From positions 1 to 64,000 of the forward strand of contig NZ_JAPZVN010000009.1 of NCBI RefSeq assembly GCF_027533845.1: DNA of 64,000 nt, read 5' to 3'. The position numbers and the translations under genes were made by a program. This DNA comes from Streptomyces sp. RPT161. Lineage in GTDB: Bacteria; Actinomycetota; Actinomycetes; Streptomycetales; Streptomycetaceae. This document shows positions 1-64,000 of the stretch, one piece after another; position 1 is the first letter of the stretch; each line of letters starts with the position of its first letter. The notes beneath the pieces are model-generated. The model ran no database searches. It was not told where the DNA came from and worked only from the letters and a program-made list of their open reading frames with translations.

Positions 1-1016
1 CCCGGGTGGCTGCGGGTCCACTCCAGGAGGCGCTCGACCGGCCAGGTCGTGACCACCCGATCGGCGCGGACGCCGCACTCCTCGGCGCGGGCGCAGCCGT
101 GGATCTGCCAGTCGAGCTGGCCTGGTGCGTGTGCGTCGCTGTCGATGGCGAACAGTGTGTCGTACTCCACGGCCAGGCGCAGCAGATCGCGGGGCGGGTC
201 CAGGCGCTCGGGTCGGCTGTTGATCTCCACGGCTGTTCCGGACTCCGCGCAGGCGGCGAACACCGCCTCGGCGTCGAACAGCGAGGGTGGCCGCTGGCGG
301 CCGGTGACGATCCGTCCGGTGCAGTGGCCGAGCACGTCCACCAGGGGATTGCGGACCGCCGCGACCAGCCGCCGGGTCATGGCCACCGGATCCATGCGCA
401 GCTTGGAGTGCACCGAGGCCACGACCACATCGAGTTCGTCCAGCAGTTCCTCGTCCTGGTCGAGTGAGCCGTCATCGAGGATGTCGCACTCGATGCCGGT
501 CAGCAGCCGGAACGGGGTCAGCTGCGCGTTGAGTTCGGCGACGACGTCCAACTGCTCGCGCAGCCGCTCCGCGGACAGGCCGCGGGCAACCGTCAGCCGT
601 GGTGAGTGGTCGGTCAAGACGGTCCAGCGGTGGCCGATGTAGTCGCGGGCGGTGTAGGCCATGTCCGCGATGGGGCTTCCGCCGTCCGACCAGTTGGAGT
701 GCGTGTGGCAGTCGCCGACCAGCTTCCCGCGCAGCCGCTGCCCACCCTGGGCGAGCGGTTCTTCGGCGGCGCGTTCCAATTCGACGAGGTAGCCGGGCCG
801 CCGCCCGGAGACCGCCTCGCTGATGACCCGTGAGGTGGTCGGGCCGATGCCGGGGAGTGCGGTCAGCGTCCCGGCCGCGACTCGGGCGCGCAGTTCCTCC
901 GGCGGTAGGGCCGCGATCGTCTCCGCGGCAGTGCGGAAGGCACGTACGCGGTAGGTGGCCTCGTGGCGGCGCTCCAGCAGGAACGCGATGCGGTCCAGCG
1001 CGGTGACGGGGTCCAT
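1..1016 (-). CDS. PHP-domain protein with PolX-like N-terminus (3' end beyond window)
   Basis: Metal-dependent phosphoesterase-type protein, open at the left edge; about 338 codons are visible. The N-terminus reads MDPVTALDRIAFLLERR and has a helix-hairpin-helix (LPGIGPT, residues 54-60). The PHP domain starts at DCHTHS (about 102-107), with further metal motifs TDHSP, ASVHSK and DSDAHAPG. The order is that of PolX (DNA-binding 8-kDa-like region, then PHP), but no polymerase palm lies between them. ATG at 1016 was chosen because the homology begins at MDP; no strong ribosome binding site is seen. The full PolX of this window is at 46569-48317. The family is clear, the substrate is not. Confidence 0.85.
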   Translation of the reverse strand, partial: MDPVTALDRIAFLLERRHEATYRVRAFRTAAETIAALPPEELRARVAAGTLTALPGIGPTTSRVISEAVSGRRPGYLVELERAAEEPLAQGGQRLRGKLVGDCHTHSNWSDGGSPIADMAYTARDYIGHRWTVLTDHSPRLTVARGLSAERLREQLDVVAELNAQLTPFRLLTGIECDILDDGSLDQDEELLDELDVVVASVHSKLRMDPVAMTRRLVAAVRNPLVDVLGHCTGRIVTGRQRPPSLFDAEAVFAACAESGTAVEINSRPERLDPPRDLLRLAVEYDTLFAIDSDAHAPGQLDWQIHGCARAEECGVRADRVVTTWPVERLLEWTRSHP

Positions 1017-1099
1017 GAACGACGAATAGCCGGTCGGAGCGCGATCGACGCACGGACCTGCGGGGTCGTCCCCCGTCTGGCGCAGGGACGGGACGCTCG

Positions 1100-1769
1100 C
1101 TAGCGGCGTGACTCGCTTCGGCGGCCTCGCACGCTTCCGAGCAGGCGGTAGTGCTGCGGAGGGTGTACGTGTACCGCGCTGTCGAGGGGCACGGGCAGTG
1201 AGCGGTGCCAGTCGCCGCCCTGCGTGTTCGGTGCGTAGATCAGCGCGCGCTTGCCATCCGTGCTCGCCAGCAGGTGTGCGGCTCCGATGCCCGCGGGCGG
1301 TGCGTTCCGCAGGCTGTCCGCGGTGGCGTCGGCCCAGCGCCGAGCGTGTTCGGCCGTCTGTGTCGCGACGTAGAGCAGCGTGATGGACTCGCCGCAGTCG
1401 GGCGCGCCGTCCGGGACGACGCTGTGTAGCAGCCGGTAGCGGGACAGTCCCGGACGCTCGATGCCGGGGATCGCCTGGTCGATGCGGTTGACCATGTCCT
1501 GGCGGTGCTCGCGTGCGAAGGCGATGTGCGCCTCATCGCTGACCCACTGCGCATGACTGAGCAGCACCCGGCCGTCCGCACTCGCGAAGCAGCTGAGCTG
1601 GAGGAACGCATCGAGCTGAAACCGTGCGGACAGCTCGCGCCACTCCCCCAGGCAGGGCCTCGGCGGCCGCACGCTGCCGCTCAGGTGTGCCGACTGTCCA
1701 CTCGCTCAGCAAGGTGGTACCGGCGTCGGGCCGGGTCATGTCGGGCAGCTGTGACTGATCGGACGTCAA
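1100..1769 (-). pseudogene. Antibiotic biosynthesis monooxygenase-like protein, single frameshift
   Basis: The protein is split between two frames. The N-terminal piece (TTG start at 1769 with GGAG about 8 bases upstream) reads MTSDQSQLPDMTRPDAG...AAEALPG. It continues in another frame as EWRELSARFQLDAFLQLSC...GSVRG to the stop at 1100. The break falls on a run of five C (plus strand 1645-1649). The whole span is 3n+1 bases, so deleting one base restores one frame of about 222 residues. The sequence resembles ABM-fold dimeric alpha-beta barrel proteins (LLSHAQWVSDEAHIAFA...). Either a sequencing error in a homopolymer or a recent inactivation. Confidence 0.6.
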
Positions 1770-1893
1770 GGTCGTTCTCCTGGACCGTGTGACTGGCGAC
1801 GTGAACTCCCCGGACGGCCAGGCTTGTTCGGTGGGAGGAGCGGCGCCGGCCGAGCGGGGTGACGCCAGCCTGCAGTCTCAAGCAGGCTTGAAG

Positions 1894-2814
1894 TCAAGTC
1901 CCCGCCAACCGGCGCGCCTCCGCGTGGGTGACCGGGACGCCGGCCGACACACCGTGCAGGACGTGTGCGAGGACTTCGATGCCGCGTACCACGCGGGGGC
2001 CGGGCCGGTTGAAGTAGGCGGGGCCGTCGACCACCCAGACCTGGTCGTCGCGCACCGCGGGCAGCTCGGACCAGCCCGGTAGGGCGGTGAGCAAGTGCCG
2101 TTCGGCTTCGGTGCGTTCGGGGGTGAAGCCGCAGGGCAGCAGCACGACCGCCTCGGGCCGTGCGGCACGTACCGCATCCCACCGCACCGGTTCGGTGTGT
2201 TCTCCGGGTCGTGCCAGCAGCGGCTCGCCTCCGGCGCAGCCGATCTGCTCGGGTACCCAGTGCCCGGCCGGCCACAGCGGGTCCAGCCATTCGACGGCGG
2301 CGACCCGGGGGCGTGGCAGGCCCACCACCGCGTCGCGTACCGCGTCCAGTCTGCCGCGCAGTTCGGCGACCCGTCGCGCCGCCGTCTCCGGCACGCCCAG
2401 TACCTCGCCGACCCGCTCCAGGCATCCCAGCACCTCGTGGAGGGTGCGGGGCTCCAGACTGATCACCCGGGGCCCGGCGTCCAGGACGCGTACCGCACGC
2501 GACACCGTGGAGTAGGAGACCGCGCACACCTCGCACAGGTCCTGTGTCAGCACGACGTCCGGAGCGAGTTCGGCCAGGCGCCGGGTGTCCAACGTGTACA
2601 GGGACGAGCCCTGGTGGGTCATTCCGCCCACGGCGTCGGAGATCTCCCGGCTGCTCATGCCGCCGGTCCGCAGCTCGGCGGAGGTGACCACCGGTACGGA
2701 GGCCACGGCGTCCGGCGGCCAGTCGCACTCGTGCGTGCGCCCGACCAGATCTCCGACCAGGCCCAGTTCCGCGACGATGTCGGTGGCCGCGGGCAGCAAC
2801 GACACGATCCGCAT
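1894..2814 (-). CDS. Cytosolic cobalamin/Fe-siderophore-binding-like protein (BtuF fold)
   Basis: 306 residues. [19 protein letters not shown] at the N-terminus is the hallmark start of BtuF-type class III substrate-binding proteins (COG0614). There is no signal peptide or lipobox, so the protein should stay in the cytosol, as in the actinobacterial subgroup of this family. No ABC permease or ATPase is adjacent, so a classical import role is not supported. The start at 2814 was chosen at the conserved MRIVSLLPA; a longer reading to 2880 adds 22 unrelated residues. The ligand is unknown, and no cobalamin riboswitch is visible upstream. Confidence 0.75.
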
Positions 2815-2885
2815 ACCGCGAGCGTAGGCCCTCTCGCCGCTGGATGTCCGGTGGCCGGACCCTGTGCGCCGGAAGCACACGTGAG

Positions 2886-2907
2886 CCGCCGGGCCGGGGC
2901 CCGGCGG
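2886..2907. terminator. GC hairpin, putative terminator
   Basis: Perfect 10-bp inverted repeat CCGCCGGGCC / GGCCCGGCGG with a 2-base centre, 10 bases past the stop of the small acidic ORF (minus strand). There is no T-run, as usual in actinomycetes. Confidence 0.5.
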
Positions 2908-2916
2908 CGGTGCGGG

Positions 2917-3078
2917 TCAGAAGAAGTCGCGCTCGACGATCTCCTCCCGCTCGATGACCTCCTCGCGCCCGAAGAAACCGTCGCGCTCCACGACGGTCTC
3001 GCGCTCGATGATCTCTTCCCCGCCGAAGAACCCGTCCCGCTCGATGATCTCTTCGCGCTCGTAGAACTCTTCACGCAC
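2917..3078 (-). CDS. Tiny repetitive acidic protein
   Basis: 53-codon ORF starting GTG at 3078 with GAGG about 7 bases upstream. It consists almost entirely of Glu, Arg, Ile/Val, Asp and Phe. About three copies of a unit such as REEIIERDGFFG follow one another (REEFYEREEIIERD, GFFGGEEIIERETVVERD, GFFGREEVIEREEIVERD) and the protein ends in FF. No membrane segment, cysteine or known domain is visible. The repeat, the ribosome binding site and the hairpin directly downstream support a real gene; function unknown. Confidence 0.6.
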   Translation of the reverse strand: MREEFYEREEIIERDGFFGGEEIIERETVVERDGFFGREEVIEREEIVERDFF

Positions 3079-3230
3079 GGCGCTTCCTCATTTCCCTCGG
3101 TGCGGGCCGCCCAACCGGGTTGGGGCGACCGATATGTACGGAGTCCGCCAACTCCCCCGTACAGCAGGGGAATCGCCGATCCGAGGGATGATCATAGGGG
3201 TGGTTGGGGCCCGCACCGCGCGCGGAGGGC

Positions 3231-3473
3231 CTACCGGCTGCCGTACGGCAGCAGCGCCATCTCGCGGGCGTTCTTGATGGCCTGGGCCAGGCGGCGCTGC
3301 TGCTGGAGGGTCACGCCGGTCACGCGTCGGCTGCGGATCTTGCCGCGGTCGGAGATGAACTTCCGCAGCAGGTCGGTGTCCTTGTAGTCGATGTACGTGA
3401 TGTCCGCGGCTTCAAGGGGGTTGACGCGCTTGCGGCGGCGGTCGGTGGCTTTGGTGGGGATACGCCGGGACAT
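3231..3473 (-). CDS. rpsR: 30S ribosomal protein S18, cysteine-free (zinc-independent) paralogue
   Basis: 80 residues with the S18 core [25 protein letters not shown] and C-terminal REMALLPY. The N-terminal Cys motif of ordinary actinobacterial S18 is absent; there is no cysteine at all. ATG at 3473 follows AAGGAAAGG. It is the last gene of the run L33-L31-Mrf-S18 behind the Zur-box-like site at 5112-5126. Such C-minus paralogues replace zinc-binding ribosomal proteins during zinc limitation (established for actinobacteria). Confidence 0.95.
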
Positions 3474-3514
3474 GTCCGGGTCCTTTCCTTGAGGTCTGGG
3501 TTTTCGGGTCGGGG

Positions 3515-4672
3515 TCAGGACACGGGGTCCAGGAACTCGTCGAAGGCGTGGGGCAGTTGCTGCCACACGTCCCGGCCCGCCGCGTATTCGCTGTCGGTCA
3601 GCAGGCAGGAGTCGAGAAGTTCCAGCAGGCCGTCGCGGTCGAGGCCGGGTGAGGTGAACGTGAGGTGCTGGCAGCGGTCACCGTGCTGCGGGTGCCAGTC
3701 CAGCGAGGCGGCGACACGGCGCTCGGCCGGGACCATCTCCCAGGCCGCCTCGGGCAGCGCCGCCAGCCACGGTCCGGTCGACTCGACGCACAGGGCGCCG
3801 CCCGCCGCGTCCCAGGACAGCAGGGTGTCGGGGCGGTCGGCGAGCCAGAACCGGCCGCGGCTGCGCGCCGCCACACAGGCCAGGTCCTCCAGCGCGGCAT
3901 AGAGCCGCTGCGGGTGGAAGGGCCGGTCGCGGCGCCAGGCGAGGGTGGTCACCCCGTGGTCGTCGGCCTCCTGGGGCAGCAGTGCGCAGGACGGGTGCTG
4001 CCGGGCCGCGGCGGCGGCGAGGTCGAATCCGGTCAGCAGCTCCGGGCCGAGCTCGCCCCCGCCGACCTGGAAGCGCCGTGCGGTGGGGGTGAGTTGGGCC
4101 AGCAGTGCCTGGTCGGCGTCGTCCGCCGGTTCCTCTCCCTCGGACAGCGCGAGGACGGTGGGGTACTCGATCTGCCGGGCGAAGGTGTCGGCGATGGTGC
4201 GCTGGTCGGTGGGCGCGGCGGCCAGGCCGACCTCGGCGAGGTCGTCGCCGTTGGCGAGGTACGGCAGGACGAGGGCCGGGTCCACCGCGGTGGCCACGCC
4301 GGTCAGTTCCAGCGGGGCGCCCGCGGCGGCGATCACGGCGGCCATGGCCTGCGGTTCGACGGAGTCCCACAGTTCGACGACGGCCAGCCGGTACGCGCCG
4401 TCCTCCGCGAGTCGCAACAGTTCCGGGACCAGGTCCTCACGCAGCGCGCAGCAGGCGCAGTCGTTGACCAGCGGGGTGTGGCCGGCGCTGACCGGGCCGG
4501 TGATGTCCCGGACGGCGCGGTGCACCATGCCGTCCGACGCGGCGGACAGGTCGTGGTGCAGCACGACCGTACCGGGCACGGCGTGCAGGATGTCGCCGAT
4601 CGCCGCGCGGCGCGCGTCCGCGTGCAGCCCGCCGACGATCGCCACCGGCAGCCGACGATCGGCCGGGCTCAT
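3515..4672 (-). CDS. mrf: COG0523/CobW-like protein of the Mrf type (ribosome hibernation factor recruiter)
   Basis: 385 residues. It carries the CxCC metal motif of COG0523 (NDCACC, Cys at 72, 74, 75) and a CobW C-terminal-like domain ([16 protein letters not shown]). The pattern matches mycobacterial Mrf/Rv0106 proteins, which bring a protein-Y-type hibernation factor to cysteine-free ribosomes under zinc depletion. The N-terminal loop that should be a Walker A motif reads GGLHADARR, without GKT/S, so GTP use is doubtful from sequence. Its ATG overlaps the L31 stop, so the two are translationally coupled; S18 follows after 41 bases. No protein-Y gene is seen in this window. Confidence 0.85.
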
Positions 4673-4920
4673 CGCGCCCCCCGCCCGTAGCGCCGCTGGA
4701 ACAGCTCGACGCGGCCGGCGGTGTCCAGGACGCGCTGGGTTCCGGTGTAGAAGGGGTGACTGGCGGAGGAGACCTCGACATCGATGACGGGGTAGGTGTT
4801 GCCGTCCTCCCACTCGATGGTGCGGTCGCTGGTCATGGTCGAGCGGGTGAGGAAGGCGAAGTCGGCGGAGCGGTCGCGGAAGACGACGTGCCGGTACTCG
4901 GGGTGGATGCCGGACTTCAT
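4669..4920 (-). CDS. rpmE: 50S ribosomal protein L31 type B (cysteine-free)
   Basis: 83 residues: [25 protein letters not shown]... with the type-B ending [25 protein letters not shown]. The four zinc-binding cysteines of type A L31 are absent. The start has GAGAGGAGC upstream, inside the end of L33, and the stop overlaps the Mrf start. It replaces zinc-binding L31 when zinc is scarce (known for the family). Second gene of the Zur-box operon. Confidence 0.97.
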
Positions 4921-4925
4921 GACGG

Positions 4926-5090
4926 TCAGCGCTCCTCTCGGAAGTCGACGTGGCGACCGACGACCGGGTCGTACTTGCGCAGGGTCAGCCGGTCGGGGTT
5001 GTTGCGGCGGTTCTTGCGGGTCACGTAGGTGTAGCCGGTTCCGGCGGTGGACCTGAGCTTGATGATCGGGCGTAGTTCGTTGCGGGCCAT
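4926..5090 (-). CDS. rpmG: 50S ribosomal protein L33, cysteine-free paralogue
   Basis: 54 residues ([19 protein letters not shown]...) with the L33 core [21 protein letters not shown] and no cysteines, unlike zinc-ribbon L33. First gene of the zinc-limitation operon. The Zur-box-like site ends 22 bases upstream of the ATG, so the leader must be very short. The stop lies 5 bases before the L31 start. Confidence 0.95.
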
Positions 5091-5111
5091 GGACAACAGA
5101 CTACACAGAAC

Positions 5112-5126
5112 TGGTTTTCATTTTCA
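5112..5126 (-). promoter_or_regulatory. Zur-box-like operator upstream of L33-L31-Mrf-S18
   Basis: Minus-strand sequence TGAAAATGAAAACCA. Its left half matches the actinobacterial Zur consensus TGAAAATGATTTTCA exactly. It sits directly upstream of rpmG at core-promoter distance, on a gene set known to be Zur-regulated in Streptomyces and mycobacteria. Confidence 0.8.
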
Positions 5127-5246
5127 TCTCCAGGTGCCGCCGATCCCCTGCTGTCCCGATCCGAGGTGGAGAAGCACGACCGTCAAGTGGGCCCGGCTGC
5201 CAGCAGTTTGGGGCCGCCGCACCTGAAAACGTCGCCGCCGTCACAA

Positions 5247-5286
5247 CTGATCGGCGCCCCGGCCCGAAGGCCGAGGCGCCGATCAG
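5247..5286. terminator. Strong hairpin terminator after the His-rich gene
   Basis: Perfect 12-bp stem CTGATCGGCGCC / GGCGCCGATCAG with an inner GGCC/GGCC stem and a CGAA tip. It lies 22 bases past the stop of the His-rich gene (minus strand), between it and the L33 promoter. Confidence 0.75.
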
Positions 5287-5307
5287 CGTGCGTCGCGGGG
5301 ACAGCGG

Positions 5308-5607
5308 TCAGTGGTCGTCCCAGTGGCCTTCGTGCTGGGCGTGGCGGTGTCCGTCGTGGATGTAGTCCACGTGGTCGCCGTGCGGAACGGCGACATGGCC
5401 GCACCCGGCGCCGTGCTGGTGGCCGTGGCTGTCGTGGACGCTGTGGCCTGCGGGCTCACACTCGTCCGTGTGCCCCTCGTGGGCGCGGTGCAGGTGTCCG
5501 TCGTGGACGTAGTCGACATGGTCGTCGTGCGGAACGGCGACATGGCCGCAGCCAGAGCCGTGCTGGTGGGTGTGGTTGGTGTGGGGAGCGTGGGTGGCGG
5601 TCGCCAT
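5308..5607 (-). CDS. His-rich tandem-repeat metal-binding protein
   Basis: 99 residues, about a quarter histidine. Two copies of a unit of about 30 residues, HGSGCGHVAVPHDDHVDYVHDGH and HGAGCGHVAVPHGDHVDYIHDGH, are each followed by an EGH-containing tail, separated by a linker with CEPAGHSVHDSHGH. ATG at 5607 was chosen because GAAGGA sits 7-8 bases upstream; an in-frame ATG at 5634 would add 9 residues. No signal peptide or membrane segment, so it is probably a cytosolic zinc/nickel buffer or chaperone. It neighbours the zinc-limitation operon, but no clear Zur box was found in front of it. The metal is inferred from composition only. Confidence 0.8.
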   Translation of the reverse strand: MATATHAPHTNHTHQHGSGCGHVAVPHDDHVDYVHDGHLHRAHEGHTDECEPAGHSVHDSHGHQHGAGCGHVAVPHGDHVDYIHDGHRHAQHEGHWDDH

Positions 5608-5797
5608 GGCGATTCCTTCTTTCCGCTCGGTCATGTGCGTCTGCCCCGCGTCATGTGTACTTCGCCTTCGATCCTGACATGCGGTGATCGGAAACGCACC
5701 CGAGTGACGGTTGTCGTCTGGAATCCGATGATGTCCGGATACCGCCCTTGCCATGGTCAGCGGTGTTCGATCTTGCGGTGGCCGAGCGGTCCACGCC

Positions 5798-6226
5798 TCA
5801 TCGGCGGGTACGACCGCGGCCCCGGGCCCGTGCGCGCGCCTCGCCGGGCGGCTCGATGAACTGGAGTTCCAGGGTCGCAGGCGGATCGATGACGCCGGGG
5901 CCGCCGTCGGCGACCCAACGCAGGATGTCATCGGTGCAGTCGTCGTCCAGCGCCCAGCCGATCCAGGCGGCCCGACCGCCGTTGCGCCTGCCCTCGGCGG
6001 AGGGCTGGACCACGATCACGTTCGCCTGACCGCAGGGACCGAGGCAGTCGGTGGTACGCAGCGTCAGTCGGCCCCCGGACTCGGCGGCCGCCGCCCGTAG
6101 CCGGTCCAGCTGCCACTGGTGGTCGGTACCGGGGTACTTGCTCGGGTTGCCGCAGCAGCAGCCCCGGCAAACGACCACCGTGCACGGCCGACTGCGGGCG
6201 GCACCGAACACCACGCCCCTGCTCAC
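5798..6226 (-). CDS. (2Fe-2S) ferredoxin-domain protein
   Basis: 142 residues. A thioredoxin-like 2Fe-2S ferredoxin pattern is present: CRGCCCG near residue 20 and DCLGPCGQANVIVV near 60-73, giving the paired cysteines of this family. The C-terminus is a basic RARARGRGRTRR tail. GTG at 6226 was chosen as the first in-frame start; the ribosome binding site is weak, so the start may be further inside. In Streptomyces such proteins occur next to CobW-like and Zur genes, as here; the partner is unknown. Confidence 0.7.
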   Translation of the reverse strand: MSRGVVFGAARSRPCTVVVCRGCCCGNPSKYPGTDHQWQLDRLRAAAAESGGRLTLRTTDCLGPCGQANVIVVQPSAEGRRNGGRAAWIGWALDDDCTDDILRWVADGGPGVIDPPATLELQFIEPPGEARARARGRGRTRR

Positions 6227-6289
6227 CGTGCCGTCCGGGACGGCAGATGACCGCCCGGTCGCCAGGCGGCGAGTGCCGTGATGGTCCCA

Positions 6290-6817
6290 TAGGTGCCCAA
6301 CGGGCGCGGCGCGGTGTCGGCCCGGCCCCTGCCGGAGAAGCCCACGCGCTCGTTCCCGCGGTGGTCGGACAGTCGGCGAAGCCGGGTTCCCGGGCGGCGC
6401 GGTCGCGGTCGCGGCGGAATCAACACCAGCCGCTCACCGCGGAGTTCGCCGACGCGGCGGTCACGGCCAAACCCGCCGTGCAACGGCATGTGCCCCCCTC
6501 TGCCAGACATATCGGCTTGGGCGTGCCCGCGATGGCGGGATGCCCTTCGAACGGAAGATATCAGCGCCCCGGACGCTCAACAGGCCGCCCAGCCACCCGT
6601 TGAGCCGGTCCTGGTCGAGCTCACCGGGCAGGGTGACGCCGACGGATATGACGGTGGCGTCGTGCCGGCGCCCGCCGTCGGCGCGGAAACAGGTGCCGTC
6701 CAGGGCCTGTTGGAGGTCGGCCTGGCGTGTCGGCGGGGACGGCCGAACCGAGGCGAGGAATCCGGCCGGCACGGTGGCGGGCAGGCACCCGCCGCCGGTC
6801 GCGGCGGTTTCGCCCAT
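6290..6817 (-). pseudogene. CobW-family GTPase remnant (C-terminal domain only, frameshifted)
   Basis: One frame (6461-6817) carries a CobW_C signature, RRHDATVISVGVTLPGELD followed by GADIFRSKG. A second frame (down to about 6290) continues with MPLHGGFGRDRRVGELRGERLVLI, matching the end of the same domain. The P-loop, CxCC motif and whole GTPase domain are missing; the Zur-type gene begins 7 bases beyond. So this is an N-terminally truncated, frameshifted relic of a second COG0523 protein, typically a zinc allocation factor in Zur regulons. Confidence 0.7.
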
Positions 6818-6824
6818 CGACGGG

Positions 6825-7325
6825 TCAGGCCCCTTCGGGGGCGGTGCTGTGGGGGTCGCGGTTGCGGGCTGGCCGACAGGGTGGCTCGCCCTGTTCGGCG
6901 GAGGGCAGGCATCGGGCGCAGATGCCGGTGAGTTCTACGGTGTGATGGACCGCGGCGAACCCCGCGTCCCCACCGACCCGGTCCGCCCATTCCTCCACCA
7001 CCTCGGAGGCCACCGGCTGGCTGCGCCCGCAACAGCGGCACATCAGGTAGTGCCGATGGCCGTCCGAGAGCCGCCGCCGGTACAGCCGCTCCCCCGCGTC
7101 ATCGCGGACCACGTCCACCCGCCCGGCCGACTCCAGGTCCCGTAGCGCACGGTAGACGGTGGTCAGCCCGACGCTGTTTCCGGCTGCGGCGAGCAGGGCG
7201 TGCAACTCCTGGGCGGAGACGAAGTCCTGGCATCCCGCGAGCACCCTCAGCACGGCGGTGCGCTGCCAGGTCGTACGCCCCCGCGCCTCCCCGCGCGGCG
7301 GCTTGCCGGTCGTCCGGCCGCCCAC
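6825..7325 (-). CDS. Fur-family repressor, Zur type
   Basis: 166 residues. Winged helix: TWQRTAVLRVLAGCQDFVSAQELHALLAAAGNSVGLTTVYRALRDLE. Metal and dimer domain: structural Cys4 site CRCCG (Cys 96 and 99) and CARC (136 and 139), HRHYL and VHHTVEL. Closest to Zur among Fur proteins. GTG at 7325 follows GAGGAGGTGAT. It is transcribed away from the PLP operon at 7523, and the shared spacer holds a Zur-box-like site, so autoregulation and control of that operon are likely. At the position where S. coelicolor Zur has YRRC (from memory), this protein has YRRR, so zinc sensing may differ. A canonical Zur may exist elsewhere. Confidence 0.85.
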   Translation of the reverse strand: MGGRTTGKPPRGEARGRTTWQRTAVLRVLAGCQDFVSAQELHALLAAAGNSVGLTTVYRALRDLESAGRVDVVRDDAGERLYRRRLSDGHRHYLMCRCCGRSQPVASEVVEEWADRVGGDAGFAAVHHTVELTGICARCLPSAEQGEPPCRPARNRDPHSTAPEGA

Positions 7326-7375
7326 GGCCGATCACCTCCTCGCGAGGCTCTGTATGGTCACAGACCGACACTAAG

Positions 7376-7390
7376 TGAAAATGACTTCCA
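7376..7390 (+). promoter_or_regulatory. Zur-box-like operator between the Fur-family gene and the PLP operon
   Basis: TGAAAATGACTTCCA: the left half and centre are identical to the Zur consensus TGAAAATGATTTTCA, with mismatches in the right half. It lies 51 bases from the repressor start and 133 bases from the first biosynthetic start, in the divergent promoter. Confidence 0.75.
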
Positions 7391-7522
7391 TGTCCACGTA
7401 TCTTTTCCGGCCATTCCCACCACTGGGAAGGGGGCGTAAATAGCCTCGCGGGCGGAAATGGGTAGACCGAACAGTCGTTGGGTCACCGCTGGCCCAGCCG
7501 ATACCAGGGGAGGGAACCTCGG

Positions 7523-8992
7523 ATGGACGTCCCCTTGTACCTGGAGCCGAGGCTGGGCCCACGGCTGGCGTCGTTGGTACGGTCCGGCCCATTACTGCAC
7601 ACACTCGTCGGCGGCCTCGGCTCACCGCTCAACGTGGTCCTACCCCAGCAGATCACCGACAACCTGGCTCGCTTCCGCGGCGTGTACCGCGAGCACCGGC
7701 TGGGCGGCGAGGTCCTCTTCGCGCACAAGGCCAACCGTTCCAGCGCCCTGGTACGGCAACTCGCCGCCGCGGGCGGCGCCGTTGAGGTCGCGTCGCTGGG
7801 CGAACTCCAGCACGCGCTCGGCGCGGGATTCACACCCGATCGGATCATGGCCACCGGCCCGAAGAACCCGGAGTTCCTGTGGCTGGCCGCCCGCACCGGG
7901 GTCGGGGTGCACATCGACTCCCCCGCCGAACTCGACGAACTGACCGCACTGGTGAACCGGTTCCGGCTGCCCCGCGCCCGGATCCTGCTGAGGCTGTCGG
8001 GGTTCACGGCGCCCGGGATGAAGGTACTGACCCGGCAGAGCAGGTTCGGCTCACCGGTGGCGGAACTGGACGGGCTACTGAAGGTGGTCGAACGGCACGG
8101 CGACGCCGTGGAGTTGCTCGGCGTCGGCTACCACCTGGACACCACCAGCCTCAGCGAGAAGGCGGTGGCACTCGAAGGCTGCCTTCGGGCGATGGACCTG
8201 TGCCGGGCCCGAGGGCTGCAACCGCGGGCCATCGACGTCGGCGGCGGTTACGGCGTCAACTACCTCGACGACGGCGAGCAGTGGGACCGCTACACCACGG
8301 AGCTGACCAACGCGGTGCTGGGCAGGCGCCCGCCGCTCACCTGGCACCAGCACGGCTACGGACTGCGCAACGACTCCGGCACGCTGCGCGGCGCCCTCGG
8401 CCTCTACCCGGCCCATCGGCCGGTAGCCGGTGAGCGCTACCTCGACGCGCTGCTGTCGCACCAAGCCCCGTCGCTGGGCGGCCGGTTGGCCACGCTGCTC
8501 CTGGAGAGCCTGTACGACCTGTACACCGAACCCGGTCGGGCGCTGGCCGACCAGTGCGGGCTCACCCTCGCCCGGGTGCTGGAGGTGCGGCGCACGGAGT
8601 CGGGCGAGCACCTGGTACGGCTGGAGGCCAACGCGGACGACATCGGCCTGGAGGAACACGGCGTGCTGATGGACCCGCTGCTCATCCCGCGCGACAAGGG
8701 CCGAACCCCGGCCGACGCCGAGCCGTTGGGGGTCTACCTCACCGGGAACCTCTGCCTGGAGTCGGACATGGTCACCCGCAGGATGGTCTTCCTCCCGCGT
8801 CCGCCCGTCCCCGGTGATCTGCTGGGCTTCGCCAACACCGCCGGATACTGCATGGACTTCAGCGCCGACCACGCGCAACGGCAGCCCGTGGCGCGCAAGG
8901 TCGCCGCCTGGCAGGACGGGGACGGCTGGCGATGGTGCCTTGACGAGCAGTACTGGCCGATCACGAATCCCGGGGGCGCGCATGCGGTTTGA
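7523..8992 (+). CDS. Y4yA-family PLP-dependent decarboxylase-like enzyme
   Basis: 489 residues of the alanine-racemase-barrel/DapDC fold. Visible motifs are the PLP lysine in FAHKAN (K69), GYHLDT (about 202-207), the glycine-rich phosphate loop DVGGGYG (238-244), EPGRA (336-340) and a late NLCLESD resembling the CESxD element. Relatives decarboxylate basic amino acids or siderophore intermediates (SbnH in staphyloferrin B; Y4yA in Rhizobium NGR234). ATG at 7523 was chosen over a TTG at 7478 because GGGAGGGAA lies 8-9 bases upstream. It overlaps the next gene by 11 bases, implying coupling. Substrate unknown; role in a metallophore pathway inferred from the Zur box and neighbours. Confidence 0.85.
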   Translation: MDVPLYLEPRLGPRLASLVRSGPLLHTLVGGLGSPLNVVLPQQITDNLARFRGVYREHRLGGEVLFAHKANRSSALVRQLAAAGGAVEVASLGELQHALGAGFTPDRIMATGPKNPEFLWLAARTGVGVHIDSPAELDELTALVNRFRLPRARILLRLSGFTAPGMKVLTRQSRFGSPVAELDGLLKVVERHGDAVELLGVGYHLDTTSLSEKAVALEGCLRAMDLCRARGLQPRAIDVGGGYGVNYLDDGEQWDRYTTELTNAVLGRRPPLTWHQHGYGLRNDSGTLRGALGLYPAHRPVAGERYLDALLSHQAPSLGGRLATLLLESLYDLYTEPGRALADQCGLTLARVLEVRRTESGEHLVRLEANADDIGLEEHGVLMDPLLIPRDKGRTPADAEPLGVYLTGNLCLESDMVTRRMVFLPRPPVPGDLLGFANTAGYCMDFSADHAQRQPVARKVAAWQDGDGWRWCLDEQYWPITNPGGAHAV

Positions 8993-10301
8993 CAACATCA
9001 CCGAGGCCATCGGCAACACACCGCTGGTCCGCATCGACCCGGCCGTGCACGGCCTGCGCAACATCGACCTGTACGCGAAGCTGGAAATGCTCAACCCGTT
9101 CGGATCGGTCAAGGACCGGGCCGCCTGGAACATGGTGCGCCCCGGTCTGGACTCGGCGGTGGAAAACGGCCACACGGTGGTGGAACTGTCCAGCGGGAAC
9201 ACCGCCAAGGCGCTGGCCGTGATCGCGGGCATGCACGGGCTGTCGTTCAAGAGCATCACCAACCGGATGAAGATCCCCGAGGTCAGGGAACTGCTGCTGC
9301 TGCTGGGCGCGGAGATCGAGGAGCTACCGGGACAGACCGAATGCCTCGATCCCACCAACACCGCCGACCCGCTGACGCTCTTTCACCAGTCCCTCACCGA
9401 ACCGCAGGGCGCCTACCTGTACACCGACCAGTACTACAACGCCCGCAACACACAGGCACACGCCACGGGAACCGGTCCGGAGATCGTCAAGGACCTGGAC
9501 GGACGGGCCCCAGACTGGTTCATCGCCTGCGTGGGCACCGCGGGCTCGTCCAGCGGAGTGGCCAGGGTGCTGCGCGAACACGACCCGCGGGTACAGGTCA
9601 TCGGGCTGGTCGCGCACAAGTCGGACTTCATCCCGGGGATCCGCACCATTGACGAGGTACAGGAGGTCGGCCTGTTCGATCCGGCCACCTATGACGCCAT
9701 CGAGTCGGTGACCTCCGACGAGGCCATCGAGGGCATGCTGGCCCTGGCCCGCCGCTGCGGCCTGCTCGCCGGACCCACCGGCGGCGCCGCGTACTTCGGC
9801 GCGGTACGCCAACTGTGCGCTGTCGACAGCGAGTTGACCGAGCGCAGGTCGGCGGTGTTCATCGTGTGCGACCGAATAGAGAGCTATCTGAGCTACGTCC
9901 GGGAGCGGCGCCCCGAACTGCTGGGCCGCCCAGTGCGGAAGAACTCCCTCACCACCCTCTCCGACGCCGAAGTTCGCTCGGCCCCGGCCATCGACACCGA
10001 GGACGCCCTGAAGTGGATCGCCAGGGAGCGGCCACTCATCGTCGACCTGCGCAGCCCCTTCGCCTACACCGCCCTGCACATCGAGGGGTCCGTCAACATC
10101 GTGGACGAACTCTTCGGTGAACTCGTTCGCGGCGGAATGCCGTTCAGCAAGAGCCAGCCGGTGCTGCTGGCATGCCCGGTCGGTGAGCAGTCCGCCCGGT
10201 ACGCGGCGCTGCTGTCCCGGATGGGCCATCCCGATGTGCGCAGTCTGTCCGGTGGCATCATCGCCTGGCGGGACGCCGGCGCTCCCCTGGTACGGGAGTG
10301 A
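8982..10301 (+). CDS. Cysteine-synthase-like PLP enzyme fused to a rhodanese domain
   Basis: 439 residues. Residues 1 to about 320 are a fold-type II cysteine synthase domain: NPFGSVKDR (PLP lysine K44), SSGNTAKAL (about 70-78) and GPTGGAAYFGA. Residues from about 335 on form a rhodanese domain with IVDLRSPFAYTALHIEGSVNI and an active-site loop CPVGEQS (Cys 398). The fusion suggests that sulfur bound as persulfide on Cys398 is handed to an aminoacrylate on PLP; alternatively the PLP domain acts like SbnA, joining an amine to a serine derivative. Start overlaps the preceding gene. The desulfurase-like gene that follows 6 bases later is the natural sulfur donor. Confidence 0.9.
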   Translation: MRFDNITEAIGNTPLVRIDPAVHGLRNIDLYAKLEMLNPFGSVKDRAAWNMVRPGLDSAVENGHTVVELSSGNTAKALAVIAGMHGLSFKSITNRMKIPEVRELLLLLGAEIEELPGQTECLDPTNTADPLTLFHQSLTEPQGAYLYTDQYYNARNTQAHATGTGPEIVKDLDGRAPDWFIACVGTAGSSSGVARVLREHDPRVQVIGLVAHKSDFIPGIRTIDEVQEVGLFDPATYDAIESVTSDEAIEGMLALARRCGLLAGPTGGAAYFGAVRQLCAVDSELTERRSAVFIVCDRIESYLSYVRERRPELLGRPVRKNSLTTLSDAEVRSAPAIDTEDALKWIARERPLIVDLRSPFAYTALHIEGSVNIVDELFGELVRGGMPFSKSQPVLLACPVGEQSARYAALLSRMGHPDVRSLSGGIIAWRDAGAPLVRE

Positions 10302-10307
10302 GCCGGG

Positions 10308-11510
10308 GTGACCACCACGGACACCGACGCGCTGGAGGAGCTACGCGCCTGGCACACCGCGCTGCGCGCCCAGTTCCCCATCATCGCGGCCAACCCGGAG
10401 CTGACGTACCTGGACAGCGCCGCGACCACACAGAAACCGCGGGCGGTGCTGGACGCCGTACACGCCTACCTCACCACCAGCAACGCCAATGCCGCGAGGG
10501 GCAGTTACACCTGGGCCAACCAGACGACGGCACTGGTGCGGGCCACCCGGCAGCGCGTCAAGGAGTTCCTGCGCGATCCGGTGCCGGAGCGTTCCGAGGT
10601 GCACTTCACCAGTGGGGCGACCGAGGGGCTGCGCACCGTCGCGCGGGACTGGCTGACCGGCTTGCTCGCCGACGGTGACGAGATCGTCGTCCCGTTCGCC
10701 GACCACCAGGCCAACATCGCACCGTGGCTTGAGGTACGCGACCTGCTCGCCCGGCAGGGGGTGCGCGTCCTGGTGCGCCCCATGCCGTACCAGCCGGGTT
10801 CCGGTGACTACGAACCGGGTGCGCTGGCCGAACTGGTGGGCGAGCGCACCCGGTTCGTGGCGGTCACCCATGTACACCATGTGTACGGCGGCGACATGAA
10901 CGTGCACCGGATCCGCCAGGCGGTGGGGCCGGACGTACCGATCTGCCTGGACGCCGCGCAGAGCGTCGGCCATCTACCGGTCTCCATGGCCGAACTCGAT
11001 GTGGACTTCGCCGTGTTCTCCGGCCACAAGGCGCTCGCCCTGCCGGGCAGCGGCGCCGTGTGGGCCCGTAACGCTCGCGGGCCGCGCTTCGTACCGGGCG
11101 GCTGGGACGGCACCCCCAACACCAGCGGAATCGCCAGCCTGCGGGCGGCACTTGACTGGCTGGACTCCGCGGGCATCGACCGCGTCGAGCGATGGACCAC
11201 CGCGCTGGCCGCCCGGCTCACCGAGGGGCTGCGCCAACTCGACCCGTACGAAGTGCTGGGATGCCAGCGCAGCCTCGCCGCCCGGACCGACGTACAACAG
11301 CGGCGCGGCATAGTCACCTTCCGGCACCGCGACATCGACTCGGGTGATCTGGGATTCGTGTTGTTCAGTGAGGGGTTCATGGTGCGCAGCGACAGCCACT
11401 GCCAGGGCAGCGGCGGCGAGAAGCAGAACTCGGTGCGGGTGAGTCTGCACGTATACAACGCCCCGGAGGAGATTGACCGGCTTCTGAGGGTTTTGAGCAC
11501 GTTGGAGTGA
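10308..11510 (+). CDS. Class V aminotransferase-fold, SufS-like cysteine desulfurase/lyase
   Basis: 400 residues. N-terminal YLDSAATTQKP, PLP site DAAQS...DFAVFSGHKAL (K241), and a catalytic-loop cysteine in RSDSHCQGSGG (C365) at the place of the SufS RAGHHC motif. The final RVSLHVYN matches the SufS-type ending. Expected to strip sulfur from cysteine, or to act on a Cys/Ser-like intermediate. There are no SUF scaffold genes nearby, so a dedicated biosynthetic use is likelier than Fe-S assembly. GTG at 10308, 6 bases after the previous stop. Third gene of the Zur-box operon. Confidence 0.85.
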   Translation: MTTTDTDALEELRAWHTALRAQFPIIAANPELTYLDSAATTQKPRAVLDAVHAYLTTSNANAARGSYTWANQTTALVRATRQRVKEFLRDPVPERSEVHFTSGATEGLRTVARDWLTGLLADGDEIVVPFADHQANIAPWLEVRDLLARQGVRVLVRPMPYQPGSGDYEPGALAELVGERTRFVAVTHVHHVYGGDMNVHRIRQAVGPDVPICLDAAQSVGHLPVSMAELDVDFAVFSGHKALALPGSGAVWARNARGPRFVPGGWDGTPNTSGIASLRAALDWLDSAGIDRVERWTTALAARLTEGLRQLDPYEVLGCQRSLAARTDVQQRRGIVTFRHRDIDSGDLGFVLFSEGFMVRSDSHCQGSGGEKQNSVRVSLHVYNAPEEIDRLLRVLSTLE

Positions 11511-11522
11511 AGCACCCGCACT

Positions 11523-11537
11523 TGAAAATCGTTTCCA
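11523..11537 (+). promoter_or_regulatory. Zur-box-like operator before the methyltransferase gene
   Basis: TGAAAATCGTTTCCA, differing from the Zur consensus at the centre and one right-half base. A TAGGCT element about 4 bases downstream could be the -10 box, so repression by occlusion would fit. It begins 13 bases after the desulfurase stop, so the methyltransferase can have its own Zur-controlled promoter. Confidence 0.7.
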
Positions 11538-11596
11538 CCTGTAGGCTCGGCACTGTCGGACGGATGGTTACGAGATGGCAGAGGTGGCGCGCCCCG

Positions 11597-12355
11597 ATGG
11601 GACTGAGCATGGCAACGGCCGCGCTGTGGGTAGAGCGTTGGGAACGCCAGCAGCAGCGGTACGCCGTCGACCGCGAGGAGCGGTTCACGGTGATCGCGGA
11701 CATCGTTGAGCATGTCACCGCCGGCCAGCCGAAGCCGCTGATCGTGGACCTCGGCTGCGGCCCCGGATCGCTGGCCGTGCGACTGGCGGAGCGGCTGCCG
11801 CACGCGGACATCGTGGCCGTGGACCGCGACCCCCTCCTGCTGGAGCTGGGCAGAACCCACCATGCGGCCGCGGCCCGGTTCGTGGAGGCGACCATCGGAG
11901 CGGACGGCTGGCTCCAGGCGCTGGAGCTGGACCAGCCGCTGGATGCCGTCGTCTCCACCACCGCACTGCACTGCCTGCCGCCGGAGGTGCTGGGACGCGC
12001 CTACGAACAACTGGCCGCGCTGGTACGGCCCGGCGGGGTGCTGGTCAACAGCGACCAGTTCGGCCCGGGCGGCGACCCGGCGTCGCGGATCGCCGCCGAG
12101 GTGGGACGGCGCCGGGCCGAACGGCAGCGGCTGCGCGAACGTGAGGACTGGACGTCCTGGTGGGCGGCCGTGGCGGGCGAACCCGAGCTGGCCCAACTGC
12201 TCACCGACCAACCCAGGCCGTCCTGCGCACACCACAACCGCGACAACGGTCTGGACGTGTCCCACCACGTGGAACTGCTACGCCGGGTGGGATTCCGACA
12301 CGTCTGCCCGGTCTGGCAGTTCGGCACCGGTTGCGTTCTGGTAGCGGTGCGCTGA
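11597..12355 (+). CDS. Class I SAM-dependent methyltransferase
   Basis: 252 residues with SAM-binding motif I VDLGCGPGSLAVRLAERLP, motif II VAVDRDP and the post-motif LVRPGGVLVNSDQF. The start is uncertain: ATG 11597 has AGAGGTGG 11 bases upstream; ATG 11564 lies close to the predicted transcription start; ATG 11609 is also possible. The Zur-box-like site and its position behind the PLP/sulfur genes suggest that it methylates the product of that pathway (inference). TTALHCLPPEVL in the middle is typical of small-molecule methyltransferases. Confidence 0.8.
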   Translation: MGLSMATAALWVERWERQQQRYAVDREERFTVIADIVEHVTAGQPKPLIVDLGCGPGSLAVRLAERLPHADIVAVDRDPLLLELGRTHHAAAARFVEATIGADGWLQALELDQPLDAVVSTTALHCLPPEVLGRAYEQLAALVRPGGVLVNSDQFGPGGDPASRIAAEVGRRRAERQRLREREDWTSWWAAVAGEPELAQLLTDQPRPSCAHHNRDNGLDVSHHVELLRRVGFRHVCPVWQFGTGCVLVAVR

Positions 12356-12365
12356 CGGCCGTGGA

Positions 12366-12590
12366 TCAGCTGCCTTCGGCCGCCGGTGCGTGCCAACGGC
12401 GCTCGACCTTGGCCAGGCCGCCAGTAGACGAGTGCGCAGGCCCAGACCACCGCGGACAGGCCGACGATGATGAGGCGGCCCACGTCGTTCGGGTCGATGC
12501 CGGAGATCCAGCCGGCAGGGCCGTACTGGACTTTTCAGACAGGGTCAGTGGCGAGGGCCGCTCCGGTTTCGCACCGCTCTTCCCGAACAC
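12366..12590 (-). pseudogene. Nickel/cobalt transporter-like C-terminal remnant
   Basis: Two frames together give ISGIDPNDVGRLIIVGLSAV, then VWACALVYW, then a shift to GLAKVERRWHAPAAEGS and a stop at 12366. A single hydrophobic helix followed by a basic tail resembles the last transmembrane helix and tail of HoxN/NixA-type transporters. The rest of such a protein is absent. It points away from the ArsR-type gene at 12683, the usual arrangement of a metal transporter and its repressor. The family assignment rests on a short stretch and is tentative. Confidence 0.4.
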
Positions 12591-12682
12591 CACGGCTGGG
12601 CAACGGTAGATGTTCAGTCAGGGTGGCCTCAAGCCTGCACAGATATGCACGTGTGTTGGTCATCGGCGGGCAAGGGGTGAGA

Positions 12683-13066
12683 ATGGGGCCCATGCACTTG
12701 GTTCCGCCGGAGCGCGCGCATCAGCACCCCATTGACGAGCACACCGTGTGCCACGCCATCGAGGGGATCGGCGACCCCGAGCGGGTGCGCGCCTGGGCCG
12801 AGCGGTTCGCCCTGCTCGCCGACCCCGGCCGCCTCTCGCTGCTGCTCGCGCTGCACCGGGCAGGCCCCATCGCGGTCTCCGACCTGGCGCTCGCCACCGG
12901 GATCCGGGACACCGCGGTCTCCCAGGCGCTACGGCTGCTGCGTACCTCGGGCGCGGTACAGGCCGACAAGGACGGACGGGTGGTCCGCTACCGCCTGCGC
13001 GCCCCGGAGATCGCGGAGCTACTCGAAGTGCTCGCCACGCACGGTTCAACCCCCTCGCCCGGATAG
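12683..13066 (+). CDS. ArsR/SmtB-family metal-responsive regulator
   Basis: 127 residues. Winged HTH: RFALLADPGRLSLLLALHRAG, VSDLALATGIRDTAVSQALRLLRTSGAV, DGRVVRYRL. A His-rich N-terminal arm (HLVPPERAHQHPIDEHTVCH) and a C-terminal His are candidate metal ligands, as in NmtR/KmtR nickel-cobalt sensors. Start ATG 12683 with AAGGGGTGAG 8 bases upstream; ATG 12692 is an alternative. It probably once controlled the divergent transporter whose remnant ends at 12366. The sensed metal is inferred. Confidence 0.8.
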   Translation: MGPMHLVPPERAHQHPIDEHTVCHAIEGIGDPERVRAWAERFALLADPGRLSLLLALHRAGPIAVSDLALATGIRDTAVSQALRLLRTSGAVQADKDGRVVRYRLRAPEIAELLEVLATHGSTPSPG

Positions 13067-13083
13067 CCTCACGCGGCCGCCAC

Positions 13084-13485
13084 TCATGCGGGGCGGTATG
13101 TGTAGCCGACCTGACGCACGGTCGCGATCAGCGATCGGTGTGCCGGGCCGAGTTTGCGGCGGAGTCGGGCGATGTGGACGTCGACGGTGCGGGTGTCGCC
13201 GATGGACGGCTGCCGCCACACCTCGTTGATCAGCTGGGCGCGGGTGTGCACCCGCCGCGGGGCCGCCGTCAGATGGGCGAGGAGTTCGAACTCCAGGTAG
13301 GTCAGGGTGAGCGTTCGCCCGTCAATCGACGCCGTACGCCGCTCGCGGTCGATGACCACACCCTGCGGTGGCGCGACGGGCTCGGCGACCGCGACGGCTT
13401 CGGGTGCCGAGCGGTCCCAAATCGGCTGTGTGTACCGGCAGTTCCGGTGGATCGAGTACCGCGTGCGCGGATAGCGGACCAGCAC
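13084..13485 (-). CDS. Stand-alone winged-helix (OmpR-type) DNA-binding protein
   Basis: 133 residues. The C-terminal 90 or so form an OmpR/PhoB effector domain (LTLTYLEFELLAHL, VWRQPSIGDTRTVDVHIARLRRKLG, IATVRQVGYTYRP). There is no receiver domain: the preceding stretch is short and lacks phospho-acceptor motifs, so it is not a two-component regulator. GTG at 13485 follows AAGGAGA closely. A 35-residue ORF lies 8 bases upstream and a Zur-box-like site precedes both, suggesting induction under zinc limitation. Confidence 0.8.
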   Translation of the reverse strand: MLVRYPRTRYSIHRNCRYTQPIWDRSAPEAVAVAEPVAPPQGVVIDRERRTASIDGRTLTLTYLEFELLAHLTAAPRRVHTRAQLINEVWRQPSIGDTRTVDVHIARLRRKLGPAHRSLIATVRQVGYTYRPA

Positions 13486-13493
13486 GGCTCTCC

Positions 13494-13601
13494 TTAGCGG
13501 TCGATGAGGGTGACCAGTTGCCGACGCGCCCAGTAGCAGAGTTGGTGGGCAGCGGTGCGGGCTCGGGTGCTGACAGTCGGGTGCGCTTCGGGGCGGGCCA
13601 T
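13494..13601 (-). CDS. 35-residue ORF between a Zur box and the winged-helix gene
   Basis: ATG at 13601 to TAA at 13494. The product begins MARPEAHPTVSTRARTAAHQ and ends in a basic amphipathic stretch with YWARRQLVTLIDR. The TAA is part of the winged-helix gene's ribosome binding region, so the two are probably coupled. The start lies 21 bases from the Zur-box-like site. It could be a leader peptide or a small protein; no family recognised, and no clear ribosome binding site of its own is visible, which would fit a leaderless start. Confidence 0.45.
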   Translation of the reverse strand: MARPEAHPTVSTRARTAAHQLCYWARRQLVTLIDR

Positions 13602-13622
13602 GACACCACAGCTTATCGCAAT

Positions 13623-13637
13623 CGGTTTTCATTTTCA
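13623..13637 (-). promoter_or_regulatory. Zur-box-like operator before the small ORF/winged-helix pair
   Basis: Minus-strand TGAAAATGAAAACCG, identical to the L33 site except for the last base. It lies 22 bases upstream of the small ORF on the minus strand, the same spacing as at L33. Confidence 0.75.
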
Positions 13638-13815
13638 TCAGCGATGCACGGCAAGCCCCCTAGGTTCGCAGATGCGAGGCCATTCCCCGCACCAACCAAA
13701 GATTCGCCAGGCTTCGCGGCCGAAAAGTCGGGCAGATTCGGTTCCCGATCTCCAGGGGCGGGCATCACGTTCTGCGAGCAGCCCGACTCACGCCCGTACG
13801 CCGAGGGGACCGCCG

Positions 13816-14277
13816 ATGAGCCGCATCACAGCACCGCCCCGGACGCTGCGCTTGTACGGTGACCTCGAACGCCCCGGCGACCTGACGGTGGCCCAACTGC
13901 GGCGGTGGCCGGCCCAGCGGGCCGAAGTCGTCTTCGACTGCGCGACCAACGGCGCCCAGCGGCATGTCTTCACCGGGCCGCTGCTGCGGGACGTGGCCAC
14001 CGAGGCCCACCCCACTTTCGACGTGCGCCGCCGCAAGGACCGTTCGCGGTTCCTGATCGCGGTGTTCGGTGGCGACGGCCATCGCTCGGTGCTGTCCTGG
14101 CCCGAGATCGACGCCGAGTTCGGCAACTCCCCCGTGCTGCTGGCCACCACCCTCGACGGGCGCCCGCTGGACGCGGACGGCAGCCAGCTGGTGGTACCCG
14201 GCGACGCCTGCGGGGCGCGCTACGTCAGCGCGATCACCAGCATCTGGGTCGGGGCCTACCTTCCGCCCGACCGCTAG
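13816..14277 (+). CDS. Small molybdopterin-dependent oxidoreductase (sulfite oxidase fold)
   Basis: 153 residues covering only the Moco-binding core of the sulfite oxidase/YedY fold. The conserved cysteine expected to bind Mo is in VVFDCATNGAQRHVFTGPLL (about residue 37), followed by HRSVLSWPEIDAEFGNSPVLLAT and LVVPGDACGARYVSAI. It lacks the dimerisation domain of full sulfite oxidases; no Tat signal is present. ATG at 13816. Downstream TOBE-domain genes tie the locus to molybdate. Electron partner and substrate unknown. Confidence 0.8.
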   Translation: MSRITAPPRTLRLYGDLERPGDLTVAQLRRWPAQRAEVVFDCATNGAQRHVFTGPLLRDVATEAHPTFDVRRRKDRSRFLIAVFGGDGHRSVLSWPEIDAEFGNSPVLLATTLDGRPLDADGSQLVVPGDACGARYVSAITSIWVGAYLPPDR

Positions 14278-14298
14278 GCGGGCGACCGCGGCGTCCCG

Positions 14299-14718
14299 TC
14301 AGGCGGCGGCGAGCGCGATCTCCGTCGACTTGATCAGCGCGACCACCGGGGAACCCGCGGCCAACCGGAGTTCCTCGACGGCGTCCTTGGTGACAGCGGC
14401 GGTCAACTCCCCGCCCTCCACGGCCACTTTGACCGTCGCCATGGCTTCACCGGTGGCCACCGCCGAGACCGTGCCGGGGATCTGGTTGCGGATGCTGACC
14501 CCGGTCACCGGGCCGGTGGCCAACGCCACCTCGGTGGACTTGACCAGGGCGCGCACCGCACTGCCCTCGGCGATCCCGAGGTCTCTGACCGCCTCCAGCG
14601 TCACCGCGGCGGTGATCTGCTGACCACCGGCCAGTCGAGCCTTCACCGTGGCCATGACCGTGCCAGGGGTGACCGATACGACAGTACCGGGAAGCTGGTT
14701 GCGCATGCTCAGACTCAT
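14299..14718 (-). CDS. Di-TOBE molybdate-binding protein (molbindin)
   Basis: 139 residues made of two tandem Mop/TOBE units: RNQLPGTVVSVTPGTVMATV...ALVKSTEVALA and RNQIPGTVSAVATGEAMATV...ALIKSTEIALA. This is the ModG-type arrangement for cytosolic molybdate storage or homeostasis. ATG at 14718 follows GAGGTGG. Convergent with the molybdopterin oxidoreductase gene and divergent from the HTH-TOBE regulator. Confidence 0.9.
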   Translation of the reverse strand: MSLSMRNQLPGTVVSVTPGTVMATVKARLAGGQQITAAVTLEAVRDLGIAEGSAVRALVKSTEVALATGPVTGVSIRNQIPGTVSAVATGEAMATVKVAVEGGELTAAVTKDAVEELRLAAGSPVVALIKSTEIALAAA

Positions 14719-14851
14719 GGAACGCCACCTCGGGCCCTTCGCGCGGAATATCCCGTTTTCCGGATGTGCCACAGACACAGTAGCCAGCACTGGCCGTCGA
14801 TGATCGCGACCCGTCGCAAACGCCGGACAAAGGGCCACTATCGTGAGGCAC

Positions 14852-15244
14852 ATGCAGTCCTACACGATCGGCCAGGCGGCGCGGCTACTCGGCGTCAGTC
14901 CGGACACCGCCCGCCGCTGGGCGGACGGCGGCCGTATCCGCACGCACCGCGACGAGGCCGGTCGCCGTCTCATCGACGGCCGGGACCTGGCCGCGTTCTC
15001 CGTGGAACTGGCGCAGAGCGCGGGGGGCGAGGAGGAGGCCTCGTACACCACGGCCCGCAACGCCTTCCCCGGTATCGTCACCGCGGTCAAGCTGGGCGAT
15101 GTCGCCGCCCAGGTGGAGATCCAGGCCGGACCGCACCGGCTGGTCTCGCTGCTCACCCGGGAGGCCGTCGAGGAACTCGGACTGGAGGTCGGGGTACAGG
15201 CCACCGCCCGGGTGAAGTCGACCAACGTCCACATCGACCGCTGA
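14852..15244 (+). CDS. HTH (MerR/excisionase-type) regulator with TOBE domain
   Basis: 130 residues: a MerR-like helix-turn-helix (YTIGQAARLLGVSPDTARRWADGGRIRTHRDEAGRRLI, residues 4-40) and a C-terminal Mop/TOBE unit (ARNAFPGIVTAVKLGDVAAQVEIQAG...ARVKSTNVHID). Such proteins are molybdate-responsive regulators analogous to ModE. It is divergent from the molbindin gene, so the spacer 14719-14851 probably holds its operator. No modABC transporter is in the window. Confidence 0.9.
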   Translation: MQSYTIGQAARLLGVSPDTARRWADGGRIRTHRDEAGRRLIDGRDLAAFSVELAQSAGGEEEASYTTARNAFPGIVTAVKLGDVAAQVEIQAGPHRLVSLLTREAVEELGLEVGVQATARVKSTNVHIDR

Positions 15245-15295
15245 ACCCTGAGCCGCGGCTCCGGCCCGGTCGGCTGACCGAGTACCCGCTCCGCT

Positions 15296-15751
15296 CTAGC
15301 CCCTGTCGAGCTCCGGAACATCATGGCCCAGACCGCGGGCCTCGTCGGCATGGACATGATGCAGCAGTCGGTGCGTCTCCCGGGCGAGGCGCAGTCTTTC
15401 CTCTTCCATGCGGGAGCGCCTGCGGTTGGTGCGCACCAGGTGCAGGGTGCCGCCGGCGGCGATGCACGCGCCCACGTCGCTGGTCACGTTGGTGTAGTTG
15501 CCGCCGATGAGTTCGGCGGTGGCACTGGGGGTGAGGATGTGGGCCAGCGGCAGCACGACCAGGTAGATGCCCAGCGCGACCAGGAAGATGACGTGCACCT
15601 TGCTGGCCAGGGCGCGCGGCACCCAGGCCAGGATCCGGTCGAAGGCGTGTCCCGGGTGGGCTATCCCGGTCAGTGACTCCACCGGCCGCGTTCCCGGGTC
15701 GGTCGGCTGCTCGTCGACGGTGGGTACGGTTCCGCCGGATTCCGTGCTCAT
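15296..15751 (-). CDS. Membrane protein of unknown function
   Basis: 151 residues. A polar N-terminus of about 55 residues precedes one strong transmembrane helix (VHVIFLVALGIYLVVLPLAHIL), a loop, a weaker hydrophobic stretch (VTSDVGACIAAGGTLHLV) and a basic-acidic cytosolic helix (RRRSRMEEERLRLARETHRLLHHVHADEA). ATG at 15751 with GGGGAGGG just upstream. Convergent with the HTH-TOBE gene. Resembles small low-affinity-transport-type membrane proteins of Streptomyces, but no function can be given. Confidence 0.75.
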   Translation of the reverse strand: MSTESGGTVPTVDEQPTDPGTRPVESLTGIAHPGHAFDRILAWVPRALASKVHVIFLVALGIYLVVLPLAHILTPSATAELIGGNYTNVTSDVGACIAAGGTLHLVRTNRRRSRMEEERLRLARETHRLLHHVHADEARGLGHDVPELDRG

Positions 15752-15871
15752 TGGCCCTCCCCTGGGTCCCGGTTCCCCACATCGTAGCCACGCCACTTGC
15801 GTGATTGCGCAAGCCCGCAATCAGAACTACGGACCCGGGGCCAATCGGATCAATCTCGCCCTTAAGCGGGA

Positions 15872-18349
15872 ATGTGTGATGATAAAGGGCCAGAGCGAGG
15901 CGGCCCCCATGCCGTGAAACCGGGCGGCCGGGGCCCACGGAGTCGACTCCCTGCTACGAGGACGCTGCGGATCGTGACGGATCGGGGCGAGGGGTTCGCC
16001 GGGGCGGCGCTCACCGCCGTCTACGTGCTGGACCTGGACGCCGACGAGCTACGACAGACCGATGCGGTCGGGGACAGTCCCGGCACCGGGTTCGGATTGT
16101 CGTCCAGATACCCCTTGTCCGGCAGCTCGCCGGTGGCCGACGCCTTCCGCACCGGGCAGCCGCTGTGGTTGACCCCGGCGGAGGTGACCGCACACGGTGA
16201 CGGCCAGCCCGCCGACGTCTCCCTGGGCGCCCTGCCGCTGGGCGCCAACGGCAAGCGGCTGGGCTGCCTGGTCGTACTGGACCGCGGCGGGGACGGTTTC
16301 GACACCGTGCGGCGCAACTTCCTGGAGCTGTACGCGGACCAGGTCGGCGCGCTCCTCGACGCCGCCGACGTCCCCTGCGGTACCACGGCCCCGGACTGCG
16401 CACTGCGGCACATGCGGGTCGGTTCGTTCACGCTGGTGCTGGGCACCGGGCAGATCGACGCTGACAGACAGGTGCTCGATCTGGCCGGGATCCACCCGAG
16501 CGAGTTCGACGGACGCGTGGAGACCCTGCTGGCGCACACCGTTCCGGAGGACCTGCCCGCACTGATGTCCGTGGTCGAACCGGGGCATATGGCCTCCAGC
16601 AGGCGGGAGTTGGAGTTCCGGATGCGCTGGCCGTCGGGCGAGCTGCACTGGCTGCGGCTGCGTTGCCGGGTGCTGGCCGACTCGGACGGCAGGCCGGAGC
16701 GGATGCTGGGCGTGGTGGCCGAGTCCTCGCATCTGCGGCCCAGCACGGACGAGGTCTCCCGGGTGCAGCGGCTGTCCGCGATCCTGGCCACCGCGATGAC
16801 CGTACGGGACGTGAGCCGGGGGGTGGTGGCCGCGCTGCGCGAGCCCCTGGGCGCCGATCGGATGGCGCTGTCCGAGTTGCACGCCAGCCGACTGGTGGTC
16901 ACCGTCCTTGACCCGCCGGAGCCCTCGGCGTGGCCGGAGATCTGGCGCGCCGAGTGGCGTTCCGAGTGGCCCGAGGCCCCGGCCCGCGCCCTGCCCACCC
17001 TGGAGGCCGCGCTGCGTGAGGGCCGCACCAGCCTGTGGACCACCAGCACCGGCCTGGAGCCGGGGCTCGCCGGACTCGGCCGCGGCGGACTCGCGGTGCT
17101 GCCACTGCCCGCCGACGGCCGGCTGGTCGGCGCCTGCCTGCTCGGCTGGGACAACCCGCATGAGTTCGGCACCGAGGAGCGGTCGCTGCTGACCGCGACC
17201 GCGGGACTGGTGGGGCAGGCCCTGGTGCGGGCCCGCGCCTTCGACGCCGAGCACGAGCTGGCCGCGATGCTCCAGCGCAGCCTGCTCCCCCGCAAGCTGC
17301 CCGAGCTGCCCGGCTGTGCGGCGGTAGCCCGTTACCTGCCCGCCACGGCCGGGCTTGAGGTGGGCGGCGACTGGTACGACGTCATCCCGCTCTCCGACCG
17401 GCATGTGGCGCTGGTCATCGGCGACGTACAGGGGCACAGCGCCGAGGCCGCCACGGTCATGGGCCAGATCCGCACCGCCATCCGGGCCTACGCCGTGGAG
17501 GGCCACCCGCCGGACGTGGTGGTCTCGCACGCCAACCGGCTGCTCGTGGGCATGGACACGGACTCGTTCGCCACCTGCTGCTACGTCGCGCTGGACACGG
17601 AGGAGGGCGACGCGTGGATCGTCAGGGCCGGGCATCTGCCGCCGCTGCTGCGCGACCCGGACGGCAACTCCAGCGAGGTGTTCGCCGAGGGCGGTCCCCC
17701 GCTGGGGGTGCTGGCGGACGCGGAGTTTCCCCTGACGGTGGTCGGGCTGGCCGCCGGAAGCGTCATCACACTGCTCACCGACGGCCTGGTCGAGTCGTCC
17801 AGCCTGCACCTGGACGACGGGATGCGCCGGGTGCGCGAGGTGCTCTCCGCCACCGACCCGTCCGACGTCGACCGGCTGGCCGACGCGGTGATCAGCGGCG
17901 CGGACCGACGTGACGATGACGTCGCGGTGCTGCTGCTGCGCTACGACGGGTTGCGGGCCCGGCCGCTGCGCGCGGGCTGGGCGGTGTGGCGGCTACCCGA
18001 CGCCGTTATGCACGCCCGCCGCTTCACCGCGCGCACCCTGCGCTCGTGGAAGGTGAGCCAGCAGACGGACGCGGTGCTGCTGATCGTCTCCGAGCTGGTC
18101 ACCAACGCCCTGGTGCACACCCAGGGCGAGGTTCGCCTGGATCTCACCCTGGCCGGGGAGCGGTTGCGGGTGGCGGTCAGCGACTCGTCGCCGCGCGCAC
18201 CGGTCAAGCCGACGAGCGTGGACTGGGAGGTGACCGGCGGCCGGGGGCTGCTGCTGGTGGAGGCCATGGCGTGCTCGTGGGGTGCGGTTCCACTCAGCGG
18301 CGGCAAGCAGGTGTGGGGGGAGATCGTCCTGGCACCACTGGAGAGCTGA
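15872..18349 (+). CDS. SpoIIE-family protein phosphatase with GAF, PAS, GAF and HATPase domains
   Basis: 825 residues. Order: GAF-like sensor (about 30-165), PAS (175-290), second GAF (300-455), PP2C/SpoIIE phosphatase (460-690, metal Asp motifs GGDWYD and VIGDVQGH), then an RsbW-type ATPase (700-825: SELVTNALVHTQGEVRL, GGRGLLLVEAMA). Such proteins dephosphorylate anti-anti-sigma factors and can also phosphorylate them, linking stress signals to sigma factors. ATG 15872 has AAGCGGG upstream; GTG 15914 is possible. No anti-anti-sigma gene is adjacent. Confidence 0.9.
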   Translation: MCDDKGPERGGPHAVKPGGRGPRSRLPATRTLRIVTDRGEGFAGAALTAVYVLDLDADELRQTDAVGDSPGTGFGLSSRYPLSGSSPVADAFRTGQPLWLTPAEVTAHGDGQPADVSLGALPLGANGKRLGCLVVLDRGGDGFDTVRRNFLELYADQVGALLDAADVPCGTTAPDCALRHMRVGSFTLVLGTGQIDADRQVLDLAGIHPSEFDGRVETLLAHTVPEDLPALMSVVEPGHMASSRRELEFRMRWPSGELHWLRLRCRVLADSDGRPERMLGVVAESSHLRPSTDEVSRVQRLSAILATAMTVRDVSRGVVAALREPLGADRMALSELHASRLVVTVLDPPEPSAWPEIWRAEWRSEWPEAPARALPTLEAALREGRTSLWTTSTGLEPGLAGLGRGGLAVLPLPADGRLVGACLLGWDNPHEFGTEERSLLTATAGLVGQALVRARAFDAEHELAAMLQRSLLPRKLPELPGCAAVARYLPATAGLEVGGDWYDVIPLSDRHVALVIGDVQGHSAEAATVMGQIRTAIRAYAVEGHPPDVVVSHANRLLVGMDTDSFATCCYVALDTEEGDAWIVRAGHLPPLLRDPDGNSSEVFAEGGPPLGVLADAEFPLTVVGLAAGSVITLLTDGLVESSSLHLDDGMRRVREVLSATDPSDVDRLADAVISGADRRDDDVAVLLLRYDGLRARPLRAGWAVWRLPDAVMHARRFTARTLRSWKVSQQTDAVLLIVSELVTNALVHTQGEVRLDLTLAGERLRVAVSDSSPRAPVKPTSVDWEVTGGRGLLLVEAMACSWGAVPLSGGKQVWGEIVLAPLES

Positions 18350-18433
18350 ACCGTCGACCCCCAGCCCCGAGTCCGATTTTTCGGGTATTGCGGCTATTGT
18401 CGAGAGGAGAACCACGACCGGAAGTGCCCGCGG

Positions 18434-19540
18434 ATGAAGAGTTCTCTGGGTCGCGCTGCGGTTGCCGTGACAGCGGTGTCCCTGGCCGTCGGCCTCGCCG
18501 CCTGCGGAACGGCCCGCGGCCCCGGCATCCCGACCGCCGTCGCCAAGGGCAGCGGCGGCTTCACGATCGGCCTGCTCCTTCCCGACACCCACACCGCACG
18601 CTGGGCGACCGCCGACAAACCGCTGGTCGAGAAGAAGGTCCGGCAACTGTGCCCGCACTGCACGGTGGACTACGCCAACGCCTCGGCGGACGTGGCGACC
18701 CAGCAACAGCAGATCGACTCGATGATCGCCAACGGCGTCCGGGTGCTGATCCTCGATCCGGTCGACTACAAGGCGCTGCGCTCCTCCGTCACCAGGGCGC
18801 ACGACGCCCACATCCCGGTCGTCTCCTACGACCGACTGGCCCAGGGCCCGGTCTCCGCCTACTCCAGCTACGACTCCTGGCAGATCGGCCGGATCCAGGC
18901 CCAAGGCCTCCTGGCCGCCATGGGCAGCAAGGCGCACGATCCGCGGGTCGTGATGATGAACGGCGACCCCACCGACCCGAACACCGCGGCGCTGAAGGAC
19001 GGCGCGCTCTCCGTCCTCAAGGGCCGGGCCAAGATCGCCGCGACGTACTACACCGGCGGCTGGATCCCGGAGAACGCGTTCAGCAACATGTCCGCCGCCA
19101 TCGCCGAACTGGGCGCGGGCCGGATCGACGGTGTGCTGTCCGCCAACGACGGCCTGGCGTCCGGCGCTCTGTCCGCCCTCAAGGCGGCCGATGTCACACC
19201 GCTGCCCCCGATCACCGGTCAGGACGCCGATCTGGGCGCCATACAGCGGCTGCTCACCGGCGAGCAGAGCCTCACCGTCTACAAGTCCTTCGTGTCGGAA
19301 GCCGACGCCGCGGCACGGATGGCCGTCGCGCTGGGCCGTGGCCGGACGTTGCACGGCATCGCCAACGCCCGGGTCAGCAACGACACCAGCAAGGACATTC
19401 CGGCCGTCCTCGGCACCCTGGTGCCGGTGACCGCGCACACCATCAGGCAGACCGTCGTCGACCGCGGCCCCTACACGGTCAGCCAGATCTGCACGCCCCA
19501 GTACAGGTCCGCCTGCGAGAAGGCCGGTCTCACCGGTTAA
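18434..19540 (+). CDS. Sugar ABC transporter substrate-binding lipoprotein (XylF/RbsB type)
   Basis: 368 residues. Lipoprotein signal VAVTAVSLAVGLAAC with the lipid cysteine near residue 25. The body is a type I periplasmic-binding fold: GGFTIGLLLPDTHTARW, STxANGVRVLILDPVD, IPVVSYDRLAQGP and GVLSANDGLASGAL, the pattern of xylose/ribose-binding proteins. First gene of a three-gene operon, with the ATPase start 13 bases after its stop. No sugar kinase or isomerase is adjacent, so the sugar is not known. Confidence 0.9.
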   Translation: MKSSLGRAAVAVTAVSLAVGLAACGTARGPGIPTAVAKGSGGFTIGLLLPDTHTARWATADKPLVEKKVRQLCPHCTVDYANASADVATQQQQIDSMIANGVRVLILDPVDYKALRSSVTRAHDAHIPVVSYDRLAQGPVSAYSSYDSWQIGRIQAQGLLAAMGSKAHDPRVVMMNGDPTDPNTAALKDGALSVLKGRAKIAATYYTGGWIPENAFSNMSAAIAELGAGRIDGVLSANDGLASGALSALKAADVTPLPPITGQDADLGAIQRLLTGEQSLTVYKSFVSEADAAARMAVALGRGRTLHGIANARVSNDTSKDIPAVLGTLVPVTAHTIRQTVVDRGPYTVSQICTPQYRSACEKAGLTG

Positions 19541-19553
19541 GGAGATGGTCGAT

Positions 19554-20339
19554 GTGTCCACCACGCCCGTGCTGGCACTGCGCGGAATCTGCAAGCGGTT
19601 CGGCGCCGTCCAGGCGCTCACGGACGTCGAGTTGGAGATCCACGCCGGTGAGGTGGTCGCCCTGGTCGGCGACAACGGCGCCGGAAAGTCCACCCTCGTC
19701 AAGGTGATCACCGGTGTCGGCCCCGCGGACGAGGGCGTCATCGAGTGGAACGGCCGACCGGTCCGCATCAACCGCCCCCATGACGCCCAGGCCCTGGGCA
19801 TCGCGGGCGTGTACCAGGACCTCGCGCTGTGCGAGACCCTCGATGTGGTCGGTAACGTGTTCCTCGGCCATGAGCTGTGCAAGGGCGGTGTCCTTGACGA
19901 GGTGGCCATGGAACGCCGTACCCGGCAACTGGAGTTGATGGACACCCTGTCCATCCGGATCCCCAGCGTACGGGTCCCCGTCGCGTCGCTCTCCGCGGGC
20001 CAGCGGCAGATGGTCGCGATCGCCCGCGCACTGCTGAGCGATCCCAAAATCCTCATCCTGGACGAGCCCACCGCCGCCCTGGGTGTCGAGCAGACCGCCC
20101 ACTTCCTCGACCTCATCGAGCGGTTGCGGGAACGCGGCATCGGTGTGCTGCTGATCAGCCACAACCTGGGCGACGTCAAGGCCGCGGCCGACCAGGTCGC
20201 TGTGCTGCGCCTCGGCCGGAACAACGGCTTCTTCGACGTACTGACCACGTCCCAGGAGCAGATCGTCTCCTCCATCACCGGAGCAACCGACAACGCCGTG
20301 ACGCACCGCAAGGCATGGGCGTGGGAGGCGATGCTGTGA
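19554..20339 (+). CDS. Sugar ABC transporter ATP-binding protein, single ATPase domain
   Basis: 261 residues: Walker A GDNGAGKST, Q-loop region YQDLALCETL, signature LSAGQRQM, Walker B ILILDEP, switch His in LLISHN. Carbohydrate importers of the RbsA/XylG type usually have two ATPase halves; this has one, as in actinobacterial XylG-like variants. GTG 19554 was chosen because AAGGAG (19539-19544) is 9 bases upstream; ATG 19545 directly abuts it. Overlaps the permease start. Confidence 0.9.
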   Translation: MSTTPVLALRGICKRFGAVQALTDVELEIHAGEVVALVGDNGAGKSTLVKVITGVGPADEGVIEWNGRPVRINRPHDAQALGIAGVYQDLALCETLDVVGNVFLGHELCKGGVLDEVAMERRTRQLELMDTLSIRIPSVRVPVASLSAGQRQMVAIARALLSDPKILILDEPTAALGVEQTAHFLDLIERLRERGIGVLLISHNLGDVKAAADQVAVLRLGRNNGFFDVLTTSQEQIVSSITGATDNAVTHRKAWAWEAML

Positions 20340-21604
20340 ACAGGGCGGAAGCTTCCGAACTCAAGGCCGCGAAGGCGCACACCGACTCCACCGCCAGGCG
20401 CCGCCAGGGCGAGCCGGACCGGGAAGCGCCGGGCTATCTGGACGAGTTCGTCCGCAAGCTGCGCGGCGGTGAACTGGGCTCGCTGCCGGGAGTGTTCTGC
20501 GTCGTGGTGATCTGGATCGTCTTCCAGGTCCTGGACCACCAGTTCCTCTCCCCGCGCAACCTGTCCAACCTAAGCGTGGACATCGTCGGCACGGGACTGA
20601 TCGCGGTCGGCATCGTCTTCGTGCTGCTGCTGGGCGAGATCGACCTGTCGGTCGGCTCGGTCAGCGGGCTGGCGGCGGCGGTGTTCGCCGTGCTGAACGT
20701 CAACGACGGCCTGCCGGAGTGGCTGGCGGTGCTCGCCGCGGTGCTCGTCGGCGCCGCGATCGGCGGCATCCAGGGGTTCTTCTTCGCCAGGGTCGGGGTG
20801 CCCGCCTTCGTGGTCACCCTGGCGGGGCTGCTGGCCTGGAACGGTCTGATGCTGCACGTCCTCGGCGCGAGCGGCACCATCAACCTCCATGAGCGGGGCC
20901 TGGTCTACGCCCTGACCAACCGCTACTTCCACCACACGGCCGCGGCGTACGGGCTGGCCGCACTGAGCGCCGCGGTGTTCTTCCTGACCTCGTACCAGGA
21001 CCGGCGGCGGCGCAGGGCCGCCGAGGTGCCGTACCGGCCGCTCGCCGAGATCGCCCTGCGCACCGGCGGGGTCGCGGTGATCGCGTTCGCCACCGCCTAT
21101 GTGCTCAACCGGTTCGAGGGCCTGCCGCTCGCGCTGCTGGTCTTCCTTGTCTTCGTCGTCGGCCTCGACTACGTGCAGCGGCGCACGAAGTACGGCCGCC
21201 GGATCCGCTCGATCGGCGGCGGTGTCGAGGCGACCCGGCGAGCGGGCATCAACGTGGTGTGGGTACGGGTCTCGGTGTTCGCGATCTCCGGGACGCTGGC
21301 CGCGATCGGCGGGCTGTTCCTCGCCTCGCGGGTGGCCTCGGTCGGCCAGACCTCCGGCTCCAGCATCCTGATGATCAACTCCATCGCCGCGGCCGTCATC
21401 GGCGGCGCCAGCCTGTTCGGCGGGCGCGGCAGTCCCTGGTCCGCGCTGCTCGGCATGCTCGTCATCCAGTCGATCGCGTCCGGGATGCTGCTCATGGGGA
21501 TCCAGACCACCGTGCAGTACATGATCACTGGCGGTGTGCTGCTGGCCGCCGTGGTGCTGGACTCGCTCTCCCGCCACTCCCAGAAGACGCACGGCCGGGC
21601 GTGA
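20336..21604 (+). CDS. Sugar ABC transporter permease (XylH/RbsC type)
   Basis: 422 residues, about ten hydrophobic helices. Contains the BPD_transp_2 family signature region LLLGEIDLSVGSVSGLAAAVF, and late motifs GGGVEATRRAGINV and INSIAAAVIGGASLFGGRGS. The N-terminal 50 residues are polar and cytosolic. GTG 20336 overlaps the ATPase stop, with GGGAGG upstream. Forms the membrane channel of the importer. Confidence 0.92.
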   Translation: MNRAEASELKAAKAHTDSTARRRQGEPDREAPGYLDEFVRKLRGGELGSLPGVFCVVVIWIVFQVLDHQFLSPRNLSNLSVDIVGTGLIAVGIVFVLLLGEIDLSVGSVSGLAAAVFAVLNVNDGLPEWLAVLAAVLVGAAIGGIQGFFFARVGVPAFVVTLAGLLAWNGLMLHVLGASGTINLHERGLVYALTNRYFHHTAAAYGLAALSAAVFFLTSYQDRRRRRAAEVPYRPLAEIALRTGGVAVIAFATAYVLNRFEGLPLALLVFLVFVVGLDYVQRRTKYGRRIRSIGGGVEATRRAGINVVWVRVSVFAISGTLAAIGGLFLASRVASVGQTSGSSILMINSIAAAVIGGASLFGGRGSPWSALLGMLVIQSIASGMLLMGIQTTVQYMITGGVLLAAVVLDSLSRHSQKTHGRA

Positions 21605-21762
21605 GCGGACCCCTCCCGGCGCCGCGGGGACGTTAAGGCTAATGGCGTACTCCCGACTGCCGGGGACGGTGCCCGGTGCCAGGGTGGCGGTGTAACGCGG
21701 CGACGGGCGAACGCCCGCTGGTGCCGCGATGGGGGCAACCGCTACGAGGGAGACGATGTCCC

Positions 21763-22554
21763 GTGACGGTGAGCGTGCCTCGGCGGGCTGTGCTGTACAC
21801 AAGCGGTCTGGTGATGGCGGCCGTGGGCGGATGGGGCCTGCTGGTCGACCCGCCCTGGCGGCACGCGGTCGCCGGCGGGCGGTCCCGGTCCCGGTTCCCC
21901 ACCCCCGGCCCCGCACAGAGCGAGGACGGCGATGTGCGCGGGCCGCAGTACCACGTGGACGCCGGCCCCAAGACCATCGCCATCACCTTCGACGACGGGC
22001 CGGACCCCCGCTACACCCCGTTCATACTCGACGAGTTGCGGCGCCACCATGTCACCGCCACGTTCTGCATGATCGGTGAACACGCCGCCAGACACCCAGA
22101 CTTGGTGGCCCGCGTCGTCGACGAGGGGCACGCGCTGGCCAACCACACCTGGTCGCACCCCAATCTGCGGCATCTGCGTCCCGCGCAGATACGCGACCAG
22201 ATAGAGAAGGCCGCCGACGCCATCGAGTCGGCCTCCCGGGGGAACCGCCCGGGGCTGTTCCGCGCCCCGTTCGGAACGTTCACGCCCGCCGTGCTGTCCG
22301 CGTGCTCGGAGTACGACCTGCGGCCGCTGGCCTGGTCGGTGGATCCGCGCGACTGGTCCCGTCCGGGCAGTGCGCGGATAGCCGCCACCGTACTGGACCG
22401 CACCCGCACGGGAGCGATCATCATCAACCACGACGGCGGCGGCGACCGATCCCAGACCCTGGCGGCCGTGCGCACCTATCTCCCGCGGCTGATCGCCGCG
22501 GGCTACCGGTTCACCACTCCCTTCTCCGGAGCCGACGACAGCGACGGCGAGTAA
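21763..22554 (+). CDS. Polysaccharide deacetylase (NodB/CE4)
   Basis: 263 residues. N-terminal hydrophobic anchor (AVLYTSGLVMAAVGGWGLLV) then a NodB domain: TFDDGPDPRYT (catalytic Asp pair), HTWSHPNLRHL (metal His), RAPFGTFTPAV, WSVDPRDWSRPG and IIINHDGGG. Probably acts on cell-wall or extracellular amino-sugar polymers outside the membrane. GTG 21763, with GAGGGAG about 12 bases upstream. Monocistronic between the sugar transporter and a convergent secreted-protein gene. Confidence 0.92.
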   Translation: MTVSVPRRAVLYTSGLVMAAVGGWGLLVDPPWRHAVAGGRSRSRFPTPGPAQSEDGDVRGPQYHVDAGPKTIAITFDDGPDPRYTPFILDELRRHHVTATFCMIGEHAARHPDLVARVVDEGHALANHTWSHPNLRHLRPAQIRDQIEKAADAIESASRGNRPGLFRAPFGTFTPAVLSACSEYDLRPLAWSVDPRDWSRPGSARIAATVLDRTRTGAIIINHDGGGDRSQTLAAVRTYLPRLIAAGYRFTTPFSGADDSDGE

Positions 22555-22571
22555 CCCACCGTCGGCGTCGG

Positions 22572-24164
22572 CTACCAATGGACCTTCTTGGGCGGTCGGC
22601 ACGACTTGCTGGGCGCCGGGGTGGGGCTGTTCCCGGTGCCGGTGCCGCCCGCGGTGCCGCCTGCCGGGGCGGTGGCACTGGTGCTGGGGGCCGGGGCTGA
22701 GGCGGTCGCGGTGGGCGGCATGCCGCCGGTGCCGGTGGGCGCGCTCGGCATGGCCGAGGCGGTGGGCGCGGCGGACGGCGGGGTCTTGCCGAGCGGGGTG
22801 AGGGCGGCGGCGGTGACCACCCCGTTGCCGTTGGTCGTCAACGTGATCGGGTTGGCGGCGTTCAGCAGCTTGCCGCAACCGAGGTTGGTGAAGCTCTGGT
22901 TCGCCCGCATCGCCAGGAAGGTGAACAGGTTGGTGGCCATCGCGGCGTCCACGGACGGCGCGTTGGCGAACATCGCCTGGTCCTTGAACACCCTTTGCAC
23001 ACCCGCGGGGTTGTTGAACATGTTCTTGCAGTACGTCGTACCGTTGCCGTTGTCGGCGGCGCCGATCGGGGGCTGGTCGACTCCGGCGCGGTAGAGGTTG
23101 GCCTTGCCCTGGCTGGCGTTGGCGTTGTTCAGCGTCATCGGATCGTTGAGCGGTACGAGGGCGACCGGGGCCTTCTGGTTGGCCGCCGCGGACAGTTCGT
23201 CCAACGGCAGGGCGGCGCTCGGCTGGTTGTCGCTGGACTGGTCCGGTGTGGTCCACGGTGTGCAGCCGAGGGCCGGGTCGATGAACTGGCTCAGCAGCAG
23301 GTTGTCGCTGCCGTTGGCCAGATCGGTGGCGTTGGCCACCGCCGCCTTGCCCGCGGCGTTGTTCTGGGCGGTCTGCCCCTTGCCGTTGGCCAGGTAGTGG
23401 GTGACCACGTTGTCACTCTGGTCCTGGTCCACCACGGAGAAGTCACGGGTGGTGGGACAAGGCATCCCGTCCTTCGCCATGCCCAGCGCCGGGACCTGCA
23501 ACTGCTTGTTGGCGATCTGGCCGTTGGCGGCCTGGAAGAACGCGGGGGCGTTGCACTGCGCGAACTGCCCGAAGACCGAGCCGTTCTGACCGTTGACGCA
23601 CTTGCCCTGGGTGAGACTGTTTGCGCCCGCGGCCGACTTCAGCGTCAGGTTGGTTCCGTTGAACCCGAACCAGATGCCGACCGTGGACCCCGCCGGGACC
23701 TGCGCGGCGGCCGGGGGCGCGGCCGGTTGGGTGCCCTTGTCGACCACCAGCGGGTCGTAGAGCGTGAGTTGGCCGTTGCCGCCCATGACCGCGGCTTCGA
23801 CGAACGCCGACTGGTTGGCGTTGGCCTCGTTGCAGGGTCCCATCGCGGGGTTGGTCGCGGTCAACTGGTAGGGCGTGGCCAGGCCTTGGGCGCTCAACGG
23901 GTTGGCGGGGACGATCAGGGTGCAGTTCGGGTTGGCGTTGGCAGCCGCGGCCGGGTTGGCGGCGGCGCTGGGGCTAGTGGACGGGGCGGCTGCGGCGGCA
24001 CCGCGGTGGTGGTGGACGCCGACCGCGGCGAACACGGTTCCGGCGAGCGCGCCCATGGCCAGCGGTACGCCCGCGAGGGTGAGCGTCAGCTTGGAGATCC
24101 TTCGGCGGCGTACCCGCTGCCGTCGCAAGGTCCGACGGGACTTCTCGGTGCGTATGTGCGACAC
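22572..24164 (-). CDS. Large secreted Ala/Asn-rich protein of unknown function
   Basis: 530 residues. A strongly basic N-terminus (RTLRRQRVRRRRISK) precedes a signal helix (LTLTLAGVPLAMGALAGTVFAA). The mature part begins with a His/Ala/Pro linker, then a domain with eight or so scattered cysteines in spaced pairs (CTL..CNE, CVN..CNA, CKN..CGK) likely to form disulfides. It ends in a Pro/Ala/Thr-rich tail. The basic pre-signal segment suggests a long signal peptide. Convergent with the deacetylase, 17 bases apart. No domain family recognised. Confidence 0.75.
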   Translation of the reverse strand: MSHIRTEKSRRTLRRQRVRRRRISKLTLTLAGVPLAMGALAGTVFAAVGVHHHRGAAAAAPSTSPSAAANPAAAANANPNCTLIVPANPLSAQGLATPYQLTATNPAMGPCNEANANQSAFVEAAVMGGNGQLTLYDPLVVDKGTQPAAPPAAAQVPAGSTVGIWFGFNGTNLTLKSAAGANSLTQGKCVNGQNGSVFGQFAQCNAPAFFQAANGQIANKQLQVPALGMAKDGMPCPTTRDFSVVDQDQSDNVVTHYLANGKGQTAQNNAAGKAAVANATDLANGSDNLLLSQFIDPALGCTPWTTPDQSSDNQPSAALPLDELSAAANQKAPVALVPLNDPMTLNNANASQGKANLYRAGVDQPPIGAADNGNGTTYCKNMFNNPAGVQRVFKDQAMFANAPSVDAAMATNLFTFLAMRANQSFTNLGCGKLLNAANPITLTTNGNGVVTAAALTPLGKTPPSAAPTASAMPSAPTGTGGMPPTATASAPAPSTSATAPAGGTAGGTGTGNSPTPAPSKSCRPPKKVHW

Positions 24165-24422
24165 GTATCCGGCTCCGATCTTCCTGGTTCAGTCGGCCCG
24201 TCGCCGAACCGCCTCGGCGTCAGCGGCGGAACCGGGCCGCCCCTGCACACGTACGGGCGCGCGGTGGGGTTCAATTCCCGGGGCGACGCGGCCACTTGGC
24301 AGCGCCGGGACAGGCCCAATCCGACTCGGTGGCTTCGGCCGCCGGATGTTCCCACCGCAGCGCCAACCACATAGGCGGCATTTGGCGGTCCCGGTCTGCT
24401 CGAAGTCCGGCCGGGCCGGTGA

Positions 24423-25181
24423 TCAGTGAGCCGTCGCGGTCCGGAGGAACGCGAGAACCTGTTCGGACACCGTTCGGTCGCTGAGGAAGTCGTTGTGCTT
24501 CAGGCAGCCGGTCTCGGTGTTGGCCGCACCGGTGAGTTCCGTGCTCGTCGGCGGGGAGACCTGCTCGTCGCACGGCGACCACCAGGTCGCGTACCGCACC
24601 GGTCCCGGGGCTTCGGCGCCCTGGTCCAAGTGCTGCACGACGTAGGAGCCGGGGGTCATGTCCCGGCACCCCTGGTCCCACAACGCGCACAGATAGGCCA
24701 GGCTCGTACCGTGGTTGGGACCGGCAAGGGAGGCCCAGTGCGCCACCTTCCGCGCGCCGCCGCCGAACTTGATGTACCAGCGGGTGGGCAGGCTGCCGAG
24801 GCTGTGCGCGACGATGTCCACCCGGGTGGCACCGGTGCGGGCCAGCACCGTGTCGACGTACGAGGACAGTTGGCCGCTCAGCACCTCGTTGGTCGACTGC
24901 GATGTGTCGTACGACCAGGCGAACAGCCGGTCCTGCGGGTACCCGGCGGCGGTGAAGTCGGTCATCATGCCGCCCCACACACCGGGCCCGGCGTTGCGGC
25001 CGTGCACGAAGACCACCGGGTCCGGTTCAGCCGGCGCCGCCTGGGCGGGAGCGCTGGACGTGACGGCGCTCAGTGTGGCGGTCGCCAGGGCCGTTGCCAG
25101 TAAGGCCGCGAGTGCGCGGCCCAAGTGGTCGCGTTTCACCGGCCGTTGCGGTAAGCCGTGCCTTGAGTTCCCCTTGGGCAT
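24423..25181 (-). CDS. Secreted lipase / alpha-beta hydrolase
   Basis: 252 residues. Signal peptide (LAALLATALATATLSAVTSSAPAQAA), oxyanion motif VVFVHGRN, nucleophile elbow AHSLGS, and later D and H positions (SPCDEQV; LKHNDFLSD). Matches Streptomyces class I.7/LipA-like extracellular triacylglycerol lipases. ATG 25181 follows GGGGAGGAA; a longer frame to 25271 lacks a ribosome binding site. Four cysteines in the mature part may pair. Confidence 0.88.
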   Translation of the reverse strand: MPKGNSRHGLPQRPVKRDHLGRALAALLATALATATLSAVTSSAPAQAAPAEPDPVVFVHGRNAGPGVWGGMMTDFTAAGYPQDRLFAWSYDTSQSTNEVLSGQLSSYVDTVLARTGATRVDIVAHSLGSLPTRWYIKFGGGARKVAHWASLAGPNHGTSLAYLCALWDQGCRDMTPGSYVVQHLDQGAEAPGPVRYATWWSPCDEQVSPPTSTELTGAANTETGCLKHNDFLSDRTVSEQVLAFLRTATAH

Positions 25182-25300
25182 CCGTTCCTCCCCCTCGTAG
25201 GGCCTGGAACGCAGCTTGGGGAACGCGACGGGCATGCGCAAGGCAACCGGCACCGCCGCCGCGACCGCCAACGGCCCCCGCGATCCGCGTCAGGCCGCGG

Positions 25301-25489
25301 TCAGGTCCGTGGAGGATTGTCCTGGTCTCCGCCGAACTGTTCCCTGAGCTTTTCCTGGCCGGTGTCGACCTGGCCGCTGTACCTGCCCTGCGTCTTCTCG
25401 TCCGCGTAGTCACCCGCCTTGTCGACGCCCGTCCTGGCTTGGTCCTCGTGCCCCTTCAGCAGGCCCTTGAGCTTGTCGAGCATGGACAT
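25301..25489 (-). CDS. Rv0909-like antitoxin (small amphipathic protein)
   Basis: 62 residues: MSMLDKLKGLLKGHEDQARTG...KAGDYADEKTQGRYSGQVDTG. Matches the MT0933/Rv0909-type antitoxin family of actinobacteria, which often occur without a recognised toxin. Starts right after GGAGGACC. No toxin-like ORF is adjacent; many family members are probably general stress proteins rather than toxin partners. Confidence 0.8.
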   Translation of the reverse strand: MSMLDKLKGLLKGHEDQARTGVDKAGDYADEKTQGRYSGQVDTGQEKLREQFGGDQDNPPRT

Positions 25490-25629
25490 GGTGGTCCTCC
25501 TTGGCGTGTGGCCCCTCTCCCAGGGTCACCGCATAACACTCGGTCCGCATCCGCAAGCCGGTCACCTCGAAGGAGTGAATCGAAGGTGATCGGAAGCGGG
25601 CCGTGCCGCCGCGAGTCACAGTGGAGGGC

Positions 25630-26064
25630 ATGAGGAGCATGAAAATCCCCGTCAGCGCGTTCACCGTGGGGCTGGCCCTGTCCACCGCCGCGATCTGCGT
25701 ACCGGCCCCGGCCTCCGCCGCACCACGAACGGACCGGTCGGTAACGGCCGCCCGCCTCACCCTCACGAACGCTGACAACGGCCGGTCGGTGACCGTCCGC
25801 AGGGGAGAAGTGATCACGGTCCGGCTGACCGGCCGCCGCGCGAACGCGGAGACGTGGAAGTGGAGCGTGCCGAGCGCCACCGGGGACCGGACCCTCCAGC
25901 GCACCGCCGAGGGGACATCCCCAAGCGGCAACGCCAGCGCCGTCTTCCGCCCGCAGTCCGACGGCACCGCGACCATCAGCGCCAATGAGCGGTGCGTCTC
26001 CGCACCCGGTCGCATCTGCCCGCATACGGTGCTGCACTGGACGGCAACGGTCCACGTGAAGTGA
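25630..26064 (+). CDS. Small secreted protein, beta-rich
   Basis: 144 residues. Signal peptide MRSMKIPVSAFTVGLALSTAA ending in ASAAP. The mature part has alternating hydrophobic strands (ARLTLTNADNGRSVTVRRGEVITVRLTGRR; GTATISANERC) and one Cys pair (C, then CPH). An Ig-like fold such as that of chagasin-type inhibitors is conceivable from the strand pattern and the GRSVTVRRGEVITVRL element, but key loop motifs are not clear. ATG 25630 with GGAGG just upstream; ATG 25639 also possible. Confidence 0.65.
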   Translation: MRSMKIPVSAFTVGLALSTAAICVPAPASAAPRTDRSVTAARLTLTNADNGRSVTVRRGEVITVRLTGRRANAETWKWSVPSATGDRTLQRTAEGTSPSGNASAVFRPQSDGTATISANERCVSAPGRICPHTVLHWTATVHVK

Positions 26065-26129
26065 CGAGACGGCCACAACCCCCGGGCGCCGCGGACGAGT
26101 TGCCGCACACACCAACCCGGACGGAGACC

Positions 26130-26729
26130 ATGTCCACCGCACGCCGTCCGCGCCTGCCCCTCGCCGTGGCCGGGCTGCTCCTGACCGCCGTACCACTACT
26201 GGCCCCGGCCAACCCCGCCACCGCCTGCGACGCACCGGACCCGGCACCCTCCGCCACGCGCACTCCGGCCACCGTCCACCACGGCCGTGCCACGGTGGCC
26301 TACGACCCGCTGACGATGCCGAAAGGGGTCGTCGTGGGCGGCCCCAAGGTCGAGATCGGCACGGTGATCTACAACGGCACAGGCGCCCCGTTCCACAGCA
26401 TCCGCCCGGCGCTCGGCCTGTCCGCCTGGGCCCCGATCGGCAACGGCAAGGCGGTGTCCCTCGCGCCCAGGGACGCAACCGTCGAGGTCTACCACCAAGG
26501 ACGGTGGAAGAGGCTCAGCCTGACGAGCGGCTGCGACCCGGTGCTCAACACCAACACCGACTTCCTGGCCGCGCACCTCCCCGACAACCGCGCCACCCGC
26601 TTCCTGTTCCGCCTGTCCATCACCCGAGCGGCCCCCGCCCAACTGACCTCGCTCCAATTGCACTTCACCGCCTGGTCAGAACGCGGCTACGAGGCCCTGG
26701 TCAGCCGCACCATTCCCATCACCCGTTGA
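26130..26729 (+). CDS. Secreted protein of unknown function
   Basis: 199 residues with a clear signal peptide (LPLAVAGLLLTAVPLLAPANPATAC, with a Cys just after the cleavage region). The mature part has a threonine/proline linker and beta-strand segments (VEIGTVIYNGTGAPFHSIRPALGL; ATVEVYHQGRWKRLSL; QLTSLQLHFTAWSERGYEAL). Looks like an Ig-like extracellular domain. ACGGAGACC precedes ATG 26130. The stop overlaps, tail to tail, the stop of the convergent MBL gene. Confidence 0.7.
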   Translation: MSTARRPRLPLAVAGLLLTAVPLLAPANPATACDAPDPAPSATRTPATVHHGRATVAYDPLTMPKGVVVGGPKVEIGTVIYNGTGAPFHSIRPALGLSAWAPIGNGKAVSLAPRDATVEVYHQGRWKRLSLTSGCDPVLNTNTDFLAAHLPDNRATRFLFRLSITRAAPAQLTSLQLHFTAWSERGYEALVSRTIPITR

Positions 26730-27429
26730 GCGGCGCCTCCCAGACCGCGAAGTCATGGGCGAAGAACACACGCCGGGGGTGGAATTCGGCGAGCCGGTCC
26801 AACCACGGCCGGTAGGTGGGAAGCGGTGGTTGCACGCCGCGCAGCGAAGCGCGCCGGGCCAAGTGGTCCGAGCCGAACTGGAAGGCGAAGTCATGGGCTT
26901 GGCCAGCGAGCACGACGGTTTCGCCGTCCGGTTGTCGTAGGACCAGTGACTGATGGCCGTTGGTGTGCCCTGGGGTCGGGATGATCCGGACCCCAGGCCA
27001 GATCTCGGCCTCGCCGGCGAGTCCTTCGTAGACCGCACCGGGGAAGTCGACGAGTTCGTCAATCGTGTAGTCGCCTCGGCGGGCCATGGCCAGTTCCACG
27101 TCCTGCACCAGGATCGGCGTGCCGCCCAGCAAAGGATTTCCGCCGCAGTGGTCGAAGTGGAGATGGCAGTTCACAACGACCGAGATATCGGCAAGGGTCA
27201 CACCGGCGGCGGCCAACTCGTCCTGGAGTCCGCGCCGTTGGGGTCGGTAGTGGGCTTCGGTCTCGGGATCGGCCGCGCCGATGCCGGTGTCGAAGAGCAG
27301 CAGGCCCCGCTCGTGCGCCACCAGATAGGCGAGAACGGGTTCAACCCTCGGCTGCGAGCCGCCCGTTTCCGACGCTGGCCGGATCACATAGCCCAGGTCG
27401 AGCCGTCGCACGGTCGTGGTCTCTCCCAT
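26719..27429 (-). CDS. MBL-fold metallohydrolase, N-acyl homoserine lactonase-like
   Basis: 236 residues. Metal motif HLHFDHCGG (HxHxDH), second ligand PTPGHTNGHQS, third at LAGQAHDFAF and a late HDFAVW. The overall arrangement (LAYLVAHERGLLLFDTG) is that of AttM/AiiA-type lactonases and related quorum-quenching enzymes. Start ATG 27429; the longer frame to 27453 adds 8 residues. Cytosolic. The natural substrate cannot be told from sequence. Confidence 0.85.
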   Translation of the reverse strand: MGETTTVRRLDLGYVIRPASETGGSQPRVEPVLAYLVAHERGLLLFDTGIGAADPETEAHYRPQRRGLQDELAAAGVTLADISVVVNCHLHFDHCGGNPLLGGTPILVQDVELAMARRGDYTIDELVDFPGAVYEGLAGEAEIWPGVRIIPTPGHTNGHQSLVLRQPDGETVVLAGQAHDFAFQFGSDHLARRASLRGVQPPLPTYRPWLDRLAEFHPRRVFFAHDFAVWEAPLNG

Positions 27430-27495
27430 CACCCCAGCGTGGCCGCCCGCCACGCCGCATTCGGAGTGTTTCGCGCATGGCGGAACCGCTCCCCG

Positions 27496-28128
27496 TCACC
27501 CCAGCCCCGCCGCGAGTTGGCGGGTGTGTTCCTCCCAGGCGACGGTGAGGCGGTCGACGGCGGTCTCCAGGGTCCGCGGGGACTGCGCGAAGGAGAGGCG
27601 GAGCCCGGACAGGTGGTGGCGGTCGACGCAGAACGTGGTGCCGGGGGTGGTGTGGACACCGTGGTGGGTTGCCGCGAGGTGGGCGTAGGTCTCGCTTTCC
27701 GATGCGGGGAGGGCCGCCCACAGGGACAGTCCGGCATGCGGCACATGCCTCCGCCAAGCCGGTAGGTGCCGGGCGAGCAGGTCCAGCAGCAGGTCGCGGC
27801 GTTGCCTCAGGGTGCGGCGCAGTTCGGCGTACCAGGCAGGGTCTGCGGCCTGAAGCAGTCGGACCGCGAGCAGTTGGGCGGGGGCGCTCGGTGCCGTATC
27901 GCTCATGAGGCGCAACCCCGTGGATCGGGGGATGCGCAGCCAGCCGATGCTCAGCCCGGCCCAGAAGGTCTGGGAGAGGGAGCCGATCGCGACCACGCGG
28001 TCGTCCTCGGCCACCAGCGGCACGGGCTGTTCCGCGCTGTCGAGGCCGAGCCCGGCTTGGGACAGGTCCTCGACATCGGTGACGTCGCGCCGCCCGGCCA
28101 TGGCCGGCAGTGGCTGTCTGCGCCTCAC
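27496..28128 (-). pseudogene. MocR/GntR-aminotransferase regulator, C-terminal remnant
   Basis: About 200 residues match the last third of MocR-type regulators: VEDLSQAGLGLDSAEQPVPL, a PLP-lysine region reading GSLSQTFWAGLSIGWLR, GLRLSFAQSPRTL near the end. The N-terminal winged helix and the large aminotransferase domain are missing: the frame begins only bases from the stop of the hydrolase gene. In GSLSQTFW the expected PLP lysine (usually SLSKTFW) is Gln, so the remnant could not bind PLP normally. Confidence 0.7.
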
Positions 28129-28961
28129 CCGAGGAACGGCTCCAGTAGGTCGAGCAGCGCCGCTGGCCGGTCCAGCGGAATGATGTGGCCGCAGTCCTCG
28201 ATGACATGGCCGACGAGGTGGTCGGCCACCGGGCGCAGTTGCCGTTCGAGCGCGTCGCCGACCGGCTGCGCGCCGACCGCCAGGGTGGGCACCGTGAGTC
28301 GGCTGGTGGCGACCGCCTCCTGGATCTGCCGCGCGCTGGTGGGCAGTGCGCGGTAGTAGGAGAAGGCGCAGCGCAGGGCCTCGGCTCCGGTGTAGGCGTG
28401 CACGAAGGCGTCGCGGATGTCGGCGGGCACGCCACGGCCGAGAGTGCCGCGGTCGAGGAACCAGTCGATGTACTGGGCCTCATGGCCGGTCAGTACGGAT
28501 TCCGCCAGGCCGGGCTGGGCGTGGAAGCCGAACCACCAGGGTGCCCCGCCCGCCAGGAAGTCCTCGGCGCCGGGCAGCGCGCCCACCAGTGACTCCATCA
28601 CCGCCAGTCGCCGGACGAGACCGGGTCGCCGCATGGCGAGCAGGAAGGCGGGCGGGGTGCCCGCGTCGATCCCGACCACCGCCGCGGAGGTCTCGCCGAG
28701 TGCGGCCAGCAGGCCCTCGGCGTCGGCGGCCAGGTTGGCGGCGTCGTAGCCGTCGGTGGCCCGGGGGCTGGCGCCGAGACCCCGCAAGTCGAGTGCGATG
28801 ACGCGGTGTTGAGCGGCGAGCCGCTCCATGACCTCGGTCCACAGTCGCCAGGTGTGCGGAAACCCGTGCAGCAGCAGGACCGCCGGACCTTCGCCCGCGA
28901 GCGCCACATTGAGGCGGACGCCGTTGGTCGCGACGCGACGGAGTTCGATCTTCAGGGACAC
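28125..28961 (-). CDS. Epoxide hydrolase-like alpha/beta hydrolase
   Basis: 278 residues. HGFPHTW (oxyanion HGxP motif), nucleophile elbow VVGIDAGTP with Asp as nucleophile, LDLRGLGASPRATDGYD, and the catalytic His in EDCGHIIPLDRP. Asp nucleophile plus HGFP points to epoxide hydrolase/dehalogenase-type chemistry. GTG 28961 follows GGAGGCGC. Divergent from the HxlR regulator at 29063 with an inverted repeat between them, a usual regulator-target pair. Confidence 0.85.
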   Translation of the reverse strand: MSLKIELRRVATNGVRLNVALAGEGPAVLLLHGFPHTWRLWTEVMERLAAQHRVIALDLRGLGASPRATDGYDAANLAADAEGLLAALGETSAAVVGIDAGTPPAFLLAMRRPGLVRRLAVMESLVGALPGAEDFLAGGAPWWFGFHAQPGLAESVLTGHEAQYIDWFLDRGTLGRGVPADIRDAFVHAYTGAEALRCAFSYYRALPTSARQIQEAVATSRLTVPTLAVGAQPVGDALERQLRPVADHLVGHVIEDCGHIIPLDRPAALLDLLEPFLG

Positions 28962-29002
28962 GGCGCGCCTCCGAGGCCGGTTACCGATGGTGACAAGCAA
29001 AC

Positions 29003-29012
29003 GTTAGGTAAC
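29003..29012. promoter_or_regulatory. GTTAGGTAAC inverted repeat in hydrolase/HxlR divergent promoter
   Basis: GTTA-GG-TAAC half-sites midway between the divergent starts at 28961 and 29063. It has the form of short HxlR/MarR-type operators; the link to the adjacent HxlR gene is inferred from position. Confidence 0.4.
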
Positions 29013-29062
29013 TACAGTGGAGGCGCCAAGACCGCACTTTCGGCACAGGTGGTGAGTTCCAG

Positions 29063-29449
29063 GTGACCTCCGACGGCGCCCGCGGCGACCTGTTCGATCA
29101 GCGATGCCCGACCCGGCAGTTGCTGGACCGCATCGGCACCAAGTGGACGTCGATGGCGATCAAGGTGCTGGCCGGGGCGGCTCCGGACGAGGTCCGGTTC
29201 GCGGAGTTGCAGCGTCGGATGCCCGGCGTCTCGCAGAAGATGCTGTCGGTGACCCTGCGGAACCTGGTCCGCGACGGCCTGGTCAGCCGCCGGGTGGAGC
29301 CGACCGTGCCGCCACGGGTGCACTACCGGATCACCGAACTCGGCCTGTCTCTGGAGACCCCGCTGGCCATGCTGCGGAACTGGGCCGAGGAACACATGGC
29401 CGACATCGACCGCGCCAACGCGGCGGCCATGGACGGCGCTTCCTGGTGA
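29063..29449 (+). CDS. HxlR-family transcriptional regulator
   Basis: 128 residues. CPTRQLLDRIGTKWTSMAIKVLA (HxlR N-terminal Cys plus helix), RFAELQRRMPGVSQKMLSVTLRNLVRDGLVSRRV (recognition helix and wing), PPRVHYRITELGLSLETPL. The N-terminal Cys (residue 15) is the redox/electrophile-sensing position in some HxlR proteins. GTG 29063. Divergently paired with the epoxide-hydrolase-like gene, its probable target. Confidence 0.9.
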   Translation: MTSDGARGDLFDQRCPTRQLLDRIGTKWTSMAIKVLAGAAPDEVRFAELQRRMPGVSQKMLSVTLRNLVRDGLVSRRVEPTVPPRVHYRITELGLSLETPLAMLRNWAEEHMADIDRANAAAMDGASW

Positions 29450-29476
29450 TCCCCTCACGCCGCAGCGCGGTTGCGG

Positions 29477-29962
29477 TCACAGATCGTCCGGCTCGGGTTC
29501 CTTTCCCTCCTCCACGATCCGCATCGCCGCCTCCTCGGCCGACGCGGCGCCGCCCGCGATTCCGGCGTCGTAGGCCGCACTGTCCTCCGCCTGCTCCACA
29601 CCGTGCGGCACGCCCTCGTCGGTGCCCACCAGACGCCCCGCCCGCGCGTCGCCGACCTCGCGGTCGATCAGCTCTCCGTTCCCGCCGACCAGGTCTCCGA
29701 CGCCGTCGCCCAGCGGCTCGCCGACGTCCGGTACCTCCTCCGCCAGCCGCTGGTCGAGACTCTCGCCCCGTCGCTGCTCGCTGACCGTGACGCCGAACCG
29801 CTCCACTGCCAGCGGGCGCTCCGGCGGTGAGTACCCCTCGTCGATGGCCGGGCTGACGCCCCGGTCGTCCAGGGTGTCCTGCGGATCGAGGATCCCGGAG
29901 TCGTCCTGGACCTCCGACCCGTCAGGTTGGTAAACCTCGTTGGCCCATATCTCGTCGGACAT
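29477..29962 (-). CDS. DUF5709 acidic protein
   Basis: 161 residues, rich in Asp, Glu and Gly. Starts MSDEIWANEVYQPDGSE, then SGILDPQDTLDDRGVSPAIDEGYSPPERP, the signature of DUF5709 proteins of actinomycetes. No signal or membrane segment. ATG 29962 with GTGAGGAGAC upstream. Function unknown; homologues are often general-stress-associated. Confidence 0.85.
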   Translation of the reverse strand: MSDEIWANEVYQPDGSEVQDDSGILDPQDTLDDRGVSPAIDEGYSPPERPLAVERFGVTVSEQRRGESLDQRLAEEVPDVGEPLGDGVGDLVGGNGELIDREVGDARAGRLVGTDEGVPHGVEQAEDSAAYDAGIAGGAASAEEAAMRIVEEGKEPEPDDL

Positions 29963-30052
29963 GGGAGTCTCCTCACCACCAGGTGAGCTGCCGTCCTGCC
30001 CAGGCACCTGCTACGGCACTCTTCCTCTTACACCTTGACACACTTTCCCGCG

Positions 30053-32167
30053 CTATGGCGGACCTGGCTGGTCGGCTAGCCGGGCCACCAGCACATCGGG
30101 GTGGATGGGCAGCGCACGCACCCGTACGCCGGTGGCGTGGTGGACCGCGTTGGCGATCGCCGCGGCGGTGCCGACGATCCCGATCTCGCCGATGCCCTTG
30201 GAGCCCATGGGGTTGAGGTGTGGGTCTTCCTCTTCGATCCAGTGGACGTCGATCTCCGGGACGTCCGCGCAGGCGGCCACGTGGTACGCGGCCAGGTCCC
30301 GTTCCGCGTAGTCACCGAAGGCGGGATCCATGGTGCTGCCCTCAAGTAGCGCCATCCCCAGGCCCATTGTCATCCCGCCGATGAACTGCGACCGCGCGGT
30401 ACGGGAGTTGAGGATCCGGCCCGCCGCGAAGACGCCCAGCAGCCGGCGCACCCGTGTCTCACCGGTCGCCGGATCGACCTGGACCTCGGCGAACTGCGCG
30501 CCGAAGGCATGGCGTGCGAGGTCCTCCCGCTCGTCAATGTCCTGGGCGATGTCCGCGGCGACGGTGATGCCCTGCTCGGGCACCGCGTATCCGCGTTCCG
30601 CCAGGCGCTGCCGCAACTCGGTGCACGCCTTGTGCACCGGCCAGCCCCAGGAGGCCGTACCGGACGAGCCCCCGGCCACCGAGGCGGGCGGCAGATCGCT
30701 GCTGCCGACGCGGACCCGGACGCTGTCCAGCGGCACGCCGAGGGTGTCGGCGGCGATCTGGGTCAGCACGGTACGGGCGCCGGTGCCGATGTCGCTGGCG
30801 CTGACGCGCACCTCGTAGCTTCCGTCGGCGGCGGCGTGCGCCTCGGCCTGCGAGGGCATCACGAGCGCCGGAAAGGTGGAGGCGGCGACGCCGCTGCCGA
30901 TCAGCAGACGGCCCTCGCGCCTGCCCCCGATCCGGGCGTCGCGGTCGTGCCAGCCGAACCTGCAGGCGCCCTCGCGCAGGCACTCCACCAGATGGCGGCT
31001 GCTGAACGGCAGCCCACTGTCCGGCTCGACGGCCGGCTCGTTGCGCGTGCGCAGTTCGATCGGGTCGACCCCGCAGGCGAGGGCGAGTTCGTCCATCGCG
31101 GACTCCAGGGCGAACATCCCCGGGCACTCGCCGGGCGCGCGCATCCACGACGGAGTGGGGACATCGAGTTGGGCGACCCGGTGGGTGCTGCGGCTGTGTG
31201 GTGCGTTGTACATGGTGCGGCTGGGCGCCGCCGCCTGCTCCACGAACTCGGTGATCGTCGAGGACTGTGTGATCGCCTCGTGGGCGAGCGCCTCGATGTG
31301 TCCTTCTGGGTCGGCGCCGATGCGGATCCGCTGGATGGTGGGGGCGCGGTAGCCGGTCACCGCGGCGAGCTGGTTGCGCGGCAGGGCGAGCTTGACCGGG
31401 CGGCGCACGGTGCGGGCCGCCATCGCCGCGAGTACGACGGGGGGCCGGGCGGTGCCCTTCGCGCCGAAGCCGCCGCCGACGTGCTCGTTGACCACGTGCA
31501 CCTTGCCGTTCGCCAGCCCGAACAACTGGGCGAGCGTGCGCTGGACGCCGGAGGAGTCCTGGTTGGAGTCGTAGACCGTCAGATCGTCGCCGTCCCACAG
31601 CGCGGTGGCCGCGTGCGGTTCCAGGGGGTGGTTGTGCAGGGCGGGGGTCTCGTAGACGGCGTCGATCCGCACCGGCGCGTTGGCGTAGGCGGTGTCGAAG
31701 TCACCGTGCTCCCGGTCGGTGGGCAGACCAGCGTTGACCTCGTCGGGTTTGTACAGTCCCGGGTGGTCGGGGGTCAGTACGACGTCGTGCGGCTCGGTGC
31801 GGTAGGTGACGCGGATCGCTTCGGCGGCGGCCCGCGCGGACTCCAGTGAGGTGGCGACGGCGAGCGCGACGAACTGGCCGCGGTGCGCCACGTGCGGGCT
31901 CTGCAGCACGGCGAGGTTCGGGTCGTCGGTCTCGTGCAGCCGGGGAGCGTTCTGGTGGGTGAGTACGGCCAGCACGGCCGGGTCGGCCAAGGCCGCGGTG
32001 GTGTCGATCGACGTGATCTCGCCGCGCACCACGGTGGCGGGCACCGGCCAGGCGTACGCGGTGCGGTCGGTGGGGTGGTCGGTGGCGTACCGGGCGGCGC
32101 CGGTGACCTTCTCACGGGCCTCCAGCCGGGCCGTGGGCGCCCCGAGCAGGGGCTGGGTGGTGGTCAT
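30053..32167 (-). CDS. Molybdopterin-binding large subunit, aldehyde/xanthine oxidoreductase (PaoC-like)
   Basis: 704 residues, third gene of an operon encoding a three-subunit molybdo-flavoenzyme. Visible: GGGFGAKG, AMAARTVRRPVKLALPR, RAPGECPGMFALE (Moco contact region), VGSSDLPPASVAGGSSGT and the catalytic-Glu region NPMGSKGIGEIGIVGTAAAIANAV. The GxGE-type glutamate supports an active hydroxylase. Start ATG 32167 overlaps the FAD-subunit stop. Oxidises aldehydes or heterocycles in the cytosol; substrate unknown. Confidence 0.93.
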   Translation of the reverse strand: MTTTQPLLGAPTARLEAREKVTGAARYATDHPTDRTAYAWPVPATVVRGEITSIDTTAALADPAVLAVLTHQNAPRLHETDDPNLAVLQSPHVAHRGQFVALAVATSLESARAAAEAIRVTYRTEPHDVVLTPDHPGLYKPDEVNAGLPTDREHGDFDTAYANAPVRIDAVYETPALHNHPLEPHAATALWDGDDLTVYDSNQDSSGVQRTLAQLFGLANGKVHVVNEHVGGGFGAKGTARPPVVLAAMAARTVRRPVKLALPRNQLAAVTGYRAPTIQRIRIGADPEGHIEALAHEAITQSSTITEFVEQAAAPSRTMYNAPHSRSTHRVAQLDVPTPSWMRAPGECPGMFALESAMDELALACGVDPIELRTRNEPAVEPDSGLPFSSRHLVECLREGACRFGWHDRDARIGGRREGRLLIGSGVAASTFPALVMPSQAEAHAAADGSYEVRVSASDIGTGARTVLTQIAADTLGVPLDSVRVRVGSSDLPPASVAGGSSGTASWGWPVHKACTELRQRLAERGYAVPEQGITVAADIAQDIDEREDLARHAFGAQFAEVQVDPATGETRVRRLLGVFAAGRILNSRTARSQFIGGMTMGLGMALLEGSTMDPAFGDYAERDLAAYHVAACADVPEIDVHWIEEEDPHLNPMGSKGIGEIGIVGTAAAIANAVHHATGVRVRALPIHPDVLVARLADQPGPP

Positions 32168-33165
32168 CGCGGTTCTCCGGCCTCGGGCGCCGCGAGGTCG
32201 GTCAGCACGCTGACGGCGAGGCGGCGGGCGAGCGGCACCTTGTAGCCGTTGTCCCGCAGCGGCCTGGCCGCCGCCAGCTCCCGGTCGACGGCTTCTTCGA
32301 AGGCCTCCGCGGTCGCGGGCTGGCCCAACAGCGCCTCTTCCGCGACGCGGGCGCGCCACGGCTTGGCCGCCAGTGCGCCGAAGGCGATCCGCACATGGTG
32401 CACCAGCCCGCCGCGCACCTGCAGCACGGCGGCGACGGAGGCGAGCGCGAAGGAGTAGGAGGCCCGGTCACGGGCCTTGCGGTAGGCCGAGCGAGCCTCG
32501 GGCACCGGCGGCGGAAGCTCCACGGCGGTGATCAGTTCACCGTGCCGCAGGACGGTGTCGCGCTGCGGTTCGTCGCCCGGCAGACGGTGCAACTCGGTCA
32601 GCGGCAGCGAGCGCGGACCCGAGGCCGAGACCAGGTGGACCATCGCGTCCAGCGCGACGAGCGCCACGGCGAGGTCGGACGGGTGCGTGGCGACGCAGTG
32701 CTCCGACGCCCCGAGGATCGCCAGGTCGCGGTGGACGCCCTCCCGGGCGGGGCAGCCCGAGCCCGGCTGGCGCTTGTTGCACGGCTTGCCGACGTCCTGG
32801 AAGTACAGGCACCGGGTGCGCTGGAGCAGGTTTCCGCCGATGGTCGCCGCGTTCCGCAGCTGCGCCGAGGCGCCGGACAGCAGCGCCTCGGAGACGATCG
32901 GATAGCGTTCGCGCACCATCCGGCGCGCGGCGAGCGTGCTGTTGCGTACGGCGGCGCCAACCCGCAGCCCACCGCCGTCGGTCTCCTCGATCTCCTCGAA
33001 CGGCAGTCGGCTGACGTCGACGACCAGGTCGGGGGCGGCCACGCCGAGTTTCATGAGGTCCACCAGATTGGTGCCGCCACCGAGGTAGGTGGCGGCAGGA
33101 GCGTCGGTCAGCAAAGCGACGGCCGCGTCGGCGTCGGTCGGCCGTTCGTACCGGAATTCCTTCAC
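32164..33165 (-). CDS. FAD-binding subunit with extra Fe-S cysteines (PaoB-like)
   Basis: 333 residues. FAD-binding YLGGGTNLVDLMKLGV and TIGGNLLQRTRCLYFQ. An insert with Cys at RTRCLY, KPCNKRQPGSGCP and EHCVA matches the [4Fe-4S]-binding insert of PaoB/YagS aldehyde oxidoreductases, distinguishing it from ordinary CoxM/XdhB subunits. Overlaps both neighbours by 4 bases, so the operon is tightly coupled. Confidence 0.93.
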   Translation of the reverse strand: MKEFRYERPTDADAAVALLTDAPAATYLGGGTNLVDLMKLGVAAPDLVVDVSRLPFEEIEETDGGGLRVGAAVRNSTLAARRMVRERYPIVSEALLSGASAQLRNAATIGGNLLQRTRCLYFQDVGKPCNKRQPGSGCPAREGVHRDLAILGASEHCVATHPSDLAVALVALDAMVHLVSASGPRSLPLTELHRLPGDEPQRDTVLRHGELITAVELPPPVPEARSAYRKARDRASYSFALASVAAVLQVRGGLVHHVRIAFGALAAKPWRARVAEEALLGQPATAEAFEEAVDRELAAARPLRDNGYKVPLARRLAVSVLTDLAAPEAGEPR

Positions 33166-33677
33166 CTAGCCACTTCCCGTACCGCACTGACGATGTTCAC
33201 GTAGGCGCCGCAACGGCACAGGTTGCCGCTCATCCGCTCGCGGACCTCTGGCACGGTCAACTCGACCGGGCCTTCGGGGGCGTCCTCGGCGGTGACGGCG
33301 CTGGGCCATCCGGCGCGCGCCTCGGCGATCGCCCCGACCGCCGAGCAGATCTGGCCCGGTGTGCAGAAGCCGCACTGGAAGGCGTCGTGGTCCACGAACG
33401 CCTGCTGGAGCGGGTGCAGGGTGTCCCCTTCGGCCAGCCCCTCGATGGTGGTGATCTCCGTCCCGTCCATGGCGACCGCGAGCAACAGGCAGGAGTTGAC
33501 GCGGTGGCCGTCGAGCAGGACCGTGCAGGCCCCGCACTGACCGTGGTCGCAGCCCTTCTTCGCCCCGGACAGGTGCGCGTGTTCGCGCAGCAGGTCCAAC
33601 AGCGTGGTGCGGTTGTCGAGTTCGCGGGAGAACCGCTCACCGTTGATGTCCAGGGTGACCGCGGTCATGGCACCCAT
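33162..33677 (-). CDS. 2Fe-2S subunit of molybdo-flavoenzyme (PaoA-like)
   Basis: 171 residues. Plant-ferredoxin-like cluster GCDHGQCGACTVLLDG plus C further on, and the second cluster QCGFCTPGQI...GNLCRCGAYVNI. No Tat signal, unlike E. coli PaoA, so the complex should be cytosolic. ATG 33677 (MGAMTAV) has AAGGAGA 8 bases upstream. First gene of the operon, in the order 2Fe-2S, FAD, Mo. Confidence 0.93.
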   Translation of the reverse strand: MGAMTAVTLDINGERFSRELDNRTTLLDLLREHAHLSGAKKGCDHGQCGACTVLLDGHRVNSCLLLAVAMDGTEITTIEGLAEGDTLHPLQQAFVDHDAFQCGFCTPGQICSAVGAIAEARAGWPSAVTAEDAPEGPVELTVPEVRERMSGNLCRCGAYVNIVSAVREVAR

Positions 33678-33903
33678 GGCCCGTCTCCTTCCGGTGCGCG
33701 CGGTTGCGCGTACCAACACATCGGCACAGCGTTTCGGGCTAACCGATTCGGGCCCGCGGCAAACCGATGCCGCGTCATCTCACACCGCTGGCGCACGGAA
33801 ACGTTCATCGAAGGTGACCGGGGTACGCCCGCCCGGAGTCGAGCGCACGGCGACATGGCAGACTCGGGCTGGGACACGCCGGAACCGACAGGAGGGGTTG
33901 ACG

Positions 33904-34158
33904 TTGCTGACCCTCGACCTTCACCCGATCTTCCGGAACAACCGAGACATCGAACTCGCCCTGCGGCAGACCATCTTCAAGGCCGCCCGAACCGGCGAGA
34001 CCGTCTTGGAGATCATCCCCGGCAAGGGATCGGGGCAGCTGAGGCAGCGCACCCTGGCGTTCCTCGGCCAGAAGCACATCAAGAAGCTGTACGACCGGGT
34101 CGAGGCCGATCCGAACAACCCGGGCCGTCTCCTTGTCCACTTCAGGCCGGCCCGATGA
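33904..34158 (+). CDS. Smr-domain protein
   Basis: 84 residues. LTLDLHPIFRNNRDIELAL (LDLH motif), TVLEIIPGKGSGQLR (GKGSG), KLYDRVEADPNNPGRLLVHF: a minimal small-MutS-related domain, usually a nucleic-acid endonuclease or binding module. TTG 33904 was chosen because GGAGG at 33891-33895 is 8 bases upstream. Its stop overlaps the next gene's ATG. Confidence 0.8.
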   Translation: MLTLDLHPIFRNNRDIELALRQTIFKAARTGETVLEIIPGKGSGQLRQRTLAFLGQKHIKKLYDRVEADPNNPGRLLVHFRPAR

Positions 34159-34373
34159 CCGCGCCGAATCTGACGCTGCCGCTCGACCAGGATGACGAGC
34201 CGCAGGCGCGGCGGCGCGTCAGCTGCCGCTTGTGCGGGCGCCCGTTGACCGGCCGGGAGGCGCGCCTGTGGGGGCTTGGCGAGGGCTGCCGCGCCAAGCT
34301 GGCCGAGCGCGGCGCTCCACGGCCGCCGCGCGCCGAGGTCGAGCAGGACGCGCTACCCGGTCTGGCGGACTGA
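34155..34373 (+). CDS. DUF6011 small Cys-containing protein
   Basis: 72 residues, coupled to the Smr gene by a 4-base overlap. Central VSCRLCGRPLTGREARLWGLGEGCRAKL holds three cysteines in a treble-clef-like layout typical of DUF6011 proteins. Tail is proline/acid rich. Function unknown; with Smr it may act on nucleic acid (inference from coupling only). Confidence 0.75.
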   Translation: MTAPNLTLPLDQDDEPQARRRVSCRLCGRPLTGREARLWGLGEGCRAKLAERGAPRPPRAEVEQDALPGLAD

Positions 34374-34384
34374 GCGGGCGCGGG

Positions 34385-34575
34385 TCACTCACCGCTGGGG
34401 CGGGCGCGTACGTGCGTCCGTTCGCCCTGCGGCCCGAACAGGCTGAGGGACTCCACGGGCGCGGAACCCGCGTTGGCGAGGCCATGCGGGGGTGCGGGTG
34501 TCGAACTCGGCGGTCAGGACGAGGCCGTGCTCGCCCAGGGCCAGCCGTAGTCGGCCGGACAGGTCAGCCATACGC
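34385..34575 (-). pseudogene. XRE-cupin regulator, C-terminal cupin remnant
   Basis: Minus-strand frames read SGRLRLALGEHGLVLTA and FDTRTP, then after a shift HGLANAGSAPVESLSLFG and PQGERTHVRARPSGE with a stop at 34385. This is the end of a cupin of the kind joined to XRE helix-turn-helix regulators. The HTH and first half of the cupin are gone. In Streptomyces such regulators commonly sit divergently beside a methyltransferase like the one at 34704, so this is a dead regulator left beside its former target. Confidence 0.55.
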
Positions 34576-34703
34576 CTGTTTGCTGACCCGGCAAGAAGGT
34601 TTGTCAAAGCAGCGATGCTGGGGCGACGCTCTGCGGTGAACGGAGGTACGGGCGGCGCCGCCCGCCCGTGACCACCGCCCCTCCCACCGAAAGGGAACCG
34701 AAG

Positions 34704-35342
34704 ATGACCAACGAAACCGCCTCGGCGGCCGAGCTCTGGGACGCCCGGTACTCCGAGAGCGAGCGGATCTGGAGCGGACAGCCCAACACCGTCCTGGCCC
34801 GGGAGGTCGCCCCCCTCAAGCCGGGCACCGCGCTGGACCTGGGATGCGGCGAAGGTGGAGACGCCGTCTGGCTCGCCGAGCGGGGCTGGCGGGTCACCGC
34901 TGTCGACGTCTCCCGTGTCGCCCTGGACCGGGCCATCAAGCACGCCGCGGCGGCGGGTGTCGGCGACCGGATCGACTGGCAGCGGCACGATCTCGCGACG
35001 TCCTTTCCCACCGGCAGCTTCGACCTGGTCTCCGCCCAGTTCCTGCACACCCTCGGCGACATGCCGCGAGAGGAGATCCTGCGGAAGGCCGCGGCGGCCG
35101 TCGCGCCCGGCGGGGTACTGCTCATCGAGGGACACTCAGGTCTGCCCCACTGGGAACAGCACGCCCATCCCGAGGTGCGGCTGCCCTCCCCGGACGAGGT
35201 CATCGAAGCGCTGAACCTGCCGGACGGGCAGTGGGAGGTACTGCTGAACGAGGAACACGAGCGCGTCCAGGTCATGCCCGACGGCGAGTCGTTCACCCGT
35301 ACCGACAGCACCGTCAAACTCCGTCGTCTGCCTCAGCGTTGA
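34704..35342 (+). CDS. Class I SAM-dependent methyltransferase (Tellurite-resistance-like)
   Basis: 212 residues. WDARYSESERIWSGQPNTVL N-terminus, motif I ALDLGCGEGGDAVWLAERGW, VTAVDVS, then APGGVLLIEGHSGLP. The WDxRYxExxxxWSGxPN opening is typical of a Streptomyces group of small methyltransferases next to XRE-cupin regulators. ATG 34704. Substrate unknown. Confidence 0.88.
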   Translation: MTNETASAAELWDARYSESERIWSGQPNTVLAREVAPLKPGTALDLGCGEGGDAVWLAERGWRVTAVDVSRVALDRAIKHAAAAGVGDRIDWQRHDLATSFPTGSFDLVSAQFLHTLGDMPREEILRKAAAAVAPGGVLLIEGHSGLPHWEQHAHPEVRLPSPDEVIEALNLPDGQWEVLLNEEHERVQVMPDGESFTRTDSTVKLRRLPQR

Positions 35343-35353
35343 GCGGACCGACA

Positions 35354-35379
35354 GGGCCGGGCCGGACGAGTCCCGGCCC
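35354..35379. terminator. Bidirectional hairpin terminator
   Basis: GGGCCGGG and CCCGGCCC separated by 10 bases, midway between the convergent methyltransferase (stop 35342) and acyl-CoA ligase (stop 35394). Confidence 0.6.
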
Positions 35380-35393
35380 GCCCCGGACGGCGG

Positions 35394-36938
35394 TCAGGCC
35401 AGGGCGGCCTCCTGCTCGGCCCGCAGCCGCAGCTGCTTCTTGTCCGGCTTGCCCGCGTCGGTCAGCGGCAGGGCGTCGACGAACGTGATCCGCGCGGGCT
35501 CGTACATCGCGCCGCGCTCGCCGCGCACCATGTCGCGCAGCCGCTGTTCGTCGACGTCGCCGCCGGGTGCGCGGACCACGGTCGCGTGCACCCGCTCCAT
35601 CCGGTCCTCGTCACGCACCCCGAAGACGGCGCTCTGCAGCACCTGCGGGTGCGAGTTGAGCAGGTCCTCCAGCTCCGTGGTGTACACATGGCCGCCGACC
35701 ACGACGATCATGTCCTTGAGTCGGTCCACGATCGTCAGGTAGCCGTCGGCGTCCAGGTAGCCGACGTCACCGGTGTGCAGCCAGCCGTCGCGCAGCACCT
35801 CGGCGGTCAGTTCGGGCTGCTTCCAGTACCCGCTCATGATCTGGTCGGAGCGCACGCAGATCTCGCCGTGCTCACCCGCGGGCAGGTCGCGTCCCGACTC
35901 GTCGCGGATGACGACCTCGACCCCGTCGAGGACCTTGCCCGCGGACCGCAGCAGGTCCGGCCGCTGCACGTCGTGGTCCTCGGACTTGAGGACGCTGATG
36001 CCACCGGCCTCGTTCTGCCCGTAGAACTGCATCAGCACCGGGCCGAACCGCCGCACCGCGTCGGCGATGCGGGTCGGCGACGCCTGGCAGCCGCCGTACA
36101 CCACGTTTGTCAGGCTGGAGGTGTCGGCGTGGGCCGCGTTCGGGTGGTCCATCAACTGGTAGAGCAGGGGCGGCAGCAGGAACAGATGGGTGATGCGCTC
36201 ACGCTCGATCGTGGCCAGGACGGCCTCGGCGTCGAAATCCTCCAACAGCACCGCCGAGCCACCGGAGTTGAGGGTGGAGTCGACCAGGAAACCGGCCGCG
36301 TGGGCCAGGGTGGTGCACACCAACTGCCGGTGCCGGTCGACCTTGTTGTCCGGCAGCCGTCCGCGCAGGTTGCGCATCTGGCCGAAGGAGGTGCAGATGC
36401 CCTTGGGATGGCCGGTGGTGCCGCCGGTGTGGCGGATGGTGCAGATGTCCTGCGGCCGGGCCTCGTTGGGGAACGGCTCGGCGGACTGCTCGGCCGCCAG
36501 CGCGAGCAGGTCGGAGCCGATGGGCGCGGCCCCGAGTATCAGGACGTCCTTCACCGGCGCCCGGTCGAGCACCTCGACGGCGCGCTCGGTGAGGCGCGGG
36601 TCGACGATCAGCGCGCGAGTCTCCACATCCTGCACGATGGCGGCCTGGACCTCGGCCGACAGCTTGTTGTAAAGGTGGTTGACCCGGCAGCCGATCAGGT
36701 TGGCGGCGTAACGGGCGGCGACCGTCTCCGGCAGGTTCCCACACAGCAACGTGACCGTCTGGCCGCGGCCTATGCCCTGGGCGCGCAGGGCGCGGGCCAT
36801 CCGGTAGACGAGGTCGCGCAGTTCCCCCGCGGTCATGCGTCGTCCCTCGTGCACGAGGGCCTCGCGCTCCGGGTCAGCGCCCAGCGCGTCGAGGTTGTCG
36901 TCCACGTAAGTACGGAAACCGTCGGCAGCGACAGACAT
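35394..36938 (-). CDS. Fatty-acyl-CoA/AMP ligase (ANL superfamily)
   Basis: 514 residues. A3-type P-loop RHTGGTTGHPKG, A5 QFYGQNEAGG, A7 GWLHTGDVGYLDADGYL, A8 DRLKDMIVVVGGHVYTTELE, and catalytic Lys in the tail (DAGKPDKKQL). It activates a carboxylate as adenylate, usually passing it to CoA. ATG 36938 behind an unusually strong TAGGAGGAG ribosome binding site. The perfect palindrome at 36965-36981 sits in its leader. No polyketide or beta-oxidation genes are adjacent. Confidence 0.93.
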   Translation of the reverse strand: MSVAADGFRTYVDDNLDALGADPEREALVHEGRRMTAGELRDLVYRMARALRAQGIGRGQTVTLLCGNLPETVAARYAANLIGCRVNHLYNKLSAEVQAAIVQDVETRALIVDPRLTERAVEVLDRAPVKDVLILGAAPIGSDLLALAAEQSAEPFPNEARPQDICTIRHTGGTTGHPKGICTSFGQMRNLRGRLPDNKVDRHRQLVCTTLAHAAGFLVDSTLNSGGSAVLLEDFDAEAVLATIERERITHLFLLPPLLYQLMDHPNAAHADTSSLTNVVYGGCQASPTRIADAVRRFGPVLMQFYGQNEAGGISVLKSEDHDVQRPDLLRSAGKVLDGVEVVIRDESGRDLPAGEHGEICVRSDQIMSGYWKQPELTAEVLRDGWLHTGDVGYLDADGYLTIVDRLKDMIVVVGGHVYTTELEDLLNSHPQVLQSAVFGVRDEDRMERVHATVVRAPGGDVDEQRLRDMVRGERGAMYEPARITFVDALPLTDAGKPDKKQLRLRAEQEAALA

Positions 36939-36964
36939 CTATAACTCCTCCTAGAAACCCATAG

Positions 36965-36981
36965 GGTTGCCCGAGGCAACC
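36965..36981. promoter_or_regulatory. Perfect 7-3-7 palindrome in the leader of the acyl-CoA ligase
   Basis: GGTTGCC-CGA-GGCAACC, 26 bases upstream of the ATG and just downstream of an AT-richer stretch (36985-37010) that looks like the promoter. Either a repressor operator or a short leader hairpin. Confidence 0.55.
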
Positions 36982-37108
36982 GAATGTACGATGCACCCTA
37001 ATGATCCATAACAACAAGTCGGGCCATCGCCATCCGGCCCAGGAAGGTCGATCACGGCGCCGAGTCGCCACCTGCGGGACGCCGTGAACGCGCTGCCTGC
37101 GGCCCTGC

Positions 37109-37612
37109 TCAGAGGTTGGTCAGCTTGTCGCCCTTCATGTCCTGAAGCGTGTGGTCGACGCAGACCGCCAGGATGAGCAGCATCATCGTGTCCCGCTCGC
37201 TCATCACGTCCACCGCGTAGGCGTCGCGGATGCTGAACCAGCGCCGGGAGATGTGCGCCAGGGTGTTGCCGTCGTGCTGGATGTCGAACTCGCGGTCCCA
37301 GAAGTTGCCCACTATCCGCAGTCGCCGCCCGTCCCGCAGGCTGACCTTGAAGCGGTCGCCGAAGAGGCTGAACATCCGCTTGCTGATCCATGCCTCCAAC
37401 TGGCCTTCCCGCTTGATCAGGATGGTGTGGTGGAAGGTGAAGGCCTTCTTGACGATGCTGGCCACGTGGTTGCCCTGGGCGTCGACGAAGTCGAAGGTGC
37501 GGCGAAGCCGCAGGAACCTCCGGTTGACCTTGAAGACCTTCTCCCGGTGCTCGGTCTCGACCCATGCCTCCTCGTGGAAGGCCAGCATGCGGTCGCGTAC
37601 CAGGTAGCGCAT
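37109..37612 (-). CDS. LURP-one-related (LOR/tubby-like fold) protein
   Basis: 167 residues: MRYLVRDRMLAFHEEAWVE..., KVNRRFLRLRRTFDFVDAQGNHVASIVKKAF, GDRFKVSLRDGRRLRIVGNFWDREFDI, the beta-strand repeat pattern of LOR proteins. Possibly a lipid-scramblase-like or phosphoinositide-binding fold; bacterial function unknown. Starts at ATG 37612, conserved MRYLVRD. No operon partner. Confidence 0.85.
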   Translation of the reverse strand: MRYLVRDRMLAFHEEAWVETEHREKVFKVNRRFLRLRRTFDFVDAQGNHVASIVKKAFTFHHTILIKREGQLEAWISKRMFSLFGDRFKVSLRDGRRLRIVGNFWDREFDIQHDGNTLAHISRRWFSIRDAYAVDVMSERDTMMLLILAVCVDHTLQDMKGDKLTNL

Positions 37613-37729
37613 GGGAAATCCCCGTTCGGGTCGTTGCTGCCAGTCAGCGGCACTGTGCCGCCCCAGAGCGTATTACGCCGGTACGGCGACTTCCGGTTGC
37701 GTCGCGGTCCGGGCCAGTGCCGCGTTGGT

Positions 37730-38029
37730 TCACTCCCCCGCGACCAGCAGGCGGTACCCGTAGTCCACGCTGTCGCGGTGGAGCCGATCGGCATGGCGGC
37801 GCGCCCACGCACCGGAGGCGCGCAACCCGGCGATCGCCAGGTCCACGATGTCCGCGGGCAGTTGGGCGAACGTCGAGCTGGCCTGCCTTGCCGCACGGTC
37901 CAAGTAGAGCTCGGGCACACGCCAGTGGGCGGCCTGGAAGCCGTCGGTGAAGTCATGTGGGACAGAAACGGCACCACCGTGTGCGCGCCCAGCGCGTCCG
38001 CCACTTCGGAGTGGCGTGAAGCGCGCGTG
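37730..38029 (-). pseudogene. SAM methyltransferase, C-terminal remnant
   Basis: SEVADALGAHTVVPF in one frame joins, after a frameshift, SVPHDFTDGFQAAHW, then RVPELYLDRAARQASS and GAWARRHADRLHRDSVDYGYRLLVAGE, with a stop at 37730. This matches the final third of Streptomyces methyltransferases with the PHDCTDGFLGAYWRRPEAYLD-type ending. The SAM-binding part is missing; it abuts the nitronate monooxygenase relic exactly. Confidence 0.6.
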
Positions 38030-38308
38030 TCAGCGGCGGCCCCCCGAGGCCAGGGCCCGCTCCGCCTCCGTGGCGAGGTCGGTGACGATGTCGGCCGCCG
38101 GTCTGATCTCGGTGATCAGATCAAGGACCTCACCGGCTCAGACGGGGACGTAGTCGATGTCGTCGCGTTCGGCGTACGAGTGCTTCGCGGCTGGCCTGGA
38201 ATTGGACACCGCCGCCGCCAGCGCGCCACCGGCGGAGCCGCCCATGGGCGCGAGGGCGATGGGATGCCGCGGCCCGAGTGAGGCGGTGAACGCGGTCGTC
38301 AATGCCAT
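38030..38308 (-). pseudogene. Nitronate monooxygenase, internally deleted with in-frame stop
   Basis: Begins MALTTAFTASLGPRHPIALA then PMGGSAGGALAAAVS, the FMN-binding N-terminus of nitronate monooxygenases. It jumps directly to a C-terminal stretch, RDDIDYVPV, stop, AGEVLDLITEIRPAADIVTD, where the expected VWAGE tryptophan codon is TGA. About 250 internal residues are gone. Confidence 0.65.
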
Positions 38309-38327
38309 ACGGGCATTATCCGGCCCC

Positions 38328-38816
38328 TCAGCGGTAGTGCCAGCGGCTGGGCGGGAAGTAGAACCACCGGGGGCGGCGGTCGAAGTTCTGCACCAGCAGC
38401 GCCGGGTGGCGTCGGTAGAAGCCGACGATCCGGAACTGGTAGCTACCGGAGGTGTTGAACGGGATGTTGACGTCGAGGAACGTCAACACCGAGCCGTCCT
38501 TGGTGGATTTGATGATGGCGATCGGTCCGCGTCGGCAGTTCTTCAGGATCGCCCTGACGTCCTTGAAGACCAACGGGGCGCGGGTGGGGCAGCGGAATCC
38601 GCTGCCGAAGCGCACCCGGCGGCCACCACGCCGGTCAGGAGCCACAGTGCCGTGCACCGTGCGGTGAGCCGTGCCTTGCACCGGGCGGTGCACCGTGGCG
38701 AGGGCTGCCGAGTGCCGTGTGTGGGCGGGAACCAAGGCGGCATCGGCCAGGGTCGGCGCGGCAAGGACGATCACCGCGCCCGCCAGTGGAGCGGCGACCC
38801 ACTTGTGAAGGCTCAT
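38328..38816 (-). CDS. Small secreted protein, paralogue of 57992-58444
   Basis: 162 residues. Signal peptide KWVAAPLAGAVIVLAAPTLADA, a basic His/Arg/Thr-rich linker, then a domain with two Cys (FRCPTRAPLVFKDVRAILKNCRRGP) and the ending VGFYRRHPALLVQNFDRRPRWFYFPPSRWHYR. The C-terminal 70 residues and the leader region are shared with the gene at 57992. ATG 38816 follows GAGGAGG. Function unknown. Confidence 0.8.
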   Translation of the reverse strand: MSLHKWVAAPLAGAVIVLAAPTLADAALVPAHTRHSAALATVHRPVQGTAHRTVHGTVAPDRRGGRRVRFGSGFRCPTRAPLVFKDVRAILKNCRRGPIAIIKSTKDGSVLTFLDVNIPFNTSGSYQFRIVGFYRRHPALLVQNFDRRPRWFYFPPSRWHYR

Positions 38817-38843
38817 GGCGATGACCTCCTCGGGCGGCGGACG
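38811..38843 (-). repeat. Conserved leader repeat, copy 1
   Basis: The 33 bases spanning the ribosome binding site and start codon (CCGAGGAGGTCATCGCC before ATGAG) are the same as at 57965-57997, showing that the two secreted-protein genes are duplicates with their translation signals. Confidence 0.75.
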
Positions 38844-39079
38844 CAGGCAAGAAGCTGCTGTTGGACGTCGGAAGATCCGCACCCTCACTACGAGCTAAAG
38901 CGCACCAGGCACATGTCGCAGCCCGAGCCCGTGGCAGGCGGGGCGTCCCGGATCACCCGGCCGGAGCAGCCCGTAGCCGTCAGCGCGGGTCACCACGGCG
39001 TCCCGGCGGCGGCGATTCATCCGGCTGGCGGCACACGATTGGTGGCACCGCCCCGGCAGTGCCGGGCGACGGCGCCGCG

Positions 39080-39949
39080 TTACCGTCGGCCGCCGGTGGA
39101 GGGGGGCGCGCCCCCGGTTGACGCCCTCCCGCCGGCGACGCGCTGGCGCGCCGCCTCGTAGAGCACCGCCGTGGTGGCGTTGGCCGCGTTGAGGGAGCTG
39201 GCCGCGCCGGTCATGGGGATGCGCACCGTGTGGTCGCACACCTCGCGCCATGCGTTGCTGAGCCCGTTGGTCTCGTTGCCGACCAGCAGCAACACCGGCT
39301 GGGTGAGGTCGAAGTCGAAGACATCGCAGTCGCCCTGCTCGTCCGTACCGACCAGCACCACCGGCTGGCCCGCGGCCCGCCGCGCATCCACCCAGTCGAC
39401 CACCTCGCGTGGCGACGCGACCCGTACCGAGGGCAGGGCGAACAGTGAACCGGTACTGGCGCGCACCGACTTGGGGTCGTAGACGTCCGCGGCGTGTCCG
39501 GCGACGATCAGGCCGTCCGCGCCGAAGGCGTCCGCGGAGCGGATGATGCTGCCGATGTTCCCCGGGCTCGTCGGCCGGTCGAACAGCACACCGAGGAAGT
39601 CATCGCGCACCGTGATGCGGTCCAGGTCGTCGGCGGGCATGCCCACGACGGCGACCACCTCGGGTGCGGACTCGTTCTTCTCCCCCAGGTCGGCCACCAT
39701 GTCGGAGGTCGTGGCGATGTGCTCGGTCCGTACGGTACGCAGCAGTTCCTCGGCCCACTGGGACAACTTCCGCTGCTCGTCGTAGATCAGCGCGTGCACC
39801 GGCCAGCCGTACCGTACGGCCAACGTGATGGGCCGCACCCCCTGGACCAGGAACTCACCTGACCGCTGGCGCTTGTTGCGATTGCTCAGCAGTGCCTGCC
39901 ACTGCTGGTACCGCGCGTTGCGCGAGGTGATCCGCTGAACCGTTGGCAC
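39080..39949 (-). CDS. TrmH/SpoU-family RNA 2'-O-methyltransferase (TsnR-like)
   Basis: 289 residues. N-terminal substrate-binding domain with RITSRNARYQQWQALLSNRNKR; SPOUT knot motifs FDRPTSPGNIGSIIRSADAFG (motif 1), LLLVGNETNGLSNAW (motif 2) and IPMTGAASSLNAANATTAVL (motif 3). Methylates a ribose in rRNA or tRNA; resembles thiostrepton-resistance methyltransferases, but no antibiotic cluster is near. GTG 39949. Confidence 0.9.
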   Translation of the reverse strand: MPTVQRITSRNARYQQWQALLSNRNKRQRSGEFLVQGVRPITLAVRYGWPVHALIYDEQRKLSQWAEELLRTVRTEHIATTSDMVADLGEKNESAPEVVAVVGMPADDLDRITVRDDFLGVLFDRPTSPGNIGSIIRSADAFGADGLIVAGHAADVYDPKSVRASTGSLFALPSVRVASPREVVDWVDARRAAGQPVVLVGTDEQGDCDVFDFDLTQPVLLLVGNETNGLSNAWREVCDHTVRIPMTGAASSLNAANATTAVLYEAARQRVAGGRASTGGAPPSTGGRR

Positions 39950-40170
39950 CTGTCCCCCATATCGTGATGACCCGCGACGAACCGCGCGTGGGCAGCGTAC
40001 TCGATGTCCGCGCGCCAGCCTCTGTTCCGATGCCGGACATCTGCGGTGCACCGAGCAGTGCGATATCTGAGGAGCTCATGCCCGGCCCAGCAGGGCACAT
40101 ATGCGGTCGTCTACACGCTGTAGTAGCTTACCTGGCGCGTTGTCCCCCGTACGCGACCCAGAGAGCGACT

Positions 40171-41667
40171 GTGACGACCGACGATCGAACGCCGACCATC
40201 GCGCCCGCCGCGAGACCGGTGCGGCAGGCCGTGCGAGGGAGGATGGCGGTCGGTGCGCGCCAACGGGCCGCGAGAGAGCCGCTGATGCCGCCGGTTCCAC
40301 GAGTCGCCCTGGACACCGGACCCGCGTCCGCCGCCATCGCGCCGGACACCCTCGGGACCACCCTGGTCGACCGGTTCAACGACAGCGTGCTCGCCAGGCC
40401 GAGGGTCGCCGTCTGCCTATCGGCACTCGGCATGGTGCTGTTGGTGCTGGTCGGCGCCAGCGCGCCGAACAACCACACCCTGCGGGCGCCGCTTCCGCTG
40501 CCCCTGCTGGCACCCATGCCGGGGGGCGCCTCCACGATCGCCGTCTACATATCGATAGCGCTTTCCAGCGTGGGGCTGTTCGGACTGCTCGGCGCCAACC
40601 GCCGCGGCTGGCGCCCAAGACCGCGCGCGCTGTTCTACGTGGGCGCGGCCGTCGTGGCCGTCGTCGCCGACCTGACGCCGGTCGGCTCCTCCGACACCGC
40701 CAGTTATGCCGCCTATGGCCGGATAGCCGCGCTCGGCGGCGACCCCTATGTGACCACGCCCGGCCAACTGGGCGGCGGCTACGCGCACTTGGTCAGCGAC
40801 GTATGGCTGCGTACGCCCTCGGTGTACGGGCCGGTCGCGACCTGGTTGCAGTCCGCGGCGGCGCAGATCGGCGGGCACCGGCCGTGGTTGACCATCTGGC
40901 TGCTGATGCTGGTCAACGGCGCCGCGTTCCTCGCCGCCGGACACCTCCTGATACGCACCGCCGACGACCCGGTCCGCGCCGCGCTGATGTGGGTCGCCAA
41001 TCCGCTGCTGATCGTGCTGCTGGTCGCGGGCGGCCATCTCGACACCCTCATCGCCGCCCTGGCGGTCTGCGCCGTTCACCTCGCCCGCCGGGCCGCCCGG
41101 CCGCGTGACGACCTGCTGGTGGGGGTGCTCGTCGGGCTGGCCTGCGGCCTCAAGATCAGTGCGGTGCTGCTGGGCGTCGGACTGTTGTGGCCGCTGCTGC
41201 GGGAGCGCGACTGGGCCCGCATGGCACGGCAGACGTCCGCCTTCGCGGTCGTCTCGTTCGCCGGCTACTACCCGTACGGCCTGCATGCCCTGTCACCGCT
41301 GTCGTCGGCGGCCCGCCTGGTCTCCGTCCCGTCGTTGTGGGCGGCCGTCCAACAGCTCGGCCGGGTCACCGTGGGACCGGCCGCGACCGGCACCGCCATC
41401 AGCCTCGCCTGGCCGGTCCTGATGCTGGCCCTCGCCTGGCTGCTGCACCGCCGCATCCCGCCGCAGGCTGTACTCTCCGTGTCCGCGCCGTTCGCCCTGG
41501 GCTTCGCCTGGATCCTGGCGGCGCCCTGGTCCATGCCCTGGTACACCGCCACCGTCTGGGCCACGGCGGCACTGCTGCCGCGCGGCCCGCTGACCCGCTG
41601 GCTGATCCTGACCACGTCAGTGCTCGCCTTCAGCCACAACAGTGGGGGCCACGGCTGGACTTGGTAG
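40171..41667 (+). CDS. Polyprenol-phosphate-mannose-dependent mannosyltransferase-like membrane protein (MptB type)
   Basis: 498 residues, about 11 transmembrane helices. DTASYAAYGRIAALGGDPYVTTP (Asp in first outside loop, typical GT-C), TPSVYGPVATWL, and late PWSMPWYTATVWA match MptA/MptB-like alpha-1,6-mannosyltransferases. GTG 40171 has a weak ribosome binding site; ATG 40240 and 40285 are alternatives. Probably builds an extracytoplasmic lipoglycan; the soluble glycosyltransferase downstream may be part of the same pathway. Confidence 0.8.
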   Translation: MTTDDRTPTIAPAARPVRQAVRGRMAVGARQRAAREPLMPPVPRVALDTGPASAAIAPDTLGTTLVDRFNDSVLARPRVAVCLSALGMVLLVLVGASAPNNHTLRAPLPLPLLAPMPGGASTIAVYISIALSSVGLFGLLGANRRGWRPRPRALFYVGAAVVAVVADLTPVGSSDTASYAAYGRIAALGGDPYVTTPGQLGGGYAHLVSDVWLRTPSVYGPVATWLQSAAAQIGGHRPWLTIWLLMLVNGAAFLAAGHLLIRTADDPVRAALMWVANPLLIVLLVAGGHLDTLIAALAVCAVHLARRAARPRDDLLVGVLVGLACGLKISAVLLGVGLLWPLLRERDWARMARQTSAFAVVSFAGYYPYGLHALSPLSSAARLVSVPSLWAAVQQLGRVTVGPAATGTAISLAWPVLMLALAWLLHRRIPPQAVLSVSAPFALGFAWILAAPWSMPWYTATVWATAALLPRGPLTRWLILTTSVLAFSHNSGGHGWTW

Positions 41668-41828
41668 TGCGCGGCGTGAAGTTCACCAGACCGCCGTCTG
41701 GCGCTCATGTCCACGAACGGCGGATCGGGACCGGCCGCTCCTACGGTACGGCGCGAGCACGAGGGGGCTGCCCCACCCGAAGCGCCGCACGCCGTACCCG
41801 GCCGTGCGCCCACGTCGAGCGGAAGCAC

Positions 41829-43070
41829 ATGGACGTCCTACAGCACGCCTCTCCCGACCACACCCACCACCTCCCGGAAACCGGGCCACCGCTCCGCGCA
41901 CTGGTCATCACCGGCAGTGTCGGCGCGGGCCACAACGGTGCCGCCACGGAACTCGTACGACGGCTGGCCGCCCACGGCATCGGGGCCACGTACCGTGACT
42001 ACCTCGACGCCCTACCGCGCCGCTACCGCCATCTGCTGCGGGACGGCTACGCGTTCAGCGCCACTCGCGCACCACGGGTCTTCGAATGGCTGTTCCGCAG
42101 CGAGGAACGGGACTCGACGGTGCGCGCGCTCACCATGCGGCTGTGCCGACTGGCCTGCCGGGACCTGGCGGACTGGGTCGGCCAGGGCTACGACGTGGTG
42201 GTGACCACGTTCCCGTTCGCCGCGCAGAGCCTGGGCATGCTCAAGGAGGACGGCACACTGACCGCGCCCACGGTGTGCTACCTCACCGACCCCGCGCCGC
42301 ACCGGTTGTGGCTGCACCCCCGCATCGACGCACACCTCACCGTCACCCAGGCCACGGCCGCCGAGGGCAGCGCGCGGTACGGCCTGCCGATGGCCCCCGC
42401 CGGCCCCCTGGCCCCGGCCGCCTTCGACGCGCCGGTCGACCCGGCGGACCGCCAGGCGCTCCGCGGCGAGTTGGGCGTACCGGCGGACGGGCGGATGGTG
42501 CTGCTGGTGACCGGCTCGATGGGACTCGGCGATGTGATGGCCAGCGTACGCGCGGTGTGCGGCGTGCCGGGGACGGTGCCGGTGGTGCTGTGCGGCAGGA
42601 ACGAACGGCTGCGGCAGCGGGTGGCGGAGCTGCCGGGGGCGGTCGCGCTGGGGTGGCGCGATGACATGCCGCGGTTCATGTCCGCCGCCGATGTGCTGGT
42701 GCACAACGCGGGCGGGCTGTCGCTGACCGAGGCGCTGGTGGCGGGGCTGCCCGCGGTGAGCTACGAGGTGCTGTCCGGCCACGGCCGGGCCAACGCGGCC
42801 ACCCTGGCTCGCGCCGGGCTCGCCCCCTGGCCCCGCACCCCCGCCGGACTGGCGGAGGCGCTGGACCAGCAGGCGGCGCGGGGCCGGGTGCGGCTGCCGG
42901 CGCTGCCCGAGGAGCAGCAGGCGGTGCACGTCGTCGCGGAGCTGGCGCGCCGCTGGCGCGCCGAGGGGCGACGCTGCGGTACGGCACCCGCCGCGCGCCG
43001 AAGGCGCCAACCTCCGCTGTGGCGGCGGCAGTTGGGGGCGGCCGCGCCGGGGGCGAACTCGGCCTCGTGA
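41829..43070 (+). CDS. MGDG-synthase-like glycosyltransferase
   Basis: 413 residues. N-terminal GSVGAGHNGAATELVRRL (glycine-rich acceptor loop of the MGDG synthase family), TFPFAAQSLGMLK, YLTDPAPH; C-terminal GT28-type SMGLGDVMASVRAVCG, LGWRDDMPRFMSAADVLVHNAGGLSLTEAL and a P/H sugar-nucleotide pocket. Transfers a hexose to a lipid or polyketide acceptor at the membrane surface. ATG 41829 with GGAAG. The tail is Arg-rich. Confidence 0.85.
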   Translation: MDVLQHASPDHTHHLPETGPPLRALVITGSVGAGHNGAATELVRRLAAHGIGATYRDYLDALPRRYRHLLRDGYAFSATRAPRVFEWLFRSEERDSTVRALTMRLCRLACRDLADWVGQGYDVVVTTFPFAAQSLGMLKEDGTLTAPTVCYLTDPAPHRLWLHPRIDAHLTVTQATAAEGSARYGLPMAPAGPLAPAAFDAPVDPADRQALRGELGVPADGRMVLLVTGSMGLGDVMASVRAVCGVPGTVPVVLCGRNERLRQRVAELPGAVALGWRDDMPRFMSAADVLVHNAGGLSLTEALVAGLPAVSYEVLSGHGRANAATLARAGLAPWPRTPAGLAEALDQQAARGRVRLPALPEEQQAVHVVAELARRWRAEGRRCGTAPAARRRRQPPLWRRQLGAAAPGANSAS

Positions 43071-43071
43071 C

Positions 43072-43995
43072 CTATGACCCGGTGGCCTGGGCGGGTGCCG
43101 CGGGAGGGAACGGGATCCTGGCCAGGACGGGCAGCAGCCACGCCTCCTCGTAGTCGAGGTGCGCGGTCAGCTCCCTTGCCATCCGGTCGAGTTCGGCGGT
43201 GAAGCGGCGGGGGTCGGCGGTTGCGATGCCCCCGAGCAGGGTGAGCAGTTCGCCGCGGATCCGCGCCACGGTCCGGTGCTCCTCGCCGAGCCGGTCGAGG
43301 ACTTCGCGCAGCTGCGGATGGTGTTTGGCCAGGGCGGGGAAGATGTGTTCGTCCTCGCCGGTGTGGTGGTGCCGCAGGCCCTCGCAGAACGTCAGGCAGT
43401 GCTGCCGGATCTGCAGTCCCAACGCCGGTACCGACGCTTCGCCGGGCCCGGGTCGGGATGCGCGGACGGCGAAGTGGGCTTCGGCCTCGGCACGTATGTG
43501 CCGCAGCTGTGCGCGCAGCCAGGTGTGTGCCTCCAGCACCCGGTCCGCGAGGTTCGCCACTTCACGGGGACCGTCCTGCGCCTGTGAGTAGGCCCGCTCC
43601 AGCAGCACGACCGGCAGGGTCCGGCCGGTACGGCTCTGGTAGTCCCCGTACCCCGGTGCGACACGCAGCACCTGCTCGAACAGCCGGTCCCGCCGTGCGC
43701 CCTTGGTGGGCACCGCTGTCGCGGCGAATATCTCGTTGCCGATCTCCACCCGCACCACGGGGTGTGCGAGCAGGTTGTGGTACCAGGCGGGGTGTGCGGG
43801 CGAACCCATGTTGGACGCGACGACCAGCAACAGGCCGTCCGGACGGAAACAGCCGAGGGCAACGGTGTGTTCGGCGCCCGATCTCGCCCCGGTGGTCGTC
43901 AACAGCAGGAGTTCACCTCCCGCGAAGGGGCCATCCACCTTTCCCTCGTTGGCTCGGAACTCCTCGATGACGGACTGGTTGAAGGACATGGGCAT
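43072..43995 (-). CDS. Deazaflavin-dependent nitroreductase-like domain fused to hemerythrin
   Basis: 307 residues. Residues 1-145: F420/DDN-type split-barrel (SFNQSVIEEFRANEGKVDGP, LLLLTTTGARSG, MGSPAHPAWYHNLLAHP, GYGDYQSRTGRTLPVVLL). Residues 165-300: hemerythrin/HHE helices with iron ligands HHHTGEDEHIFPALAKHHP and LTAHLDYEEAWLLPVL. The two are normally separate. Suggests an F420H2-dependent oxidoreductase with an O2/NO/Fe-binding sensor. ATG 43995, GGGAG about 12 bases upstream. Convergent, 1 base from the glycosyltransferase stop. Confidence 0.85.
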   Translation of the reverse strand: MPMSFNQSVIEEFRANEGKVDGPFAGGELLLLTTTGARSGAEHTVALGCFRPDGLLLVVASNMGSPAHPAWYHNLLAHPVVRVEIGNEIFAATAVPTKGARRDRLFEQVLRVAPGYGDYQSRTGRTLPVVLLERAYSQAQDGPREVANLADRVLEAHTWLRAQLRHIRAEAEAHFAVRASRPGPGEASVPALGLQIRQHCLTFCEGLRHHHTGEDEHIFPALAKHHPQLREVLDRLGEEHRTVARIRGELLTLLGGIATADPRRFTAELDRMARELTAHLDYEEAWLLPVLARIPFPPAAPAQATGS

Positions 43996-44340
43996 GGGCT
44001 GTTGACGCTCCCGAAAAAGGCAGGTGGACCCGCGTGATCGCGGTGATGGCAAGTGAGGGGGTGAAGGCAGCCGCCGCACGGCGCCCCGCGGGTGAACAGA
44101 CGTCACACGACGGTGAATCGCGGCGCGCGAAGGCGCTTACGTCAGACGCGGGGTGCGGAGTGGGAACTCATGGCATGTGTCCCTTGGTGAAGGGCGCTCG
44201 CCCGACTGTCGACCGGCCCACTGCTCTTTGGTCGACGTCACGCGGCACCGCGCACCATTACAACCACCAGCCCCCGACGTGTCAACGCGGCAAGTCAGCC
44301 GCGGGGGTTGGCGTGGTCGGAACCGGTCCGGCCCGGCAGA
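43996..44340. other. Intergenic stretch without recognisable gene
   Basis: Between the fusion gene start and the methyltransferase ruin. No ORF with a ribosome binding site or a known motif; it must contain the promoter of the fusion gene near 44000-44060. Confidence 0.5.
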
Positions 44341-45019
44341 GTCGTTCCGGCTGCACCGTCGAGCCCGTGCTCATCGCGCGCGTGTGCTGGGCAGGTTGCT
44401 CGTGCTGTTGGAAGACGACCACACCGTGGCACTGCGCAGGGCACCCCCGCCGCGGTGGTGGACGGCCCGCTCCCCGCACCGCGTTCGGCCTCGGCACGGG
44501 GACCGGTGTGCTCGCCGCCGTCCTGGCCCAGCGGGGCATCGAGCGGGTGGTGGCCACCGACATCAACCCCCGTGCGCTTGGCTGCGCTCGTGAGAACATC
44601 GACCGGCTGGGTCTGGCCCGGGCGAGTCCACCTCGCGGGCTGTGACCTCTACCCCGAAGGCCGCGCCGCGCTCGTCGTGCGCAACCCGCCGTGGCTGCCC
44701 GCCCGGCCGAACTCCCCTGTCGAGCAAGGCGTGTACGACCCTGACGGCCGCATGCTGCACGGCTTCCTCGACGGACTCACCGCCCACCTCGAACCCGCGG
44801 GTGAAGGCTGGCTCATCCTGTCGGACCTGGCCGAACACCTGGGGGCTCAGAACACGACGCCAACTGCTCGCCGCCATCGGGGCCGCACATCTGCGGGTGC
44901 TGGACAGGATCGACACCACACCACGGCATCCACGCTCGACCGACCCCGCGGATCCGCTGCACGCGGCCCGCGCGGCGGAGACAACCTCACTGTGGCGCCT
45001 GGCGAGCGCGCGGTCATGA
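44340..45019 (+). pseudogene. Class I methyltransferase (small/HemK-type), deleted and frameshifted
   Basis: Pieces in three frames: LHRRARAHRARVLGRLLVLL then EDDHTVALRRAP; TAFGLGTGTGVLAAVLAQRG and VVATDINPRAL; VHLAGCDLYPEGRAALVV then RNPPWLPARPNSPVEQGVYD; RRQLLAAIGAAHLRVLDRID to the stop at 45019. Order and motifs (GTGTG SAM loop, NPPW) are those of a Streptomyces NPPW-type methyltransferase. A large internal part between the first two pieces is deleted, and frameshifts lie near 44625 and 44850. Confidence 0.75.
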
Positions 45020-45286
45020 CCTCACCGGCTGCGCGGCGCCCACCTGGACCTCCGCGGCCTGCATCGAGGCGCGGACCACGGCCAGGCAGGGTGAGCAGCA
45101 GCGCTCCGTCGCGGCGTGGCCCCCTGCCACCAGGCTCTCGTGCACCGTTTGGGCGAGTTGCTGACCGCACAGGGCCATCTGGTTGTCTTCCTTGGAGATG
45201 ACATGCCACAACAGCGCCAAGCTGCTAGAAGTGTTCTCCGGGCCTCCGGTCGCATCCGGGTCGAATTCGGCGCGCATTTCGTACAT
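45014..45286 (-). CDS. Small hypothetical protein with Cys pair
   Basis: 90 residues: MYEMRAEFDPDATGGPENTS..., helical middle (LALLWHVISKEDNQMALCGQ), then ERCCSPCLAVVRASMQAAE with a CCxxC group. ATG 45286 follows GGGAGAGG. No signal peptide. The three clustered cysteines might bind metal. Overlaps the end of the methyltransferase ruin by 6 bases, tail to tail. Not recognised beyond actinomycete hypothetical proteins. Confidence 0.7.
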   Translation of the reverse strand: MYEMRAEFDPDATGGPENTSSSLALLWHVISKEDNQMALCGQQLAQTVHESLVAGGHAATERCCSPCLAVVRASMQAAEVQVGAAQPVRS

Positions 45287-45412
45287 CGGCCTCTCCCTGG
45301 CTCATGTCCCAGCGGGCGGGGCAGCCCCGGTTCGCCCGCGGATCCATCGAAACGCCCGGCCCCCGAATGGACCATCGGAGCTAGGCCGTCAGAGTGAACA
45401 CCGGGAAGTGGA

Positions 45413-46501
45413 TCAGGTTACGGGCCGGCGGTCGATCGGGGTGAGCGGTGTGCGGATCACCACCGGGGTGCGGCGGGGCCCTGACCACGGCGCCGGGACC
45501 GCGTCGATGTCCCACGCCAGCCGGTATACGAGCCCCTCGTAGTTCACCCGCCAGCCGCGGAAGTGCGGCCATGCCTCCTGCGGTGTGCGTTCCATCGGAT
45601 AGCCCTGCTCGGTCATCCGCGCCACACCCTGGAGGAACTCCTGGTAGGTCAGCTGGAGCGGGTCGTCGGGGTGGGGGTCGTGGTCGTAGGCGATGCCGCG
45701 GCTGTCGGCGATGTCACGCAGGCAGACGAAGCCCGCGCGCAGTGCCATCCGTACCTCGGCCTTCGGCTGGGAGGGGTTGAACGCCAGCCGCAGCGCCGCG
45801 GCGTCCATCACCGACAGCAGGGCGATCAGCCAGTTGCGGACCGCCTTGGTGGAGCGGAACTGGATCAGGATCGGGTAGGTCGTGTGGCTCTCGCTCAGCC
45901 CGGCGCTCCACCGTTCCCAGCCGCGGAACAGCTCGGTGAGGTCGTCGAGCAGCTGGACCTGCGCGTACCGGGCGAGGATCTCCGGTCCCCAGGGCGGGCT
46001 CCCGGCGCGCGACTCCAGCAGGGTGACCTCGGTCTCGCGGCGCTGGTAGGCGGCGTAGAGGGCGGGCAGATAGCCGACCTGCAGGCCGATCACGATCGGG
46101 CCGGTGGCGGCGGCGCAGAAGTCGATGGCGTTCAGTGACGCCCGGTTTCCGCTGGCGAAGCCGAGGGTGAACAGCGACGAACCGGCCTCGGTGAGCGCGG
46201 CCCTGACGCCGAGTCGGCTCACCGCCGCCTCCAGCAGCGCATAGCCGAGCAGGAAGAACGCCAGCCAGCTGATCAGTGTGATGAGGATGGCCAGCGGCGC
46301 CACGGGGGCGAGCAGCCGGTCCTTGACTTCGGCACTGTGCGTCAGGTCGGCCACCCACTGGAACGGCCGGTGCACCGTGCGCTGCACGACCCGGGTGAAG
46401 CTGGAGCGCGTCAGCCGTGGGATCACCAGTGTGCCCAGCACCGAGAAGAAGATCCCGAGCACGATCACCGCACCGGCGATGCCCAGCAGTACACGCAGCA
46501 C
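45413..46501 (-). CDS. Ion-channel-like membrane protein
   Basis: 362 residues. Helices at VLLGIAGAVIVLGIFFSVLGTLV, PLAILITLISWLAFFLLGYALL and AATGPIVIGLQVGYLPALYAAY, with a re-entrant-like segment AGSSLFTLGFASGNRA between the last two that resembles a potassium-channel pore loop without the TVGYG filter. Large cytosolic C-terminal domain. GTG 46501 follows AAGGAA; TTG 46528 is possible. Role unknown. Confidence 0.75.
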   Translation of the reverse strand: MLRVLLGIAGAVIVLGIFFSVLGTLVIPRLTRSSFTRVVQRTVHRPFQWVADLTHSAEVKDRLLAPVAPLAILITLISWLAFFLLGYALLEAAVSRLGVRAALTEAGSSLFTLGFASGNRASLNAIDFCAAATGPIVIGLQVGYLPALYAAYQRRETEVTLLESRAGSPPWGPEILARYAQVQLLDDLTELFRGWERWSAGLSESHTTYPILIQFRSTKAVRNWLIALLSVMDAAALRLAFNPSQPKAEVRMALRAGFVCLRDIADSRGIAYDHDPHPDDPLQLTYQEFLQGVARMTEQGYPMERTPQEAWPHFRGWRVNYEGLVYRLAWDIDAVPAPWSGPRRTPVVIRTPLTPIDRRPVT

Positions 46502-46568
46502 AGTTACGTTCCTTCCCGCACCGATCAAGACGAGGGAAGCGTACGAGGCGTGAGGGGCAGGCGCCCTG

Positions 46569-48317
46569 TCATGCCGCCGCCGCTCGTCCGTGCCCCTTGC
46601 GCAGGAAACCTTTCAACCGCCGCAACGGCCAGGTGTTGATCACGTCGTCCGCGGTCAGCCAGCCGCGCTGCGCGGTGCCGGTCGCGTAGCGCAGATAGGG
46701 CAGGTGGATCGGGCTGTGGGCGTCGCTGTCCAGTGCGAACTTCACGCCGTAGCGCTTGGCCAGCAGGATGTCCTCGTCGCTCAGGTCGAGCCGCTCCGGC
46801 TGGCCGTTGACCTCCATGGCGGTGCCGGTGCGACCGCAGGCTTCGAACACCGCGTCCAGGTCCACGTCGATGGGGGGCCGCCTGCCGATGTGGCGGGCCG
46901 TGGGATGGCCGATGATGTTGACGTACGGGTTCTCGCAGGCCCTGATCAGCCGCCGGGTCTGGGCCTCGCGGCCGAGCTGGAAGTACGAGTGGATAGAGGC
47001 CACGCACAGGTCGAAGTCCGCCAGGAAGTCCTCGGGCCAGTCGACGTCGCCGTCCCGGCCGATGTTCAGCTCGGTGCCGTGCAGTAGTCGCAACCTGTGG
47101 TGTTTGCCGTCGAGTTGACGCACCAGTTCGCGCTGGGCGAGCGCCTTGTCGTCGGTCATGCGCTGCATGTACAGGTCGGGGGCGTGGTCGGTGACCGCGT
47201 AGTAGGCGTAGCCGCGTTCGGCCGCGGCGGCCACCATCTCCTCCAGCGGGGCGAGTCCGTCGGTCAGGTCGGTGTGGGTGTGCAGATCGCCGCGCAGCTG
47301 CGTCTCCGCCACCGGATCGGGCAGCGTGCCGTCCAGCGCGGCGGCGATCTCGCCGCGGTCCTCGCGCAGCGTCGGTGGGATCCACGGCAGCCCGAGTCGT
47401 GCGTACACCTCCTCCTCGGTGCACGAGACGATCAGCTTGCCGCTGTCGGCCTCGAACAGGCCGTACTCGGAGAGCTTGAGGCCCTGGCGCACCGCGATGG
47501 TGCGCAACCGGATGTTGTGCGCCTTGGAGCCGGTGAAGTACATCAGGCCCGCGCCCCAGGAGTCGGGTGGTACAACCCGCAGGTCCACCTGAACGCCCTC
47601 GGAGGTGCGGATCGAGCTCTTGGTGCCGCCGTGCGCGATGACGTCGGCGGTGTAGGGCAGGTTGACGAACGCGTCCATGAAGGGCGCCGAGTCGTCCGCG
47701 GCGACGAGGATGTCGATGTCGCCGACGGTCTCCCGCATCCGGCGCAGCGAGCCCGCGCAGGTGCAGCGGACGCAGCCGGTGATCTCGGTGAGCCTGGCCA
47801 GCACGTCCTCCGCGGTCTGCATTGCCGTGTTGAGCAGGATGCGGTCGCCCGCCTGCCGTAGCAGGCCGATGCCGTGCAGCAGGTTCTCCTCGGTCTTGGG
47901 GCCGAAACCCTTCAGACCGCGCAGTTTCTCCGAGCGGATGGCCTCGGCCAGCTCGTCGACGGAGGCGATGTGCAGGTCCTCGTAGAGTGCCATGGCCTTC
48001 TTGGGCCCGAGGGTGGGAATCCGGATCAGTTCGCGGACGCTCGCGGGAATGCGGGACCTGCGCTCCTCCAGCGCCGGGATGTGGCCGGTGTGGAAGTACT
48101 CGGCCACCTTTTCGGCGATGGACGCTCCGACGTTGGGTATCTCGCGCAGATGCTTGACGTCCAGCCGGGAGACATCAGCGTGGTACCCACCCACCGCGCG
48201 GGCCGCCTTCTCGTAGGCGCGGGCCTTGAAGGCGTCGCCACCGGTGACGGACAGGAGGTCGGCGTACTCCTGGAGCAGCGCCGCGACCTCCTCGTTGGGC
48301 CGCACCATGGTGCCCAT
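46569..48317 (-). CDS. polX: DNA polymerase/3'-5' exonuclease PolX
   Basis: 582 residues. Order: helix-hairpin-helix 8-kDa domain (EYADLLSVTGGDAFKARAYEKAA), HhH motifs (REIPNVGASIAEKV; GLKGFGPKTEENL), Pol-X palm (CAGSLRRMRETVGDIDILVAA with the DID metal pair), and PHP exonuclease (GDLHTHTDLTDG, VTDHAPD, SIHSYF, GHPTARHIG, DSDAHSP). Fills gaps in base-excision repair and removes 3' ends. ATG 48317 (MGTMVRPN) or 48308. Confidence 0.95.
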   Translation of the reverse strand: MGTMVRPNEEVAALLQEYADLLSVTGGDAFKARAYEKAARAVGGYHADVSRLDVKHLREIPNVGASIAEKVAEYFHTGHIPALEERRSRIPASVRELIRIPTLGPKKAMALYEDLHIASVDELAEAIRSEKLRGLKGFGPKTEENLLHGIGLLRQAGDRILLNTAMQTAEDVLARLTEITGCVRCTCAGSLRRMRETVGDIDILVAADDSAPFMDAFVNLPYTADVIAHGGTKSSIRTSEGVQVDLRVVPPDSWGAGLMYFTGSKAHNIRLRTIAVRQGLKLSEYGLFEADSGKLIVSCTEEEVYARLGLPWIPPTLREDRGEIAAALDGTLPDPVAETQLRGDLHTHTDLTDGLAPLEEMVAAAAERGYAYYAVTDHAPDLYMQRMTDDKALAQRELVRQLDGKHHRLRLLHGTELNIGRDGDVDWPEDFLADFDLCVASIHSYFQLGREAQTRRLIRACENPYVNIIGHPTARHIGRRPPIDVDLDAVFEACGRTGTAMEVNGQPERLDLSDEDILLAKRYGVKFALDSDAHSPIHLPYLRYATGTAQRGWLTADDVINTWPLRRLKGFLRKGHGRAAAA

Positions 48318-48398
48318 TTTACTGAGCTTGCCCTTGTGCTGCCTGGGCGGCGCCCTGACAAGGTTGGCATGAAACCGCCAAGCCGAAGGGAAACGCGT

Positions 48399-49706
48399 AT
48401 GACCCGGTTACGAACCAGCGCGAGCACCCTGCTCGCCACCGCCGCCCTCGTCGTCCCGGCCGCCGTGCTCGGCGCCCCGACGGCACACGCGGCCCAGGGC
48501 TGTGTGAACGCCTCGGCCCCGCTGACCGTCGAGGAGCAGCGCCTGGCCAAGCCGATCCCGCAGGAGATACTGCGCCGCAGCGGATTCGACAGCAAGGCGC
48601 CCGACTTCCTGCGCCGGTTGTGCGCGGCCAGCACACCGGCGCAGGCCCGGCGCGTCGTCACAGACAGCGGCAGACGGCTGTGGCGGGCAGCGGTGGACCG
48701 GGCTCAGGGGCGCGGCCCGACGGAAGGCGGCCCGTCCGCTGGGGGCGGGCGAGCGGAGGGACTGAACCGGAGCGATGACCGTCCGCTGTACTGGGCGCGG
48801 CTCGGCATGACCCGGTACCTGCGCCAATGGCGGCCGCGCTTCCCCCTCAGCGAACGTGAACGGGCCGCGCTGCTACTGCGGTTGGAACGCACGTCTCGCG
48901 GCGAGGACTCCGTCGACCTGCCAACGGGTGACCGGATCAAGCGTGTTGTCGTCACCGGCTTCGATCCGTTCACGCTGGACACCGACATGCGCATCGGCAA
49001 CCCGTCGGGCGCCAACGCGCTGGCGCTGGACGGCGTGACGCTGCGGACCGCTGCCGGTCCGGTCAGGATCGAGACCGTGATCTTCCCGGTCCGCTGGGAC
49101 GACTTCGCCGACGGCACGGTCGAGCGGACCCTGCTGCCCTACTTCAGGCCCGGCCCGCAGCGGGTGGACATGTTCGTCACCGTCAGCCAGGGCAGGGTGG
49201 GCCGCTTCGACGTGGAACGGTGGAACGGCGCCTGGCGCGGCGGCTTCCCCGACAACGACAACCTGTCCCGCACGGGGACGGTACCGCTGCCCGCCTGGGT
49301 GCCGGGCCGGCGCCCGCAGCCGCAGTGGACGGTCACCACGCTGCCCTACGAGCGGATCGTGCGGGCGCGCACCGGGCCGTTCCCGGTCTACGACCACACC
49401 GAGGTCACTGAGCTGCCCGCCGGGCAGAGCACCCCGGTGACCAGGCCGGACGGGCCGACGCCTGGTTCCATGGCGCGAGCGGGCGGCGGGGGTGACTACC
49501 TGTCGAACGAGATCGCCTACCGGGCGACGCGGCTCAGGGACGCGGTGGGTCTCGATGTGCCGGGTGGCCATGTCCACACTCCCGTGCTGGAGTTCGCCCC
49601 GGGCAGCACCAGCGCGATCACCGACCCGGTCTTCGAACACAACCGGGCGGTCATCCTCGCCCAACTCCGCGCGATCATCACCACCGCTGCGGACGCACTG
49701 CGCTGA
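48399..49706 (+). CDS. Secreted pyroglutamyl-peptidase-like protein (C15 fold)
   Basis: 435 residues with signal peptide (SASTLLATAALVVPAAVLGAPTAHAA). A linker region of about 160 residues precedes a C15-like domain: VVVTGFDPFTLDTDMRIGNPSGANALAL, VIFPVRWDDFADGTVERTL and MFVTVSQGR. The C15 catalytic Cys region is not obvious: YLSNEIAYRATRL stands where SAGFVCN is expected, and Cys is replaced (Ile/Glu), so activity is doubtful. ATG 48399 follows AAGGGA. Confidence 0.8.
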   Translation: MTRLRTSASTLLATAALVVPAAVLGAPTAHAAQGCVNASAPLTVEEQRLAKPIPQEILRRSGFDSKAPDFLRRLCAASTPAQARRVVTDSGRRLWRAAVDRAQGRGPTEGGPSAGGGRAEGLNRSDDRPLYWARLGMTRYLRQWRPRFPLSERERAALLLRLERTSRGEDSVDLPTGDRIKRVVVTGFDPFTLDTDMRIGNPSGANALALDGVTLRTAAGPVRIETVIFPVRWDDFADGTVERTLLPYFRPGPQRVDMFVTVSQGRVGRFDVERWNGAWRGGFPDNDNLSRTGTVPLPAWVPGRRPQPQWTVTTLPYERIVRARTGPFPVYDHTEVTELPAGQSTPVTRPDGPTPGSMARAGGGGDYLSNEIAYRATRLRDAVGLDVPGGHVHTPVLEFAPGSTSAITDPVFEHNRAVILAQLRAIITTAADALR

Positions 49707-49784
49707 ACGTGCGGGTGGATCACCGGCCGTTGGCGAGGGGCCGTAGGGCGCCACATCGGCCTGGCGCGCCGCAACTGCCGCCCA

Positions 49785-50336
49785 CTACACGGCGGTTCGT
49801 GCGACCGCCGCGATGACCGGCCGCCAGTCCTCCATGGTGCCGGGGTCCAGGCCGACGACCTTGCCCGCGTCGTCGGCCTCCCGCAGGGCTATCGCGGACT
49901 GGGCCAGGGGGTCGCCGCGGAAGTGCTCCATCTCGGCGGCCGTCATCGCTCCGCCCTGGGTCCGCAGGGTCAGGGCGCTGCGCGGGGACAGGGTGCGCTC
50001 GGCGACGGTGGCCGCCAGATAGCGCTTGGCGGGGACGTGCAGCTCGACGAGTCGGGCCACCCGCTCACCGAGCAACGGCCGTACCGCGTCCGCCGCGTGC
50101 CGGGCGTGGCCCGCGTCGTCGCCCGGCCGCAGCAGATGGCCGATGTCGTGCACCAGACCGGCCACCTGGAGTTCGGTGTCCTCGGGATGCGTCTCCCGTA
50201 GCAGCCGAGCGGTCTGCAGTCCGTGATCGTGCAGGTCCACCGGATCGCCGGAGCGGTCGGGAGTGTCCCAGGCCCCCCGGCAGGAACGCAGCAGCGTCAT
50301 CAGCTCCCCGACACTGCTCACCTGCGGTATGTCCAC
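49785..50336 (-). CDS. HD-domain phosphohydrolase (PhnZ-like)
   Basis: 183 residues. HDHGLQTARLL, AGLVHDIGHLLRPGDD (HD pair), HARHAADAVRPLL, ELHVPAKRYLAAT, WRPVIAAVAR. Small single-domain HD proteins of this pattern include PhnZ-type oxygenases and inositol-oxygenase-like enzymes with a mixed-valent di-iron centre; no phosphonate gene is adjacent. ATG 50336. Confidence 0.8.
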   Translation of the reverse strand: MDIPQVSSVGELMTLLRSCRGAWDTPDRSGDPVDLHDHGLQTARLLRETHPEDTELQVAGLVHDIGHLLRPGDDAGHARHAADAVRPLLGERVARLVELHVPAKRYLAATVAERTLSPRSALTLRTQGGAMTAAEMEHFRGDPLAQSAIALREADDAGKVVGLDPGTMEDWRPVIAAVARTAV

Positions 50337-50413
50337 GGAAACTGCGCTCCTTCTGCGTTGGTGCGGTGCCCCAACACAACAGGCCCGGGTGAACGGTCTG
50401 GGTGGGCGCGGTT

Positions 50414-50851
50414 TCAGGGGAGTTGGCCGATGGTGAACAGCGGCTGCTGGGTGTCACCGCAGCACCACCACGCCTGCTCGTCGATGGCGCACGGCGCCAT
50501 CGGGTGGTCGTGGCCCGGGCAGAGTGGCCAGGGCAGCGCCTCGTAGCCGACGAGGTGGTCCTGGGTGATCTCGGCGACGCGGGCGGTCAACTCGGCCTGT
50601 TCCACAGCGCAGTTGACGCCCGAGCCGAACAGCGCGCCCTGCGCTGACTCCATTCCCACGACCAGGAACCCCTCCGGGGCGCCCGTCTCCTGTCCCGCCC
50701 ACCACCGCGGTTCGGGTAGCCGGGCCCGCACTCTGGCATCATGCCGCAGGTCGTGTCCGACCCGTGCGCAGGCGCTCGCCAGGCCGGTCGGCACACCCTG
50801 CGCGGGTGTGCCGACCAGTTCCCATGAGGCCAGCTTCCGTAGCGCTGACAT
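50414..50851 (-). CDS. Hypothetical protein
   Basis: 145 residues. Contains GTPAQGVPTGLASACARVGHDLRHDAR, RWWAGQETGAPEGFLVVGMESAQGALFGSG, and a Cys-containing tail (CPGHDHPMAPCAIDEQAWWCCGD). Two CPxH/CC elements could bind metal. ATG 50851 is preceded by GAAAGG at short distance; GTG 50854 is the alternative. Family not recognised. Confidence 0.55.
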   Translation of the reverse strand: MSALRKLASWELVGTPAQGVPTGLASACARVGHDLRHDARVRARLPEPRWWAGQETGAPEGFLVVGMESAQGALFGSGVNCAVEQAELTARVAEITQDHLVGYEALPWPLCPGHDHPMAPCAIDEQAWWCCGDTQQPLFTIGQLP

Positions 50852-50866
50852 CACCTTTCGCGGCCC

Positions 50867-51424
50867 CTAACCGATCGAGGCACTGCTGACCAGGGCGGAC
50901 GTGCCGGAGAGCGCGGCCTGCCGGTGCGACGCCGCGTCACCGCCCCCGCCGTCCACGACGTAGCGGAAGAGGAACCGCACGTTGGCGGTCCCGGTGCGGC
51001 CACCCGCGTTGACCGGGAAGACACAGCTTCCACTGGCCTCCATGTGCGGCCCGATCGGGTTCTCCGGGAACGTCCAGTGCCAGATGTAGCCCGGCGGGAT
51101 CGAGTGGTAGTCGCTCGCACCGGTCAGCGCGCCGTTCTTGGACTGCCAGGCTCTGCACTGCATGGTGCCGGTGGCGATCGACCGCAGGTACGGGCTGATG
51201 ACGAAGGAGAACGCCACGGGGTTCTCCCGGAACGGCCGACCGCCGGACACATAGGTGACCTGCGCGGTGAAGTGCCCGTTGGAATCGGTGGCTTGGAAGA
51301 ACTGGTTGCCGATCTCGAAGATCTTCTCGCCGTAGTCGCCCGCGGCGACCGCTGGCGAGACCAGGCCGATGCTCGCGGCGAGGAACGCGGCGAAAGCAAT
51401 GGCCAGGTGGAGGATTTTGCGCAC
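50867..51424 (-). CDS. Secreted hypothetical protein
   Basis: 185 residues. Signal peptide KILHLAIAFAAFLAASIGLVSPAVAA; mature beta-rich part with two Cys (MQCRAWQ; GSCVFPVNAGG) probably bonded. Contains HWTFPENPIGPHMEASG. GTG 51424 with AAAGGGGGT upstream. The tail is low complexity (Ser/Ala). No family recognised. Confidence 0.65.
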   Translation of the reverse strand: MRKILHLAIAFAAFLAASIGLVSPAVAAGDYGEKIFEIGNQFFQATDSNGHFTAQVTYVSGGRPFRENPVAFSFVISPYLRSIATGTMQCRAWQSKNGALTGASDYHSIPPGYIWHWTFPENPIGPHMEASGSCVFPVNAGGRTGTANVRFLFRYVVDGGGGDAASHRQAALSGTSALVSSASIG

Positions 51425-51573
51425 TCTATACCCCCTTTAACCTTTTGGCTGTTTGGAGCCGGTTAATCCTAGAGTTCCAGCGGCGGGGAACGGTGTATTC
51501 ACGCTGAACGGCATGTGAGCGAGATGTGTGCCGCGGCGCGCACCAGAGGCGGAACCAGCAAGGTTGCGCGACG

Positions 51574-52365
51574 ATGGAACCCATGACCGAGCACAGGCAG
51601 TCGGATACCGACGCGCGCCCCCTGTCCGGATGTGCGGCGCTGATCACCGGCGCCTCCAGCGGCATCGGAGCGGCCACCGCCATGGCACTGGCCCGGCAGG
51701 GCGCCGCGGTCGCACTGGCCGCCCGCCGCGCCGAGCGGCTCGCGGAGCTGGCCGCAGCCATCACGGACCAGGGCGGGGCATCTGTCCCGGTCATCGCCGA
51801 CCTGCGGAATCCGGCGCAGGCGCGGCAAGCCGTCGAGGCGACCGTGGAGCGTCTGGGCCGGTTGGACGTGCTGGTGAACAACGCCGGTTACGCGGCGATG
51901 GGCACGCTCGAAGAGGGCGAGCCCGAGGACTGGGACCGGATGATCGACCTCAACTTCCGGGCCGTACTGCACACCTCGCGTGCGGCGCTGCCGCATCTGT
52001 CGCGCGCGGCACAGGACGGCCCGCGCGGCGTGGCCGACCTGGTGAGCGTCAGCTCGGTGGCCGGCCGGTTGGCACGGCCGGGCAACAGTGTCTACTCGGC
52101 GACGAAGCACGCGGTGGTCGCGCTCGGCGAGTCGCTGCGGCAGGAACTCGCCGGTCGCGGCGTGCGGGTCGGCCTGGTCGAACCTGGGCTGACCCGCACG
52201 GAGATGACCGCCGAGGGCGCCGCCGCGCCCGTCGCCCGCGGCCTGCCGGAGAGCCGGTGGCTGGAGGCGGAGGACATCGCCCGGGCCATCGCCTTCGTGG
52301 TCACCCAGCCGCCGCACGCCGCGGTCAGCGAGATCATGGTGCGGCCGACGGCCCAGGAGCACTGA
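51574..52365 (+). CDS. Short-chain dehydrogenase/reductase
   Basis: 263 residues. Rossmann TGASSGIGAAT, NNAGYAAMG, catalytic Ser-Tyr-Lys in VSVSSVAGR and VYSATKH, then PGLTRTEMTAEG. Classical NADP-type SDR (ARR after the second strand, LAARRAERL). ATG 51574; ATG 51583 equally possible. Substrate unknown. Confidence 0.92.
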   Translation: MEPMTEHRQSDTDARPLSGCAALITGASSGIGAATAMALARQGAAVALAARRAERLAELAAAITDQGGASVPVIADLRNPAQARQAVEATVERLGRLDVLVNNAGYAAMGTLEEGEPEDWDRMIDLNFRAVLHTSRAALPHLSRAAQDGPRGVADLVSVSSVAGRLARPGNSVYSATKHAVVALGESLRQELAGRGVRVGLVEPGLTRTEMTAEGAAAPVARGLPESRWLEAEDIARAIAFVVTQPPHAAVSEIMVRPTAQEH

Positions 52366-52516
52366 CCGCAGCAGGGAAGACCGCCCTGCGCATCGCGGGT
52401 CCGCCAGGGCCGGACCGTACCGGGCCCGCGAGACGTCCGGTCAGCACGAGAGCTTCCCGCAGTAACGACCCGCCCATGTCCACGGGCCCCCAGTGCGATT
52501 CGCGCCGGGTGTCGGG

Positions 52517-52633
52517 TCACCGGCCCCAGTCGCCGTCGTCGTCCTCTCCCCACCCCGTGTCCCGGTCGTCGTCGCTGCGCGGGTCGTTGTCGTCGTCGCC
52601 GAAGAGCTCACGCTGATCGTCCATGGCCACCAT
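52517..52633 (-). CDS. Tiny acidic protein, possible gene
   Basis: 38 codons: VAMDDQRELFGDDDNDPRSD then DDRDTGWGEDDDGDWGR. Nearly half Asp/Glu. ATG 52633 (or internal ATG 52624). No strong ribosome binding site. Low complexity makes chance possible, but G/C third positions and the clean stop support translation. Function unknown. Confidence 0.4.
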   Translation of the reverse strand: MVAMDDQRELFGDDDNDPRSDDDRDTGWGEDDDGDWGR

Positions 52634-52813
52634 GATGCCGACTGCGCGGCCGAGGGTTCACCCCACATCGCCCCGTACCGGTCAGGCGCCACCCCAGCAG
52701 GTGAACAGGCCATAGAATGTATGGAAACTCACCTCTGATCGCCTAAGAATCTCCACCCCTGGCTGCTATTCTTCTAATGAATCTTAAGCGTTGAGGGAAA
52801 GGGGCAGGCGGTC

Positions 52814-53356
52814 ATGGCCGGGGGCAAGCGAGTCTTCGTCGGCGTGAGCGGATCGACGGCCAGCTTGGCGGCACTGCGCCGCGCGGTGGTCGAGGCGCGG
52901 CGCACCAACGCCCTTCTGGTGCCGGTGCTCGCCTGGACCCCGCCGGGCGGCGAGACCGCGTACCGCAAGCACCCCGTTCCGGCGCTGATGCGGGAGTGGC
53001 AGCAGGCCGCCCGCAAGCGCCTGGACACCGCCTTCGAGGAGTCCTTCGGCGGCTACCCCTCCGACCTGGAAATCCTCCCGATGCCGGTGCGGTTCGCACC
53101 CGGCCCCGCGCTGGTCCAGCTCGCGGACGACCCCGACGACCTCCTCGTCGTCGGCACCGGCCGCCGCGGCCGACTGCGCCGCATGCTCCACACCTCGGTC
53201 AGCCGCTACTGCCTGGCCCACGCCAAGTGCCCCGTCATCGCCGTGCCACCGCCCGAGCTGCTGCGCGAACTGAGCTTCACGGCACGGACGTTGCGCAAAC
53301 TTCCGGCACTGGAGGCCCCGGACTGGACGGCGGCGGTACACGCACATCGGGGATGA
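52814..53356 (+). CDS. Universal stress protein (UspA)
   Basis: 180 residues. VFVGVSGSTASLAALRRAV, ATP-binding GTGRRGRLRRMLHTSVSRYCLAHAKCPVIAV (GxxG(9x)GS/T pattern). One domain with a C-terminal extension. ATG 52814 after AAAGGGG. The 100 bases upstream are unusually AT-rich for this window (TTCTTCTAATGAATCTTAAG), likely a regulated promoter. Confidence 0.9.
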   Translation: MAGGKRVFVGVSGSTASLAALRRAVVEARRTNALLVPVLAWTPPGGETAYRKHPVPALMREWQQAARKRLDTAFEESFGGYPSDLEILPMPVRFAPGPALVQLADDPDDLLVVGTGRRGRLRRMLHTSVSRYCLAHAKCPVIAVPPPELLRELSFTARTLRKLPALEAPDWTAAVHAHRG

Positions 53357-53434
53357 GGGTGGCGTACGACTCGTCGTACAGGTCACCGCTGCACGCCGCG
53401 CGGTGGCTCCCGCGCAGCGCAGCGACCGCGCGGT

Positions 53435-54634
53435 CTACCAACTGACCGGTAGTTGGCAGGGGAAGCGGCGGATGGTCCCGGCGTTCCACTGGAGTTCCTG
53501 GGGGGCGACGGCCAGGCGCAGCCGGGGGAAGCGGGTGAGCAACGCGCCGACGGCGGCCTGTAGTTCGGCCATGGCGAGGGGGACGGCGATGCAGTGATGG
53601 CCGCCCCAGCCGAAGGCCATGTTGGGGCTCGGCGGCCGCTCCAGGTCGAGGCTGTCGGGGTCACGGTACCGGGACGGATCACGGTTCGCCGTCAGGTAGG
53701 AGACGTGTACGAAGTCACCGGCCCGGATGGTGACACCGCGGACCTCGACGTCCTGTGTGGCGACGCGCGGAATTCCCACTCCGGTACGGAACGGGATGAA
53801 GCGCAGCAGCTCCTCCAGGGCGCCCGGCAGCAGTTCGCGGCGACGGTGCAGTATCGCCCACCGTTCGGGGTTGGTGAGCAGCATGTACGCGATGTTGCTG
53901 ATCTGGCAGGTGGCGGTGTCATGGCCGCTCATCATCAACGTCAGGGCCATGACGGCCAGTTCCTGGTCGTCGAAGGCGTCGTCGCCGTCGCGAGCGGCGG
54001 CCAGGTTGCTGATCAGGTCGTCACCAGGGCTGCGGCGCCGCCTTGCGGTGAGTTCCTCGAAGTACGAGCGCAGATGTGCCTTGGCCTCGGCGGCGGCGTC
54101 AGCCGTGTCGTGGCCGGTGGACAGCATCTCGTGTACGTGGCCTTGCAGCATGGGCCAGTCGTCCGGTGGGATGACCAGCAGTTCGCAGATGGTGCGTTGC
54201 GGCAACGGTTCCGACAGGTGGTGCACCAGGTCGGCCGGGGGGCCGTGTTCGACCATCTCGTCGAGGAGCGTGTCCACGATGCGTTCCACGGCGGGGCGCA
54301 TCCGGTCGACGTGCGGTTTGGTGAACGCCTGCGAGGCGAGTCTGCGCAGTCTGCTGCTGTGCGGCGGGTCCATCACGTTGATGGATTCCGGGGAGACGAT
54401 GGGTTTTGGTGTCAGCCGGGGGTAGTCGCGGCCGATGATCGCGGCGCGGCTGAACCTGTGGTCGGTGGTCACCTGCCGGACTCCCTCGAAGTCCGTGACC
54501 AGCCAGGCGGCGTCGCCGTAGGGCATGCGGATCCGGGTGACCGGACCGGCGGACATGAGTTGCCGGAGCAGTGGATCGAACTCCAGCCCCACCCTGAAGT
54601 CAAACGGACAACTCACAGCAGCGACGTCGTCCAC
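53435..54634 (-). CDS. Cytochrome P450 (CYP)
   Basis: 399 residues. I-helix MMSGHDTATCQIS, ExxR as EELLRF, heme loop MAFGWGGHHCIAVPLAMAEL with thiolate Cys about residue 351. The residue two after Cys, usually Gly, is Ala (HHCIA rather than HHCLG). No ferredoxin or reductase gene is adjacent, so redox partners are elsewhere. GTG 54634 with GGGGTG upstream. Substrate unknown. Confidence 0.92.
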   Translation of the reverse strand: MDDVAAVSCPFDFRVGLEFDPLLRQLMSAGPVTRIRMPYGDAAWLVTDFEGVRQVTTDHRFSRAAIIGRDYPRLTPKPIVSPESINVMDPPHSSRLRRLASQAFTKPHVDRMRPAVERIVDTLLDEMVEHGPPADLVHHLSEPLPQRTICELLVIPPDDWPMLQGHVHEMLSTGHDTADAAAEAKAHLRSYFEELTARRRRSPGDDLISNLAAARDGDDAFDDQELAVMALTLMMSGHDTATCQISNIAYMLLTNPERWAILHRRRELLPGALEELLRFIPFRTGVGIPRVATQDVEVRGVTIRAGDFVHVSYLTANRDPSRYRDPDSLDLERPPSPNMAFGWGGHHCIAVPLAMAELQAAVGALLTRFPRLRLAVAPQELQWNAGTIRRFPCQLPVSW

Positions 54635-55009
54635 GCGAGCACCCCGTAACGGTAGCCATCACAACAAGCCGAACACCACTTCCATGGTTAGCCCGCCTGC
54701 CGGCGTGCCGGAGCCCATCAAGACGGTTTCGCCCCACGTTTCCCTCCGACGGCCTTACGGACGACCGCGAAGCCGAGCCTCACCGATCGCGCGGCGTGCG
54801 TGATGTGAGGGGAGTTCTCGCGCCTCGCGAGGCTTGCTGACGTACCCTCAGCGCGCTTGACCGGATGTCGCGCCTCGCGGCCTCCCCGTTCGGCTGCGGG
54901 GGCCCTGCGTTGGAATCACCCTGTATGGACTATTTCCCACCGATGCTCCAAGGGTAGGAACTCCTCGTGATCGTCGCGCATCCGCGATCAGGAAAGCGAG
55001 GAGTACGCA
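54635..55009. other. Intergenic stretch, no gene recognised
   Basis: Between the divergent P450 and gnd genes. No ORF with credible start and no RNA structure recognised. Must hold both promoters. Confidence 0.5.
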
Positions 55010-56038
55010 ATGGCAACCGACCGTCCCATGCAGCTCGGCATGATCGGGCTCGGCCGGATGGGCGCGAACCTGGTGCGCAGGCTGATGCGGGACGGGCACC
55101 GGTGCGTCGCCTATGACGTCAACGACAGCGCGGTGCGGCGGCTGGAGGGCGAAGGCGCCCTGGGCGCGGTGTCCATGGCGGACTTCGTGGCGAAGCTGGA
55201 GAAGCCCAGGGCCGTCTGGCTGATGCTGCCCGCCGGTGTCGTGCAGTCCACGCTGCACGAACTCATCGGGCTGCTCGATCCGGATGACGTGGTGGTCGAC
55301 GGTGGAAACTCCTACTACCGCGACGACATCGCCCGCGCCAAGCAGCTCGCTACGCGGAACATCCACTACCTGGACTGCGGGACCTCGGGCGGTGTGTGGG
55401 GCCTGGAGCGCGGCTACTGCCTGATGATCGGCGGCCCCGAGGAGCCCGTACGCCGGCTCGGCCCGATCTTCCGCAGCATCGCTCCCGGCTTGGGCAGCGC
55501 GGAGCCCACCCCCAGTCGGACCCGCACCGGCACCGCTCCGGAGGGCTACCTGCACTGCGGCCCCAGCGGCGCGGGCCACTTCGTGAAGATGGTCCACAAC
55601 GGCGTGGAGTACGGCATGATGGCCGCCATCGCCGAGGGCCTTAGCATCATCAAGCACGCCAACGTCGGCGAGAAGCCCCAGACCTTTGACGCGGAGACCG
55701 CGCCGCTGCGCGATCCGGAGGCCTACCGGTACGACATCGACGTCGCCGAGGTCGCCGAGGTGTGGCGCCGCGGCTCCGTCGTCGGATCGTGGCTGGTCGA
55801 CCTGCTCGCCGACGCCCTCGCCCGCTCTCCTCAGCTGGATGACTTCACCGGACGGGTGTCGGACTCCGGTGAGGGCCGGTGGACGGTGCTGGCATCGGTG
55901 GACGAGGGGGTTCCGGCCCCGGTGATCACCGCGGCACTGGTCGAGCGGTTCCAGTCACAGGGGCGCGGCGACTTCGCCAACAAGGCGCTCTCCGCTATGC
56001 GCAGCGAGTTCGGCGGCCACGCGGAACGGAAGGGCTGA
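55010..56038 (+). CDS. gnd: 6-phosphogluconate dehydrogenase (decarboxylating), short type
   Basis: 342 residues. [86 protein letters not shown]. The short (about 340-residue) GndA/YqeC-type, forming ribulose-5-phosphate with NAD(P)H. Stop and zwf start are 2 bases apart: oxidative pentose phosphate operon gnd-zwf. ATG 55010. Confidence 0.95.
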
Positions 56039-56040
56039 CG

Positions 56041-57480
56041 ATGTCGCCACGCTCCCAGGTGCCTGACGACCACGTCATCGTGCTGTTCGGCGCGACCGGG
56101 GACCTCGCCAGGCGCAAGCTGCTTCCCGGACTCTTCCATCTGGCCAACGCCGGGCTGCTTCCAAGGCGTTGGCGCATCGTCGGCTCGGCGCCCGCCTCCT
56201 CCGCGCTCAGCGACGAGGAGTTCCGCCAGCACGCCAAGGCTGCCGTCGCCGAGTTCGGGCTGGTCAAGCCGGAGGGCGAGGCATGGCAGGCGTTCGAGGG
56301 CACACTGAGCTTCGGCGCCGCGGACGCCGAGGACCCCGGTCCGCTGGTCGCCGCGGTGGCCTCGGCTGAGCAGGCCATCGGGGGAAGCCCGCGCCGACTG
56401 TTCCACCTGGCGGTGCCGCCGACCGCGTTCGGCTCCGTGATCGGCATGCTCGGCTCCAGCGGGCTGGCGGAAGGCGGGCGGGTCATCATCGAGAAGCCGT
56501 TCGGCACCGACCTGGCCTCGGCCCGCGCGCTCAACGAGACGGTCCACGCGGTCTTCGACGAGTCCAGGGTGTTCCGCATCGACCACTTCCTCGGCAAGGA
56601 GTCGGTGGAGAACATCCTCGCGCTGCGCTTCGCCAACGGGCTGCTGGAACCCGTCTGGAACCGCGACCACATCAGCCATGTGCAGATCGACGTACCGGAG
56701 ACCATCGGGATCGAGGGCCGTGCCGGGTTCTTCGAGGGCACCGGCACCTTCCGGGACATGGTCGTGACGCATCTGTTCCAGGTGCTCGGCTTCGTGGCGA
56801 TGGAGCCGCCGACCGCACTCGCCGCCAAACCACTGCGAGACGAGCGGAGCAAGGTCTTCGAGGCGATGCGGTCGATCGACGTCGCGCATGTGGTGCGCGG
56901 ACAGTACCTGGGCTACCGGGACGAGCCCGGTGTCGATCCACGTTCACAGACCGAGACCTTCGTCGCGCTGCGCGCCGAGGTGGACAACTGGCGTTGGGCC
57001 GGGGTCCCGTTCTACCTCCGCTCCGGCAAGCGCCTGGCACAGAGCCGCCAGGTCGTGACGCTGCACTTCAAGGAACCGCCCCTGCGGATGTTTCCTGTCG
57101 ACGCCCGGCCGAACGCCGATGCCCGCGGCAACGTGCTGGTGGTGGACTTCGACGACCCCGGCTGGATCGCCGCCCGCTTCCTGGCGAAGGAGCCCGGGCC
57201 CGCCATGCGGCTCGCCCCGGCGCAGATGACCTTCCGCTACGCCGACTCCTTCCAGAAAACACACGGCCTCGAAGGATACGAACGGCTCATCCTGGAAGCG
57301 ATGTTGGGCGACCAGTCCCTGTTCACACGCTCCGACGGCATCGAACGCCTCTGGCAGATCTCCGAACCGCTGCTGAACTCCCCACCGGACGTGGAAACGT
57401 ACGCCCCCCGATCATGGGGCCCGGATGCCATCAACGACCTGATCGCACCGCACCGTTGGTACCTTCCGGACGGCAACTAG
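56041..57480 (+). CDS. zwf: Glucose-6-phosphate 1-dehydrogenase
   Basis: 479 residues. [17 protein letters not shown] (NADP loop), [13 protein letters not shown], catalytic [15 protein letters not shown] (DHYLGK-type site, Asp-His), [16 protein letters not shown]. Start ATG 56041, with GAAGGG in the end of gnd. No opcA follows, so this is an accessory rather than the tkt-tal-zwf-opcA copy. Confidence 0.96.
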
Positions 57481-57991
57481 GGCCGTCCGGCCGACCAGGA
57501 TCCACGGCGCCCAGTACCGACGGGCACCACCACTCAGTGGGGCGAGGAACCCTCGGCAGGGCCCCTCATGGATCGCGGCGACCGCGCCAGTCGATCGCAT
57601 ATCTCATCCGTGGCAACGGAACCGTACTTCGCCGACAGGTTCGACACCCTACTCCAAGCAGTAGGCGTGCGAGTCGTTCCCACGCTGCCAGACGTTCCGC
57701 GGGACGAACGCGATCGCCGAACGCTGGACGGCGGTGTCCGCATCCAGAACTGGCGAGCCGTCGGGACACTCCATTGGCGTCCCACCGACCGGGTGAATTG
57801 TTCCGGTTGGCCGTCCCGGTAGCCCGCGTGGACGGCCCGGGATTGCTCTGGTCGGGTGGCTCGGCGGCCGGTCGGAGGGGGGCCTCAAGCTGCGATGGGC
57901 CCCGGAGTCCGTTTAGCTCGTGGCTGAGGCACGGAGCTTCCCGCGTTCAGCAGGTACTCGCCTACGTCCGCCGCCCGAGGAGGTCATCGCC
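57481..57991 (+). other. Gene-poor stretch with one unrecognised ORF (57568-57822)
   Basis: After zwf. The only notable frame, 57568-57822, gives an 84-residue peptide (DRGDRASRSHISSVATEPYF, then ADRFDTLLQAVGVRVVPTL, PDVPRDERDRRTLDGGVRIQ) without cysteine motifs, signal or clear ribosome binding site. It could be part of a degraded gene; family not recognised. The last 30 bases hold the ribosome binding site of the secreted protein that follows. Confidence 0.4.
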
Positions 57992-57997
57992 ATGAGC
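57965..57997 (+). repeat. Conserved leader repeat, copy 2
   Basis: The 33 bases from CGTCCGCCGCC through CCGAGGAGGTCATCGCC into ATGAGC are the same as at 38811-38843 (minus strand), upstream of the paralogous secreted protein. Confidence 0.75.
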
Positions 57998-58444
57998 GCT
58001 CGCACCTGGGTCGCCGCTCCGCTGGCAGGAGCAGTCATCGCCCTCGCCGCCCCTGCGGCGGCCCACGCTGGCACCGCGGCCGTCCCCGCGCGGCACCCGT
58101 CGACCGCCGCCGCGGTTCACCGGGCCGCCGCGCCCCCTCCTTCGCGCCGTAACCGGCTCCGGGGCGGCGGTTTCAATGGCTGTCCCTACATCAAAGTGGC
58201 TATCTCCAGTGACCGGACAGCGATCATGAGCAACTGCCGCCGTGGGCCGGTCGCGATCATCTTGACGACTGCGGACGGCAAGGTGGACGCGTTCCTGGAC
58301 GTCAATTACCCAACGGACACCACCGACGGCCTTGAGCTGCGGATCGTCGGGTTCTTCAGGCGCCATCCGGCGCTGCTGGTGAAGCACTTCGACAGTCCCC
58401 CTCGGTGGTTCTACTTCCCGCCCAGCCGCTACCACTACGGCTGA
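57992..58444 (+). CDS. Small secreted protein, paralogue of 38328-38816
   Basis: 150 residues. Signal peptide TWVAAPLAGAVIALAAPAAAHA; after an Ala/Arg/Pro linker, a domain with Cys pair (NGCPYIKVAISSDRTAIMSNCRRGPVAII) and ending VGFFRRHPALLVKHFDSPPRWFYFPPSRYHYG. About 60 C-terminal residues match the copy at 38.3 kb. Linker differs, as expected for secreted low-complexity spacers. Function unknown. Confidence 0.85.
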   Translation: MSARTWVAAPLAGAVIALAAPAAAHAGTAAVPARHPSTAAAVHRAAAPPPSRRNRLRGGGFNGCPYIKVAISSDRTAIMSNCRRGPVAIILTTADGKVDAFLDVNYPTDTTDGLELRIVGFFRRHPALLVKHFDSPPRWFYFPPSRYHYG

Positions 58445-58550
58445 TCGGCGCGTCGCGTGCCTCGTCGGGGCCTGTGGTAGGGCGCTCCGTTCCCAGGAGG
58501 GACTCGGGCTGCTGGGGAACACCATGAGGGGGAACGGACAAGGGGCTGCC

Positions 58551-59414
58551 ATGTCTGATGTTTCCACCGTCGCTGTTCTCGGAGCGGGCGCACTTGGCAC
58601 CGCGATGGCGACGCGGCTCGGAGGTACGGGCCATCAGGTGCGGTTGTGGAACCGCACGGAGGAGAGGGCCCGCGCGGCGGCGGAGCACGCGCCCGGGGTC
58701 ACGGCGGTCGGGGGGCTCGGCGACGCGGTCTCCGGCGCGTCCGTCGTCATCACGGTGCTGCGTGACGGCGAAGCGGTCGCGGAGGTCATGTCAGATGCCA
58801 TCGCTCGGCTGGACGACGACGCCGTCTGGGTGCAGGCGAGCACGGTGGGGCCACGGCATGCCAGCGCCCTGGCTGGTATGGCTCGTGACCACGGTGTCGC
58901 CTACCTCGACGCGCCGGTCTCGGGAAGCACCACTCCCGCTCGGGAGGGCAAGCTTGTCTGGCTGGTCGCCGGTCCCGAGGACGTCCTCGCGCGGGCGCGC
59001 CCGGTACTCGACCATCTCGGCTCGTCCGTGCTCCACGTTGGGAGGGGCTCCGAGGGCAGCGCCGTCAAGCTCGCGGTGAACGCCTGGATGGCCGCCTCCA
59101 CAGTCGCCATGAGCGACGTCCTCGCCCTCTGCGACGCACTCGGCGTCGACCACGCCACGTTCGTCCGGGTCCTTGAGGCGGGCCCGCTCGCCATGCCTTA
59201 TGAGTTGCAGAAGGTGAGCGTCATGGACAACGCCTCGTACGCGCCCGGATTCGCGGTGCGACTGGCCCTCAAGGACATCGAACTAGCCGCGGCATCCGCC
59301 GCCCTCAGTCCTCTCCTCCAAAGCGTCCGAGACCGCCTGGCAGCAACCGCGGCGGCCGGCCATGACAGCGACGACCTCGCCGCCGTCGACTTCCTGAGGC
59401 AGCCGCCGTCGTAA
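58551..59414 (+). CDS. NAD(P)-dependent beta-hydroxyacid dehydrogenase (6PGDH-like superfamily)
   Basis: 287 residues. VAVLGAGALGTAMATRL Rossmann, VQASTVGPRHASALAGMA, YLDAPVSGSTTPAREGKLVWLVAG, and catalytic Lys in GSAVKLAVNAWMAA. Pattern of 3-hydroxyisobutyrate/tartronate-semialdehyde reductases or imine reductase relatives. ATG 58551 after AAGGGG. Substrate unknown. Confidence 0.9.
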   Translation: MSDVSTVAVLGAGALGTAMATRLGGTGHQVRLWNRTEERARAAAEHAPGVTAVGGLGDAVSGASVVITVLRDGEAVAEVMSDAIARLDDDAVWVQASTVGPRHASALAGMARDHGVAYLDAPVSGSTTPAREGKLVWLVAGPEDVLARARPVLDHLGSSVLHVGRGSEGSAVKLAVNAWMAASTVAMSDVLALCDALGVDHATFVRVLEAGPLAMPYELQKVSVMDNASYAPGFAVRLALKDIELAAASAALSPLLQSVRDRLAATAAAGHDSDDLAAVDFLRQPPS

Positions 59415-59596
59415 CCCGTCCGCGGGCCGTGGCTCCGGTGCCGGCCGCACGGGTCGAGCAGCACACGACCGGTCTCGCGCACGGCCCGTAACAAGGGTGT
59501 CGACGTCCGCGCCGGGAGGCGGCCCTCGTCCGGACGGCGGGACCCAGACGGGTACAGCGGGCTGCGCATCGCGGGCTGTCGGGGGAGGATCAGCCC

Positions 59597-60529
59597 ATGA
59601 CGATGAGGCTGGGAATCGGACTACCGCAGATGAAGCGGTACGACGTGTCACGTGATGTCGCCGAGGTGGCGCGCACGGCAGAGCAGATCGGTTACGAGAG
59701 CCTATGGGTTTTCGAACGGGTTCTGTTCCCGGAACGGCCGCAACAGGGGCTGTACTCGATCCCCGGACTGGCGTGGCCGGACTCCTACCGGTCGGTGGCC
59801 GATCCGTTGGTGGTGCTGTCGATCGCCGCCGCGGCAACTGAGCGGGCCCGACTCGGCAGCAGCGTGCTGATCGCACCCTTGCATGTGCCGCTCCAACTCG
59901 CTCGCACTCTCGCCACGTTGGACGCGGCGAGCGACGGCAGGGTGCTGGCAGGGTTCGGCACGGGCTGGTCGCTGGACGAGTACGCGGCGGCGTCCATCGC
60001 CCCGTTCCAGGAGCGCGGGCGGGTGCTGGACGAACTCCTCGACGTCTGTGCGGCGGTCTGGGGCCCGGATCCGGTGTCCTATGAGGGCACTTGGACCGTG
60101 ATCAAGGAGGCTGAGGTCGGGCCGAAGCCCGCGAGCCCGATCCCGGTCTATCTGGCGGCCACCAACCGGAAGGCGCTGGACCGTGTGGCCCGCCGCGCCG
60201 ACGGCTGGTTGCCCACGGGGATCCCACCGGAACCACTGGCGGCCCAATGGCGGCAACTGACTGATCTGGCCGCGTCCTACGGCCGTGACGAGCACGCGCT
60301 GGAGATGTGCGTAAGGGCGAACGTGCAGCTCACCCGGGCGCCGGTCGACGACGACCAGCGCCAGCCGTTCATGGGCACGGTCGAGCAGATCGTGCAGGAC
60401 GTGGCCGCCCACGCCGCGGTGGGCGTTCACGAGGTGTTGCTGGACCTGCAGGGCAACGTACGTGACGCCAAGGAGCTCACCGATCTGGCGGCCCGGGTGT
60501 ACGGGGACGTACGCGACGCGGGGATCTAG
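59597..60529 (+). CDS. F420-dependent LLM-class oxidoreductase
   Basis: 310 residues. Luciferase-like TIM barrel: RLGIGLPQMKRYD, YESLWVFERVLFPERPQQGLYS, VLAGFGTGWSLDEY, PIPVYLAATNRKALDRVARRADGWLPTGIP. Opens with GLPQ typical of F420 users. Two bases separate its stop from the MFS start, so the two are coupled, suggesting a shared substrate (modify and export, or uptake). Confidence 0.88.
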   Translation: MTMRLGIGLPQMKRYDVSRDVAEVARTAEQIGYESLWVFERVLFPERPQQGLYSIPGLAWPDSYRSVADPLVVLSIAAAATERARLGSSVLIAPLHVPLQLARTLATLDAASDGRVLAGFGTGWSLDEYAAASIAPFQERGRVLDELLDVCAAVWGPDPVSYEGTWTVIKEAEVGPKPASPIPVYLAATNRKALDRVARRADGWLPTGIPPEPLAAQWRQLTDLAASYGRDEHALEMCVRANVQLTRAPVDDDQRQPFMGTVEQIVQDVAAHAAVGVHEVLLDLQGNVRDAKELTDLAARVYGDVRDAGI

Positions 60530-60531
60530 GT

Positions 60532-61755
60532 GTGCCGTCCGGACGGGGCGGAGACGTGGGCGTTGAGGACGCGGGCGGCCGTCATGCCCGGGTCCGGTAC
60601 CTCGCGGCCGCGGCGGTGTTCGCGGTCGGCATGGCGGGGACCACGCTGCCGACTCCCCTGTACGGTCTCTACCGGCAGCAGATCGGCTTCTCCGAACTGA
60701 TGGTGACGGTGGTCTTCGCGGTCTACGCGCTGGGCGTGATCGCCGCGCTGCTGATCGCCGGTGACTTCTCCGACGTCCTGGGCCGACGCCCGGTGCTGAT
60801 GGTCGCTTTGGGGTTGTCCGTCCTGAGTGCGGTGTGCTTCCTGGCCGAGGACGGGCTGCCGCTGCTGTTCGTGGGACGGCTGCTTTCGGGATTCGCCGCG
60901 GGCCTGTTCAGTGGAGCCGCGACAGCGGCCGTACTGGAGCTGGCGCCCCCGCAGCTGAGCGGAAGGGCAGGATTCGCCGCCACGGCCGCCAACATGGGCG
61001 GTCTGGGCTGTGGGCCGGTGTTGTCGGGAGTCCTGGCACAGTACGCGCCGTGGCCGCTGCGGCTGCCGTTCCTCGTGCACATCGCGTTGCTCGCGGCGGC
61101 CTTCGCCGTCACGAGCGCGCTGCCGGAGACGGTGGCGCGTCGCACGCCTCGACCGCCGCTGCGCCCTCAGGGCATGGTCGTGCCCGAGCAGACGCGTGGA
61201 GCGTTCGTGCCGGCCGGGCTGGCGGCACTCGCCGGTTTCTCGTTGCTCGGACTGTTCACCGCGGTGGCGCCGAGCTTCGTCGCCCGGACCCTGGGTGTGC
61301 ACAACCTGGCTGTTTCCGGCGTGGTCGTCTTCTCGGTGTTCTGCTCCTCCACAGCCGGTCAGTTCCTGATGGGCCGGGTGGGCGTACGGCGCGCGCTGCC
61401 CATCGGGTGCCTGGTACTGACCATCGGCATGGCCCTGGTCGCGTCCTCCCTGCTGATGGTGTCCCTGCCGGTGCTGGTCGTGGGCGCGGTGGTTGGGGGC
61501 CTCGGCCAAGGTCTGGCGTTCCGCGCGGCCTTGACCAGCGTGAGCGCGGTGGCTCCGGACGAGCACCGTGGAGCGACGATCTCAGCGTTCTTCGTCGTCG
61601 CCTACGTCGGGATCTCCTTGCCCGTGGTCGGAGTCGGGGCCCTCACTCTGGCTCTGGGGCTGCGCGGCGCGGGTCTGGTCTTCTCGGGTTGCGTGGTTCT
61701 GCTCTCTGCTGGGGTGGGAGTGTTCCTTCTGCGTCGGCCCCTGCGGACGGACTGA
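60532..61755 (+). CDS. MFS transporter
   Basis: 407 residues, 12 hydrophobic helices. PTPLYGLYRQQIGFSELMVTVVFAVYALG, motif A GDFSDVLGRRPVLM after helix 2, RLLSGFAAGLFSGAATAAVLELAP. The GxxxD(R)xGRR loop is clear. Drug- or metabolite-efflux type. GTG 60532; the N-terminal 20 residues are polar. Confidence 0.9.
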   Translation: MPSGRGGDVGVEDAGGRHARVRYLAAAAVFAVGMAGTTLPTPLYGLYRQQIGFSELMVTVVFAVYALGVIAALLIAGDFSDVLGRRPVLMVALGLSVLSAVCFLAEDGLPLLFVGRLLSGFAAGLFSGAATAAVLELAPPQLSGRAGFAATAANMGGLGCGPVLSGVLAQYAPWPLRLPFLVHIALLAAAFAVTSALPETVARRTPRPPLRPQGMVVPEQTRGAFVPAGLAALAGFSLLGLFTAVAPSFVARTLGVHNLAVSGVVVFSVFCSSTAGQFLMGRVGVRRALPIGCLVLTIGMALVASSLLMVSLPVLVVGAVVGGLGQGLAFRAALTSVSAVAPDEHRGATISAFFVVAYVGISLPVVGVGALTLALGLRGAGLVFSGCVVLLSAGVGVFLLRRPLRTD

Positions 61756-61820
61756 GGTCGTGGACACGTCCGCGGGGATAGGTCCCGGCCCGGCGGCCGG
61801 ACGGCTGGAAGCACGGATTC

Positions 61821-61842
61821 ACGGCTGCCGCGAGGCAGCCGT
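61821..61842. terminator. Hairpin terminator after the MFS gene
   Basis: Perfect ACGGCTGCC-GCGA-GGCAGCCGT stem-loop 66 bases past the MFS stop. Confidence 0.65.
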
Positions 61843-62004
61843 CCTGTAGTGGAACGCAGCAGCTCAGTGGCCCAAACCCGGTTTGTTACGCGGAACGCCT
61901 GAAACTTCTCAGTGACTTTGCAGGTGTTGTGTCATCAGAGGTGTCCGCATGTGCTGTTGATTGTTCCCAGGAACAGACCGTCTCCACTTTCTAGGGACCT
62001 CACA

Positions 62005-62472
62005 GTGCAACTGCGTACCGTCCTGATCGCCGCCCTGATCGGTTCCGCCACCGCTGTGTCCGCCGCACCCGCACACGCGGGTCCTCCGGCCACCGGCATG
62101 CTGGTGACGGCGGCGCGGCAGCCCGATGCCGTACTCGCGCAGGCGCGTACCGAAGCCCGGGTGGACGCCTTCTTCCGTGACTATCGTCAAGCCGTCCTCC
62201 GCCGGGGCGGCAGACCTCGTGCCGTACGCATCAAGTACCTCACCGCCCGGCTGAACAAGAGGCTGGACCACTGGGCCGAGCGGCACGGCGCCGATCCGGT
62301 CTTCCACGCGCGCAAGGTGCCCGGGCAATGGTCGGTGCGATATGAAGGCACCGCCGCTGCCTACTCCACGGTCGTCCTGACGGAGCGCTGGGGGTCCGGG
62401 GCCGTCCGGGAGCTCGTGTTCCAGGTCCGGCTGCCGGACCTGCGCATCATGGACCTTGAGGACCCCGCCTGA
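62005..62472 (+). CDS. Secreted hypothetical protein
   Basis: 155 residues. Signal peptide LRTVLIAALIGSATAVSAAPAHAG; mature part basic and helical (ARQPDAVLAQARTEARVDAFFRDYRQAVL), ending in a beta-like segment (VVLTERWGSGAVRELVFQVRLPDLRIMDLEDPA). No cysteines. GTG 62005 with AGGGA 9 bases upstream. Family not recognised. Confidence 0.7.
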   Translation: MQLRTVLIAALIGSATAVSAAPAHAGPPATGMLVTAARQPDAVLAQARTEARVDAFFRDYRQAVLRRGGRPRAVRIKYLTARLNKRLDHWAERHGADPVFHARKVPGQWSVRYEGTAAAYSTVVLTERWGSGAVRELVFQVRLPDLRIMDLEDPA

Positions 62473-62483
62473 CCACTCGCCCA

Positions 62484-62824
62484 GTGACTCGACCCCACCT
62501 CAGCCCGGACGGGGCGTCCCTCTACGTCGCCAACGGCGGGTCCAACAGCGTCTCGGTGCTCGACACCCGAACCAACCGGGTGACCGCGTCGGTACCGGTC
62601 GGTGTCTCCCCGGTGAGCGCGGCTGTCAGTCGCGAAGGCTCCAGGGCCTACGTCGCCGATATCGGCCCGGGAAGGTGTCCGTGATCGACACCCGTACCCA
62701 CCGCGTCACGGCGACCGTCGCCGTGGGCCCCCCGGACACCGCCCCTTCAACCTGGCGCCAACCCTTCCCAGCGGGGCCGTCATTCCGCCAAGGGGGCGGC
62801 CGCCTACTGCCAAGGGAGCCGTGA
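62484..62824 (+). pseudogene. YVTN/YncE beta-propeller fragment, frameshifted
   Basis: DGASLYVANGGSNSVSVLDT, RTNRVTASVPVGVSP and SRAYVADIGPG are two YVTN repeats. The third continues in another frame as KVSVIDTRTHRVTATVAVGP, then the homology ends. Only 2.5 repeats of a protein usually 300 or more residues long; a break lies near 62675. Remnant. Confidence 0.7.
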
Positions 62825-63009
62825 GGCCCAACCAGGTACAGCGCCTGATTGGGCCTCACCTGCGGCGCCCGTCGCTCGTGCCTGTTCTCTTCGATCCGTC
62901 GCCGAACTCCAGCCGCTCGTTCTGGGCGGTTGCAGTCCTTCTTGTCGAGGGTCAGCACGTGCCGAAAGGAAGACACCGAGCGGTATCTGGTCGGGCGCTC
63001 ATCCTCGAC

Positions 63010-63252
63010 TCATCCGCCGCTCTTGCGTCGGAACGATCGCTGCCTCGCAGCCGGACCCTGAGCACCGTGGACCTTCGACGAGTCCGGGCCCGCGGATCCT
63101 GTACCAGCGCCCGCCTGCTGACCGCGCTTACGCGCCAGGGCTTCCTGGAACTTGCGCTTCAGGTCGTACTGGCCGTCATCGCCAGGCGCCAGGGAAGGAC
63201 TCTCTGAATCAGCTGGCTCGGGAACTTCGTGCGGTTGAGTTTCAGCGGCCAT
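63010..63252 (-). CDS. DUF5302 small basic protein
   Basis: 80 residues: MAAETQPHEVPEPADSESPS, GDDGQYDLKRKFQEALARKR, HGAQGPAARQRSFRRKSGG. The KRKFQEALARK helix and the RSFRRKSG ending are the DUF5302 signature of actinomycetes. ATG 63252 after CAGGAGG. Function unknown; probably nucleic-acid associated by its charge (inference). Confidence 0.8.
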   Translation of the reverse strand: MAAETQPHEVPEPADSESPSLAPGDDGQYDLKRKFQEALARKRGQQAGAGTGSAGPDSSKVHGAQGPAARQRSFRRKSGG

Positions 63253-63519
63253 GGGGACCTCCTGGGTTCGGGCCTTTGGAGGCACAGCTTGTCACGCCGC
63301 GCGCCTCGGCGGGTGGTCCGCTGGTCGGCTGCTCGGATCCCAGCCGAAGCGGGACCGAGTCGACCGGTCGACAGCAGGGCGTTCTGTGGCCTGATCGGCG
63401 ACCGGCCGGAACAGACCCCGAGCCGTCCGGGTGAATCAGTCCGCCAACGCCCGTACCGTCCGCGTATGACTGCATAAGATCCTTGACGGCCGCATGTCCA
63501 CCGGAAGGGACACCGGATC

Positions 63520-64000
63520 GTGACCACATCGATCGTCGTCGGAGGAAGCGGCGGCCTGGGACGCGTTCTGGCGCAGCGATTCGCTGACCGCGGAGACACC
63601 GTCATCATCACCAGCCGCACCAGCGCACGCGCCGAGAGCGCTGCCGCCGAGATCGCCGGCACGGTGCGGGGCCTGGCACTTGACCTGTCGAGGCCGCAGA
63701 CCATCGATGGAGCGCTCGCCGACGTAGGCGAAGTCGACAACCTGGTGATCAGCGCCGTCGCGGAGCTTTTCACCACTGTCGCGGACTTCGACATCACCAA
63801 GGCCGTCGACCTCGTGACCATCAAACTGGTGGGGTACACGGAGACCGTGCGAGTTCTGCGTGACCGGTTCACCCCCGGGGCGTCGGTCGTACTGTTCGGC
63901 GGGCTGGCCAAAGAACGCCCCTACCCAGGATCCACCATGGTGAGCGCCAGCAACGCGGGTATCACCGGCCTGATGAAGACCCTCGCGGTGGAGATTGCGC
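63520..64000 (+). CDS. Short-chain dehydrogenase (3' end beyond window)
   Basis: About 160 residues are visible. VVGGSGGLGRVLAQRFADRGDTVIITSRT (NADP-type loop), LALDLSRPQT, SxASNAGI (Ser/Tyr replaced region: STMVSASNAGITGLMKTLAVEIA where YxxxK is expected as SASNAG). The usual active-site Tyr appears to be Ser, so catalysis is doubtful. GTG 63520 with GGAAGGG upstream. Confidence 0.8.
   Translation, partial: MTTSIVVGGSGGLGRVLAQRFADRGDTVIITSRTSARAESAAAEIAGTVRGLALDLSRPQTIDGALADVGEVDNLVISAVAELFTTVADFDITKAVDLVTIKLVGYTETVRVLRDRFTPGASVVLFGGLAKERPYPGSTMVSASNAGITGLMKTLAVEIA

Follow-up and report, generated by a model that had tools for sequence, protein, structure and literature searches.

AMA synthase and Fda4, two fungal PALP-rhodanese enzymes, form C-N bonds from O-phosphoserine, and the marasmins are metal chelators, according to a published account (PMC12751119). 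The EDDS genes of Amycolatopsis japonicum are described, in PMC4993170 and PMC9252823, as being Zur controlled and as following a route that is neither NRPS nor NIS. The PALP-rhodanese architecture is already known from the two fungal enzymes; searches of an open-access library, outside which most subscription papers lie, yielded no bacterial PALP-rhodanese enzyme and no description of the operon reported here. This operon lies in a 64,000-nucleotide stretch of DNA from Streptomyces sp. RPT161 (contig NZ_JAPZVN010000009.1), referred to below as the window, and comprises, in order, the genes for a Y4yA-type decarboxylase, a PALP-rhodanese fusion, and a SufS-like desulfurase (Table 1). Our best reading is that it represents a putatively Zur-controlled variant of a metallophore-type module for O-phosphoserine substitution and decarboxylation, to which a sulfur relay has been added.

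Table 1. Features of the operon and its surroundings in the window
Feature	Position	Strand	Remarks
CobW-type GTPase	3515..4813	-	MRF and ZigA are the closest NCBIfam models; neither cut-off is reached
Ribosomal protein L31, cysteine-free (zinc-free type)	4669..4920	-	PF01197 E 3e-27
Weak Zur-like site TGGTTTTCATTTTCA	5112..5126		Upstream of L31 and CobW-type genes; 2 mismatches
Fur-family regulator, divergent from operon	6825..7325	-	FUR E 2.9e-20
Zur-like box TGAAAATGACTTCCA	7376..7390		Upstream of decarboxylase gene; 2 mismatches to published motif, 1 to refined palindrome
Y4yA-type PLP decarboxylase-like gene	7478..8992	+	Likely start ATG 7523; Orn_Arg_deC_N E 8.1e-26
PALP-rhodanese fusion, 439 aa	8982..10301	+	K44 codon 9111-9113; C398 codon 10173-10175
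Rhodanese domain, residues 339-431	9996..10274	+	Pfam E 8.2e-16; nearest solved chain 6mxv
SufS-like cysteine desulfurase gene	10308..11510	+	Aminotran_5 E 4.4e-73; K241, C365
Zur-like palindrome TGAAAATCGTTTCCA	11523..11537		Between SufS-like and methyltransferase genes; 1 of 7 exact sites in genome
Methyltransferase gene	11597..12355	+	Methyltransf_25 E 1.1e-14; ORF opens at 11507

The reading frame of the fusion translates without internal stops, and its PALP domain (residues 6 to 297; Pfam E 4.6e-53) scores 180.9 bits against PF00291 (cut-off, 35), in keeping with the PALP fold type II family. One chain thus carries a PALP domain and a C-terminal rhodanese-type domain, as in AMA synthase, with K44 lying within NPFGSVKDR and C398 within CPVGEQS; the sequence-only reading was accurate on this architecture and on both residues. 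K44 and C398 are identical in all 83 type I sequences aligned, that of the window among them, as are G72 and N73 of the SGN substrate loop. A wider set of 180 loci, which counts some genomes twice and includes three incomplete loci missing either K44 or C398, retains K44 in 147/147 type I and 32/32 type II copies covering the site and C398 in 146/146 and 32/32, respectively, which bears out the expectation that the rhodanese cysteine would be conserved in homologues. In the loop consensus CPVGE[QK]S, the active-site cysteine opens a six-residue loop, as in a sulfurtransferase. The label of cysteine synthase that had been attached to the protein is not borne out by model scores: the fusion reaches 181 bits against the NCBIfam cysKM model (cut-off, 344) and falls far below the cut-offs of the CysM and CysK models also, and the SbnA model fares no better (148 bits; cut-off, 350). 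An SbnA-like or other tree-based label was dropped, because the tree puts the PALP domain on a long branch by itself and gives no support to its placement among SbnA-like and other enzymes (0.169).

The three-gene operon is intact in 82/82 type I loci, and the trio recurs within one gene string in the 17/17 type II loci read and in six of six further type I loci from another genus. Carriers include S. viridochromogenes NRRL 3413 and S. cyaneochromogenes MK-45. Among sampled genomes, the fusion was found in 28 of 150 Streptomycetaceae (the window's own counted) and in all 118 of another actinobacterial genus. The Y4yA-type protein, whose plasmid-borne relatives carry the annotation Y4yA family, possesses the PLP lysine and catalytic cysteine region of a fold type III decarboxylase: in alignment with E. 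coli LysA, K84 is present in 79/82 sequences (three gaps) and C426 in 80/82 (two gaps). The adjacent SufS-like gene to which the sequence-only reading had drawn attention is real, follows the fusion in every one of the 82 type I loci, and has intact active-site residues; K241 (81/81) and C365 and R377 (each 80/81, with one gap) align with the catalytic PLP lysine, cysteine, and arginine of E. coli SufS. Its best NCBIfam model is the SufS family, at 254 bits against a cut-off of 475, and, compared with E. coli SufS, it is missing a stretch of about 24 residues ahead of the GTPN motif. The methyltransferase probably starts at 11597, because most relatives align only from about residue 31 onward, and the recognizable part of the HMA-domain protein of type II loci is HMA only. 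No transporter is common to all loci, although Znu-type genes lie near some. In seven rhodanese-free Y4yA-PALP loci, SufS is absent too within their 15 to 17 kb, and in three of the seven, the pair lies beside siderophore or iron-transport genes. Since the rhodanese cysteine is conserved, an intact SufS-like gene follows the fusion, and both are missing together from the rhodanese-free loci, a relay of persulfide from the SufS-like enzyme to C398 is likely.

Zinc appears to be the regulatory setting of the operon. Zur sites were scanned for with an initial consensus, which was replaced by the published motif and then by a refined palindrome. The initial consensus occurred at 13/80 loci at ≤4 mismatches compared to 0.3% of composition shuffles, and the exact palindrome was present within 200 bp past the SufS stop in 45/80 loci compared to 0.8% of random windows, a count that is partly circular because the palindrome was derived from the operon's own gap. 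The 7.7-Mb genome of the window contains seven exact sites, and the reversed control gave none; four of those outside the operon fall at two loci of zinc-uptake type, two of them some 40 and 80 bp ahead of a ZnuA-like gene and two by a second ABC-3/Fur locus. By sequence match, the window's operon has a Zur-like box at its promoter, and Zur-like boxes on type I operons are a new observation. The distribution of boxes is uneven: 30/80 loci have no site at ≤1 mismatch to the refined palindrome in the 200 bp past the SufS stop, upstream of Y4yA the published motif goes unmatched at ≤2 mismatches in 62/78, and no Zur-like box lies beside the type II operons. Zinc genes occur near 28/82 loci, a proportion given without an exact P value because the background, counted in the window's genome, covers only the CobW, ABC-3, and FUR families; no recognized zinc gene is nearby in the remaining 54/82. 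The operon is apparently switched on at zinc shortage, putatively under Zur control.

From these features, we infer the following chemistry and regulation, including the substrates and the fate of the sulfur in the product. The SufS-like enzyme would draw sulfur off cysteine as a persulfide on Cys365 and hand it on to the rhodanese part of the fusion, at Cys398. With O-phosphoserine or a related compound as its most likely substrate, the PALP domain would generate an aminoacrylate at PLP-K44 and give a beta-substituted alanine, from which the Y4yA-type enzyme would strip the alpha-carboxylate, leaving an X-CH2-CH2-NH2 unit that may be finished by the methyltransferase or, in some lineages, by another enzyme; when zinc is present, Zur would repress the genes. 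We give close to, though short of, an even chance to the operon directing Zur-controlled biosynthesis of a small sulfur-containing, perhaps metal-binding metabolite. The narrower proposal, in which direct transfer of the rhodanese persulfide to the aminoacrylate creates a C-S bond and decarboxylation then yields the core of a Zur-controlled thiol zincophore, is tentative and rather doubtful. The remaking of free cysteine would be futile, since SufS consumes cysteine as its sulfur source, and the sulfur should therefore pass to a substrate other than plain O-phosphoserine or O-acetylserine or enter the product at another position. Thus, of the persulfide transfer envisaged by the sequence-only reading, the relay to the rhodanese is likely to stand, but delivery to the aminoacrylate of O-acetyl- or O-phosphoserine would merely regenerate cysteine.

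Several points tell against our preferred explanation: its architectural relatives AMA synthase and Fda4 take amines, a cycle from cysteine back to cysteine would be futile, so that some other acceptor of the sulfur is required, and the gaps in the box distribution, the box-free type II operons, the loci with no recognized zinc gene nearby, and the want of a shared transporter all fit it poorly. An amine nucleophile, which had been named in advance as fatal to the idea of sulfur transfer, is by our analysis a live possibility. The PALP domain would then add amino-acid nitrogen to O-phosphoserine and the Y4yA-type enzyme would decarboxylate the adduct, affording an EDDS- or AMA-like aminopolycarboxylate zincophore, with the rhodanese and SufS supplying a thiol elsewhere or having another role. 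AMA synthase, itself a PALP-rhodanese protein, is the top Foldseek match of the fusion (over residues 1 to 438), Fda4, a PLP enzyme that includes a rhodanese-like domain, couples O-phosphoserine with L-Ala, Y4yA-PALP pairs devoid of sulfur genes sit in siderophore-type loci, and Zur-controlled EDDS offers an actinobacterial precedent for such zincophores. Alone, however, amine chemistry leaves the conserved C398, the intact SufS, and their joint absence in the cousins unexplained, and the type I operon has no recognized ornithine-cyclodeaminase-like or ParB-type (SbnI-like) gene, unlike several cousins; we regard this account as unlikely on balance, while treating it as a serious contender.

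SufU and mycothiol enzymes are zinc dependent, and under zinc starvation their work might be taken over by a desulfurase-rhodanese route that needs no zinc or by another small thiol. Zur regulons do include zinc-free replacements, such as ribosomal paralogues, of which L31 is present in the window, and the stretch missing before GTPN in the SufS-like protein would fit a different acceptor; the decarboxylase and methyltransferase are left unexplained by such a substitution, type II copies show no Zur box, and we judge it improbable. More improbable still is the synthesis of cysteine from O-acetyl- or O-phosphoserine and persulfide in the absence of free sulfide. Among solved structures, CysM comes closest in sequence, and sulfur genes adjoin the fusion, but the cycle brings no net gain, the genome contains 17 other PALP-family matches, every cysteine-synthase cut-off was missed, and neither the decarboxylase nor the Zur-like boxes would be accounted for. 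A thiocarboxylate sulfur-carrier route (compare the gene neighborhoods in PMC1779556) was set aside, no carrier gene having been recognized among those of the operon.

This widespread, defined operon provides a direct test of whether a beta-substitution enzyme can receive protein-bound sulfur, and its product is a candidate new metabolite made at zinc shortage. The role of the rhodanese domain in the fungal relatives becomes a comparative question, because in the bacterial loci examined, domain and desulfurase are present or absent together.

AMA synthase (PDB 8h4h and 8h4q) and Fda4 of Fusarium poae resemble the fusion in placing a rhodanese-type domain after the PALP domain; they differ in being fungal and in using amine nucleophiles, with no desulfurase partner mentioned in the PMC12751119 passages, and the domains of AMA synthase match those of the fusion singly but in a different arrangement (root mean square deviation, 20 Å). 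SbnA of the staphyloferrin B pathway, a PALP enzyme of close fold (Z score, 31.6) that works in metallophore supply, has no rhodanese domain. The CysM proteins of E. coli, Salmonella, and M. tuberculosis are nearest by sequence (30 to 32% identity), and that of E. coli shares the PGIR motif, but CysM likewise lacks a rhodanese domain, and the fusion has SGNTAK in place of SGNTG together with an extra stretch containing Cys121. The Y4yA-PALP modules of rhizobia, Aureimonas, and mycobacterial plasmids also keep the decarboxylase and PALP genes in one cluster but, unlike the operon, contain opine dehydrogenase, IucA/IucC, OCD, or MATE genes instead of the rhodanese and SufS. The EDDS genes of A. 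japonicum are, like the window's operon, actinobacterial, and EDDS is sulfur-free. If the direct transfer of sulfur proposed here is correct, thiol zincophores would constitute a new class, the sulfur counterpart of the amine chemistry of AMA, EDDS, and staphyloferrin B.

The fusion gene (table below) has an open frame throughout and encodes 439 aa, and on translation the PLP lysine K44 and the rhodanese cysteine C398 stand where the sequence-only reading had placed them. That reading suggested that a persulfide passes from C398 to the PLP aminoacrylate without free sulfide, with the adjacent SufS-like enzyme as a possible loader, and the rhodanese cysteine is indeed conserved: C398 was invariant in a first alignment of 28 sequences (one partial) and, across 180 loci, in all covering copies from operons like the window's (type I, 146/146) and from a divergent clade (type II, 32/32), as was K44 (147/147 and 32/32); these tallies count copies, not independent species, because some loci are one genome fetched twice. 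R221 lies within a PGIR motif that E. coli CysM also has, and in M. tuberculosis CysM the corresponding Arg presumably recognises phosphoserine. C121, C259 and C296 are invariant too (83/83 type I copies); C121 falls in a stretch absent from the other PALP enzymes aligned, and two aligned type II sequences also have Cys there.

Features of the operon, its domains and the exact Zur-like palindromes
Feature	Location	Detail
Y4yA-type decarboxylase gene	window 7478-8992	
PALP-rhodanese fusion gene	window 8982-10301	+ strand
PALP domain	residues 6-297 of fusion, 8982-10301 (+)	
Rhodanese domain	residues 339-431 of fusion, 8982-10301 (+)	
SufS-like gene	window 10308-11510	
Methyltransferase gene	window 11507-12355	probable true start 11597
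Exact palindrome	window 11523-11537	one of genome's 7
Two exact palindromes	~40 and 80 bp before ZnuA-like gene (locus L202)	gene precedes ABC-3 pair
Two exact palindromes	~2 kb on 5' side of second ABC-3 pair	pair with Fur gene
One exact palindrome	Fur gene and CobW gene 4-5 kb away	
One exact palindrome	G000 C52:651263-651277 (locus L203, window's genome)	no evident zinc gene within 1.5 kb
Type II operon examples	L136:2210-7540; L137:8303-13644	SufS-like, HMA-domain protein, Y4yA, fusion

Fusion matches, the window's genome included each time, occurred in 28/150 genomes sampled from the family (E up to 1e-90), 26/99 from the order and 6/396 from the phylum (E up to 1e-45). A scan with one genome per species yielded 80 loci of at least 581 candidates encoding a relative, including, among the matches listed, Streptomyces, Nocardiopsis, Micromonospora, Actinoplanes, Nocardia, Hoyosella, Actinokineospora and others. 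With two Streptomyces plasmid records added, the order Y4yA-type decarboxylase gene, fusion, SufS-like gene held in 82/82 loci, and the window's methyltransferase had a match in 72/82 (both among the matches listed); a few of the 72 lie several kb off or upstream of the operon, and identity is just 25-35% in Actinoplanes and relatives. Four loci (L106, L111, L126 and, by Pfam, L115) have an ATP-grasp gene 3' of the SufS-like gene, three of them without a methyltransferase match, a possible variation in product. A GNAT-type acetyltransferase gene lies near the operon in 14/82 loci among the matches listed (e.g., L122:8438-9001).

The genus coded g20 carried a fusion match in 118/118 sampled genomes (E up to 1e-45; one split across two contigs) and is probably Nocardia, since type I occurs in loci that bear the name Nocardia (L112, L115 and L121). 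Nearly all g20 genomes have a type II copy, 45-52% identical to the window's fusion, and 17 have an additional type I copy (69-73%), with the Streptomyces gene order in 6/6 loci read. The type II string, constant in 17/17 loci read, is SufS-like gene, a protein with a C-terminal heavy-metal-associated (HMA) domain and the sequence MTCKHC, Y4yA and fusion; N-terminally, the HMA protein matched no Pfam family and, by sequence, no solved structure.

The best evidence that SufS may load the rhodanese is their joint presence and absence across loci. SufS was present in every fusion locus checked (82 type I among the matches listed, 17 type II and 6 g20 type I). Y4yA relatives were also found in 182 plasmid records, and in the seven loci read (Nitratireductor, Aureimonas, Mycobacterium avium, Sulfitobacter, Rhizobium, Bradyrhizobium and M. 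intracellulare) a PALP gene lay near the Y4yA relative in 7/7 and was fused to a rhodanese in 0/7. Within these rhodanese-free stretches of 15-17 kb, tblastn (E up to 1e-3) found SufS in none of the seven, and rhodanese searches gave only hits that looked like chance (best E 0.024), all of them away from the PALP gene. The plasmid clusters L141, L142 and L144 unite ornithine-cyclodeaminase, Y4yA and PALP genes, L141 and L142 adding MATE efflux, and resemble pathways to chelators of the EDDS or Dap type.

Judged by conserved residues, both partner enzymes appear to be active. Aligned with E. coli SufS, the SufS-like proteins keep H133, D215, Q218 and K241 in 81/81 and C365 and R377 in 80/81 (one gap), positions that we take to be the E. 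coli active site; the window's protein lacks the ~24 residues preceding the GTPN motif of E. coli SufS, a stretch partly retained in type II. Aligned with E. coli LysA, Y4yA keeps K84 in 79/82 (3 gaps) and C426 in 80/82 (2 gaps).

The window's operon comes next after a divergent Fur-family gene, with genes for a CobW-type GTPase and for a ribosomal L31 that lacks cysteine farther out; downstream of this zinc region, 13696-15244 holds a molybdopterin-binding-type gene and two genes with TOBE domains, of which one also has a MerR-type helix-turn-helix. Zinc genes (CobW, ZnuA- or ZnuB-like, Fur, ribosomal paralogues and His-rich protein, labelled from sequence reading) occurred in 28/82 loci among the matches listed, in stretches up to 21 kb. 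The published S. coelicolor Zur motif (PMC5472717) had 18 sites with up to 2 mismatches upstream of Y4yA in 16/78 loci among the matches listed, where the remaining sequence of these loci would predict 3.5. A refined palindrome, TGRNAAYSRTTNYCA, derived from the gap between the SufS-like and methyltransferase genes, occurred exactly within 200 bp past the SufS stop in 45/80 loci among the matches listed, versus 0.8% of 4100 random windows, and 69 times in 1.62 Mb, where ten Markov nulls gave 0 (nine times) or 1 (once). Of 26 exact copies first classed outside this gap and the Y4yA upstream region, 8 in fact precede a methyltransferase gene, 6 a zinc-cluster gene and 2 an ArsR-type gene, and 10 have no such label. 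Since the palindrome was taken from operon gaps, the window's own genome (7.69 Mb; 6 CobW and 5 ABC-3 matches) is the better test, and it holds 7 exact sites, the reversed control giving 0. A palindrome with at most one mismatch stands shortly before Y4yA in 5/6 g20 type I loci; the 17 type II loci had just two, both kilobases from the operon. The regulatory signal of the type I operon is strong, and its sites are Zur-like.

We suggest that persulfide sulfur on SufS C365 would pass to C398, a likely relay, and that C398 would then plausibly feed a beta-substitution at PLP-K44 of the PALP domain, with Y4yA providing a decarboxylation step. O-Phosphoserine may be the substrate, by analogy with aspergillomarasmine A (AMA) synthase, Fda4 and SbnA. 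That the fusion simply makes cysteine is unlikely, because the sulfur itself came from cysteine; the sequence-only interpretation is partly supported, SufS-to-rhodanese loading being strengthened by the joint distribution. A real rival is that the PALP domain adds an amine rather than sulfur, for which a paper on fusadapamides reports precedents (PMC12751119): O-phosphoserine is coupled to L-Ala by Fda4, a PLP enzyme that has a rhodanese-like domain, and to L-Asp by AMA synthase. Our best guess for the operon's product is a metal-binding compound, given the Zur-like boxes and the relatives that lack rhodanese.

AMA synthase was also the top Foldseek match of the fusion model (48 sequences, mean pLDDT 81.8, pTM 0.77) and ranked first in VIA (Z 31.9, 412 residues over 1-438), with an rmsd of 20 A, so that the domains agree one by one but their arrangement differs. 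SbnA and M. tuberculosis CysM tied with it to within 0.5 Z and fitted the PALP part at ~3 A. The AMA synthase chains are titled 'Rhodanese domain-containing protein' in the PDB. Because AMA synthase and Fda4 share the PALP-rhodanese architecture, that of the fusion is not new; enzyme and operon represent a variant form of types already known, and the case for a sulfur relay is good.
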